NCBI RefSeq assembly: GCF_004212215.1
Contig: NZ_QVFV01000002.1
Span: 127,711-169,242, forward strand
Source: Leptolyngbya iicbica LK
GTDB lineage: Bacteria > Cyanobacteriota > Cyanobacteriia > Phormidesmidales > Phormidesmidaceae
Direction of reading: 5' to 3'
Length of the DNA stretch: 41,532 bases
Shown here: positions 1 to 41,532 of the stretch, in pieces
Layout: each line of letters opens with the position of its first letter
Position numbering within the stretch: position 1 is the first letter of the stretch
Translations under genes and position numbers: made by a program
Notes under the pieces: model-generated
Told to the model about the DNA's origin: nothing
The model's input: the letters and a program-made list of their open reading frames with translations, nothing else
Databases searched by the model: none

Positions 1-69
1 CCTATCAGCGCGATAGTCACTACCTTAAGCCTCCTTTTCTCTGCTGGGAGGAATGACAACCGAACACAG

Positions 70-84
70 ACGCTAAACACGTAC
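70..84. repeat. possible end of a miniature inverted-repeat element
   Basis: The 15-mer ACGCTAAACACGTAC matches the right terminal repeat of the 154-bp element at 9730-9883 (ACGCTAAACACATAC) at 14 of 15 positions. It may be the right end of a related element whose other end lies left of the window. The adjoining internal sequence at 1-69 shows little clear similarity beyond the terminus, so this is tentative. Confidence 0.35.
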
Positions 85-110
85 TGACTCATCGAGTCAT
101 GGCTTTTTTT
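85..110 (+). terminator. weak terminator-like hairpin
   Basis: A 6-bp stem (TGACTC, loop ATC, GAGTCA) is followed four bases later by seven T. It could end a plus-strand gene lying left of the window. The stem is short, so it may be chance. Confidence 0.3.
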
Positions 111-259
111 ATGACCGATGAAATGAGCGATGTTTGAATATCGCCATCAGATGCCAAAGAACACGGTCAAGACGGCAAAGATCACCCCCAGGTGGGAGGT
201 GGCGATCGCTGACGAATGATACTTTCAGCTCATAGGAACAAAATATTCAGGTTTTATTG

Positions 260-511
260 ATGGCTAGTTCATCTCCTTTAGAAGGTGTCATCCTCGTCGA
301 TTGTGCCAAAGCAAACATTGAAAACGGTGTAGAAACGGCTGCGGTGCAGTGCGGCTATGGCACCGATGTCGCGGCATTTCAAACTGCCCTGAAATCAGCT
401 TGTGCTGACATGAACATTGAGCTGAAAGAATTTGCTGACCTCTCCGTTGATAAGCGGGTGAATCATCGCAACGGCATTGAAGTTTATCCAGATACTCCCT
501 CGGATCTCTAA
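260..511 (+). CDS. small conserved hypothetical protein (83 aa)
   Basis: The reading frame begins with TTG at 257 immediately followed by ATG at 260; I take the ATG. The 83-residue product is soluble and acidic, with no signal peptide or membrane segment. It contains a Cys-Ala-Lys-Ala-Asn stretch near residue 15, a CGYGTD motif near residue 32 and a third Cys near residue 47. The pattern 'DCAKAN...GVETAA.QCGYG...F...L..AC..M.IE' looks like a family of short cyanobacterial proteins of unknown role; this is recollection, not a search. There is no strong ribosome site upstream. The gene stands alone, followed by a strong hairpin at 577-618. No function can be assigned. Confidence 0.6.
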   Translation: MASSSPLEGVILVDCAKANIENGVETAAVQCGYGTDVAAFQTALKSACADMNIELKEFADLSVDKRVNHRNGIEVYPDTPSDL

Positions 512-576
512 CATTCTGCGCTGAGCACCAATTTCTCATCCCGATTCCCTATGACAGACAATGCTATTAGCGTCCC

Positions 577-618
577 CTTCGACTCTGCTCAGAGGATGCT
601 GGCTGAGCAGAGTCGAAG
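577..618. repeat. 16-bp perfect inverted repeat hairpin
   Basis: CTTCGACTCTGCTCAG (577-592) pairs perfectly with CTGAGCAGAGTCGAAG (603-618) around a 10-base loop. There is no following T run, so it is unlike a simple terminator. The 'CTTCGACTC.GCTCAG' stem resembles a dispersed intergenic hairpin that I recall from several cyanobacterial genomes. Confidence 0.75.
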
Positions 619-742
619 TCGGCAATAAATAGTATTGAAGTATTTACTGAAAGATTGGTGTCAGGCCACTTTAGAGCTCTGAGCCTCCAGCTGGAACAGC
701 TTTGGTTCGCATCCGTGACATGCGGCGTTACGTTCTGATCGC

Positions 743-2074
743 ATGGTCAAAACTGGCTTTGAAACAGTTCACTTAATACTTCTGAATATGATTGTTGTTC
801 CGGCCTGGGGAATCTTCCTTTTTGTCCTTTTCACGATAGTTTTTATTATCTTCTCCTGGCTGTACTTGGCAGGCACTTTTCAGCGGCAGCGACCGTATCA
901 TTTAACCGGCATCGGCGCTAGCGAATCCCACTTTCTCACCACGATCGCGAGCATGTCTGATTCGCTGATCACTGCTGGCTATCCCCTCGCCTTTTGGTCC
1001 GATATTGATACCATTCAGGCAGCTCGCCTAGAACTCATCGACCAGGCCCAAACGCTGATTCAGTTTGAGACTTTTAAAATGTCTCCGGGCAAGCGTGCGA
1101 AGGATTTTGCTGATGCGTTGTGTCGGCAAGCGATCGCGGGAGTCACGGTGCAAGTTTTAGCCGATAGCTATGGGGCGAAAGAACTGCCCGCTAGCTATTG
1201 GCAACGGCTGCAGAATGCGGGCGTACAGGTGCTCTTTTTTAATCCATTCTCAGGGCGATCGCCGCTAGATTATTTACGCCGCAATCACCGCAAACTCCTC
1301 ATCGTTGATCAAACCATTGCCATGGTTGGAGGAGCGGGCATTTCTGACCTTTGGGATGGCAAAGATGGCAAATCTGAACAACCCTGGTACGACTTTGAAA
1401 TCAAATGGCAAGGTGATGCCGTCGGTATGCTCACCGGATTTTTCTGGCAGCATTGGTTGACCGCTGGCGGTCACGTTGACCTAAACCAGCATCACCCTGG
1501 TCGCTCCCAAGCCGCCACACCATCGCCCGTGCTGATCACCCCTGGGGAAGAACCCAGCACCGGCGATTCGCCGATTCGCAGCTTATTTCAACTCTGCATT
1601 ACGTCCGCTCAGCGGCGATTATGGCTGGCGAGTCCCTATTTACTGCCCGACCAAATCACCTGCGAAATGCTCGACCAAGCCTGCCGCCAAGGCGTGGATG
1701 TGCGCATTTTGACGATGGGGCCTAAAAGCGATAAAGCCTACGTTTATTACACGTCTCGCCAGCGCTATGGGCCGCTACTACGCAGCCAAATCCAGATTCA
1801 TGAATATCAGCCCAGTATGATGCACGGCAAAATTGTACTGATTGATGATGACTGGGTCAGTTTTGGCAGTGCCAATCTCGATCCACGCAGTTTCTTTCAC
1901 AATGATGAGCTCAATCTCTGCACCAACAATGCTCAACTCATTTCCCAAGTCGCGGCGTTTTTTGAATCTGGGTTTGAGCAAAGTGAGGTAGTGCAACTAG
2001 GACCTTGGCAACGGCGGCCTTGGCAAGAGAAATTAATCGGTCGTTTGGGCAATTTTTTCTACTGGCAACTATAA
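743..2074 (+). CDS. phospholipase D-like / cardiolipin synthase family protein
   Basis: The 443-residue protein carries two HKD (HxKx4D) motifs, the mark of phospholipase D-superfamily phosphatidyltransferases. The first is HRKLLIVD (H182, K184, D189) followed by a GG-AGISD segment. The second is HGKIVLID (H361, K363, D368) followed by FGSANLDPRSF. One hydrophobic N-terminal segment (about residues 16-44) should anchor it to the membrane, as in bacterial ClsA/ClsB-type cardiolipin synthases, although ClsA normally has two such segments. Length and layout fit cardiolipin synthase, which condenses two phosphatidylglycerols or transfers a phosphatidyl group. A different phospholipase D-family activity cannot be excluded. 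The ATG at 743 is the first in frame; ATG 788 is an alternative that would trim the extreme N-terminus. A CsbD stress gene follows 120 bases downstream. Confidence 0.85.
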   Translation: MVKTGFETVHLILLNMIVVPAWGIFLFVLFTIVFIIFSWLYLAGTFQRQRPYHLTGIGASESHFLTTIASMSDSLITAGYPLAFWSDIDTIQAARLELIDQAQTLIQFETFKMSPGKRAKDFADALCRQAIAGVTVQVLADSYGAKELPASYWQRLQNAGVQVLFFNPFSGRSPLDYLRRNHRKLLIVDQTIAMVGGAGISDLWDGKDGKSEQPWYDFEIKWQGDAVGMLTGFFWQHWLTAGGHVDLNQHHPGRSQAATPSPVLITPGEEPSTGDSPIRSLFQLCITSAQRRLWLASPYLLPDQITCEMLDQACRQGVDVRILTMGPKSDKAYVYYTSRQRYGPLLRSQIQIHEYQPSMMHGKIVLIDDDWVSFGSANLDPRSFFHNDELNLCTNNAQLISQVAAFFESGFEQSEVVQLGPWQRRPWQEKLIGRLGNFFYWQL

Positions 2075-2197
2075 CTTGATAGAGATAATCGATCAGCAAA
2101 ACTCTACCTTTGTGGCCGCAGTCGTCTGCCTGTAGCAGGAATGCAATTAGCCTCATTATTCCTAGACTGTAAAGGTAGTCTTTAAGGACAAAACTAT

Positions 2198-2380
2198 ATG
2201 GGTATTGAAGAACGGGTAGAAGCCACCGCTAAGAATGTTGAAGGTAAAGCGCAAGAAGCTATTGGCGAAGTTACTGGCGATCCTAAAGATAAGGCAGAAG
2301 GCCGCGCCAAGCAGGTTGAAGCCGAAACTGAGCATGCCAAAGAGGATGTCAAAGACAATCTCAAGCAGCAAATTGACTAA
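2198..2380 (+). CDS. CsbD family stress protein (copy 1)
   Basis: This is a 60-residue, highly charged, Ala/Lys/Glu-rich protein that starts MGIEERVEATAKN and contains the CsbD core 'EGKAQEAIGEVTGD...KAEGRAKQ'. CsbD proteins are small stress-induced proteins (sigma-B regulon in Bacillus) of unclear biochemical role, predicted to be mostly helical. AAGGA about ten bases upstream of the ATG gives a good ribosome site. A rho-independent terminator follows at 2447-2468. A close paralogue lies at 13074-13256 with the same N-terminus and the same length. Confidence 0.9.
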   Translation: MGIEERVEATAKNVEGKAQEAIGEVTGDPKDKAEGRAKQVEAETEHAKEDVKDNLKQQID

Positions 2381-2446
2381 TCTAGCAGCTGCCTTCCAGA
2401 CGATTGTTTGGAGTTGCTAAAACAACGCAACATAGCACGCTATTAA

Positions 2447-2468
2447 GGTGGTCAATGGCCACCTTTTT
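2447..2468 (+). terminator. rho-independent terminator after csbD copy 1
   Basis: GGTGGTC/GGCCACC forms a 7-bp stem (one G-T pair) with a 3-base loop, followed by a T-rich tail. It lies 66 bases past the CsbD stop codon. Confidence 0.8.
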
Positions 2469-2599
2469 ATTTGAAAAGTTTCACGCCCGCGATAGATACT
2501 TGAGCTTGCTAGTTTGATTTCAGTAAGCTTGAGTTATAAAACGCACTGTGAAACTTAGAAATTCATTCTTTTTTTGCTGTTTCACAATCAACGGAAATT

Positions 2600-2809
2600 A
2601 TGCTAGTCAAACATCAGAAAGACCACACCCTTATTCAGGTAACGGATACTCAAGAACTCATCGATCCCTTTCAGAAGAGCATTCAGGGACGAGAAAAAGC
2701 GGGAGAAGAAGTGCAACCCACTCAAGCATTTGAGAAATCGACACTAATTTTTCCCTCGGGTGAGCCTTTACCACAATGTTGGACAGATCCAGAATATCAG
2801 TCGAACTAA
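2600..2809 (+). CDS. small cyanobacterial conserved protein (69 aa, FPSGEPLPQCW motif)
   Basis: The protein has 69 residues, is hydrophilic and has no membrane segment. Its C-terminal half contains FPSGEPLPQCWTDPEY, and the N-terminus reads MLVKHQKDHTLIQVTD. From memory, this combination recurs in a family of 60-75 residue cyanobacterial proteins of unknown role, some carrying an unreliable 'acetyltransferase' label. The length is far too short for an acetyltransferase fold, so no enzyme role should be inferred. ATG 2600 is preceded by only a weak purine stretch. It is the last plus-strand gene before a convergent minus-strand block, and the 38-bp palindrome at 2834-2871 lies just beyond its stop. 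Confidence 0.65.
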   Translation: MLVKHQKDHTLIQVTDTQELIDPFQKSIQGREKAGEEVQPTQAFEKSTLIFPSGEPLPQCWTDPEYQSN

Positions 2810-2833
2810 AACGCTGATATTGGAAACTAATTT

Positions 2834-2871
2834 CTCCGCAGGAGTGTCGCGATCGCGACACTCCTGCGGAG
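2834..2871. repeat. 38-bp perfect palindrome centred on HIP1 (GCGATCGC)
   Basis: Bases 2834-2871 are identical to their own reverse complement across all 38 positions. The arms read CTCCGCAGGAGTGTC and the exact centre is the HIP1 octamer GCGATCGC (2849-2856). It sits between convergent genes ending at 2809 and 2953. It could act as a two-way terminator or cruciform, but no T run follows on either side. Confidence 0.9.
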
Positions 2872-2952
2872 TTAGGAGGCTGAAGTCATCCAATATCGAT
2901 ATCGGGCAACGAGCGATCGCCGGTCACATCATCTACCAGTAGCGCTCACCCA

Positions 2953-3996
2953 TTACTCCGAACTGCCCAGCATGATGGCAATGGGCCGACTGGATTCAAA
3001 TTCGTTAGCGAACAGGACGATCGCGGCGGTCATCGGGACGCCAATAAACGCGCCGGGAATGCCCCATACCCAGCCCCAAAAGACGATGGAGAGCAGCGCC
3101 ACAAAGGGCGACAGCTTCAGGTACTTGCCCTGCAGCTTGGGATCGACAAAATTGCCGAGAATGGTTTGGATGATGGCTAAGCCGATCAGCGTTGCTGCCC
3201 CGATCCCGGGACCTTGGAATAGAGTCGCAACCAGGGCCGGGACGATCGCGGCAACAATGGATCCCAACGTCGGAATAAAGTTCAAAATGAAGGCGAGCAG
3301 CCCCCAGGTAAAGGCTAAGCCCACCCCCAAAATGATGCACCAGCCCCAGGTGAGGAGACCGGTCATCAAACTAGTCAACGCGACCACTAAGAAATAGCGG
3401 CGCAGCTTGGAGCCCATGCTGTCAACGGCGTGGACGATGTGCTGGCCAGCCTGATCAGGGAATGCTCGCAGGGTGCGATCGCGATAGTCGTTCACCTCCA
3501 GCAGCAACAGTGCCAAAAACGACGCCACCAGCACGAGTAGGCTGACGGCTTTGAGCAAAGACTGGACACCACCGATCGCTTGCTGAAACAGTTGCGAAAT
3601 TGCCCCGTCCGATTGACTGCCACTGCCGGTAGGCAGACCGTAGCTCGCCAGCCAGGCTTGAGCCGAGTTGATCAAGGACTGGAGGCGATCGCCATATTCT
3701 GGCAGTCTGGGTTCGATGAGTTCCAGACTGAGTTCGGCGGCGCCAACAAAGAGGCCCAGAATCCCTGCCAGCACTAGCAATACACCGATCATCGCCACCC
3801 ACTTCGGCACATGTTGGGCTAAGCGCGTCTGCAGGGGTTCAGCCAGGACCGCAATAAAGAAGGCAAAGGCCAGGGGCATGGTCACTGGACGTGTGATCTG
3901 CAGGGCGTACACGCTCAAGAGCACGGTGATGATGATCAAGAGGATGGGCACGAGTTGCCCGGTGGCTTTGGTGAGTTTGGTCTGGTCGAGCGGCAT
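2953..3996 (-). CDS. AI-2E family (PerM/TqsA-like) transporter
   Basis: The 347-residue membrane protein has about eight hydrophobic segments in the arrangement of the AI-2E transporter family. There is a paired N-terminal set (residues about 15-85), a soluble loop (90-135), then helices including a GWCIILGVGLAFTWGLLAFILNFIPTLG-like region. The GxxxFIPxxG-type segment and the GIPGAFIGVPM segment near the C-terminus are characteristic. Family members export autoinducer-2 or act as Na+/H+ antiporters. Substrate cannot be told from sequence, and cyanobacterial copies are uncharacterised as far as I know. ATG at 3996 is the first in frame. The DUF421 gene lies about 105 bases upstream on the same strand, separated by G-rich 8-mer tandem arrays. 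Confidence 0.9.
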   Translation of the reverse strand: MPLDQTKLTKATGQLVPILLIIITVLLSVYALQITRPVTMPLAFAFFIAVLAEPLQTRLAQHVPKWVAMIGVLLVLAGILGLFVGAAELSLELIEPRLPEYGDRLQSLINSAQAWLASYGLPTGSGSQSDGAISQLFQQAIGGVQSLLKAVSLLVLVASFLALLLLEVNDYRDRTLRAFPDQAGQHIVHAVDSMGSKLRRYFLVVALTSLMTGLLTWGWCIILGVGLAFTWGLLAFILNFIPTLGSIVAAIVPALVATLFQGPGIGAATLIGLAIIQTILGNFVDPKLQGKYLKLSPFVALLSIVFWGWVWGIPGAFIGVPMTAAIVLFANEFESSRPIAIMLGSSE

Positions 3997-4012
3997 CGTT
4001 CGGGTCCGTAAG

Positions 4013-4101
4013 GGGTAGCAGGGTGGTTGGGTGATTGGGTGGATATGCTCGGGCGTCCCGCCTGTTGTCGCTGGGGCAAGGTGGCAGGGTGACAGGGTGG
4101 C
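4013..4101. repeat. two short 8-bp tandem arrays; G-quadruplex motif
   Basis: The plus strand holds GGGTGGTT/GGGTGATT/GGGTGGAT at 4021-4044 and AAGGTGGC/AGGGTGAC/AGGGTGGC at 4078-4101: two arrays of three imperfect 8-mers. Bases 4013-4039 also fit a quadruplex consensus of four GGG runs with 5-base spacers. The tract lies between two minus-strand genes, so the G-rich strand is the template for transcription into the AI-2E gene. Confidence 0.7.
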
Positions 4102-4644
4102 TTAGGACGAGAGGGCATTGGCGCGATGTGCAAGGCGGCGGTAGCCTTGTACGTCGGCCATGGCGGTGTCGGGTCCCGGTGTGGGAGAAAGAATCACGCT
4201 GAAGCTGCCATCGGTTTCGAGGACGACGGCGTGGACGGCAGCGAGGGCGGTGACGCCTTGGGCTCGGATGGCGGCCTTGATTTCACCTTCAGTAACCCGT
4301 TCTTGTTTGAGGGCATCGACCAAAAATTCGCCCTCGAATAGCAGCAGTTGCGGCTCGCCTTTGACTAATTGCTGAATGAGGGGCGTGCGGACGGAGAACC
4401 ACGTCAAGAGAAACTGCAGCGCCACCAGGACGGCAATGCCCAAGAGACCTTGCAACAGCGACGTATTGAGGGAGAGTACCGTGGTGGCCAAAATCGAGCC
4501 ATACGCAACGGTGACAATGAAGTCAAAGGCATTCCATTTGGACAGGGTGCGCTTACCCGAAAAGCGGATCAGCACCACGACGGCGAGATAGGACAAGCTG
4601 CCGATTAGCAGAGTATGGGATAGGGCAGTCAGGCTATTAAACAC
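4102..4644 (-). CDS. DUF421 (YetF-like) membrane protein
   Basis: The 180-residue protein has two to three N-terminal transmembrane helices (about residues 10-90). A cytosolic domain follows that contains the DUF421 signature: 'KGEPQLLLFEGEF...RVTEGEIKAAIRAQGV...VHAVVLETDGSFSVI'. DUF421 proteins include Bacillus YetF and are uncharacterised membrane proteins often found beside stress genes. Translation appears to start at GTG 4644, since no ATG occurs before the conserved membrane segment. No clear Shine-Dalgarno sequence is visible. It is upstream of, and in the same direction as, the AI-2E gene. Confidence 0.85.
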   Translation of the reverse strand: MFNSLTALSHTLLIGSLSYLAVVVLIRFSGKRTLSKWNAFDFIVTVAYGSILATTVLSLNTSLLQGLLGIAVLVALQFLLTWFSVRTPLIQQLVKGEPQLLLFEGEFLVDALKQERVTEGEIKAAIRAQGVTALAAVHAVVLETDGSFSVILSPTPGPDTAMADVQGYRRLAHRANALSS

Positions 4645-4702
4645 GGTTTAGTCAGTCAGGGTAGAACGTCTGGAGGGCAGCAAGGTGGGGCGATCGCGGA
4701 CA

Positions 4703-6463
4703 TCACTCAGACTCAAGATCGCGCGCCATGCTGGCGAAGAAGACCCCGTAGGCAGGTAACACGACCTCGTCGCCATCTAAGCTGAAGTCAAAGTTGAGGT
4801 GACTCACGACTTGGTAATCGGAAAACTCGCTCAAGCTGTAGTGGGCGGGTTTATCACCCATGTTGAAAATGCAAAGAATGTGTTGCTCGGCATAATATCG
4901 ACTGAATGCCAGGATGGTGTCTTTGGTTTCCAGCAGATCGAGGTGTCCGGCTTCGATCGCAGGCTGGTTTTTACGCCAGTGCAGCATCCGTCGCCAGGTA
5001 TTCAACAGCGAACTGGCGTCGCAATGCTGAGCTTGCACAGACCGCTCTAAATGCTCGTCAGGAATCGGTAACCAGGGTTTTTCGCCAGCGGTAAAGCCGC
5101 CGCAAGGAGGCTGTGAGGTCCACGGCATAGGGGTCCGCGAGCCATCGCGACCGACCACATCGGGATAGAGAGCTTGACCAAAGGGGTCTTTGATTTCGTC
5201 GGGCGCAATGTCACCCGGGATGTCGGCGATCGGGAGTCCCAATTCGTCTCCCTGCCATAAGCAAAACGCCCCCGGCAACGACAGCAGCAGCGCCACCATC
5301 ATGTGGTAGAACGCCTCGGGATAGGGATTGCCGTTGGCGTCTTTGCCGGTCCAACGACAGTGCAGGCGGCCGTAATCGTGATTGCCGACAATCCAGCAGG
5401 TGCCGCCGTCGGGAAAGCAGTTGGTGACCTTGCGGAGCATGCCGCGCATCAGCTCAGCAGTCATCGGTTGATCGACCAAAAGACCGCTGTGGTAGGCCAG
5501 GTGCAGGCGATCGCAGCCCCGCGTGTATTGTCCGGCGAGCTCAATGGAGTCTTCGCACAGGGTGGTCTCGCCCAGGGTCACAACGCCCGGATATTGATTC
5601 ACCAGTTCGCGAATGGGACGGATGCGCTCCAGGGTCTCAGGGCGATTGAAACTGTATTTGAGGACTTGCTTATTCAGGGGATTACCCTTGGGCACCCCAT
5701 CTGGCAGGTCGGCATCCTCCGGTCGTTGGGGATTATCCCGCAGTTGCGGGTCGTGCAAAAAGAAATTCACCGCATCAATGCGCAGTCCATCCACCCCCCG
5801 GTCGAGCCAGAACGTGGCCCGCTCCAGAATGGCGTCGAGCACATCATCGTTGTGCCAATTTAAATCGGGCTGACTTTTCAGAAAGCTATAGAGGTAATAC
5901 TGTTCGCGTTGGGGCTCCCATTCCCAGGCGCACTCGCCGGTAAAGGAGGAGAGCCAGTTGTTGGGGGGCGAACCATCGGGTTTAGGATCGGCCCACACAT
6001 ACCAGTCGGCTTTGGCGTTGTCACGGCTCGACCGACTTGCTTGAAACCAAGGATGCTGATTGGAGGTATGGTTCCACACCTGGTCGATGATGACCTTGAG
6101 TTTCATCGTGTGGGCGATGTCTAGCAGACATTGAAAGTCTTCCATAGTGCCAAACTCATCCCCGATCGCGCGCATATCGGTGATGTCATAGCCCAAATCA
6201 TCCATTGGCGACTCGTATATCGGCGTCAGCCAGATGGCATCCACCCCCAAACTGATAATGTAGTCGAGCTTTTCGACCACGCCGTTAAGATCACCCTGAC
6301 CATCGCCATTCGTATCAAAAAAACTCCAGGGCGAAATTTGATAAATGACGGCATTTTGCCACCACTCACCGTTTTGGGTGGCGTGATGATCATCTTCCCA
6401 TTGCCAATCGCGGCGGTTAATGGTGGGTGTCCGCCACCACGTTTTGTTGGCAACTTGTACCAT
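4703..6463 (-). CDS. GH13 family alpha-glucosidase / alpha-amylase-like enzyme
   Basis: The 586-residue protein is a glycoside hydrolase family 13 enzyme. All four conserved regions are present: DQVWNHTS (D127-H132), GLRIDAVNFF (nucleophile D230), TLGETT (acid/base E299) and GNHDYGR (D363). The N-terminus 'WWQNAVIYQISPWSFFDTNGDGQGDLNG' is typical of oligo-1,6-glucosidase/alpha-glucosidase members, which act on short malto- or isomalto-oligosaccharides, trehalose or sucrose-like substrates. Exact specificity cannot be read. No signal peptide is seen, so it should be cytosolic. A strong ribosome site (GAAGGAGA) precedes ATG 6463. The gene follows the phosphoketolase gene after 21 bases in the same direction, so the two are probably co-transcribed, linking intracellular glucan breakdown to phosphoketolase carbon flow. 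Confidence 0.9.
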   Translation of the reverse strand: MVQVANKTWWRTPTINRRDWQWEDDHHATQNGEWWQNAVIYQISPWSFFDTNGDGQGDLNGVVEKLDYIISLGVDAIWLTPIYESPMDDLGYDITDMRAIGDEFGTMEDFQCLLDIAHTMKLKVIIDQVWNHTSNQHPWFQASRSSRDNAKADWYVWADPKPDGSPPNNWLSSFTGECAWEWEPQREQYYLYSFLKSQPDLNWHNDDVLDAILERATFWLDRGVDGLRIDAVNFFLHDPQLRDNPQRPEDADLPDGVPKGNPLNKQVLKYSFNRPETLERIRPIRELVNQYPGVVTLGETTLCEDSIELAGQYTRGCDRLHLAYHSGLLVDQPMTAELMRGMLRKVTNCFPDGGTCWIVGNHDYGRLHCRWTGKDANGNPYPEAFYHMMVALLLSLPGAFCLWQGDELGLPIADIPGDIAPDEIKDPFGQALYPDVVGRDGSRTPMPWTSQPPCGGFTAGEKPWLPIPDEHLERSVQAQHCDASSLLNTWRRMLHWRKNQPAIEAGHLDLLETKDTILAFSRYYAEQHILCIFNMGDKPAHYSLSEFSDYQVVSHLNFDFSLDGDEVVLPAYGVFFASMARDLESE

Positions 6464-6484
6464 GGCGGGTCTCCTTCTCTATGT

Positions 6485-8977
6485 TCAAATCAAAATTCCG
6501 TGGGGCGCAGTGCGTCCGTGCAGAGCATCGCACTCTGGCGGGCTGAACCACTCCTCTAGCAAGGCTCCGGTAATCTGGGCGACTTCCGCCACAATGTGTG
6601 CCCAGGTGCAGCGGTTGATGAATAACATGCCGTCTTTGTCGAGGGTGCCGCCCTGATTCACAAAGCCGAGGCAGCGGGTTTGCCGAAAGCCCGTGTGCAA
6701 GGACTGCAAGGTGCCCAGCATCGGGGCCGGTCGCGTATGGGTGACGAAAATGCGGGCCAAGACGTTGGCGGGATACAGCGACTGCACCGTCTCAGCGGCG
6801 GTGACGTGGGCCAGTTCGCCCGCATCGCGGGGAATGCGGAAGCGACCGGGCTCCAGCATATAAACGACAGAGTGGGGCAGCTGGCGATCGCGCATCCGTT
6901 GCGACGCCTTCAGCACTTCCTCTAGCTGATAGCTGCCGATCGCCGTCAAAATCAACTCGGCGCGATCTGGTTCGTATCCCGCCCAATCTAGACGCAGCGC
7001 CCCCTGGTCAAGCAGCTGAGCCGTTTCTTCGGGCGTCAACAGGTCCGCCACGTCGCGCTTCGGCACCACCATCGACCAAAACTGGCCGTGGGTTTGATAG
7101 GCCTGGTGGGTCAGCGCCCGGGCGGAGTTATAGTCCGCCGCAAACAGGACGCGAGACACGTCGCTGGCCTCGTTCAGCATGGCCTCCGCCATCATGGGGT
7201 CCTGGTGGGACTGTTCATTTTTGCCGTTTTCCCAGGTGTGAGAGGTCAGCACCAGGGGAATCGAGAGCCAGCCGTTGTCGATGCCCAGCTCCTGGCGGTG
7301 CTTGGTGAAAATAATTTCCTGGCGCATCGCCCCGTGCATCTTGGCGGCAAAGGCTTCGTAGCTGGCGATCAGGCTGATGCCGCCTTTGTTGGCGAGGGCA
7401 GCGCAGGCGATCGCTTCCTCATTTAACGCCGTAATCACGGCCCCATCCAGGGTTTCGGGAATGCCGTCTTCGGGCTCTGTCACCCGAAACTTGAGATAGT
7501 CCAGCGTTTGCTGCAGTCGGTTGGACTTCATCTCGTCGGGATTGCCCACCCGTGGCCGCAGTTGGGGATTGGCCTTGACCGTCGCCAGGAATTGGGCATC
7601 CACCGCTTGCATGGGTTGGGCCGTCTGCCAGGTGTCGGGATTGGCGCGATCGCCCGCAATTGATCGATACTCCGGCTCTGGCACTTCGGACAGACTGACC
7701 TGACGATGCACCAGGGGATGATCTTTCTCTTGGGGACGCTGCTGCTGCTCGTGAGTTTGCAGTTGCGCGATCGCGCTTTCCAATTCCGCTAGCGGCACCC
7801 ACAGCTTACGGGTGTGCTCATTGAAAAGCTGGGCCATTTCCGCATCTTGATGGGGATTGCCGCCCAGGGGCAGATTGTGGGCCAGATTTTCCCCCGCGTT
7901 AAAGAAGCCTGCGCCCTTGTCCGCGACCGCAATGCCGTAGGGGAGATTGGCGGGATAGGTCGCTTCATCCAGGGCGATCGCTTCGGTTTCCGCTGCTAGC
8001 CGCGTTTCCATTTCCAAAATTAGCCAGACAAACGCCGCCGGATCGCGCCCGTCAATCACAATCGGGTCGAAATGGTTCAGCTCCAAATGCTGCTGAAACC
8101 ACTCGGTGCCGCCCTTTTGCGCCATGGTGCTGCGCTGATCGATGCGGCGACCGTTGTTGATCATGATGGGCAGGGCGTTGCCGCAGTCTTGGTCGCGCCA
8201 CCAGCGGGGTACCCAGTCGCTGCCGCGCTGCTCCTCAAACGCACCATCGCTGAGGAAGGTGACCAGCGTTTCCCCCGGCAGCGGCATGTGAACGTACTCC
8301 AACTGGGCAAAGCCGAGGTAGCCGCCCTCCGCGATGCCCCCCGCCGTGTGGGGATTGACGTGACTGCCCAGGGGCGAAGCTTGCTTACCCTGGTCGTTGA
8401 GTTGGTAGGAGTAAAAGTCCTGCACGTAGCGGGTCAGCCCTGCGTCCGTCAGCTTGGACTCGCCGTCGTGCTGGCGGTAGCGCTCAGCATGGACGCCCAG
8501 CAGATTATCCACCAGCAGATTGACCGAATCGATCGCCGACACACAATGCCCCTGCCCCATCAGCCAACTGCGAGTCTCCGCCGTGATCGCGTTCGCCCCC
8601 AAATACCCCACATAAGCGGGCACCATATTGAGAGAGCCGCCCGTGTGGCCTTCGGGCTTGGTCTTGAAATCTTCGGCTTGCAGGTCGCGGCCGTCGGTAT
8701 ACACGGCGTTGGCATACACCTCATGCACCACGAGCCACATGCCCGCATTGGCCACTCGATCCAGGGCATATAGCTGGTCAAATAATCGCTCTCGCCAGTC
8801 TTCGCCGTGCTCTAGCACTAAACGATCGGCCAGCTCAAACACGCGCATCTGGGTGACGAGATCGTGCTCGATCGCGCCATACCCCGCTGCCCAGCGATTG
8901 GCCAGGGGATAGCGATCGCGATATTGCTCCGCCCAGTCAGCCGTGCGGTACGTTTCGGGAAGCGTAGTCTGTGGCAT
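6485..8977 (-). CDS. phosphoketolase family protein (XFP-like, atypical cyanobacterial type)
   Basis: The 830-residue length fits phosphoketolases, thiamine-diphosphate enzymes that split xylulose-5-P or fructose-6-P to acetyl-phosphate. The N-terminal domain has EGHTGGSLNMVPAYVGYLG and MGQGHC. It also has a ThDP/Mg-binding-like stretch SDGAFEEQRGSDW...NALPIMINNGRRID, where SDG replaces the usual GDG. The C-terminal part has a transketolase-like segment (SLIASYEAF, then LVLTSHTWENGKNEQSHQDP). From memory this is the divergent 'second' cyanobacterial type, in which classical XFP active-site segments differ, so catalysis on xylulose-5-P is not certain. ATG 8977 is first in frame, without an obvious ribosome site. 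It is the first gene of a two-gene unit with the GH13 enzyme. Confidence 0.8.
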   Translation of the reverse strand: MPQTTLPETYRTADWAEQYRDRYPLANRWAAGYGAIEHDLVTQMRVFELADRLVLEHGEDWRERLFDQLYALDRVANAGMWLVVHEVYANAVYTDGRDLQAEDFKTKPEGHTGGSLNMVPAYVGYLGANAITAETRSWLMGQGHCVSAIDSVNLLVDNLLGVHAERYRQHDGESKLTDAGLTRYVQDFYSYQLNDQGKQASPLGSHVNPHTAGGIAEGGYLGFAQLEYVHMPLPGETLVTFLSDGAFEEQRGSDWVPRWWRDQDCGNALPIMINNGRRIDQRSTMAQKGGTEWFQQHLELNHFDPIVIDGRDPAAFVWLILEMETRLAAETEAIALDEATYPANLPYGIAVADKGAGFFNAGENLAHNLPLGGNPHQDAEMAQLFNEHTRKLWVPLAELESAIAQLQTHEQQQRPQEKDHPLVHRQVSLSEVPEPEYRSIAGDRANPDTWQTAQPMQAVDAQFLATVKANPQLRPRVGNPDEMKSNRLQQTLDYLKFRVTEPEDGIPETLDGAVITALNEEAIACAALANKGGISLIASYEAFAAKMHGAMRQEIIFTKHRQELGIDNGWLSIPLVLTSHTWENGKNEQSHQDPMMAEAMLNEASDVSRVLFAADYNSARALTHQAYQTHGQFWSMVVPKRDVADLLTPEETAQLLDQGALRLDWAGYEPDRAELILTAIGSYQLEEVLKASQRMRDRQLPHSVVYMLEPGRFRIPRDAGELAHVTAAETVQSLYPANVLARIFVTHTRPAPMLGTLQSLHTGFRQTRCLGFVNQGGTLDKDGMLFINRCTWAHIVAEVAQITGALLEEWFSPPECDALHGRTAPHGILI

Positions 8978-9039
8978 AGCAATGGAGGGATATCAACAAA
9001 CGAAAGAGAGGGGACTTAGTGAATAGCGACACAACCGGC

Positions 9040-9438
9040 TCATGGAGTCCGACTGGCCGCCTGTGAATTCGCGGCTTGAAAATCGGTACAGTCACTCGCT
9101 TCGGGGGTGAGCACCTGCACCGGATTGACCGCACAGGGCAGAAACCGATTGGCATTGAAGTACTGACAATGGCGGCAGGGTAAATCGGGGTTTAAAAGTG
9201 ACGATAATGGCTTGCCGGTTTGGCCACGGGTAGGCGGCGCTAACGACGGCTTTGATTGACGCAGGCTGAGCAGCAGCAAAACCAGGCTGCTTAACAATAC
9301 GAGGAACCCAATGGACGCAGACCAGCCATCATTGGCCACTGAAGAGGGTGGCTCAACCGGCTCCGGGCGCGAAATTTCGGAGGGAATTTGGGTGAAGTAA
9401 TAGTAGTGAGAAAATAAGGGGGAATTCGGCTGACTCAT
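9040..9438 (-). CDS. single-pass membrane protein with cyanobacterial Cys-motif tail
   Basis: I choose ATG 9438 over the TTG at 9444, giving 132 residues. A Pro-rich N-terminus is followed by one hydrophobic helix (about residues 42-62). The C-terminal domain has CRHCQYFNANRFLPCAVNP then an 'EASDCTDF' ending, giving four Cys (CxxC...C...C). The pattern 'C..C.(F/Y)F.....L.CAV.P..vLt..a.DC.DF' recurs in many short cyanobacterial proteins, some soluble and some membrane-anchored. The four Cys could bind a metal or form disulfides. No function is known to me. It lies just upstream of the phosphoketolase gene (62 bases) in the same direction and might be part of that transcript. Confidence 0.6.
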   Translation of the reverse strand: MSQPNSPLFSHYYYFTQIPSEISRPEPVEPPSSVANDGWSASIGFLVLLSSLVLLLLSLRQSKPSLAPPTRGQTGKPLSSLLNPDLPCRHCQYFNANRFLPCAVNPVQVLTPEASDCTDFQAANSQAASRTP

Positions 9439-9658
9439 AGTCAAATTTCAGGAATAACAACGCGGATCTTCTAAAGAACGAAACTCAACCTTTGCTGACT
9501 AAATCGAGTAACTAAATTGAGTAAGGATCATAAAACTGCAAAAGATTAAGAGAATCTAATATCAAGTAACTGTTGATGACTCTGTTCGCTTCACTAAAAA
9601 GCAGATCTGTAAATACATAGGGATCACCGCATGCCGCCCTCGTATTCGCAATTGATAA

Positions 9659-9985
9659 ACCTCATCCAGATTCAGAAGTGGAGTATTAGCATCTGCTCGA
9701 ACCTCACCGCCTGCGGCACCTCTCCTCCTGTACCTGTTTAGCGTCAACACGCTCATTCAGAACTGAATCCCCTCCTGGGAGGGACAAAGGGGTGGGTCGG
9801 CCCTGTGCTCAAGGGGGTAAACCCACCCCGCCCTGCTGGCACCCCTCCAGTGGAGGGGATCTTGCGGAACGCTAAACACATACCTCCTTCTCAAGGAGAG
9901 GTTTAATAAGACTCTGGCTGCTCTCCTTGAGAAGAAGAGGCTAGGAGAGGTTTTCCCGAATCTGCAAAACTCCAGTTTTCAAATT
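9659..9985. repeat. dispersed repeat, copy 1, interrupted by a second element
   Basis: This is one of three copies of a repeat whose ends read CCTCACCGCCTGCGGCACC and GGCTAGGTGAGGTT, with AAGGAGAGG/CCTCTCCTT stems between. Copy 2 is at 20837-20998 in the opposite orientation; copy 3 is at 26557-26712. Similarity with copy 2 extends outward (CCTCATC.AG.TTCAG.AGTGGAGT on one side, ACTCCAGTTT on the other). Without the 154-bp insertion this copy would be about 170 bp, similar to the others. No reading frame here looks coding. Confidence 0.75.
9730..9883. mobile_element. 154-bp MITE-like element inserted in the dispersed repeat
   Basis: The element has 15-bp terminal inverted repeats: GTACCTGTTTAGCGT (9730-9744) and ACGCTAAACACATAC (9869-9883), 13 of 15 pairing. 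The interior is also roughly symmetric (CCCCTCC.GGGAGGG, GGGGTGGGT and ACCCACCCC, CCCCTCC.GGAGGGG), so the whole unit could fold into a long hairpin. It is flanked by CTCCTCCT (9722-9729) and CTCCTTCT (9884-9891), 7 of 8 identical, as expected of an 8-bp target duplication. Comparison with copy 2 of the host repeat shows an uninterrupted site (CACCTCTCCTTCTCAAGG). It encodes no protein. Confidence 0.75.
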
Positions 9986-10199
9986 GGACTTAGTTTAAAT
10001 AGCGAACGCAAAAGAAATCTAGACTGACTTTGCGAATCGAAAAATCCGAATATTTAGCTAATCAGCTTTGCTAGAAGCTTAAGGATTCCTAACAGAGAAC
10101 GAATCTACCTTGTGGCGTAAACAAACGCTCCAAAAGATAGAAGTCAACACCATGGGCAACTCGCTAATTTAGGAAGTAGAGAAGCACGTCAAAGAATTT

Positions 10200-11363
10200 A
10201 TGCAATTACTTTCCCAATCAGAATTTAAACGGTTGAGTCAGTCAGCGAGCGACTATTCCACCTCAATATTTCTGCCGACTCATAAAGCAGGGCCTGAGAT
10301 CCAGCAAGATTCCATTCGTCTCAAAAACTTGTTGAATGAGGCGCAAGAAGCTTTAACGGCGGCCGGGCTAGACTCCGCATCGGCGAAGCAAATGCTGACC
10401 CCCGGCTTTGAGCTGCTGGACAATCAGATGTTTTGGCGGCACCAAAGCCACGGTTTGGCGCTGTTTTTTACGCCCGAGTCAATGCAGTATTACCGCTTGC
10501 CGCTGCCGTTCGAGTCTCTGGTTAGCGTCGGCGATCGCTTTCACCTCAAGCCCTTGCTGCCGCTCTTCTTTAGCGATCGCTATTTCTACATTCTGGCGTT
10601 GAGCCAGAATCAGGTGCGGCTGTTTCAATCCACGCGCTATCGCATCAGCGAAGTCGAGCTAGAAGGCGTGCCCACTAGCTTGGCAGAGGCCCTGAAATAT
10701 GACGATCCGGAAGCCCAACTCCAGTATCACTCCGGTGGGGGCGATGGCAGCACGCCTACTTATCACGGCCAAGGCACCAGCGGCACCGATGACAAAGACG
10801 CGATCCGGCGCTTTTTGGCCAAGGTGAGCAAAGGGCTGCATCCCTATCTCAACGAAGAGTCCGCACCTTTAGTGCTAGCCTCGGTGGAGTACTTGCAGCC
10901 GATCTATCACGACGTCAGCGATTATCCCCATCTAATGGCTGAGGGCATCACCCAAAATCCTGATGTGGCGGACCCAGAAGATCTCCGCCAGGCGGCTTGG
11001 GAGCACGTATCAACGCTAATTGAGCAGTCTCATCAAGCAGCGCTGGAGCAATATCACTCCCTTGCGGGTACTGGCAAAGCCAGCGATCGCCTGCCCGAAC
11101 TGCTCAAAGCGGCCTGTCGCGGCCAGGTAGATACGCTGTTCACCAAAACTAACAGCCACTGCTGGGGGCAGTTTGATCGCCAATCTGGACAGCTCGAACA
11201 ACACCCGCAGCCCCAACCTGATGATGAAGATCTGCTCGATCTGGCTGCCGTCCAAACTTTTTTGCAAGGGGGCGATGTGTACTTGCTGAACGAGGCCGAC
11301 ATGCCCACCGACGCCCCGGTCGCTGCCGTCTATCGCTACGGTATTCCGGCGGAAGTAGGGTAG
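10200..11363 (+). CDS. baeRF-like protein (bacterial archaeo-eukaryotic release factor family)
   Basis: The 387-residue soluble protein begins MQLLSQSEFKRLSQS followed by YSTSIFLPTHKAGPEIQQD. It has a central 'HLKPLLPLFFSDRYFYILALSQNQVRLFQSTRYRI' stretch and a 'VPTSLAEAL' turn. This order is what I associate with bacterial proteins related to eRF1/aRF1 (baeRF families). They are predicted to act on stalled ribosomes or hibernation states, but are essentially unstudied. The exact subfamily (3 or 7 are my guesses) needs profile comparison. A Gly/Ser/Thr/Asp-rich linker (about residues 178-200) separates the N-terminal two thirds from a helical middle. The ATG follows an AT-rich leader with no strong ribosome site. 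A BON-domain gene follows about 270 bases downstream. Confidence 0.7.
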   Translation: MQLLSQSEFKRLSQSASDYSTSIFLPTHKAGPEIQQDSIRLKNLLNEAQEALTAAGLDSASAKQMLTPGFELLDNQMFWRHQSHGLALFFTPESMQYYRLPLPFESLVSVGDRFHLKPLLPLFFSDRYFYILALSQNQVRLFQSTRYRISEVELEGVPTSLAEALKYDDPEAQLQYHSGGGDGSTPTYHGQGTSGTDDKDAIRRFLAKVSKGLHPYLNEESAPLVLASVEYLQPIYHDVSDYPHLMAEGITQNPDVADPEDLRQAAWEHVSTLIEQSHQAALEQYHSLAGTGKASDRLPELLKAACRGQVDTLFTKTNSHCWGQFDRQSGQLEQHPQPQPDDEDLLDLAAVQTFLQGGDVYLLNEADMPTDAPVAAVYRYGIPAEVG

Positions 11364-11634
11364 GCGCCCGCGAGATACCAGCGCCGCGTAACGGGGTGGG
11401 CAACATCGCGCAAAATTCCGCGATCGCCTCACCTCGTTTTTATTTTCTCCCTCGCGTTGAATCGGTCTCGTTTAGCGACCATGCCGGTCTTCTTCATCTG
11501 CTAGCCCAGCCATGTGATCTCACTGAAGGGGCAGACCGGCCAACGGCGATGCTGACTCAACCCGGGGGCGATCACAGGTGGACCCAGCCCATCCGTGCCT
11601 TTTATCAGGGCACGCGCCAGCGCACTCCTGAACT

Positions 11635-12057
11635 ATGCAGAACAAGGTAGATACCCTTATGAACTGGCAACACAATATTGTTTTCAACGACTGTGAATAC
11701 GAACCGGCCAATGAGAATCGGACCTACAGTCGCATGAAGCCAGGGCTGACCGATACCTACGATCGCGAACTCCGCGAAAAGGCCAGCATTCGAGGCAATC
11801 CGGTGCCGCCTGATTGTATGGGCGTTGAGGGGGAGTACGATCCCTTTGGGTTGGCCAAACGAGTGGCTAAAGCGTTAGACGAGCAACCCCAGACCGCCGA
11901 TATCAATACGCTCACCCTGAGACAAAAAGGCAACACCATCGTCTATGTAGGCCAGGTGTCGAATCAGCAAGCCTTGGATGCTGTGGTGGCGACGACTCAG
12001 CAAGTGGATGGCACCCATGCAGTGGCCACTGATCAGGTTAATGTGGCATCGTCGTGA
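11635..12057 (+). CDS. BON-domain protein (140 aa)
   Basis: The C-terminal half (about residues 88-138) reads NTLTLRQKGNTIVYVGQV then VVATTQQVDGTHAVATDQV, the beta-alpha-beta pattern of a BON domain. BON domains occur in OsmY/Kbp-type stress proteins and are thought to bind membranes or ligands. The N-terminal half is charged, with 'YSRMKPGLTDTYDRELREKA' and no signal peptide or lipobox, so export is not evident. ATG 11635 is first in frame; ATG 11659 would drop eight residues. It follows the baeRF-like gene in the same direction and could be co-expressed, though 270 bases separate them. Confidence 0.75.
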   Translation: MQNKVDTLMNWQHNIVFNDCEYEPANENRTYSRMKPGLTDTYDRELREKASIRGNPVPPDCMGVEGEYDPFGLAKRVAKALDEQPQTADINTLTLRQKGNTIVYVGQVSNQQALDAVVATTQQVDGTHAVATDQVNVASS

Positions 12058-12244
12058 TCGGTCTACGGCTAATCGGTGACTCTTTAGCGCTGTGACCGGA
12101 CTTTAGACGACTGAGCTTGGTGGGCGATCGCTTCAGCCAGAGAGTGGCTGGAAAATCGTATCCCCGATCGCTGAGGGGCAATCATGTCAGCTTCCGATGG
12201 GACTCTCAGACCACTCGGCCGCTAAACTGCAATCATCATCAAGG

Positions 12245-12263
12245 ACCCGGTCCCTGGCTGAGT
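12245..12263. repeat. half-copy of an ACCCGGTCCCTG repeat
   Basis: ACCCGGTCCCTGGCTGAGT here matches the left arm of the palindromic unit at 12343-12405 (ACCCGGTCCCTG-CTGAGT, one base gap). The partner arm is absent. Confidence 0.5.
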
Positions 12264-12342
12264 CTATTTTTAGAGCCATGGTCTATGAAGCCCCCGCTAC
12301 GCTCCAAACGATAAAAAAAATGTGATGTCCTTATTCAGACTG

Positions 12343-12405
12343 AGGCACCCGGTCCCTGCTGAGTGACTCGGTACCCAAAGGTCACAACCAAGGGACCAGG
12401 TGCCT
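12343..12405. repeat. 63-bp inverted-repeat unit
   Basis: AGGCACCCGGTCCCT (12343-12357) pairs with AGGGACCAGGTGCCT (12391-12405) at 14 of 15 positions around a 33-base centre. A related single arm lies at 12245-12263. The stretch 12058-12513, which has no gene, is occupied mainly by these repeats. Confidence 0.7.
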
Positions 12406-12513
12406 GGAGCGATCGGATGGGGGTATTTTCAGGGCAATTCTCTGAAGTAGGACTACCAAACCCGTTTCTCCCCACCCCCCAGTTCTAAACACCTAATTCC
12501 CAAAACCCATCCC

Positions 12514-12828
12514 TCATGCCTGAGTTAAGCGATAGATCGCGCTCTCCAGGGCGTCCAGAACCACAGGCTTGGACATGTGTCGTTGAAAACCAGCGTCGAT
12601 CGCGGCTTCGATATCGCTTTGGGAAGCGTAGCCCGAGATAGCGATCGCGGGCACATTGCCCCCGGTCTCGGCGGGGCGCGATCGCACTTCGCGCATCAGG
12701 TCATAGCCATTCATATCGGGTAGGCCAATGTCGCTGAGCATGACGTCGATGGTTTCGCTCTCCAGGATTTCTCAGGCAGCGGTGGCAGGCGACACTGCTA
12801 AGCGATCGCCCACAGGAGCAATCAGCTC
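12514..12828 (-). pseudogene. decayed response-regulator receiver domain
   Basis: The open part from ATG 12741 encodes 75 residues: MLSDIGLPDMNGYDLM, then IAISGYASQSD, then a MSKPV segment. This is a receiver domain's phospho-Asp strand, the Ser/Thr switch and the Lys-Pro strand. The frame continues upstream as EILESETIDVMLSDIG, the expected preceding helix and strand. A TGA stop (12772-12774) interrupts it, and another stop lies at 12829-12831. The first beta strand with the acidic pair is therefore missing. It looks like the C-terminal remnant of a hybrid kinase or regulator, degraded by a nonsense change and truncation. A short expressed fragment starting at 12741 cannot be excluded. Confidence 0.7.
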
Positions 12829-13073
12829 TTAGCGAGAAGACAATTCAACCCAAAGTTAGTTTGAGATTTCTCAAAGACTATAAATCTCAAAACATGATCA
12901 CAACCTCTTCGAATCTTTCTGGCACCAATGAGAAGCCCTCAATTAAGACTGTTCATGGATTAAAAACGCTAGAAGACTGATTTTTATTTTTCCGAAATGT
13001 TCCTGTTGGCTGATGATGTCGATCAGTTCTTTTTTCTAAGCTAAATCCATGTCGAAAATATGAGGAATATCAC

Positions 13074-13256
13074 ATGGGTATTCAAGAAAGAGTTGAAGCA
13101 ACTGCCAAGAATCTAGAAGGCAAAGCAAGAGAAGCCGTCGGTGAAGCTACAGGCGACCAATCTACAAAAGCTGAAGGTAAAGCTCAACAAGGCGAAGCTA
13201 AGGTCGAGCACGCGAAGGAAGACGTGAAAGACCAGGCTAAGAAAGCGATCGACTAA
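13074..13256 (+). CDS. CsbD family stress protein (copy 2)
   Basis: This 60-residue CsbD protein, MGIQERVEATAKN..., differs from copy 1 at 2198-2380 by scattered substitutions only and has the same length. The core reads EGKAREAVGEATGD then KAEGKAQQ, and the charged C-terminal helix ends AKKAID. A good ribosome site (GAGGAA) precedes the ATG and a strong terminator follows at 13277-13302, so it is probably a monocistronic stress gene. An AT-rich region of about 240 bases upstream presumably carries its promoter. Confidence 0.9.
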   Translation: MGIQERVEATAKNLEGKAREAVGEATGDQSTKAEGKAQQGEAKVEHAKEDVKDQAKKAID

Positions 13257-13276
13257 TCGCAGAGAGTCTTGTAAAA

Positions 13277-13302
13277 GGAGCAGAAAAACTGCTCCTTTTT
13301 TT
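13277..13302 (+). terminator. rho-independent terminator after csbD copy 2
   Basis: GGAGCAG / CTGCTCC gives a perfect 7-bp stem with an AAAAA loop and is followed by seven T. Confidence 0.9.
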
Positions 13303-13483
13303 GTTGATATGGTTGTCACTCCGTACTGAAGATAGACGAAGTGACCTGCCAAATGTGAGCGATCGGTCAATCGAATGATTGCTCAAAATATTGTTTAAAT
13401 TGCCGACTGAAAGCAAGGCATGAGCATAACCATAGTCTGGCTAAACCAGACTACCGTTAGAACCGCAAAGTGGGAGATAAATC

Positions 13484-14287
13484 ATGGAATTAGGAATTAA
13501 CAATAAAGTCGCTGTAATCACTGGCGGCGACTCGGGTATTGGGCGAGCCACGGCAAAATTGCTGGCAGATGAAGGGGTGAAAATCGCGCTGCTGGACAAA
13601 ACGACCGAGCAGTTGCAAGCAACGGTAGCGGATATCAATAAAATCGGTGAAGCCTATCCCGTTCAGGCGGATCTGCGCAACTTGGATGAAGTCAAGGCGG
13701 CTAAAGATCAGGTTCTAGAAAAGTATGGCACGGTGGATATTTTGGTGAATTGTGCTGGCATTACTGGCGCCACGGGCGACTTTTTAGACATTAGTGATGA
13801 GGAGTGGCACGAGACCTTAGAAGTTGATTTGATGGCGGCGGTAAGAATGTGCCGCACCTTCATTCCCGTTATGCGAGATTCGGGCTGGGGCCGGGTGGTC
13901 TTAGTCGCTTCCGAAGATGCCGTCCAGCCCTACACCGACGAAATGCCCTATTGTGCGGCCAAAGCTGGCGTGTTGAATTTTGCCAAGAACCTGTCGAAAG
14001 CTTACGCCGAAGATGGTGTATTGGTGAATTCTGTTGCTCCTGCTTTTATCGCCACGCCGATGACCGATGCCATGATGGACCAGCGGGCGGAAAAAATGGA
14101 CACCAGCAAGGAGGAGGCGATCGCGACTTTCTTGAAAGAAAAACGCCCACATTTGGAGTTACAGCGTCGCGGCAAAGCCCAGGAAGTGGCCGCCGTCATC
14201 ACCTTTCTGTGTTCCCAACAATCTAGCTATGTGGTGGGAGCCAACTACCGCGTCGATGGCGGATCGGTCGCCAGCATTAGCTTGTAA
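13484..14287 (+). CDS. SDR family oxidoreductase
   Basis: This 267-residue classical short-chain dehydrogenase/reductase has the nucleotide-binding TGGDSGIG motif (residues 13-20), NCAG in place of NAG, and catalytic S143, Y156 and K160 (YCAAK). The C-terminus YVVGANYRVDGGS is standard. The residue after strand 2 is Asp (LLDKT), which suggests NAD(H) rather than NADP(H); that is inference. The sequence resembles 3-oxoacyl-ACP reductase/glucose dehydrogenase-like SDRs, but substrate cannot be assigned. GGGAG lies upstream of ATG 13484. It is convergent with the PAP2 gene, with a GC-rich hairpin at 14336-14357 between them. Confidence 0.9.
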   Translation: MELGINNKVAVITGGDSGIGRATAKLLADEGVKIALLDKTTEQLQATVADINKIGEAYPVQADLRNLDEVKAAKDQVLEKYGTVDILVNCAGITGATGDFLDISDEEWHETLEVDLMAAVRMCRTFIPVMRDSGWGRVVLVASEDAVQPYTDEMPYCAAKAGVLNFAKNLSKAYAEDGVLVNSVAPAFIATPMTDAMMDQRAEKMDTSKEEAIATFLKEKRPHLELQRRGKAQEVAAVITFLCSQQSSYVVGANYRVDGGSVASISL

Positions 14288-14335
14288 TTCATCGCGGGGG
14301 GATGGTTGCCCTGTTCGGTGGGGTGCGATCGCTGC

Positions 14336-14357
14336 TGGGGCTAACCGTTCAGCCCCA
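14336..14357. terminator. GC-rich hairpin between convergent genes
   Basis: TGGGGCT / AGCCCCA form a 7-bp perfect stem with an 8-base loop, between the ends of the SDR and PAP2 genes. No T run follows on either strand, so a terminator role is only suggested by position. Confidence 0.35.
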
Positions 14358-14389
14358 ATCGGGAATAATGATCTCCCGCGCCGCGCTGA

Positions 14390-15130
14390 CTACAGCTTCA
14401 GGCGGTGTAGGGTCGTCACCACCGTCAGCAGCCACAGCAGCCCGATCGCGATGCCCACCACTACGTCACTGGGCCAGTGGGCGCCCAAGACTAGCCGCGA
14501 ACTGATAATCAGGCCGATGTAGCCGATCGCTGCGATCGCGATCAGGCTGCGCTCGACCCAATTGCGCGTCGCCCGCCCCCATAGGTAGGCGAGCAGACCA
14601 TACACGGTGATCACCACCACGGTATGCCCCGAGGGAAACGAGTGTAGTCCAGAGGCCGCGACGCCATCGGCAATCAGGCCGGGGCGATCGCGGTTCCAAT
14701 AGCCCCAGCCAATCCACACCAGGGCAAACTGCAAGCTGTAGGCGGCCAGCATGGTGGCCACTAGCAAGGGCTGCGATCGCGCCACCATAATGCCGACAAA
14801 GATCCCGACGACGGGCAACATGCCGAGCAGATTTCCCGGTGATTCCCAAGTAATCGAACGGGCAAAATTGAGCGGCAGTTGCTCCGCCACGACGGGGAGC
14901 CAGCGGGCGTCCCAGGCTTGCAGTCCCTGATCGACTTGCGTTTTTGCGGCAATGGTCATGGCAAAAGTCAGCAAGGCGCAGATACCCAACCCCAGAGCCA
15001 GCGTTCCAGCCCACTGTTGCCAAACGGGACTCGGAATTTTTCGACTATCGTGCCAAAAGCGATACCATCCCCGCTTGAGGATTTGCAGGCTAGTCCAACG
15101 GTTCATCAATCTGACCAGGCAATGGGGCAA
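14390..15130 (-). CDS. PAP2 superfamily phosphatase (membrane)
   Basis: The 246-residue membrane protein has five to six hydrophobic segments and the PAP2 phosphatase motifs. These are NRDRPG (Arg-Pro of motif 1), PSGHTVVV (motif 2) and SRLVLGAHWPSDVVVG (motif 3, SR.....H...D). Family members remove phosphate from phosphatidate, phosphatidylglycerol-phosphate or undecaprenyl-pyrophosphate. The Lys normally six residues before the motif 1 Arg-Pro is not evident, so substrate is open. ATG 15130 is first in frame. It runs convergent to the SDR gene and divergent from the small membrane protein/transporter pair. Confidence 0.85.
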   Translation of the reverse strand: MPHCLVRLMNRWTSLQILKRGWYRFWHDSRKIPSPVWQQWAGTLALGLGICALLTFAMTIAAKTQVDQGLQAWDARWLPVVAEQLPLNFARSITWESPGNLLGMLPVVGIFVGIMVARSQPLLVATMLAAYSLQFALVWIGWGYWNRDRPGLIADGVAASGLHSFPSGHTVVVITVYGLLAYLWGRATRNWVERSLIAIAAIGYIGLIISSRLVLGAHWPSDVVVGIAIGLLWLLTVVTTLHRLKL

Positions 15131-15352
15131 AAGAGGGCAACTCGTGTCGTGAGCCGCGATGGTGTGTCGTAGTGTACGGTGCTCCCTGGCCTCTGACCTG
15201 TCCCCAGAGATAGACCTTTGGGGGTGACTTGCCGCCCCTCCTAGCAGGATGCCTCAGACGGATGATGTCGGGAGCCGCCGTTGCCACCACGATAAAACTG
15301 TGATTTCTCTGAGCCGAAATTGCACTGTACTGCTGAACTACAGGGTCTACGA

Positions 15353-15514
15353 ATGAAAGACCGTCCTCCTAAGAGTCGTCCCAGCAATGTCATTGCCTAT
15401 GTCGCGCTCGGCATTGTCAGCTTGATTGGCCTCTTTTTATTGGGGCAAACCCTCAAATCGTTTGAGTCAGAGAGCCAGCGATCGCACCCCCGCATCGCGG
15501 TCAATCGGACGTGA
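15353..15514 (+). CDS. small single-pass membrane protein (53 aa) upstream of sugar transporter
   Basis: The frame opens at TTG 15320, but ATG 15353 gives a sensible 53-residue protein. It has a basic N-terminus (MKDRPPKSRPSN), one hydrophobic helix (about residues 11-31) and a charged tail. The stop TGA (15512-15514) overlaps the GTG start of the transporter at 15511 in a GTGA overlap, a sign of translational coupling. It may be a small accessory subunit of the transporter; that is inference from position only. It could also simply be a leader peptide. Confidence 0.55.
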   Translation: MKDRPPKSRPSNVIAYVALGIVSLIGLFLLGQTLKSFESESQRSHPRIAVNRT

Positions 15515-16869
15515 CCCCAGACCGCATGACCATTGAATCGTCAAAATTTCGCCGATTGGCCCACATGAATTTGGGATTTTGGGGCATGCAGGTTGGCAAT
15601 GGTCTACAAACGGCTAACGCTAGCGCCATTTTCGAAGGGTTGGGTGCTGAACCGAGTCAGTTGCCAATCTTGTGGTTGGGCGCTCCCTTGGTGGGACTGG
15701 TGGCGCAGCCGATTGTGGGACAGTTGAGCGATCGCACCTGGAATCGCTGGGGGCGTCGCCAACCCTACTTTCTCGCCGGAGCCCTGGTCGGCACTGTAAC
15801 CCTCATCGCGTTGCCGTTATCAACCCAGTTGTGGCACGCGATTGCCCTGTTTTGGCTATTGCAACTTGGCTTAAATATCGCTATTGCGCCTGCCCGTTCC
15901 TTCGTTGGCGATCTCCTGCCTCCTGCTGAGCGCACCTTGGGCTATGCCGTTCAGGGCTTTTGTGTGGGCCTGGGCACGATTGTCGCGTCGGGGCTACCCT
16001 GGCTGCTGCAACGTATCGGTCACTTATCATCCGTCGCCGAATCGGGAACGCCCCCCGCCATTGTCGGGGCTTACATCGCCGGAGCCGGATTGCTGCTAGG
16101 CGGCACGCTCTGGACCTTCTGGCAAATCGACGAGCCGCCCCCGCCCGACGAAGCCGAATCGACTGACACCCCCGACGCCCGAACTCCGCCCTGGCAGGCA
16201 ATCGCTCGCGCCCTCGGCACGATGCCCCCGATGATGCGCCAGCTGATTAGCGTGCAAACCTTTACCTGGGCGGGCATCTACTGCACCTTTTTATATCTGC
16301 CGACCGCGATCGCCTTCAACGTGTTTGAGGCCCCCAATCGCCAGTCTTCCAGTTACGTCCACGGCATTGAGTGGGCGGGGGTCTGCATTGCGGCGTACAA
16401 CTTGGTGTGTTTAGGAGTTTCGTTTGGTCTGCCTGCCCTGACCCGGCGCTGGGGCCGCGTCACCGTTCACGCCACCTGTCTACTGACTGGGGCCGCTGGG
16501 CTGATCTCCCTGGGCTGGATTCACAACCAATACCTCGTTTTGCTCCCCATGGTCGGAGTCGGCATCGCCTGGGCCAGTATTTTGTCCATTCCCTATGCCT
16601 TGCTGATGGACGAATTGTCGGAAGCCAACAGCGGCGTCTACATGGGGATCTTCAACGGCTTCGTCACTCTGCCCCAACTGGTCATGTCCTTAGGCTTCGG
16701 GTGGATTATGACCACATTGCTGCACGGCGATCGCCTCTGGGCGTTGATGCTGGGGGGCAGTTTTCTGGGCGTGGCGGCCTTGCTGACGTTACGGATATCA
16801 ACGGGAATCGCCAGCGACGAACCCCGCGAAGTCAGGAGGCGCGATCGCCTGGCAGCCGCTGAAGACTAG
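15511..16869 (+). CDS. MFS sugar transporter, SLC45/sucrose-transporter-like
   Basis: The 452-residue protein has about twelve hydrophobic segments. The first-half signature reads GLVAQPIVGQLSDRTWNRWGRRQPY, with RWGRRQPY at residues 79-86. This motif is typical of SLC45/plant SUC-type sucrose-proton symporters and of related glycoside transporters of the major facilitator superfamily. It probably moves a disaccharide or other sugar across the inner membrane. Direction and substrate are not determined. GTG 15511 overlaps the stop of the 53-residue gene; ATG 15526 is an alternative start five codons in. Two GH13/phosphoketolase genes 7 kb away handle related carbon, but there is no operon link. 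Confidence 0.85.
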   Translation: MTPDRMTIESSKFRRLAHMNLGFWGMQVGNGLQTANASAIFEGLGAEPSQLPILWLGAPLVGLVAQPIVGQLSDRTWNRWGRRQPYFLAGALVGTVTLIALPLSTQLWHAIALFWLLQLGLNIAIAPARSFVGDLLPPAERTLGYAVQGFCVGLGTIVASGLPWLLQRIGHLSSVAESGTPPAIVGAYIAGAGLLLGGTLWTFWQIDEPPPPDEAESTDTPDARTPPWQAIARALGTMPPMMRQLISVQTFTWAGIYCTFLYLPTAIAFNVFEAPNRQSSSYVHGIEWAGVCIAAYNLVCLGVSFGLPALTRRWGRVTVHATCLLTGAAGLISLGWIHNQYLVLLPMVGVGIAWASILSIPYALLMDELSEANSGVYMGIFNGFVTLPQLVMSLGFGWIMTTLLHGDRLWALMLGGSFLGVAALLTLRISTGIASDEPREVRRRDRLAAAED

Positions 16870-17188
16870 CGACAGTTCTCTCTGGGGGAAGATGTCGCGA
16901 TCAGGCCAGGCCATTTACAGTGCAATTAATTAATTGTCGTTCCCACCAGTCCTAGCGCGGGAAGATCCGTGAGCCCGCACATCGCGACAACCTTGCGACT
17001 GCGCCCGCATCGGTTCAGGACTTCTCCCAAGTCAGCCGGTGGAGCGATTCTCAGACTTCGATTTTGCTCATTTATGTGGTGTTGAGGCAGCAGCAGATGT
17101 TTCCCAAGGGGCTAGCTTAGGACATCTGCGAGTAAAGCAAGTTCGAGGCCTTCCCGTAGTGACCTACCCACAATATCGAGGCCGCATC
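16870..17188. other. intergenic region without recognisable gene
   Basis: A plus-strand frame opens with GTG at 17039 and runs into the DUF1816 gene, but its first 50 codons do not look coding. No repeat, hairpin or RNA gene was recognised here. Confidence 0.45.
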
Positions 17189-17464
17189 ATGAACGCTTTC
17201 TTTCAAGTAATTTTCGATTGGCTCAGCTCATTCTTTGGGTTCTTAAAGCCCGGTCCAGATCAGGCTTGGTGGGTTCGAATTAAAACAGAAAATCCCGAAT
17301 ATACTTACTATTTTGGACCGTTTGAAAATCGCGAGATCGCCCATTCTAAGCAACCCGGCTTCATCGAAGATTTGCGGGCCGAGAATGCTGTCGTTTCTCA
17401 CTGCACAGTAGAACAATGTGCTCCCCCTCGACCGACCATTCAGGGACATCATCAGCCCGTCTGA
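17189..17464 (+). CDS. DUF1816 domain protein (91 aa)
   Basis: I choose ATG 17189, because the conserved region begins shortly after it. The protein has a short hydrophobic N-terminus (FFQVIFDWLSSFFGFL). A DUF1816 domain follows: WWVRIKTENPEYTYYFGPFENREIAHSKQPGFIEDLRAE (residues about 29-68, quoted in parts: WWVRIKTENPEYTYYFGPF and KQPGFIEDL). DUF1816 is a cyanobacterial family of unknown role, found alone or fused to CpcD-like phycobilisome-linker segments. The tail carries two Cys. No partner gene is adjacent. Confidence 0.85.
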   Translation: MNAFFQVIFDWLSSFFGFLKPGPDQAWWVRIKTENPEYTYYFGPFENREIAHSKQPGFIEDLRAENAVVSHCTVEQCAPPRPTIQGHHQPV

Positions 17465-17562
17465 TGCCGTTATAATTCACTGCTCTCATCCTCCTCGGGT
17501 GCATCCCAGTTTCGTTACCCTCACCCTAAATCCCTCTCCCAGGATTGGGGACTTGTCCGGCC

Positions 17563-17590
17563 CCCCTTCTCCCAGTTTTGGGAGAAGGGG
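17563..17590. repeat. perfect 12-bp hairpin in a CCTTCTCCCA-type intergenic repeat
   Basis: CCCCTTCTCCCA (17563-17574) pairs perfectly with TGGGAGAAGGGG (17579-17590) around GTTT. The flanks (CCCTCACCCTAAATCCCTCTCCC at 17518-17540, in parts CCCTCACCCTAAATCCC) belong to a widespread cyanobacterial intergenic repeat style. It lies between the DUF1816 gene and the next plus-strand gene. Confidence 0.75.
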
Positions 17591-17730
17591 TTGGGGGATG
17601 TAGAGCCTTGCTCTTCCCGCAGGGTGGGCCAATTTTCAAAAGTGGGATGCACCCTCATCCTCAGAGAAAAATCAAAGGAATATCGCCGCGCTCAAAGCGC
17701 TGCTTTTGTGTCGAATTCAATATATTTTGT

Positions 17731-18513
17731 ATGGCTACTGGTACTCAACCAAAATCGGATTTGGAAGTCTTAGAGCAGGGAAATCTCTACTTTCTCTACC
17801 GACCTAAAGTGGAGCAAGAAACGGTTCATTCAACCGAGGATATTCAGCGAATTCATATGGTTATCGGTCCTCACGGTCGCCAATGGTTTCGGCTGATCAC
17901 ACTGGGCAAAAAATCATTACCCGATTTGCAGACCGACAACCAACAAGGTTGGTGTTTTGTGGAAACGGTTACGGACTCGGCCAAAGCCCTGGAGGCGGGC
18001 CTGCGTCGCGAAGTGTACGAAACTAAAACTCGGGGCGATCGCACCCAGCCTGCCGTCCGTCCTGTGGGTGAGGGTGTGTACCAACTCGTTGTGGATGATG
18101 ACGGTCAAACCCGTTTGGTGTACGCGCTGGAACTGCCCCATGACTTGGGTCCTGCCCAACAAGCGCTGAATATTAATCAGACGGGCAACTACGTAATCAG
18201 CATCAAAAATCCTGAACAGCCCTCTCCCGAGGGACTCGGATTTCAGCAAGGCGATCGCACTGCCGACTTTCCTCAAGATTTGCAGGATGAGTTCCGCGAG
18301 CGCACATTTATCGCCGCGAATCCTCCCCACTTTTTAGACTATGTGGGTGCAGAAATTTTGCTGATCAGCACGGCATCTGAAGATGCCCAAAATATCGGGG
18401 GTCAGCTGCAGCCGCAAGCGGAAGATGAGACGACCTCAGAAGCCATTAATAAACTGCGGATGCGCAAAACTCGCCATCCTTTAGAACCTTTGCTCACCGG
18501 AGAGTTAACGTAA
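17731..18513 (+). CDS. conserved hypothetical protein (260 aa)
   Basis: The frame opens earlier, at 17545 inside a repeat, but ATG 17731 is where protein-like sequence begins. The 260-residue soluble protein has LEQGNLYFLYRPKVE near the N-terminus. It then has IHMVIGPHGRQWFRLITLGKKSLPD, a TRGDRTQPAVRPVGEGVYQLV stretch, VYALELP, and GNYVISIKNPEQP. The C-terminus has a LDYVGAEILLI segment. I recall similar proteins, conserved in Proteobacteria and cyanobacteria, annotated only as hypothetical. No catalytic motif is obvious. It is followed by the Cys-less rhodanese gene 170 bases downstream on the same strand. Confidence 0.75.
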   Translation: MATGTQPKSDLEVLEQGNLYFLYRPKVEQETVHSTEDIQRIHMVIGPHGRQWFRLITLGKKSLPDLQTDNQQGWCFVETVTDSAKALEAGLRREVYETKTRGDRTQPAVRPVGEGVYQLVVDDDGQTRLVYALELPHDLGPAQQALNINQTGNYVISIKNPEQPSPEGLGFQQGDRTADFPQDLQDEFRERTFIAANPPHFLDYVGAEILLISTASEDAQNIGGQLQPQAEDETTSEAINKLRMRKTRHPLEPLLTGELT

Positions 18514-18680
18514 AGAGCACAATTGCTGATGATTTTTAAGGCTTGAATTTGACCGCTCAACTGTGAATTTATGGCTAGAGTTTGCCCAAGCGATCGCCGT
18601 CAAGCTTACGCCAAAAGAGGGATGTAAGACCTGGTCGATATCAATCACACTCATGATTGTAAATAATCCTATTTAATTCT

Positions 18681-19082
18681 ATGGTCGGCCTTCCCGATGC
18701 CATCAGTGCGACTCAAGAACTGGCAACCGAACTCTCCCCCGCCCCCGTAACCTTTAATCGCGTGTCGTCAGCAAAGGCACTCAAACGGCGGCTGGACTGG
18801 GGAAAACCAGATTTAACCATTATTGATGTGCGCGATCGCCGCAGCTTTAATCAAGAACGGATCACCGGCGCAATTTTGGTGTCGCTAGATGCGCTCGTTC
18901 ATCAAGTAAAAAACACCCTCGAAACGAGTCGGGATATCTACATATATGGCACCGACGACGGGGATATCATCAATGCGGCCTCTCAACTCGATGCGGCAGG
19001 CTTTCATCGGGTCGCCATCCTAGAAGGGGGATTGCAAGAATGGAAATTAGCTCAAGGTCCTACTGAGGGACGGGCTGCGTAA
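18681..19082 (+). CDS. rhodanese-like domain protein, no active-site Cys
   Basis: The 133-residue protein has a single rhodanese domain: LTIIDVRDRRSFNQERITGAI (in parts TIIDVRDRRSF and ERITGAI), then a C-terminal AILEGGLQEWKLA. The active-site loop, where sulfurtransferases carry Cys, reads IYGTDDGDI. There is therefore no catalytic Cys, and a regulatory or binding role is more likely than sulfur transfer. An N-terminal extension of about 30 residues precedes the domain. ATG 18681 is the only plausible start. The gene lies 206 bases before the GMC oxidoreductase gene in the same direction. Confidence 0.85.
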   Translation: MVGLPDAISATQELATELSPAPVTFNRVSSAKALKRRLDWGKPDLTIIDVRDRRSFNQERITGAILVSLDALVHQVKNTLETSRDIYIYGTDDGDIINAASQLDAAGFHRVAILEGGLQEWKLAQGPTEGRAA

Positions 19083-19288
19083 AGGCTGGGCGATCGCTGA
19101 CTACCCTACGGTCTCTTCCCGCTTGGCTATCTGCTCGGCATTCATCGGTATGGCACATTCACCCAGGTGCACCATCTTTCATTGCTCAATTATTCGACGT
19201 TGAAGGCTTCTCCTGCTCTGACGCTCTAAGCTGGTCGCTTCCTGTTAGTCCCCAATCACTGTTTTTCACGTCTCCTAATCGTCTATTT

Positions 19289-20806
19289 ATGGCTTCTCAC
19301 TACGACATCATCATTATCGGCTCAGGGGCGGGAGGCGGTACCTTGGCCTATGCGCTAGCACCTACCGGTAAACAGATTTTGCTCATTGAGCGGGGCGATT
19401 ACTTACCTCGGGAAAAAGCCAATTGGGACCCGGACGCGATTTTTACCGAAGGGCGCTACCAAACCCAGGAAAGCTGGTTAGATGCCCACCTGCAGCCATT
19501 TAGTCCTGAGGCTTATTACGTTGTTGGGGGCAATACCAAACTCTATGGCGCGGCGCTACAACGAATGCGAGCAGCCGACTTTGGCGATGTGCACCATGCT
19601 GAAGGGCGGTCTCCAGCATGGCCCCTGACATATGAGGAATTCGAGCCCTACTACACCCGAGCCGAAAGCCTTTTCAAAATTCACGGTCAACGGGGCGAAG
19701 ACCCCACAGAGCCGCCGATGTCAGCCGAGTATCCGTTTCCCGCCTTCCCCCATGAGCCGAGAATTCAAACCGTCGCGGATCAACTGGCGGAGCAAGGACT
19801 GCATCCTCTGCATTTGACGCTAGCCCTCGATCTCCACGTTACTGACCCGAGTCACAGTCCTTGCATTCGGTGTGATACCTGCGATCCCTACCCTTGTCTC
19901 GTTAATGCCAAGTGCGATGCCCAAGTGACCTGTGTCGACCCGGCCCTTGCGTTTGATAATGTCACCCTGTTAACGAAGACTGAGGTGACTCGCCTGCTGA
20001 CATCGGCAACGGGCGATCGCATCGACCAAGTCGAAATCCAAACGCACCAGGGCACCGAGTATCTGTCGGCGGATACGGTGGTGGTGTCGTGTGGGGCCAT
20101 CAACTCAGCTGCGCTGCTGTTGCGCTCAGCCAACGAGGCCCATCCCAACGGGTTAGCCAACTCGTCTGATCAGGTGGGGCGCAACCTGATGAAGCACAAT
20201 CATTCAGCTTTAATTGCGATCTCGCCCACCCCCAATCCGACCGTTTTTCAAAAGACCCTGGCCATCCATGATTACTACTTTGGCGGGCCAAACCAAGACT
20301 ATCCCCTCGGGCAGATTCAACTTACGGGCAAAGCCAAATGGCAGCGCTTGCAAAAGATGGCCCCGACGGAGTTGCCCCAGCCCTGGCTAGAGTATCTGTC
20401 GCATCACTCGGTGGACTGGTGGATTACGACGGAAGATCTGCCTGATCCCAATAATCGCGTGACGCTGACCCCAGAAGGCCGCATTCAAGTTCACTTTACG
20501 CCCAATAATCTCAAGCCCCATCAAGAATTGATTCAACTTTTAGAGCAACACCTTAAGCCCTTGGGGTTTTACTTGTTTTGGCACAAAACGATGGATACGG
20601 CTGTGGCCTGGCATCAAATCGGCACCTGCCGCATGGGACCAGACCCGGCAAACAATGTGCTAGATGTCCATTGCCGTAGCCATGATGTCGAAAATCTATA
20701 CGTCGTGGATGCGAGCTGTTTGCCATCCATGGGAGCCATGAATCCCACATTATCTATTATTGCCAATGCCCTAAGAGTCGCCGATCACTTAAAATCCACG
20801 TTCTAA
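19289..20806 (+). CDS. GMC family FAD-dependent oxidoreductase
   Basis: The 505-residue protein has the Rossmann FAD-binding motif GSGAGGG (residues 11-17), VVGGNTKLYGAAL, and the C-terminal GMC stretch WHQIGTCRMG...VDASCLPSMGAMNPTLSIIA. GMC enzymes oxidise alcohols, sugars or choline using FAD. A Cys-rich insertion (CIRCDTCDPYPCLVNAKCDA, about residues 192-211) is unusual and could bind a metal or cluster. It resembles the Cys-rich segments of some GMC dehydrogenase subfamilies. ATG 19289 is first in frame and the N-terminus lacks a signal peptide. The gene appears monocistronic and is followed by repeat copy 2. Confidence 0.9.
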   Translation: MASHYDIIIIGSGAGGGTLAYALAPTGKQILLIERGDYLPREKANWDPDAIFTEGRYQTQESWLDAHLQPFSPEAYYVVGGNTKLYGAALQRMRAADFGDVHHAEGRSPAWPLTYEEFEPYYTRAESLFKIHGQRGEDPTEPPMSAEYPFPAFPHEPRIQTVADQLAEQGLHPLHLTLALDLHVTDPSHSPCIRCDTCDPYPCLVNAKCDAQVTCVDPALAFDNVTLLTKTEVTRLLTSATGDRIDQVEIQTHQGTEYLSADTVVVSCGAINSAALLLRSANEAHPNGLANSSDQVGRNLMKHNHSALIAISPTPNPTVFQKTLAIHDYYFGGPNQDYPLGQIQLTGKAKWQRLQKMAPTELPQPWLEYLSHHSVDWWITTEDLPDPNNRVTLTPEGRIQVHFTPNNLKPHQELIQLLEQHLKPLGFYLFWHKTMDTAVAWHQIGTCRMGPDPANNVLDVHCRSHDVENLYVVDASCLPSMGAMNPTLSIIANALRVADHLKSTF

Positions 20807-20836
20807 ATTCGCCTAAAGCACATAAAACCACGTCTA

Positions 20837-20998
20837 AGTTGCAAACTGGAGTTGTGCTGCCACCTCAAAACCTCACCTAGCCTCTCCTTGGCAAGGAGAG
20901 GAATCAGACTGTTATTGAGCCTCTCCTTGAGAAGGAGAGGTGCCGCAGGCGGTGAGGTCGAACAATCTCAAAACTCCACTGCTGAACCTAGATGAGGC
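20837..20998. repeat. dispersed repeat, copy 2 (uninterrupted)
   Basis: Copy 2, in inverse orientation to copies 1 and 3, contains CCTCACCTAGCCTCTCCTT at one end and GGTGCCGCAGGCGGTGAGG at the other. Two internal hairpins of the type CCTCTCCTT..AAGGAGAGG lie between. It is about 162 bp and uninterrupted, so it serves as the reference for the insertion in copy 1. Confidence 0.8.
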
Positions 20999-21175
20999 TT
21001 CTTTGTCTAGCCATTAGGATCGATGGGTTGAATCCGCTACATTTCATTTTTTTTTCGAACCATCTAACGCAAATAATACGATGAGGTGAATCACTCCGTT
21101 CAAGGGGAGAAAGCGCGATCGCCCCATTTTACTTCTTAGCTGGAATGCTCCCATCATGCCAAGCGGCATCGCAAT

Positions 21176-21207
21176 AAAAAACAGTGCCAACTAAAGCGTT
21201 AGCACTG
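21176..21207 (-). terminator. rho-independent terminator of the GlsB/YeaQ-like gene
   Basis: On the minus strand CAGTGCTAAC / GTTGGCACTG makes a 10-bp stem (one G-T pair) with a 6-base loop, followed by six T. It lies about 120 bases past the stop of the minus-strand gene at 21326. Confidence 0.85.
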
Positions 21208-21325
21208 CTGAAATGGCTGTTGAAATATGTTTGCAAAGAGACGTGAAAACCAGCGAATCTATCTGAGAAATCCACCTAAATGGAGATAGACATGCTTCAA
21301 TCTGTCCTGTTCTAACTGATCACTA

Positions 21326-21601
21326 TTAAGTCGCTTTAGCAAACTGCTGCCAGATAAAGATAGCGATGAGGGCACCAACGACGGACAAAATAATCCCCAA
21401 AATATTGAGACCAGCCGACGTAATAGTAAGACTACCAGTGGTAATCAAAGTCGCGATGGTGCCGCCGACAAAGGACCCGACAATCCCTAAAATTAGGGCA
21501 CTCAGCCAACCGCCGCGTTGATGACCCGGATAAATGGCTTTAGCGATCGCGCCGACAATAATGCCGACCACTACCCAGATGATAATCCCAAGTAAAGACA
21601 T
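21326..21601 (-). CDS. GlsB/YeaQ/YmgE family small membrane protein
   Basis: The 91-residue protein is almost entirely hydrophobic with three predicted helices. It has the Gly-rich family pattern: GIIVGAIAKAIYPGHQRGG, ILGIVGSFVGGTIA, and a final ILSVVGALIAIFIWQ. These 'transglycosylase-associated' proteins are stress-induced and of unknown biochemical role; the old name is misleading. The ATG at 21601 is preceded by AGGAGC, a good ribosome site. The gene has its own terminator at 21176-21207, so it is monocistronic. Confidence 0.9.
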   Translation of the reverse strand: MSLLGIIIWVVVGIIVGAIAKAIYPGHQRGGWLSALILGIVGSFVGGTIATLITTGSLTITSAGLNILGIILSVVGALIAIFIWQQFAKAT

Positions 21602-22045
21602 ACTTTGCTCCTAAGCAATAAATGAGTACATCTAGCATCGAAATTTTTCATCTAATTGGCATCTATCGTCTGGGATAAGAAAACTAGTCATAGGGGAGGA
21701 TGTTTAGATCCCTAAACGCTAGAAGTACCCAAATCATGCCGATCATCTTTAAGATTTATAAAGACAAATAGAGCCGGAATGGTTCTATTTTTTCTGCCGA
21801 CGTTTGCGACTTCAAATGGTTTTTATACCAATCGTCCATGACGTAACGGCATCATCCCCATCGATGAAAAGTGGCGTTGTAGGGTGCATTGCTCCGCGAA
21901 TGCACCGCTGTTATTAGAGCAATTTAACCGATTGATCGTTCTTACAAAAACTCACTCCTTAGTCAGAGGAATCGACCTCGATAAACCCTTTACGGTGAGA
22001 AAACAAGCATTCACTAATGCTTAGCCGGAATGAAAAATCGAAACT
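21602..22045. other. intergenic region with one repeat hairpin
   Basis: This 444-base region between divergent genes holds the hairpin at 21883-21906 and otherwise AT-rich sequence that presumably contains both promoters. No gene is visible. Confidence 0.5.
21883..21906. repeat. GGTGCATT/AATGCACC hairpin
   Basis: An 8-bp perfect stem (GGTGCATT 21883-21890, AATGCACC 21899-21906) with loop GCTCCGCG. This form recurs as a dispersed intergenic hairpin in many cyanobacteria, from memory. Confidence 0.6.
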
Positions 22046-22618
22046 GTGAATTCTCAAGTTAGCCAATCACAGAGTTCTCACGCTCAGCCCACTAATTTTT
22101 TAAACCAGTTGTGTGTCGGACAATCGTTAGACGCCACTTTAGAAAAGATGTTGCCTTGGCTGGGAGACCAGTTGCAGTGCGATCGCGTATTTCTGTACGT
22201 GCGATCGCCGGATACTCAACGAGGGCGCGTGCCGTTTTGTTGGGTCCGCCGGCCTGAGATGCCCAAGATTTATGATCCCGACTGGAAGTATGAACCAGCC
22301 GATTTGCCTCAGCGGGATCCGATGTTTGCCGCAGCCCTCAAAGCTCAGCCCAGTCTTTTCATTGAGGATGTAGAAACGGCAAATCCGCGTCAGGTGAATC
22401 GCGACTTTGAGCAGCAAAACTTTAGCCATCGGGCGTTGATTCATGGGCACCTGTGCATTGAGCGAAAGCTGTGGGGCGTTTTACAGCCTTGTGTATTTGA
22501 CCATCCTCGCCAATGGAGCCAGCGCGATCGCCACCTCATCGAACAAGTCGTCGGCTGGCTCGCACCGCTGACCAGAGAGTACGTTGACTGTTATGCCCCC
22601 CAACCTGAGCACTGCTGA
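22046..22618 (+). CDS. GAF-domain protein (190 aa)
   Basis: The protein is essentially one GAF domain. It has a leading helix (NFLNQLCVGQSLDATLEKML), then LQCDRVFLYVRSP, a central loop and the late strand HGHLCIERKLWGVLQP. The final helix is RDRHLIEQVVGWLAPLTREY. The Leu-Cys-Ile position in 'HLCIE' is where bilin- or small-molecule-binding GAF domains often differ. A conserved chromophore Cys in the usual context is not evident, so it is probably not a cyanobacteriochrome. The start is GTG 22046, with no in-frame ATG earlier. It ends two bases before the DUF3891 gene, so the two are certainly co-transcribed and probably co-functional. Confidence 0.8.
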   Translation: MNSQVSQSQSSHAQPTNFLNQLCVGQSLDATLEKMLPWLGDQLQCDRVFLYVRSPDTQRGRVPFCWVRRPEMPKIYDPDWKYEPADLPQRDPMFAAALKAQPSLFIEDVETANPRQVNRDFEQQNFSHRALIHGHLCIERKLWGVLQPCVFDHPRQWSQRDRHLIEQVVGWLAPLTREYVDCYAPQPEHC

Positions 22619-22620
22619 CC

Positions 22621-23361
22621 ATGATCGTTAACCTTCAATCAGACGGCTGGGAAATCATTTACCACCGCGCCCATGCCTTGCTGGCGGCGCAAATTGCCGG
22701 TCATTGGCAAACGGACCAGACCACCAATCGACGATACGAAACCGTCGCCGCTATTTCGCACCATGATGATCTGGAAAAAGAGTGGGAAGGGGACCAGCTG
22801 ACCGAGGCAGGTGCCCCGCTAGATTTCACCCTAGAGCGAGAAAATTCGCTCTCACAGCTCCGTCGCTTAGCAGACGAGGCGCTTTATCGAGGGCGATGGG
22901 TCGCATTACTCATTTCGATGCATCTCTGTTTTCTCAATCAAAGCAAGCAGAATACCGACGCCGACATCGCCGCCTTTATCAAAGAGCAATACCAGCGGCA
23001 GCAGCAATGGCGTCACGACCTCAACGTGAGTAAGGACGAGGCGATCGCGGCTTACGATTTTATGCGCTGGTGCGATCGGCTCTCGCTAATCCTGTGTCAG
23101 CATCAAGTGCCCGCGGGAGGCCGCAAACTCGAAATCATTACGGACTACGAGGGCCAAAGCTACACGATTTTTCAATCTCCGTCCGACAGCCTGGCGATCG
23201 AACCCTGGCCATTCATAACCGACGAATGCTGTGTGTCGGTCGATGCCTGTTATCTCGATCAGCTCCAGTTTGACTCCAATGACGCACTCAAGCAGGCCTT
23301 ACAGAAAGCTCCGCGCCACGTCATCACCTGGTCCTTTAGCCGTGCTAGCAGTGCTCGTTGA
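22621..23361 (+). CDS. DUF3891 family protein
   Basis: The 246-residue protein has the DUF3891 hallmarks: YHRAHALLAAQIAGHW, then AISHHDDLEKEWEG, APLDFTLE, and a segment 'WVALLISMHLCFL'. The conserved His residues and the HHDD motif resemble an HD-domain-like metal site, so phosphohydrolase activity is a reasonable hypothesis. It is inference, and the family is uncharacterised as far as I know. Its ATG lies two bases after the stop of the GAF gene, a tight operon arrangement. The GAF protein could be its ligand sensor. Confidence 0.85.
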   Translation: MIVNLQSDGWEIIYHRAHALLAAQIAGHWQTDQTTNRRYETVAAISHHDDLEKEWEGDQLTEAGAPLDFTLERENSLSQLRRLADEALYRGRWVALLISMHLCFLNQSKQNTDADIAAFIKEQYQRQQQWRHDLNVSKDEAIAAYDFMRWCDRLSLILCQHQVPAGGRKLEIITDYEGQSYTIFQSPSDSLAIEPWPFITDECCVSVDACYLDQLQFDSNDALKQALQKAPRHVITWSFSRASSAR

Positions 23362-23403
23362 TATTAATCCCCTTTTTTTTGAGCTAGCCGCGGCCGCCGA
23401 GCC

Positions 23404-23790
23404 TCAAGCGCCCAGGTAGGCTTTCATCACCTGGTCATCCTGCTGCATTTCTTTACCAGTGCCGGATTGTACCACTCGCCCAGTTTCCAGCAAATAGGCG
23501 CGATCGGCGACCGCCAAGGCCAAGCTGGCCATCTGATCTACTAGCAGAATGGTCATGCCCTCATCCCGCAGTTCCGCCAGGGTGGCGAAGAGGTCGGTGA
23601 CGAGCTTGGGGGCCAGCCCCAGAGAGGGTTCATCCAGCAGTAGCAGTTGAGGCCCCAGCACCAGGGCGCGCACTGTTTGCACCGCTGATTCGGCAAATTC
23701 AAAGTGAGAACGGACGATCGCGGCACCGGCTGCCGGGGCTCCAACCACCGTTGTATTAAGAACTGACACGCCAGTGGCCACTTTAACCAT
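23404..23790 (-). pseudogene. truncated LivF-type ABC transporter ATP-binding protein
   Basis: The last 87 residues match the C-terminal half of LivF, the branched-chain amino-acid ABC transporter ATPase: ALVLGPQLLLLDEPSLGLAP (Walker B), then ILLVDQ (switch His replaced by Gln here), and a typical end 'QQDDQVMKAYLGA'. The Walker A and the LSGGQ signature are absent. Before the junction, 41 residues (MVKVATGVSVLNTTVVGAPA and following) are unrelated to ABC ATPases. The frame stays open upstream to a stop near 23884, so this is a chimeric, almost certainly non-functional remnant. No other liv gene lies nearby. Confidence 0.8.
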
Positions 23791-23938
23791 TCTCCTGCGA
23801 TCGCTGGCAAGTAGACGAAAGGTAGTGTCACGCGGCGTATATTCCCCGCCCAGGTTGGCATTGAGGAACGAGCCCCGAACCGCTTAACGGCTTGTGTCGT
23901 TGGGGTACCTGACCGCTTGAGTTATCTCGGCGTTATGT

Positions 23939-25021
23939 TTAGTCGTCGGGTAGGCGGAAGATATCGGCAAAGACGGACTTTTTGCTGGCGCGGCGATCGC
24001 GGGCAGGCGAGTCGTACACCACCATCAACCCGTTTTCATAATTTAGGCAGGGCATCAGCGTGAGCCCTTCGGCGTGGTCGGAGCCAATAGTGAACGGGAG
24101 GTCGAAAAGGACGTGGAGCTTGCCAGACTCCTGGCTCCAAATCGTATCGTTGCTGTGGTCGAGGGCGTCTTCAAACCGGAACATCTGCATGGCGCCTTCG
24201 AGGTCCATGGTGGGGCCTGCGAGTACCAGCAGGTCGCCGTCGTGCAGACACAGCTCGCGAATGCCCTGGCCATTCAAATCGAGGAAGTGTTTGCGATAGG
24301 GCTTACCATCGTCCAGTTCCTTGAGGGTCAGGGTGCCGGGATCGGTTTCCTCCACTTCGATTTCGAGGATGATGGCCCAGCCCCGCAGCACGGGTCCGCG
24401 TAGTCCTAAGAAAATGCGATCGCCGCTCACCGCAATTCCTTCAATATCCAAACCATTATCTTTGGACGGCAGGTTGATGCTGAGCACGGGGCCGAGATGT
24501 TCATCATCGGCGAGCGCTTCCATCAAGACGTTATGGCCCTCCACTTTGCGGAGGCTGGCCGCTGTTAGGGTGCGGGCTTCGTCTCCATCATCCCTGGCAT
24601 AGGTCGGCACGATTTCACCATTGAGCACGGGCAGTCGAGCCAACAGCGATCGGTTAGGGTCGCGATCGATATCGGCGAGCCGTTCAATATCTTTTTGGGG
24701 CTTGTCGCCTTCTGGCTTGTCTCGTTTGAGACTGTGGGAACCCACCACCCACAGATAACCGTCGGCATAGTCGAGCCCTTCAATGTCGATTTCAGAATCG
24801 TGGTCAAACAGCTCGATGAAGTCTTTCAGGTGAACGGTTTGATGATCGCCAAACACGCCGTCCCCCATGGGGGTCAACCGTTCCAGTGTGATGAATTCAT
24901 CGGACCCCAGCCAGAGATGACCGTCGGGGGTGCGAGCAACGGCGGACAGTTCTTCTAGCAGATCGTCGGACTTGCTTTGAAATTTGAGCAGGGCGCGGCT
25001 GAGGAGAAAGGCGTTGGGCAT
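23939..25021 (-). CDS. DUF3616 family protein
   Basis: The 360-residue protein (ATG 25021; the frame also opens at TTG 25063) begins MPNAFLLSRALLKFQSKSDD. It contains the DUF3616 core GLDIEGIAVSGDRIFLGLRGPVLRGWAIILEI, quoted in parts (GLDIEGIAV and LGLRGPVLRGWAI), then GQGIRELCLHDGDLLVLAG and a DHAEGL segment. The repeated 'xxIEGL/xxIEGI...G.LWV' pieces suggest a beta-propeller-like fold. DUF3616 has no established function. It lies 57 bases downstream of the MBL-rhodanese gene in the same direction and is probably co-transcribed with it. The 'liv' fragment lies downstream. Confidence 0.85.
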   Translation of the reverse strand: MPNAFLLSRALLKFQSKSDDLLEELSAVARTPDGHLWLGSDEFITLERLTPMGDGVFGDHQTVHLKDFIELFDHDSEIDIEGLDYADGYLWVVGSHSLKRDKPEGDKPQKDIERLADIDRDPNRSLLARLPVLNGEIVPTYARDDGDEARTLTAASLRKVEGHNVLMEALADDEHLGPVLSINLPSKDNGLDIEGIAVSGDRIFLGLRGPVLRGWAIILEIEVEETDPGTLTLKELDDGKPYRKHFLDLNGQGIRELCLHDGDLLVLAGPTMDLEGAMQMFRFEDALDHSNDTIWSQESGKLHVLFDLPFTIGSDHAEGLTLMPCLNYENGLMVVYDSPARDRRASKKSVFADIFRLPDD

Positions 25022-25078
25022 GGTTTTGGATGGATAAGTTGGCAGGGTGGTTTGGCCGGGCAATTTTCACGCCCCTCT

Positions 25079-26482
25079 CTAACTCGCCACGGCGGGTTGT
25101 TCGACCGGGAAGTTCGATGACTTCCAAGCGCTCCAGGAACCGGGAATGTTGATCACCGACGCAAAGCCGTGCCGTTGCAGTAGGCTCGCGGCAATGGAGG
25201 CACGATAGCCGCTACCGCAATAGGTCGCTACCGTTTGGGTGGGGTCGAGATGCGACAGGTTTTCGGCTAAATGGGGCAAGTAAATATGCCGAGCACCGGG
25301 CACAGCCCCACTCAGATATTCCTGGTCACTGCGCACGTCCAGAATGGTGAAATCGTCCTGTTCGAGGTGCTCGTGGAGTTCCTGCACGGGCATTTGGGTG
25401 ATGCGCTGCAGGGGCAGTCCGGCGGTTTGCCAACTGGTCATGCCGCCATGAAGGTAGCCCAAAATGTTGTCGTAGCCAATGCGGAACAGGTGTTCGCTCA
25501 CCTGGCGTAAGGCGTCTGGCCCTTCGGTAATTAGTAGAAGAGACTGATCGGGGTCAATCATCCAGCCCACCCAGGAGGGAAAGGCGGATCCCAGACCGAT
25601 ATTGATGGCTCCGGGAAGGTGACCGCCGCCAAAAGCCAGCAGCGATCGCGTGTCAATCACCAGGGTATCCGCCGCATCCATCTGGCGTTGAAAGGCTTCG
25701 ACTGAGAGGGATTGGGGCGTCTGAAGACAGCCTTGCAAGGGGGCTCCGGCAGCGTTCACTTGTTTCAGCCGGACATAGTGGCGGGGCGGCTCGGGCATAT
25801 CGCTAAGCAACCACTCCACAAATTCGTCGGGGCTGCGGTCTTGAAACGCCGGGTTAAAGAGGCGCTCGTTTCCGATGGTGCTCTGGGTGCGATCGCCGAT
25901 GGACTTACCACAGGCGGATCCGGCACCGTGACAGGGATAGATTTCGAGGCGATCGCCCAGCGGAATCAGTTGCTCAAACAGTGATGCGTAAAGCTGACGC
26001 GCCAGGGGCTTCTTCGTATCTTCGCCTAGCAGATCGGGCCGACCGACATCCAGATTAAAGACAAAATCGCCGGTAAAAATGGCGAAGGGCTGCTCCCCCT
26101 GCTTTGTATCCGACAGCAGCAGACTGATGTGTTCGGGGGTATGACCGGGTGTGTGGAGGGCTTCGAGGGTGATGTTGCCCAGGGTGATGGTGTCACCGGA
26201 GGTCAGCGGCTGATAGTCAAACTGGTAGTCGTCGCTGCGACCGCCCAAAACGGGGATATCCAGGCTGGCCTGCAGCTCCCGCGCGCCCGAGACAAAGTCG
26301 GCATGGATGTGGGTTTCGATCGCGTGGGTCAGCCGCAGTCCGAGCTGCCTGGCCCGGTGCAAATAGACCTCAATATCCCGGCGCGGATCGATGACGGCGG
26401 CGACTCCGGCGGCATCATCGCCGACGATGTAGGAGAGTTGGGCTAAACCGGGAGATTTAATTTGCTCTAAAACGAGACTCAT
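25079..26482 (-). CDS. MBL-fold persulfide dioxygenase-like protein fused to two rhodanese domains
   Basis: The 467-residue protein starts at ATG 26482, chosen for its AAGGAA ribosome site and because homologues begin MSLVLEQI...; an upstream frame start at 26530 lacks this. The N-terminal metallo-beta-lactamase domain has ETHIHADFVSG (H58, H60, D62), HTPGHTPEH, GDFVFNLDVGRPDLLG and PCHGAGSACG, the ETHE1/CstB persulfide-dioxygenase pattern with a mononuclear iron site. A first rhodanese domain (about 270-360) lacks the active-site Cys. The second (about 370-460) has it: ATYCGSGYRAS, C422. Such fusions oxidise persulfides to sulfite or thiosulfate in sulfide detoxification. The DUF3616 gene follows 57 bases downstream. 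Confidence 0.85.
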   Translation of the reverse strand: MSLVLEQIKSPGLAQLSYIVGDDAAGVAAVIDPRRDIEVYLHRARQLGLRLTHAIETHIHADFVSGARELQASLDIPVLGGRSDDYQFDYQPLTSGDTITLGNITLEALHTPGHTPEHISLLLSDTKQGEQPFAIFTGDFVFNLDVGRPDLLGEDTKKPLARQLYASLFEQLIPLGDRLEIYPCHGAGSACGKSIGDRTQSTIGNERLFNPAFQDRSPDEFVEWLLSDMPEPPRHYVRLKQVNAAGAPLQGCLQTPQSLSVEAFQRQMDAADTLVIDTRSLLAFGGGHLPGAINIGLGSAFPSWVGWMIDPDQSLLLITEGPDALRQVSEHLFRIGYDNILGYLHGGMTSWQTAGLPLQRITQMPVQELHEHLEQDDFTILDVRSDQEYLSGAVPGARHIYLPHLAENLSHLDPTQTVATYCGSGYRASIAASLLQRHGFASVINIPGSWSAWKSSNFPVEQPAVAS

Positions 26483-26535
26483 CGTTGATTCCTTGTCGTT
26501 ACTTTTGGCATCAGCGTGGGGGGTAATCATTTGTG

Positions 26536-26560
26536 GGTCTCAGGCTGCGACCCTGAGACC
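26536..26560. repeat. 9-bp hairpin at the edge of repeat copy 3
   Basis: GGTCTCAGG (26536-26544) pairs perfectly with CCTGAGACC (26552-26560) around CTGCGAC. It abuts or overlaps the left edge of repeat copy 3 upstream of the MBL-rhodanese gene. Confidence 0.65.
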
Positions 26561-26712
26561 TCACCGCCTGCGGCACCTCTCCTTGCCAAGGAGAGGTTTA
26601 TTTACGGGCTGATGCAAGATTTCTCTACGGGCTGATGCAAGATTTCTCACGCATTTGGCAGAGCTTCCGGTCCCTCTCCTTACGAAGGAGAGGCTAGGTG
26701 AGGTTCTCCAGC
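26557..26712. repeat. dispersed repeat, copy 3, with internal 23-bp tandem duplication
   Basis: The ends read ACCTCACCGCCTGCGGCACC and GGCTAGGTGAGGTT, as in copies 1 and 2. Between them lie TACGGGCTGATGCAAGATTTCTC-type units repeated twice in tandem (26603-26625 and 26626-26648), not seen in the other copies. Confidence 0.8.
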
Positions 26713-26789
26713 CCTTAAAACTGCCAAACCCTTACAAAAATACTGGCGGTCTTGGGAAAGGCTGAGCTTTCAGGTGACCGAGTGGGGCA

Positions 26790-26815
26790 GGCGATCGCTA
26801 CAGCTAGCGATCGCC
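26790..26815. terminator. 10-bp hairpin made of two HIP1 sites
   Basis: GGCGATCGCT (26790-26799) pairs perfectly with AGCGATCGCC (26806-26815) around ACAGCT; each arm contains a full HIP1 octamer. On the plus strand it is followed by CGATTTTTTA, a terminator-like tail. The nearest gene end is that of the minus-strand repeat protein at 26830, 14 bases away. It may therefore act as a bidirectional terminator. Confidence 0.55.
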
Positions 26816-26829
26816 CGATTTTTTACCGA

Positions 26830-29800
26830 TTAGCCAAGGACAGCTAAGCTGCCAGCAGCGGCGGCACAAATGCCCGAAACCGTCGCGGTGCCAAAGATCC
26901 ACCAGGCGGCAGAAGCTGCTGTCTTGCGGGTATCTTCGACCTGTTGCTGGGCCTCGTGCTTCAGCTCTACCAGGCGATTTTCTACCGCTTGCTCTAGCTG
27001 CTCAGCTTTGCGCAGAGCGGTGTCGCGTACTTCTTCCACCTGGGCAATGACGTGGTTCGCATCGGCCTCGGAAATCGAGTCGTGGGAACTCATCAGCGCC
27101 ACGAGGGTGCCGCGATCGACCTGATTCAGCCGCACCCGCAGCGATTCCAACCCGGCTTGCGGATCATCCATCAGCTGTTGCAGGTCATGGCGAATGCCGT
27201 AGTAGTTCAGCTCGGGGCGTCCCAGGGAATTCAGATAGGTCCGCACGCGAGCCAGAATGCTGCGCACGATGGATTTGATGCGCTCTTGCACGTTGCGGAT
27301 CTGAGCCACGATTTGATTACGCACTTCCAGCACGCGATCGACGGCAGCGGCGGCTTCTTCGCGAGTCATGTCATCGCGCTGAGCCAGCAGCGCCACGACG
27401 GTGTCGCGGTCAATCATCGATAGCCGAGTTTGCAAGTGATCGGCTCCTAGACGCGGATCATCCAGCAACAGCTTGAGATCGCGCTTGATGCCAGCCGGAT
27501 TGAGAGCGGCTTTGTCAGTGTTGCGCAGATAGTCTTCCAGTGCGGCTTCGAAGGAGACCACCTGAGCTTGTACCCGGCGAGCGGCCCGTTGGGGCATCCG
27601 CAGCAGGTCGCGAATGGTCGCCAAAATGTCGTCAATGATTTGATTGACTTCAGCTTCGGTGAGGTCGTCGCGCTGACTGAGCAACTGCACGAGCGTGTCG
27701 CGATCCATCTCAGAGAGGCGGTGACGCATGGCCTGTAGACCCGATTGTGGGTCATTCATCATGAGCTGAAGGTCGCGACGAATGCCGTCAGGGTTGAGTT
27801 CAGGCTTACCCGTTTCGCGCAGATAATTCGCGATCGCGCTGGTGGCTTCGTCATACTTCGCTCGGGCCTGGGCCGTCAATGCCGCTGGCGCATTAATGGA
27901 TTGATACCAGGTCTTTTCAACCTCGTCGATGGTGCGGTTGATCTCAGCTTCCGACAAATCTTGCCGCTGGTTGAGCAACTGTACCAGGGTGTCGCGATCG
28001 AACTGGGCAAACCGCTGGCGGAGGCGATGAATCCCGGCATCGGGCTCATGCAGCAGCGTCTGCAAATCGGCCTTGATGCCGTCGGGATTCAGCTCTGCTT
28101 TGTTCGTGTTCTCCAGATAGTGGCGCAGCGATTGCCATTGATTATCCACTCGCGCTTTGGCCGCCGATTGCACACCTTCAGCATCGGCACGAATTTTGTT
28201 CATCTCGTTTTCGAAGTGGCTGGCGAGGCGCTGCACCTCTTCGGTCGAGAGATCATTACGGTTGTTGAGAGCCTGAGCAAAGGCTTCATACCCAAAGGGG
28301 GCAAAGCGATCGCGATAGTCCTCCGCGTCCGCGTAGGGATCTTCAACCAGGCTGTGGAAGGCCTGAGTGCCCATGTCAGACAGCAGTTCGCTGCGGGGCG
28401 TACGACCCAAAAAGGTGTAGAGCTGCACTTGCAGATCTTTGGCAGCTTCCAAACGATACCGCTCAGATACTTCGCCCAAGGCTTGACGCCGCACCGATTC
28501 CAGCAGATCGGCTGTGTGGGCGATTTCGGCTTTAGTTAATAGATTCCGAGAATCCAAAATATCGGCAAAGTAGGTCCGATCCAGATCCATGAGTTCTTGC
28601 CGCATCAATCCCGGATCGGCAAACGGGTCGTAGATGACATCCCAAAATTCGCTTTTGAGCTGTCTGGCGTTGAGCTGCCAGGGATAGGCGTTGAGCAAGT
28701 ACGTTTCCACGTCGGCTTTGACCACGCTGTAGCGATCGCTGCCACTGACTTTACTGGACAACGTATCGACTTGACTGCCGAGCTGATTTTGGGCTTGCTT
28801 GAGCCGCTGGGCGACCTTTTCCACGTCTAGATCTGACAAATCTACCCGTCCCATGAGCACCGCCATCAGGGTACTCAGCCCCTGGCCGAGAGGACCGCCG
28901 CCCTGCTGGGTCTTGCGCTGCTCGCGATATTCCGCCAGCAGTTCATCCAGGCGGTTACCCAATTCTTCTGATACCAGCTCTTGGGGATTCGCCGACTTCA
29001 GGTAATCCACTAGCTCCGCAACAGAGTCGTTGCTGGAACCGCTACCCAAGGTCTTGCGCCAGGTGCTGTAGAGACGTTGGGCAATGCGATCGGCTTCTTT
29101 GCGAGACAGGTCGGTGCGGCTGCTTACAAGCTTGCCAAAGGTGTCAGGACCAAGCTGTTCTAAGGTTTCGCGATCGGCGATCGCGGTCAAATTTGACTCT
29201 TGAATCAGGCGCTCAAACTCCGCTTCGAGTCCAGCCGTATCGATAGTTGGCGAACTGAGGTTTGTCAGGTAGTCCTGGATGGTTTCCTTCAGGTCTTCGC
29301 CATCCCACCCTGCTGTGAGTTCCTTGCGCACAGCGGCCGCGGTCGCTTCGGCGGTTTGCACTACCTGATTGCTGGCGGCTTTGGCCCCAATCGCTCCCGT
29401 CGCTGCACTCACCAACGATTGAAAGCTGGAGGTGGCCGTTTTCACCACCGACCCAATCAGTGACCCCACCGTGGTGGAGCTAAACCAAAACATCAGGCAA
29501 AAGTAGGTACCCCAGACTACGAGTCCGGTGATGGCCCCCAGCAACAAGCTGTTGTACAGGCTCAACTTGACCGCTAAGTAGCAGGCACAGAACAGCGCCA
29601 AGCTGACCGTCACCAAGGTCCACAGGCCAAACGCCGTACCAATTTTCTTGCCGCCACTGCCTGACTGATTCGAAGTGGAGCTAGAAGATGAATGGCCGAG
29701 ATATGAAATGCCTGCGGCCACTGATAAATTCGTCAGCAACAGATGGAAGCCAAAGGTCAAAATAATGCCAGATAGCAAGGCAATAAAAAATTGCGGCCCT

Positions 29801-29922
29801 GAGAAAATCAGAGCAGCTTCTTCAGGCGTGTCAACCCCTGGACCAGATAGTTGGCCCAGTAAACTTAGTTGGCCTAATAAACTTAGGCTGCCAGTGAAAT
29901 GGCTAGCAAGATATTCAATCAT
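26830..29922 (-). CDS. large membrane-anchored repeat protein (1030 aa, about eight repeats of 99 residues)
   Basis: ATG 29922 is chosen because AGAAAGGAAAA precedes it; the frame also opens at 29991. Three N-terminal helices (about residues 44-66, 98-118, 124-146) and one near the C-terminal end (WWIFGTATVSGICAAAAGSL) bracket a long soluble region. That region has about eight repeats of roughly 99 residues. The last four are very alike: YLRxTxKxELNPDGIRRDL, then LL.DP..G...LR.RL, DRDTLVQLL.QR, DL.EAE.N..ID. The first four are diverged. Repeats are helical and charged and are joined by coiled-coil-like linkers. I do not recognise a characterised family; a scaffold or membrane-curving role is a guess. 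A short SLLGQL duplication lies at residues 14-25. The gene stands alone with a HIP1 hairpin 14 bases past its stop. Confidence 0.85.
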   Translation of the reverse strand: MIEYLASHFTGSLSLLGQLSLLGQLSGPGVDTPEEAALIFSGPQFFIALLSGIILTFGFHLLLTNLSVAAGISYLGHSSSSSTSNQSGSGGKKIGTAFGLWTLVTVSLALFCACYLAVKLSLYNSLLLGAITGLVVWGTYFCLMFWFSSTTVGSLIGSVVKTATSSFQSLVSAATGAIGAKAASNQVVQTAEATAAAVRKELTAGWDGEDLKETIQDYLTNLSSPTIDTAGLEAEFERLIQESNLTAIADRETLEQLGPDTFGKLVSSRTDLSRKEADRIAQRLYSTWRKTLGSGSSNDSVAELVDYLKSANPQELVSEELGNRLDELLAEYREQRKTQQGGGPLGQGLSTLMAVLMGRVDLSDLDVEKVAQRLKQAQNQLGSQVDTLSSKVSGSDRYSVVKADVETYLLNAYPWQLNARQLKSEFWDVIYDPFADPGLMRQELMDLDRTYFADILDSRNLLTKAEIAHTADLLESVRRQALGEVSERYRLEAAKDLQVQLYTFLGRTPRSELLSDMGTQAFHSLVEDPYADAEDYRDRFAPFGYEAFAQALNNRNDLSTEEVQRLASHFENEMNKIRADAEGVQSAAKARVDNQWQSLRHYLENTNKAELNPDGIKADLQTLLHEPDAGIHRLRQRFAQFDRDTLVQLLNQRQDLSEAEINRTIDEVEKTWYQSINAPAALTAQARAKYDEATSAIANYLRETGKPELNPDGIRRDLQLMMNDPQSGLQAMRHRLSEMDRDTLVQLLSQRDDLTEAEVNQIIDDILATIRDLLRMPQRAARRVQAQVVSFEAALEDYLRNTDKAALNPAGIKRDLKLLLDDPRLGADHLQTRLSMIDRDTVVALLAQRDDMTREEAAAAVDRVLEVRNQIVAQIRNVQERIKSIVRSILARVRTYLNSLGRPELNYYGIRHDLQQLMDDPQAGLESLRVRLNQVDRGTLVALMSSHDSISEADANHVIAQVEEVRDTALRKAEQLEQAVENRLVELKHEAQQQVEDTRKTAASAAWWIFGTATVSGICAAAAGSLAVLG

Positions 29923-30479
29923 TATGGTTTTCCTTTCTAAAAAATCAACGGCCCAAGGAGTTTGATGTGAGACGAGCGATCGCCGCCTCATGGCGACCTG
30001 AAGCTCTAGTCACTTAAATTGATGAAGTTCCTATTGCCGCTCCTGAAAAGCTGACTACTCAGTGACATTTGCACCCCAACCCAGTTCAGGAGAACAGCAC
30101 TAACAGCATGACGATGACAACCAGAATCTATGCTGCTTGAGATGCCAATCTAATTATTTCAATTCCGCTATTCGACTCCATTTAATAGGGTTTTCGCCTA
30201 CAAGACATCTAGCGTGAGGAATACCCTAAAAGAAAGATTTTATTTTTATCTCAGTGTGAATATATTTCACAAGTAGCTATTTTTCGATTGCGTATTATTG
30301 GAAATTTTGTTTGCCAGAAATCCTAATCATCTAAAACCAAAATTCCCATAGGAATAGCAGTTATTACGAATAAGAGTAAACTCTCTCGCTAGATAGATTT
30401 TTTAAAGAGGGTGTCTGCGAAACAGCATTGAATCAGAGCTAAAACCATCTACTTGATTGCCTCTGCCCTGCTCTCAAAT
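29923..30479. other. 557-bp AT-rich intergenic region
   Basis: The region lies between the start of the repeat-protein gene and the end of the GvpU-like gene, both minus strand. No ORF, clear hairpin or repeat was recognised. It should contain the promoter and leader of the repeat-protein gene. Confidence 0.5.
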
Positions 30480-30941
30480 TCAGGCGGTAATTTGTTTGGG
30501 AGAGCTGTACATCTCGCCCAGACAAAAGCCAGACACACTATCAATGTCTCCCCGCCAAAGCGTACTGCCCAGCGACGGCATCCCTTTTCCTTCAGAAGGG
30601 TAAAGCTTAGCGTCTCGTAGATGGATGAATCGAGGAAAAGTAGCTTTTTCAGCCGTGCTTTTGATGATGGGTTCTTTGAGCTCGGTCAAAAAGTCTTCTA
30701 GCAAAGACTTCATCTCGTCGTCGGCCTTAGTTTCACGAATGCCTTGCGTCAGTTGTTCAAAATAAGCTTCTTGACTGATGACGAACCCTGTAACTAAAAG
30801 ACCGTCTAGGTTCAAGGTGATACCCAACTCAATGCTGGTTTTTTCAGGAACGAGAGCCAGGGCCTGAAGCAAGCGATCGCTTTCTAGTGGAGCCCGAGCT
30901 GCTCGACTTTTCATCGATTCTGAGACTGCTGATGAAGCCAT
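30480..30941 (-). CDS. GvpU-like protein (153 aa)
   Basis: After a charged N-terminus of about 35 residues, the protein reads ELGITLNLDGLLVTGFVIS, then EAYFEQL. A C-terminal block FIHLRDAKLYPSEG...LWRGDIDSVSGFCLG follows (quoted in parts FIHLRDAKLY and LWRGDIDSVSGF). This order matches, from memory, gas vesicle accessory protein GvpU and its stand-alone relatives. No gvpA or other gas vesicle gene is in the window, so the family membership does not imply gas vesicles. A ribosome site (AGGAAG) precedes ATG 30941. The upstream neighbour in the same direction is a universal stress protein (77 bases), so a stress-related transcript is likely. Confidence 0.6.
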   Translation of the reverse strand: MASSAVSESMKSRAARAPLESDRLLQALALVPEKTSIELGITLNLDGLLVTGFVISQEAYFEQLTQGIRETKADDEMKSLLEDFLTELKEPIIKSTAEKATFPRFIHLRDAKLYPSEGKGMPSLGSTLWRGDIDSVSGFCLGEMYSSPKQITA

Positions 30942-31017
30942 TGTGATGCTATCTTCCTAACAACAAAAGCACAGAACTGCAGCCCCCAATATTTACGCTC
31001 ATCGGAGTCCGCCATAA

Positions 31018-31524
31018 CTACTGAGGAATGAGTAGAACTGCGCTGGGTGCATTGTGCACAACGTGATTGCTGACACTGCCAAGGAGAAACTCTTCGATCC
31101 CTGAGCGGTCATGGCGGCCTACCACGATCAAATCAGCCTCAATATTTTTTGCGGCTTCACAAATGCGATCGCCTGCTTGACCGACCTGCACATCAGTACT
31201 CACGTGGCGAATGTCAGCCGCTTCGGCCTTTCGCTGAAACTGCCCGAGCCAATCCTGCGCGATCTGCAATTCTTCCTGCGCGACGACATCGGCGGCTGGA
31301 GCAGTGATGGGAGCGCTGGTCGTCGGCACCATCGTGCTAGGCCAAGGATACGCAACACCAGATGAACCGATGCCACTCCCGGCGACGGCATCATTTTGAC
31401 GGGCAATACAGTGCAGCACCATCAACTGGGCATTGTACTTTTTGGCGATATCCAGCCCTGCCGCAAAAACATCATCAGCTCGGGGGGTGCGATCGAGCGC
31501 AAGTAAAATTTGGTTGAAAGACAT
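31018..31524 (-). CDS. universal stress protein (UspA family)
   Basis: The 168-residue Usp domain begins MSFNQILLALDRTPRADDVF and ends with VGRHDRSGIEEFLLGSVSNHVVHNAPSAVLLI, quoted in parts: the GRHDRSGIEEFLLGSVSNHV stretch fits the ATP-binding G..G.........G(S/T) signature. ATP-binding-type Usp proteins act as stress or energy sensors in the cytosol. A Gly/Pro/Thr-rich insertion (about residues 48-80) in the middle is longer than usual. Ribosome site GAGGAG precedes ATG 31524. It lies between the 71-residue repeat protein (48 bases upstream) and the GvpU-like gene, all minus strand. Confidence 0.9.
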   Translation of the reverse strand: MSFNQILLALDRTPRADDVFAAGLDIAKKYNAQLMVLHCIARQNDAVAGSGIGSSGVAYPWPSTMVPTTSAPITAPAADVVAQEELQIAQDWLGQFQRKAEAADIRHVSTDVQVGQAGDRICEAAKNIEADLIVVGRHDRSGIEEFLLGSVSNHVVHNAPSAVLLIPQ

Positions 31525-31571
31525 CCTTCGGTTCTCCTCGCTTGAGTCATCAATAGGCTCAGCATTGAGAA

Positions 31572-31787
31572 CTAACGTCCTTCATGGGCACGCGATTGCA
31601 TGTTGGCCTCGCGATTTTGGTCGTGCTGCCGTTCATGAGTCATGCCTTCCCGCGCTGACTCTTCTACACCATCTCTAGAAGGCATGGCGGTTTCGGCTTT
31701 CGAGCGGCTTTCCATGGTGGCTTCGCGCTGTTGTTGATGCTGGCGCTCAGTCGTCGCCGATTCACGGGCTTGTTTATCAATATCCAT
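31572..31787 (-). CDS. small hydrophilic protein with internal duplication (71 aa)
   Basis: The 71-residue protein is extremely polar, with no hydrophobic segment and no Cys. Two copies of a motif, ERQHxQxREAxMxSR, occur at residues 14-28 and 52-66, a 38-residue period. Composition (Glu, Arg, Gln, Ser, Ala) resembles intrinsically disordered, stress-hydrophilin-like proteins. A ribosome-like GGAC lies upstream of ATG 31787. It is first in a minus-strand cluster with the Usp and GvpU-like genes. I do not recognise a named family. Confidence 0.65.
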   Translation of the reverse strand: MDIDKQARESATTERQHQQQREATMESRSKAETAMPSRDGVEESAREGMTHERQHDQNREANMQSRAHEGR

Positions 31788-31946
31788 AACTTGTCCTTAA
31801 AATTATTCGGCAAATTAGCGTCCTGATTTTGTTATAGAAAATCCAGGTCAAAGTTTCGTCCGGCGTTGGGTCGATCTTGGTGACATGGCCGTCAACCGTT
31901 TGGAGTATTGGGAGGTGAAATTGCCGTTGCCTTAGCATTGCCTGGA

Positions 31947-31968
31947 AACTAGCCCTCAACTAGCCCTC
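31947..31968. repeat. 11-bp tandem duplication
   Basis: AACTAGCCCTC is repeated twice without spacing at 31947-31957 and 31958-31968, in the intergenic region between the small protein and the Rieske fusion gene. Confidence 0.6.
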
Positions 31969-32089
31969 ATTGATCACTCTAGGTACCCAGTCCCTCCCGG
32001 AAACCCCAATTGCTTAGGACAATTGGATCTCGGGCTGTCGCACTTCGGCCCCAGGACACGGCAACCATCACATTACTTGAGGCATGGCA

Positions 32090-33628
32090 TTATCGAGTCG
32101 CGGCTGGCGTCGGTTTAGCCTCCAGGCAATTCACCGCCGGACCGTGCAAGATCTTGCCGTCGGGGTCAAAGCGGGAGCCATGACAGGGACAATCCCAGCT
32201 TCTTTCGGCGGCATTCCAATCGACGATGCAGCCCAGATGAGGGCATACTGCCGAGACTTGGTGGAGTTTGCCATGTTCGTCACGATGGGCCGCGACCTTT
32301 TTGCCACCCGCCGTGACCAGGCGTCCTTCTCCCGGCTTCACCTTCTCGGGACTGTCAAACAGGCCCTTAAAGCGATCGCCGAACCAGCGGGTGCCGACAT
32401 CCAGATTGTTTTTGATGGAAGCTTGAGAGACAAAAGGCGTGGGCCGAGTTGATTCGTACAGCTTGGCCCAGGGATTGTCGCGTCCCAACACGCGATCGGC
32501 CAAAATCATCGCCGCTACGTTGGAGTTGCTCATGCCCCACAGACTAAAGCCCGTCGCCACAAAGGTGTGCTGATTGAGTGGGGTCAACGGGCCGATGTAG
32601 GGCAAGCCGTCAAACGAAACAAAGTCCTGACTCGACCAGTAATAGTCCACAGATTCAATGCCAAAGAGCGATTTGGCATCAGCGGCTAGTCGTTCAAACC
32701 GTTCTTCGGTATCGTCGGCTTCTCCCACTTTGTGACCTTCACCCCCAATCAGGAGCAAGGTACCGCCGTCATCCGTGGGCGTGGTGCGAATGGAGCGATA
32801 CGTTTCGCCAGTGCCAATAAACATGCCGTCGGGGGCGATCGCCGGATCAATGCGTGCCCCAATCAAGTAGGAGCGCTTCGGAAAGGTCTTGGCGAAATAC
32901 AGCCCCTGGTCAAGGATGGGCAAATTGGTGGTGACGATGACGTCGGTGGCGGTCACCGTCGCTCCCGACTCAGTCTGCACCCGGCACGGATCCTCACCAT
33001 CAACGTTGCGGACGCGGCTGTGCTCAAAAACGTAACTGCCGTCGCCGTGAATCTTGTCCGCCAGACACAAGATGTATTTGCGGGGATGGAACTGGGCCTG
33101 ATGGCTAAATTTCACTGCGCCTCGCACCGCGAAAGGCAATGGCGTCTCGGTGACATAGGTGGCCGGTAGTCCCAAGTCGAAAGCCGCCTCGGCTTCCGCC
33201 TCGACCTGTTCCAGCATCTCGGCATCGGTGGCAAACGTATAGGCATCCTGGGGCTCAAAGTCACAATCAATGTGCTCATCGCGCACCAAAGCGGCCACCT
33301 GCTCGATCGCCGCTTGGTTGGATGCGCCATAGGCACTTGCCTGTTCACGCCCTAGCGAATTCATGAGGCTGGCGTATTTCAACTGGTGGAGCGAGGTGAG
33401 CTTAGCGGTCGTGTGTCCAGAGACGCCTTCCGCGACGCGATCGGCCTCTAAAACGGCGACTGTTTTGCCCGCTTGCTTGAGCAGCATTGCCGTCGTGATG
33501 CCCGCCAGCCCAGCGCCGACGATCGCCACATCGACTGACAAGTCCTCGACGATGGGCGGATAGCTCGATTGCAAAGTGGAGGCAATCCAAAATGATTGAT
33601 GTTCTTTGAGAGATGCCGATTGAGACAT
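32090..33628 (-). CDS. FAD-dependent oxidoreductase with C-terminal Rieske domain
   Basis: I choose ATG 33628, giving 512 residues; upstream in-frame starts (33664, 33691) would add an N-terminus not typical of relatives. The N-terminal DAO-type domain has the FAD motif [16 protein letters not shown] (about residues 34-49) and a late [16 protein letters not shown] segment. The C-terminus is a Rieske 2Fe-2S domain with CPHLGC (462-467) and CPCHGSRF (480-487), ligands C462, H464, C480 and H483. Such fusions are described in bacteria as FAD-Rieske oxidoreductases of undefined substrate, perhaps amino-compound dehydrogenases with built-in electron transfer. No partner is adjacent. Confidence 0.9.
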
Positions 33629-33691
33629 GGAAAGGGAAACCTCAGTGATAAGCCTTAATTTCATAAAGCTTGAACGACGGCAATCAGACAT

Positions 33692-34264
33692 CCCTCAACA
33701 GAAATATTTCAGTGTTTTTGATTTCCTTAAAGTCGTTGTTTTATTTTCCCCATCAAGGCAGATGACTCTGCTAATAGCTACTAGCCAGTGCAGTATTAAG
33801 ATTGCTAAAAAGCGCATCTCCGTACCGCAAGAGAGGCTTTACACAGGGATATTTTTACGTTTGCAATTAGCCCATCAAATCGACTCAGGCAAGTAGCGAT
33901 ATCGCTGACTTTCTATTGCTGAAAAGCGGCAACAAAAGCGTATTCAAATAAATCTGAGGCATTGACGTTAACCGGCTTTGCACAGGTATACGTAAGTTTA
34001 CAGAAGTTCAAGAATTAAGGGTTGAAAAGGTCGCCGCAGCACTGGGCCGCTCGAATTTAATCCTGCTATATGGAGGCTCAAATCCCTTGCCGATTGGGGG
34101 GCTGAGACGGTGTACCTCTCACGATAGAGGAGTGTATTTCAGAAATGTCTATCATTCGCAACATGCGTCATTCTTAAGAGTCCGGGAACGTACTAACACA
34201 GCAAAACAAATTTATGCCTTTAGGAAGAATAGATTTTGCCTGCTGCCCCATTTGGATGATCACT
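33692..34264. other. intergenic region without recognisable gene
   Basis: This 570-base stretch separates the divergent Rieske-fusion and response-regulator genes. Weak frames at 33627-33896 and 34087-34302 have no protein character. It presumably holds both promoters; none could be fixed by eye. Confidence 0.5.
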
Positions 34265-34981
34265 ATGTCACCTCTAAAGATTGTTCTCATCGAAGATCAT
34301 GAATTGACTCGCATGGGATTAAAAGTCGCTTTTCAGCAGCAACCGAACTTTAACTTGGTTGGTGAATCTGGCACTGGGCTTGGCGGTTTAAGCCTGCTCA
34401 ACCAATATCAACCTGACGTCGCGATTGTGGACATTGGTTTGCCTGATATCGATGGCATTGAGCTGATCCGCCGATTTCGAAAAATGAACGCTGACCAGGA
34501 AACGTTTTCGACCAAGATTCTCATGCTGACAATGAATGACAGTGAAGACGCCGTAATGGAAGCTTTTACGGCGGGAGCTGATTCTTATTGCATGAAGCAG
34601 GCCGATATTCAAGAACTCATTGTGGCAGTGAATGAAACTCATGCCGGTTATCCTTATATTGATCCGGCGATCGCGAGTATTGTGCTACAGCATCTACGGC
34701 GGACTCCGGTTTCTGTACCCGAAGACCAGGGGTTGACGGTATCGATTAATGCCATCAACACGGAATATCAGCAACTTCTGGACAACTTTCCGCTGACAGA
34801 ACGTGAATTAGAAATTTTGGAAATGATTGTCGAAGGCTATCGCAACGCAGAAATTGCGGAACGCTCACACATTACGATTGGCACGGTCAAAACTCATGTG
34901 CGCAACATCTTGAATAAGTTGGGCGTTGACGATCGCACCAAAGCAGCCGTCTGGGCGCTCAGAGCAGGCTTAGTGAACTAA
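34265..34981 (+). CDS. NarL/FixJ-type response regulator
   Basis: ATG 34265 is chosen because the receiver domain starts immediately (MSPLKIVLIEDHELTRMG). The 238-residue protein has the acidic pair E10/D11, phospho-acceptor D56 (IVDIGLPD) and switch Thr/Lys residues. A C-terminal LuxR-type helix-turn-helix follows: LTERELEILEMIVEGYRNAEIAERSHITIGTVKTHVRNIL, quoted in parts LTERELEILEMI and GTVKTHVRNIL. It should be a DNA-binding transcription factor activated by phosphorylation. No kinase gene is adjacent; the multi-PAS hybrid kinase 0.5 kb downstream is on the other strand, so pairing is uncertain. A 10-bp hairpin follows at 35018-35041. Confidence 0.9.
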   Translation: MSPLKIVLIEDHELTRMGLKVAFQQQPNFNLVGESGTGLGGLSLLNQYQPDVAIVDIGLPDIDGIELIRRFRKMNADQETFSTKILMLTMNDSEDAVMEAFTAGADSYCMKQADIQELIVAVNETHAGYPYIDPAIASIVLQHLRRTPVSVPEDQGLTVSINAINTEYQQLLDNFPLTERELEILEMIVEGYRNAEIAERSHITIGTVKTHVRNILNKLGVDDRTKAAVWALRAGLVN

Positions 34982-35017
34982 GAAATATGTTGCGACATCA
35001 GCATATTTATGGGATTG

Positions 35018-35041
35018 GACTGGATTTAGGTAAATCCAGTC
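35018..35041 (+). terminator. perfect 10-bp hairpin after the response regulator
   Basis: GACTGGATTT (35018-35027) pairs perfectly with AAATCCAGTC (35032-35041) around AGGT. The tail TTCAATTTGATT is only moderately T-rich, so termination is likely but not certain. Confidence 0.55.
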
Positions 35042-35187
35042 TTCAATTTGATTGGTTTGGTTCACAGTTGGATTAATTGACTTTTGAATAATCGGCCACT
35101 GGAAAGATGGATTAAGCTTTCCCTAGATAGAGGACTATTGGCTAATGCAAGCAGATAATGCTTAATCATTAATTCTGTGAAAGCCCC

Positions 35188-35409
35188 ATGTTTGATGTTG
35201 TGAAATCGACCGTTAAATCTTTAATGCTGGAAGACCAAATCCTTGAAAAGGCTTACCAGCTGTACTTGAAAAGTCCATCGACTGAGCTACCCTCAATTAG
35301 TTTGAAACGCTTGGCTGATCAGACTGGTGAGAGCAGCTTAAAGTGTCGGAATGCCATTGTTGAAGCTAATCGCATGGGGCATTTTCCTAATTGCGAGCTG
35401 CATCCTTAA
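35188..35409 (+). CDS. small hypothetical protein, possible helix-turn-helix (73 aa)
   Basis: The 73-residue protein is soluble and mostly helical. The segment SISLKRLADQTGESSLKCRNAIVEANRMG (in parts ISLKRLADQTGES and NAIVEANRMG) could form a helix-turn-helix, so a DNA-binding role is possible. It lies about 200 bases after the response regulator and before the convergent kinase gene. I do not recognise a family. Confidence 0.55.
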   Translation: MFDVVKSTVKSLMLEDQILEKAYQLYLKSPSTELPSISLKRLADQTGESSLKCRNAIVEANRMGHFPNCELHP

Positions 35410-35421
35410 TTAGTGGTTCGT

Positions 35422-35438
35422 CAACAATGCCATTGTTG
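35422..35438. repeat. short palindrome between convergent genes
   Basis: CAACAATG (35422-35429), C, CATTGTTG (35431-35438): perfect 8-bp arms around one base, between the ends of the 73-residue gene and the hybrid kinase gene. Confidence 0.5.
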
Positions 35439-35463
35439 GCACTGCATTAAGTCACCAATGAAG

Positions 35464-38400
35464 TTAAGGACGCAGTTCAGCGATCACCTGGGCTAGTTGG
35501 TCGAGGTCAAAGGGCTTGGCCAGGTGGCGCTGAAATCCCTGGCTGAGGGCCTTGCGGCGCTCTTCATCACGGACGTAGGCGGTGAGGGCGATCACGGGGA
35601 TGTGCGCCAGGTCGGAGTCCAGCGATCGCACGTGGCGAATCAAGGTGTAGCCATCCATCTCGGGCATACCGATATCGCAAATCAAGATGTTGGGGCTAAT
35701 CGTGATCAAATTGTCTAAGGCTGCAGCGGCCCGATCAAAGGTCGCGACCTCGGCCCCGAGATTTTCCAGAGATACCGTCAGCAGGTCTAGCGTGTCGGGG
35801 TTATCGTCAACCACGCAGATGCGTAGTCCGGTCAGGTCAATGTCGTCACTGGTAATGGCGGCGGGCGATCGCGAGGACGTGGGGGTCGGCGATAAGAGTG
35901 GCAGTTTGACCGTAAACGTGGCTCCCTGTTTTTCCCCAGGACTGGTAGCAGTGATTGTGCCGCCATGGGCTTCGATGAGATAGCGCACGATCGCCAAGCC
36001 CAGTCCCAGACCGCCGTACTGTCGCGTGACCGAGGTATCTTCCTGACGAAATGACTCAAAAATGTGGGGCAAAAAGTCGGCATCGATGCCCATCCCCGTA
36101 TCCGTCACTTGAATGTGGGCCCAGCGCTCCACCTGCATCAGGCGAATCTCCACCTGTCCCCCTTCGGGCGTGAATTTTACGGCGTTGGTGAGCAAGTTCC
36201 ACACCACTTGTTGCAAGCGCCCCTCGTCTCCCCGCACCTGACCGATGGCTGGAAAATCGGTCTGGATGGTGATGTTTTTGGCCTCGGCAGCGGACTGTAC
36301 CGTTTCGATCGCGGCCTCAATCACAAACGCCAGATCAACGGTGGTCATTTCTAGTTTCAGTTTGCCCCGCAAAATTCGGGCAACGTCCAACAAATCGTCG
36401 ATCAACTGGGTTTGGAGCTTGGCGTTGCGCTCGATGGTTTCCAGGGCTCGGGCGGTGACTTCGGCACTCATCGTTTTGGTGCGCAGCAGACTAGCCCAGC
36501 CCAAGATCGGGTTGAGGGGCGATCGCAACTCGTGGGAGAGAATTGCCAAAAATTCATCCTTAATGCGGTTGGCATTTTCCGCTGCTTCGCGAGCTGCTTG
36601 TTCTCGTTCTAAGAGCTGCGCCCGCTCGATTTCCGCCTGTTTGCGATCGGTAATGTCAATGGCCACTAGGACAGCATGGCTGGGCTGAGGGGGCGTACTG
36701 GATTGGTCAAAAAATACTTGCTTCCGCACCGATAGCCACTTCACCTCTCCCGCGGGGGTCAAAACGCGATGATCTTGCGCGAACCAACCGGCTCCGGCGG
36801 GGTCCATCAACGCCTGAATCGAGCGCTCCAGTTGGGCGCGATCGTCGGGGTGAAAGGTGTCGTAAAACTGCTCGCGGGAAATGACTGGCTGTTCCGGCGG
36901 CAAGCCGTAGAGCACAGCGGCCTCAGGGGACAACGTGACCTGATTGGTGGCGTAGTTGATTTGGGCGAGGCCAAAGCCCGCCACCTGCATCCCCAGCTGC
37001 AATAGACCTTCCGAGGCTTGTAGCTGCCGTTGGGCCTGTTTGCGATCGCTCACATCCAGAATGAAGGCAACCGTTTCTCGCTGTTCCTCACCCACCAGGC
37101 TATACGCCAACAGCACCGGCACCCGGCGGCCATCCTTACGGATGTACTCCTTTTCGTAGGGGGTACAAGCGCCCCGTTCACGGGCTTCGGCAACATGCTC
37201 CGCATCCAGGGACGTATATTCCGGTGGCGTGATGTCGTCCCACCGAATGCGGCCAGCCTGCAAGTCGTCGCGGCTGTATCCCACAATCCGCAAAAATTCG
37301 TCGTTAGCCCCGGTCACACCGCCGTCAATATCGCCATACAAAATGCCGACGACATTTGAGGCCACAAACCCTTGCAGGCGGGCTTCGTTGGCGGCGAGTT
37401 CTGCCTGGGCCTGCTGGCGTTCAGCCTCTAGTCGGGTGCGATCGCTAATGTCGACGGCAGCGCCAGTTAGCCCCACAACCTGGTGGGTGCTATTCCGAAT
37501 CGGGTCGATGGTCAAATCGTAATATCGGGTTTCCGCTCCTACCGTGACCTGCACTTCTTCTCGCAGGCCGACACCGGTATCCAGCACCTGCTGCTTTAGC
37601 TGGGCTAAGTGATGCCCGGAATCTTGAGACAGCAGATCTTCGTCTCGCTGACCGACAAATTCATCGGCAACGTAGGGCCAACTGGGATTGTAAACCCAGG
37701 TATAACGAAGCTCGTGGTCTTGGGTGAATAGGGTGATGGGGGCACTTTTGAGCGCCACATCGAGCCGGTTAGTGGCCTGTTGCAGCGCCAATTCGGTCTC
37801 CTGGAGATCGGTGATGTCGGTATTGGTGCCAAACCAGCGCACGACCTCACCCTGGGCATTGTGCACGGGCACCGCCCGCGAGAGAAACCAGCGATACTGC
37901 CCATCTTGGCCCCGCAGGGGAAAGGTATCTTCCCAAACTGTGCCGGTATTGAAACAGTGGCGAAGGTGCTTAACGACTCGATTTACATGGTCGGGATGAT
38001 GCACCTGTCGCCACCCCCAACCCTGCATCTCCTCTAGTGTGGTGCCGGTGTAGTCAAACCAGCGCTGGTTGTACCAAAAAATCCAGCCGGTGGGGTCAGC
38101 CATCCAGGCAAATTGAGAAATATTGTCGGCCAGGGTGCGGAACCGTTCTTCACTTTCCTGCAGTTCTCGCTCAGCCTGTTTGCGATCGCTAATATCCGCT
38201 AACGCCCCGTGAAAGGCGACCGGATTGTCATGCTCGTCGTATTCCACCTGGCCCCGCGCAATTACCCAGCGCTCATGAACACCGCCGCTACTGACCCGAA
38301 ACTCTTCGGCGTAGGGTTCACCAGTCTGAATGGCCTGCTTGATCGCGGCTGACACATGGGATTGATCGTCGGGATGGATAGCAGCCAAAAACGTCTCTAG

Positions 38401-40893
38401 CGGGAGTCCTAAGGTGGCCTCGTCGGGTTCCACCCCAAACAGGTGAGCAAAGCTCCGGCTGGTGAAGACTTGATTTTCTGGGATCCGCCAACTCCAGGTA
38501 TAGATCGAGCCCGCTGCCAGGGCTGATTCGAGTTGGATGTGAGCTTCCCGCAGCTCTTGCTCGGCTTGTTTGCGATCGCTGATATCCATATCGACGCCAG
38601 TCATGGCTACGGGCCGACCGCTGTCGTCATAAAACACCCGCCCTAGCCCCAACGCCCAGCGCACTGTGCCATCAGGCTTGATAAAGCGAAACTCAATGTT
38701 GTACTCTGCGCCTTCCTCAATCGCCTGACGAATGCGGGTCTGGACGAAGGGCTGATCGTTGGGGTGAACCATGGCCATCACGGTGTCGAGCTGACCATTA
38801 AAGCTGCCGGGTTCCATGCCAAACATCTGCTGCAAATTATCGGACCAGTAGACCTCTTGGGTAAGCAGATTGAGATCCCACATCCCGATGCCAGCCGCCT
38901 GCATGGCCAGATTGAGCCGTTCTTGATTTTGGTGCAGGGCCACCTCGGTTTGCTTCAGGGGGCTGACATCCATGGTCGAGCCCACCACCCGAATGAGCTG
39001 GCCTTGGTCATCGTGCACTAAGCAACTACGATCCCACACGTGGACCCAATGTCCAGCTTTGTGACGCAGGCGATAGGCTGACTCTTTTAACTCCGGCTTC
39101 GATCGCTGGCTCCCTTTGATCGAGAGGGCTTGGGCCGGCGTCAGCAGCCGCGCCTGGTCATCGGGATGCATTTGTTCAAACCACCATTCCGCCGTGGCTG
39201 GCACCTCGTCGGGGTGCCAGCCCAAGAGCTCGACCAGGTGCTCAGACCGATACATTTCATTGGTCTCGGCATTCCAGTCGTAGATCAGGCTATCGACGGC
39301 CCGTAACACCAGTTGCAGCCGCTCTTCTAGCCGCTTTTGCTGCTCAATATCGGTGATGGTGCCAATCCAGCCGGTGATATTTCCTGTCGCATCGTGGGTG
39401 GGAATACCGCGATTGATAAACCAGCGATAGACGCCATCGTGACGGCGAATGCGGTGCTCGATTTCAAACCCTTCGCCCCCGGTGATGGCTTGTTGCCACT
39501 GGGTCAGGGTGCGATCGCGATCGGCTGGGTGCAGCGCCTCACCAGCCGCCAAATCAAACGATGCCGCTTCGGTCAACCCGGTGTAGTCGTACCAACGCGA
39601 ATTCCAGTAGTTCACCGCGCCAGTCGGATCGGCCCGCCATACCATCTGGGGCATAGCTTCAGCGAGCTCTTGATAGCGTTGCTGGCTCGCTTTGACAGCA
39701 GCTTCGGCTTGTTTTTGGGGCGAGAGGTCAATGGCAAAGGCGACGTGCTCATCCGGATTATCGTGCGATCGCGTGGCGCTAATCCACACCGGCACTTGCG
39801 TCCCATCAGGGCGGAGAAGGGCTTTTTCTTCGGGAGGGAGAAAACCGTGCTGGCGCAGGTATGCCATCGCCGGTTCAATGCGATCCACATATTCCGGCGG
39901 ACAAAAATCGCGCCAGTTCATGCCGTCGCGCTCAAAGTCTTCGCGGGTGACGCCATGGAGGGCCAGCATGGCATCATTAACCAGACGGACAGCCCCGTTG
40001 GCGGTACCAATGCCAATGCCAATCGGGGCGGTATTGAGTAGCTGTTGCAAATAGCTTTGCTGCTGCCGCAGACTGGCGACAGTTTCGTTGAGCTCAAATT
40101 CGAGCTGTTTGCGCTGGGTGATGTCGCGCCACGAGGCGACAAAGCCGTCATTCAGCTTATTGGCGCGCAGATCAAAGGCCCGACTCAGCCGCCGACCGTT
40201 AAACTCGTCCTCATAAACCAAAGACTCCTTGAGTAACGGCTCGCCGGTCTCGACCAGGCGGCAGTACTCATCAAACAAGCCGGATTCGCGGTGAGCGGGT
40301 AGCACTTCACATAAGCCGCAACCCACCTGGGCGTCTCGCGGCATTTGATTGATGACACAGGCAGCCTGATTGAGATACTCGATGCGAAAATCTGTGATCT
40401 GTCCAGCGTCATCGCGTATCGCGGTAAAGATGCCAAAGCAGTCCAGCAGGTTTTCAACAGAGGTTTGAAACTGGATTTCTTGCTGCTTAAGTTCTTGCTT
40501 GAGAGTGGCATTTTCGATCGCCGTTCGCAACGATTCGCTCAGGGTCTCAGCGGTTACTTGATCTCGCACCAAATAGTCGGCGGCCCCAGCCCGACCAGCT
40601 TGCAGCGCGAGGCGAGTATCTGCGTCTCCAATCACCAAAATCGGTGGACAGGCATCGCCTAATTGCGATCGCACTTGCGTCACCGTGCCTAGATCGCCAA
40701 GGGGTAGCGGTGGCACATCTAGGATGATGCCATCCAGCTCAAATTCTCCATTATCTGGTAAACAATCAATGCCGTGCAGCGCTTCAATTACCGGGTATGA
40801 CGAGTGGAGTCCTTGATGCAGTAACTGCCGATATCGTTCGACACCTTCCGCCAGCTCGCCAATGACTAAAATCCTTAACTTGTGACCTGACAT
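35464..40893 (-). CDS. multi-PAS hybrid histidine kinase (1809 aa)
   Basis: ATG 40893 is preferred to ATG 40929 because it begins directly with the receiver-like domain MSGHKLRILVIGE. Domains in order: an N-terminal receiver-like domain (about 1-125) with D59 but only one acidic residue in the usual acid pocket. Then about ten PAS/PAC units, each ending in ITDRKQAE/DISDRKQAE-type linkers. Then HisKA with SHELRSPLNPILG (H1454), a HATPase_c domain (NLLTNAVKFTPEGG, GGLGLGLAIV), and a C-terminal receiver with ICDIGMPEMDGY (D1740). No transmembrane segment is visible, so it should be cytosolic. It should autophosphorylate H1454 and pass phosphate to D1740. The number of PAS domains is exceptional, and no input signal can be told. 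Confidence 0.9.
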   Translation of the reverse strand: MSGHKLRILVIGELAEGVERYRQLLHQGLHSSYPVIEALHGIDCLPDNGEFELDGIILDVPPLPLGDLGTVTQVRSQLGDACPPILVIGDADTRLALQAGRAGAADYLVRDQVTAETLSESLRTAIENATLKQELKQQEIQFQTSVENLLDCFGIFTAIRDDAGQITDFRIEYLNQAACVINQMPRDAQVGCGLCEVLPAHRESGLFDEYCRLVETGEPLLKESLVYEDEFNGRRLSRAFDLRANKLNDGFVASWRDITQRKQLEFELNETVASLRQQQSYLQQLLNTAPIGIGIGTANGAVRLVNDAMLALHGVTREDFERDGMNWRDFCPPEYVDRIEPAMAYLRQHGFLPPEEKALLRPDGTQVPVWISATRSHDNPDEHVAFAIDLSPQKQAEAAVKASQQRYQELAEAMPQMVWRADPTGAVNYWNSRWYDYTGLTEAASFDLAAGEALHPADRDRTLTQWQQAITGGEGFEIEHRIRRHDGVYRWFINRGIPTHDATGNITGWIGTITDIEQQKRLEERLQLVLRAVDSLIYDWNAETNEMYRSEHLVELLGWHPDEVPATAEWWFEQMHPDDQARLLTPAQALSIKGSQRSKPELKESAYRLRHKAGHWVHVWDRSCLVHDDQGQLIRVVGSTMDVSPLKQTEVALHQNQERLNLAMQAAGIGMWDLNLLTQEVYWSDNLQQMFGMEPGSFNGQLDTVMAMVHPNDQPFVQTRIRQAIEEGAEYNIEFRFIKPDGTVRWALGLGRVFYDDSGRPVAMTGVDMDISDRKQAEQELREAHIQLESALAAGSIYTWSWRIPENQVFTSRSFAHLFGVEPDEATLGLPLETFLAAIHPDDQSHVSAAIKQAIQTGEPYAEEFRVSSGGVHERWVIARGQVEYDEHDNPVAFHGALADISDRKQAERELQESEERFRTLADNISQFAWMADPTGWIFWYNQRWFDYTGTTLEEMQGWGWRQVHHPDHVNRVVKHLRHCFNTGTVWEDTFPLRGQDGQYRWFLSRAVPVHNAQGEVVRWFGTNTDITDLQETELALQQATNRLDVALKSAPITLFTQDHELRYTWVYNPSWPYVADEFVGQRDEDLLSQDSGHHLAQLKQQVLDTGVGLREEVQVTVGAETRYYDLTIDPIRNSTHQVVGLTGAAVDISDRTRLEAERQQAQAELAANEARLQGFVASNVVGILYGDIDGGVTGANDEFLRIVGYSRDDLQAGRIRWDDITPPEYTSLDAEHVAEARERGACTPYEKEYIRKDGRRVPVLLAYSLVGEEQRETVAFILDVSDRKQAQRQLQASEGLLQLGMQVAGFGLAQINYATNQVTLSPEAAVLYGLPPEQPVISREQFYDTFHPDDRAQLERSIQALMDPAGAGWFAQDHRVLTPAGEVKWLSVRKQVFFDQSSTPPQPSHAVLVAIDITDRKQAEIERAQLLEREQAAREAAENANRIKDEFLAILSHELRSPLNPILGWASLLRTKTMSAEVTARALETIERNAKLQTQLIDDLLDVARILRGKLKLEMTTVDLAFVIEAAIETVQSAAEAKNITIQTDFPAIGQVRGDEGRLQQVVWNLLTNAVKFTPEGGQVEIRLMQVERWAHIQVTDTGMGIDADFLPHIFESFRQEDTSVTRQYGGLGLGLAIVRYLIEAHGGTITATSPGEKQGATFTVKLPLLSPTPTSSRSPAAITSDDIDLTGLRICVVDDNPDTLDLLTVSLENLGAEVATFDRAAAALDNLITISPNILICDIGMPEMDGYTLIRHVRSLDSDLAHIPVIALTAYVRDEERRKALSQGFQRHLAKPFDLDQLAQVIAELRP

Positions 40894-41424
40894 GGCGTTC
40901 CCAAATCTCCATTCCCAGCCTCTTGGCATAGTGCGTGCAACGCACGTTTACGAGTCAAGCGGCCTTTCCGATAAACTTGACTCGGCAGCACAAATCTGGT
41001 CAGAAACCACAGTGAGAATTGAACGATGTCCAGCCATCTAAGTTCTAGTTCATCAGCAAGTAACCGGATGTCATTAGGCATAGCCTTCACGAACTACCGG
41101 CTGACAGATTCCCCAAAATTTTAATCGTTCTATAGGCCACAGAGTCTCTATCTCAAGATAGAAGCTTAGTTCTACCCTGAATCGGCTGGAGTCAGTTGCT
41201 TAGAATTAGTGTTAACAGAATGTCAATAAAGTTTTGACTGACTTTTTTTGACTGACTTTCTTGCAGACCTATGGGGTTGAATTATTGTGGTAAGGCGAAT
41301 TAGGTCATCTTTAACATCATCTGTTTAAGGAAATCACGTTGACTTTTATCTTAGACAAAGAACCTGTATCTTTAGTGCGGTCGTTAGATTTGAACGCGAA
41401 GCATTGATTCATTAATCATTGAAT
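40894..41424. other. intergenic region upstream of the kinase gene
   Basis: About 530 bases. It contains a perfect tandem pair TTTTGACTGACTTT at 41232-41245 and 41246-41259 and otherwise AT-rich sequence. The kinase promoter should lie here. No convincing gene is present; a 71-codon minus frame at 40875-41090 overlaps the kinase start and lacks protein character. Confidence 0.5.
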
Positions 41425-41452
41425 AAAAAAGGGGCACATACTTATGCGCCCC
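41425..41452 (-). terminator. rho-independent terminator for a minus-strand gene beyond the window
   Basis: On the minus strand GGGGCGCAT / ATGTGCCCC forms a nine-base stem with one mismatch and an AAGT loop, followed by six T (A run at 41425-41430 on the plus strand). It lies about 40 bases past the probable stop codon at 41493-41495. Confidence 0.8.
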
Positions 41453-41492
41453 CAAAGTACAGGGACAAAACTATGGCGGTGAAAGCTGCAAG

Positions 41493-41532
41493 CTAACCGT
41501 GGTCGGGATTTGACAAATCGAGGAGCGAGGCG
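41493..41532 (-). CDS. probable C-terminal end of a gene running off the right edge
   Basis: In the frame ending at the TAG of 41493-41495 the minus strand reads ASLLDLSNPDHG then stop. The position just before a strong minus-strand terminator supports a real gene end. Only about twelve residues are inside the window, so nothing about its function can be said. Confidence 0.4.
   Translation of the reverse strand, partial: ASLLDLSNPDHG

Follow-up and report, generated by a model that had tools for sequence, protein, structure and literature searches.

An eight-unit repeat protein of Leptolyngbya iicbica as a probable unit-amplified variant of an uncharacterised PhnA-like membrane family

The 41,532-nucleotide stretch of Leptolyngbya iicbica LK DNA analysed here (the window) carries a gene for a 1030-residue protein which, on the evidence of profile comparisons, is a unit-amplified variant of the PhnA-like membrane proteins, a family itself uncharacterised. 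Judged from sequence, the assignment of the membrane domain is firm and that of the repeat unit good. As eight units in 1030 residues stand against a single segment in about 300, we file the protein as a variant of that family rather than as a plain member. The whole statement, that a unit-amplified PhnA-like member acts as a stress-associated membrane scaffold, has in our estimate about an even chance of being right; the scaffold role on its own is guesswork, to which we would give roughly one chance in four.

Gene and membrane helices

A single open reading frame runs on the minus strand over 26830-29991 when the first possible start is taken. ATG 29922 is the better start, with AAAGGAAAACCATA, an AAAGGA-type sequence resembling a ribosome site, upstream of it; the coordinates of the preliminary description, 26830-29922, are therefore right, and the protein read from this start has 1030 residues (Table 1). 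A search of the window's own genome at E ≤ 1 returned the protein itself as its sole match.

Hydropathy and the match to PhnA-like proteins both agree with the earlier placement of three membrane helices at the N-terminus and one at the C-terminus. The N-terminal three are covered by two hydrophobic blocks, residues 36-72 and 94-145, and lie at 43-75, 94-120 and 128-148 in a low-confidence AlphaFold model. The C-terminal helix (1011-1029) has a Kyte-Doolittle peak of 1.56, slightly below the membrane-helix threshold of 1.6, and is named TM4 on account of its additional match to the final helix of PhnA-like proteins. Between the two membrane parts the Kyte-Doolittle maximum is 1.03.

Table 1. 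Position of the gene and of its parts in the window, in the order of translation.
Feature	Coordinates	Strand	Remarks
Whole gene	26830..29922	-	1030 aa; start ATG 29922; AAAGGA-type ribosome site
N-terminal three-helix membrane domain	29353..29817	-	residues 36-190; homologous to PhnA-like and 0-unit proteins
TM1	29698-29796	-	within N-terminal domain
TM2	29563-29643	-	within N-terminal domain
TM3	29479-29541	-	within N-terminal domain
Repeat unit 1	29065..29373	-	unit profile
Repeat unit 2	28795..29064	-	unit profile; weakest match
Repeat unit 3	28501..28794	-	unit profile
Repeat unit 4	28207..28500	-	unit profile
Repeat unit 5	27913..28206	-	unit profile
Repeat unit 6	27619..27912	-	unit profile; short HU-like Pfam match (residues 739-774) begins here
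Repeat unit 7	27325..27618	-	unit profile
Repeat unit 8	27031..27324	-	unit profile
Charged helix leading into TM4	26908..27030	-	residues 965-1005
C-terminal membrane helix TM4	26839..26907	-	residues 1006-1028; rich in small residues; conserved AAWW

Kinship with short membrane proteins

The window protein matches short cyanobacterial proteins (215-224 residues, and one of 295) at E 3.2e-9 to 3.5e-7. Those with four membrane helices and no repeat unit (about 215-224 aa, e.g. L057:5645-6319), here called the 0-unit form, resemble it in the N-terminal domain (hhalign Prob 96.9) and, weakly, in the last helix (Prob 37.7). With a 0-unit cyanobacterial protein as query the window gene was detected at 1.1e-7, and so were 91 plasmid records, mostly from Rhizobiaceae and several of them annotated 'PhnA-like protein' (best E 3e-9 among the matches listed). 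The window protein as query gave no match in the plasmid collection (E 1e-5) or the phage collection (E 0.01), and L030 as query gave none among plasmids.

For comparison we used 16 PhnA-like proteins, 15 of them alphaproteobacterial and the other from Dyadobacter (Bacteroidota), having left out L124 (near-identical to L122) and L169 from 18 places; some of the sequences are annotated only as 'hypothetical protein' or are unannotated. Paraburkholderia and Spirosoma also appear in the tally of matches, outside these 16. The PhnA-like proteins are about 300 residues long (287-346 aa, L167 aside, whose start is uncertain) and, with helices assigned visually and from an alignment with the window family, have three N-terminal membrane helices, then one helical segment and then a final membrane helix, the order seen in the window protein. 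They differ from it in having one segment rather than eight units, a positively charged C-terminal tail and another N-terminus.

In hhalign comparisons with the 16 proteins the N-terminal domain reached Prob 98.3 (E 1.7e-14), the same domain with unit 1 attached Prob 99.0 (E 3.5e-18, over 217 columns), and the C-terminal part, that is the charged helix with TM4, Prob 94.4 (E 9.3e-8). The unit alone was modest at Prob 64-65 (63.8 in one comparison); against four PhnA-like sequences only it had not been significant (Prob 0.4), and the value rose with the deeper profile. The unit profile scored 29.5 (E 6e-5) against the PhnA-like middle, whereas controls gave at most 11.6 in 59 column permutations, 9.9 when reversed, 15.1 with an SMC coil and 12.9 with OEP. 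As an HMM the unit detected two of the 16 single proteins below 1e-3 (Dyadobacter at 2.1e-5, Geminicoccaceae at 7.2e-5), against 1.0 for the best of 16 reversed proteins and 0.82 for the best of 320 shuffled ones.

Searches of Pfam, NCBIfam and PDB sequences with the whole protein gave short or chance-like matches and no whole-length model. Matches to ExbD, Hydantoinase, flap endonuclease and apolipoprotein were set aside as helical look-alikes, and a PDB profile match to 8fjg_A ('H12'), with a whole-sequence E of 2e-4, breaks into stretches with i-E of 0.64 and 5.8 over at most 36 profile positions. Literature searches found no functional study of the long protein or of the PhnA-like family. 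The preliminary description had known of no characterised protein with this layout: no functionally characterised relative was indeed found, but the layout itself, three helices, unit and helix, is that of the PhnA-like proteins. Its proposal of a wholly new, unrelated membrane-bracketed repeat protein would fit the absence of a whole-length Pfam or NCBIfam model and of a convincing PDB sequence or fold match; it is contradicted by all three parts matching PhnA-like proteins in order, and we hold it to be very improbable.

The repeat array and its age

In a self-comparison of residues 201-1030 the best offsets were 98, 196 and 294, and the best 25-residue window scored 98, whereas 100 shuffles gave no more than 44; the repeat period is 98 residues (294 bases). 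A unit profile was seeded with four clear units and then iterated on its own matches. On the first pass it detected units 1-4 with i-Evalues of 4.6e-11, 0.02, 1.7e-9 and 9.2e-9, and after iteration it delimited eight units over residues 183-964, the weakest of them at 1.5e-21; a profile match at 972-1001, which would make a ninth, was not significant (0.13). Both the periodicity and the count of about eight that had been read from the sequence are thus upheld. Tandem Repeats Finder output lacks the 294-base period, as is to be expected of units just 17-41% identical in protein.

The gradient from diverged to near-identical repeats, earlier taken as a sign of recent expansion at the C-terminal end, fared less well. 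Units 5-8 are only 31-41% identical to one another, and units 1-4 are 17-25% identical to the remaining units. Among 14 aligned proteins (the window protein and 13 others that share 43-75% identity with it), the nearest relative of 111 of the 112 units is the same-numbered unit of another protein, even when units of the same protein are allowed as nearest, and in a unit tree seven of the eight positions are monophyletic (support 0.89-1.0), u5 being the exception. Older duplications or slower change, rather than recent expansion, therefore account for the resemblance among units 5-8. Judged from these alignments, the eight-unit array is old and appears to predate the split of the compared cyanobacterial lineages.

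Predicted fold and the HU-like match

An AlphaFold model of the full protein from 10 sequences has a mean pLDDT of 48 (best in residues 401-580, at 54-87 by block), and one of a two-unit fragment from 45 rows has a mean of 63. Both draw the unit, at low confidence, as three short helices, with a long helix of about 45 residues linking it to the next unit. Such linker helices occupy 464-507, 560-606 and 854-899 in the full model and 86-132 in the fragment; at 658-704 and 756-801 the full model breaks the linker in two, and its last helix, 952-1028, takes in TM4 with pLDDT mostly under 50. Because of the low pLDDT and the broken linkers, a rod is to be taken as a sketch only. The rise of a helix is 0.15 nm per residue, and each long helix, if real, would add about 6-7 nm, so that the loop could be long.

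Fold searches returned no significant relative. The best Foldseek match of the two-unit model had E 2.3, with spectrin matches at E 2.4 and worse, and VIA-align of the full model (mean pLDDT as above) gave Z of at most 8.3 to many unrelated helical proteins, within the tool's warning range, the top one being retromer VPS35 (Z 8.3, 96 residues, rmsd 2.8). EzrA and spectrin-type rods, as membrane-anchored chains of helical units, may serve as a working analogy; they gave no family match in sequence searches.

The Pfam HU family Bac_DNA_binding (PF00216) matches the window protein at 27.3 bits, above the cut-off of 22.4, and matches all 14 of 14 family members at E ≤ 0.01. These matches might suggest a DNA-binding or nucleoid-anchoring membrane protein. 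In the window protein, however, only HU profile positions 1-36 of 90 are matched, corresponding to the short helix pair of the unit; the unmatched part of the profile holds the DNA-binding arm, and the window protein differs from HU in being membrane-bound and repeated. We consider a DNA-binding role extremely improbable.

Distribution and unit number among cyanobacteria

Matches to the family were found in 30 of 59 relatives, the window's own genome counted, and 27 of these are of the long form, some on cut contigs. In a phylum-wide sample they occur in 57 of 386 cyanobacterial genomes and 40 of 142 genera, often with two genes each. Of 100 distinct ORFs that contain any part of the family, 70 have exactly eight units together with both membrane parts; this tally of ORF sequences takes in contig-cut ORFs, close strains and 11 ORFs with the N-terminal domain alone. 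The remainder comprises 0-unit forms, diverged paralogues, ORFs cut by contig ends and a few variants with seven or ten units. Eight is thus the usual repeat count in orthologues. L107 has ten units, with units 3 and 4 present twice and gained as a pair, L210 has seven, the gene of L212 is in two pieces, and diverged paralogues of 502-964 residues retain one to five recognisable units. A first count of nine units in L097 was corrected to eight with position-specific profiles; additional residues separate its units 5 and 6, and there is one further match, weak at 2 bits. The pair gain in L107 would suit an even number of units, folded as a hairpin of 4+4; this idea was dropped in view of the seven units of L210.

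These counts bear on whether the units could form a bridge of fixed length, with TM1-3 in one membrane and TM4 in another (the plasma membrane and a thylakoid, for instance, or two sheets). The usual count of eight, the membrane helices at either end and the long helices of the low-confidence models would suit such a tether. Forms with seven and ten units nonetheless exist, and the 0-unit relatives of 215-224 residues and one-unit relatives of about 300 keep both ends while leaving no room for a bridge; we think the tether unlikely. Homology to four-helix proteins without any unit makes a closed loop on one anchor likelier than a two-membrane bridge.

Long and 0-unit forms tend to occur together. 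Counted by eye from tables, with the window's own genome in and with two sets that overlap, the 0-unit form accompanies the long form in 20 of the 27 relatives that have it and occurs in one of the 32 that lack it (the table leaves out three non-long-form matches, G001, G042 and G047), and in the phylum sample the corresponding figures are 18 of 19 and one of 79 (leaving out G091 and four weak 0-unit matches, G064, G094, G097 and G106); G109, where only the C-terminal end was found, and G116, a split gene, were counted as present. The Fisher values, 5.5e-9 and 1.7e-17 for relatives and phylum, respectively, overstate the evidence because the counts ignore shared ancestry. The window's own genome has the long form and no 0-unit form was found in it, so the pair is not obligatory. 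At five loci (L031-L034 and L039, from Leptolyngbya, Nodosilinea, Phormidium and Tildeniella records) some 2 kb separate the two genes, and the interval holds a 429-aa ORF, which is GlgC-type in L031. One might picture a four-helix anchor bearing zero, one or eight units, in which the eight-unit form, as a rod-like loop of fixed length, and the zero-unit form together make a membrane spacer or ruler of cyanobacteria in times of stress, a picture that we find rather doubtful.

Membrane side of the repeat units

In the PhnA-like proteins mean K+R is 2.5 at the N-terminus, 0.2 in loop 1-2, 2.2 in loop 2-3 and 3.2 at the C-terminus, a pattern that by the positive-inside rule would place the unit outside; the corresponding means of the 0-unit proteins are 5.3, 1.0, 1.9 and 3.2. 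Charges in the 14-protein set speak for the cytoplasmic side: the N-terminus is acidic (1.9 K+R, 3.8 D+E) and loop 2-3 is poor in charge (0.9 and 0.1) next to loop 1-2 (2.1 and 2.3) and the repeat flanks (3.6 and 2.8; 7.9 and 6.8). In favour of export, the repeats are nearly free of cysteine, with six in 59,449 residues (0.1 per 1000) and none in 66 of 72 proteins, compared with 9.7 per 1000 in the N-terminal membrane domain, 4.2 in SMC, assumed cytoplasmic (0 of 19 partial ORFs cysteine-free), and 2.4 in OEP, assumed exported (6 of 18 cysteine-free). A signal-like leader at the start of L022 and L059, two of the 69 orthologues listed, would put the units inside and so conflicts with the PhnA-like charges. 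On balance, these compositional features slightly favour an exported repeat loop over a cytoplasmic one.

Gene neighbourhood

On one side of the window gene lie a 153-aa ORF, Usp, a DAO-Rieske oxidoreductase, a LuxR-type regulator and a multi-PAS hybrid kinase, on the other MBL-rhodanese, DUF3616, DUF3891 and GAF genes, and farther away GMC oxidoreductase, MFS, SDR, baeRF, phosphoketolase, amylase and others. No conserved operon or gene order surrounds the long form among 31 loci. Of 17 other loci, not all with long flanks, just two (L059, L022) also have the DAO-Rieske gene. Members of a single kinase/receiver ORF cluster occur in the vicinity of 14 of the 31 loci, the widest-shared non-family neighbour otherwise reaching five of 31.

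Such neighbours, together with the LuxR-type regulator and multi-PAS kinase of the window, would be in keeping with a mechanosensory or signalling protein, whose helical units sense load or ligand and relay it through the last helix to TM4; the full model, poorly scored there as it is, draws final unit helix and TM4 as one. Against this, searches of the protein in Pfam and NCBIfam revealed neither an output nor a catalytic domain, 14 of 31 is a raw count in genomes of a kind in which kinases are common, and there is no pairing with one particular kinase. We regard signalling as improbable, to much the same degree as the tether.

Around the PhnA-like gene (flanks of 1.5-3 kb, at the 14 loci whose annotation table lists it), YsnF/AvaK or DUF2382 lies nearby at six loci (L122, L123, L124, L158, L159 and L166), of which L122, L124 and L166 are nearly one and the same gene cluster, and was not found in the flank at the other eight. 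AvaK and its neighbours are reported to be up in an alkane-overproducing strain of Nostoc punctiforme, and AvaK is said to accumulate after herbicide (PMC7660261). One paper tabulates a 'PhnA-like protein' of S. meliloti prophages under signalling (PMC12429752), which may or may not belong to the same family, and the phrase also occurs in PMC2954226. The stress-type neighbours, Usp in the window and YsnF/AvaK or DUF2382 beside the PhnA-like genes, point to a stress association, by guilt by association.

Proposed origin and significance

The reading that we prefer is that of a unit-amplified PhnA-like member acting as a membrane scaffold. The shortest relatives are little more than four membrane helices, and those with a single unit hold it, a helical one, between TM3 and TM4; this segment would have been multiplied to eight before the compared cyanobacterial lineages split. 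The units would then make up a single long helical loop, semi-rigid, emerging from the membrane at TM3 and re-entering it at TM4, into which the last repeat helix may continue, if the model is right at that point. Such a loop would act as a stress-associated membrane scaffold or spacer, not as an enzyme.

A 3-kb gene that has no whole-length family model can now be assigned to a family, with its repeat defined and its evolutionary origin traced, and the fact that the array usually has eight units in many cyanobacterial genera suggests that its length matters. The long cyanobacterial protein is moreover tied to short membrane proteins, just as unexplained, which are encoded on plasmids of rhizobia and others. 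Expression, structure determination and deletion should all be far easier with these short relatives, of about 220-300 residues, than with the long protein, and through them the function of the whole family becomes testable.

Variants of the long gene

Long-gene relatives in other genomes vary in unit number and completeness (see table). A ten-unit version of the protein carries units 3 and 4 twice, as a pair, the copies being 39% and 34% identical to each other. At a second locus (L212) a break within unit 1 splits the gene, and approximately 1.4–1.5 kb separates the two parts. In a 3.3-Mb genome (locus L110), the search found no more of the long protein than its final two units and C-terminal helix.

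Short DNA repeats were also observed in and beside the window's own long gene. One, beyond the gene's downstream end, is a perfect tandem pair; the other, a repeat of 18-base period in the N-terminal leader, is unrelated to the 98-residue units of the protein.

Neighbouring genes

A Pfam search with the 153-aa ORF returned no match at E 0.001.

Coordinates of repeats, neighbouring genes and long-gene variants
Feature	Location	Strand	Remarks
Tandem pair	window 26603-26648		23-base unit; between long gene and downstream MBL-rhodanese gene
Leader repeat	window 29848-29886		2.2 copies
153-aa ORF	window 30480-30941	-	between long gene and Usp
Hybrid histidine kinase, 1821 aa	window 35464-40929	-	eight PAS_3 stretches
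Ten-unit version	L107:7947-11630
Split gene	L212 (G116:C1:3715500-3722000)
Partial match	L110:10019-10927

In gene content, window 743-40929 resembles an island for stress and carbon metabolism, encoding a PLDc protein, an AI-2E family protein, amylase, phosphoketolase, baeRF, SDR, MFS, GMC, GAF, DUF3891, DUF3616, MBL-rhodanese, Usp and DAO-Rieske proteins, a regulator and the hybrid kinase.
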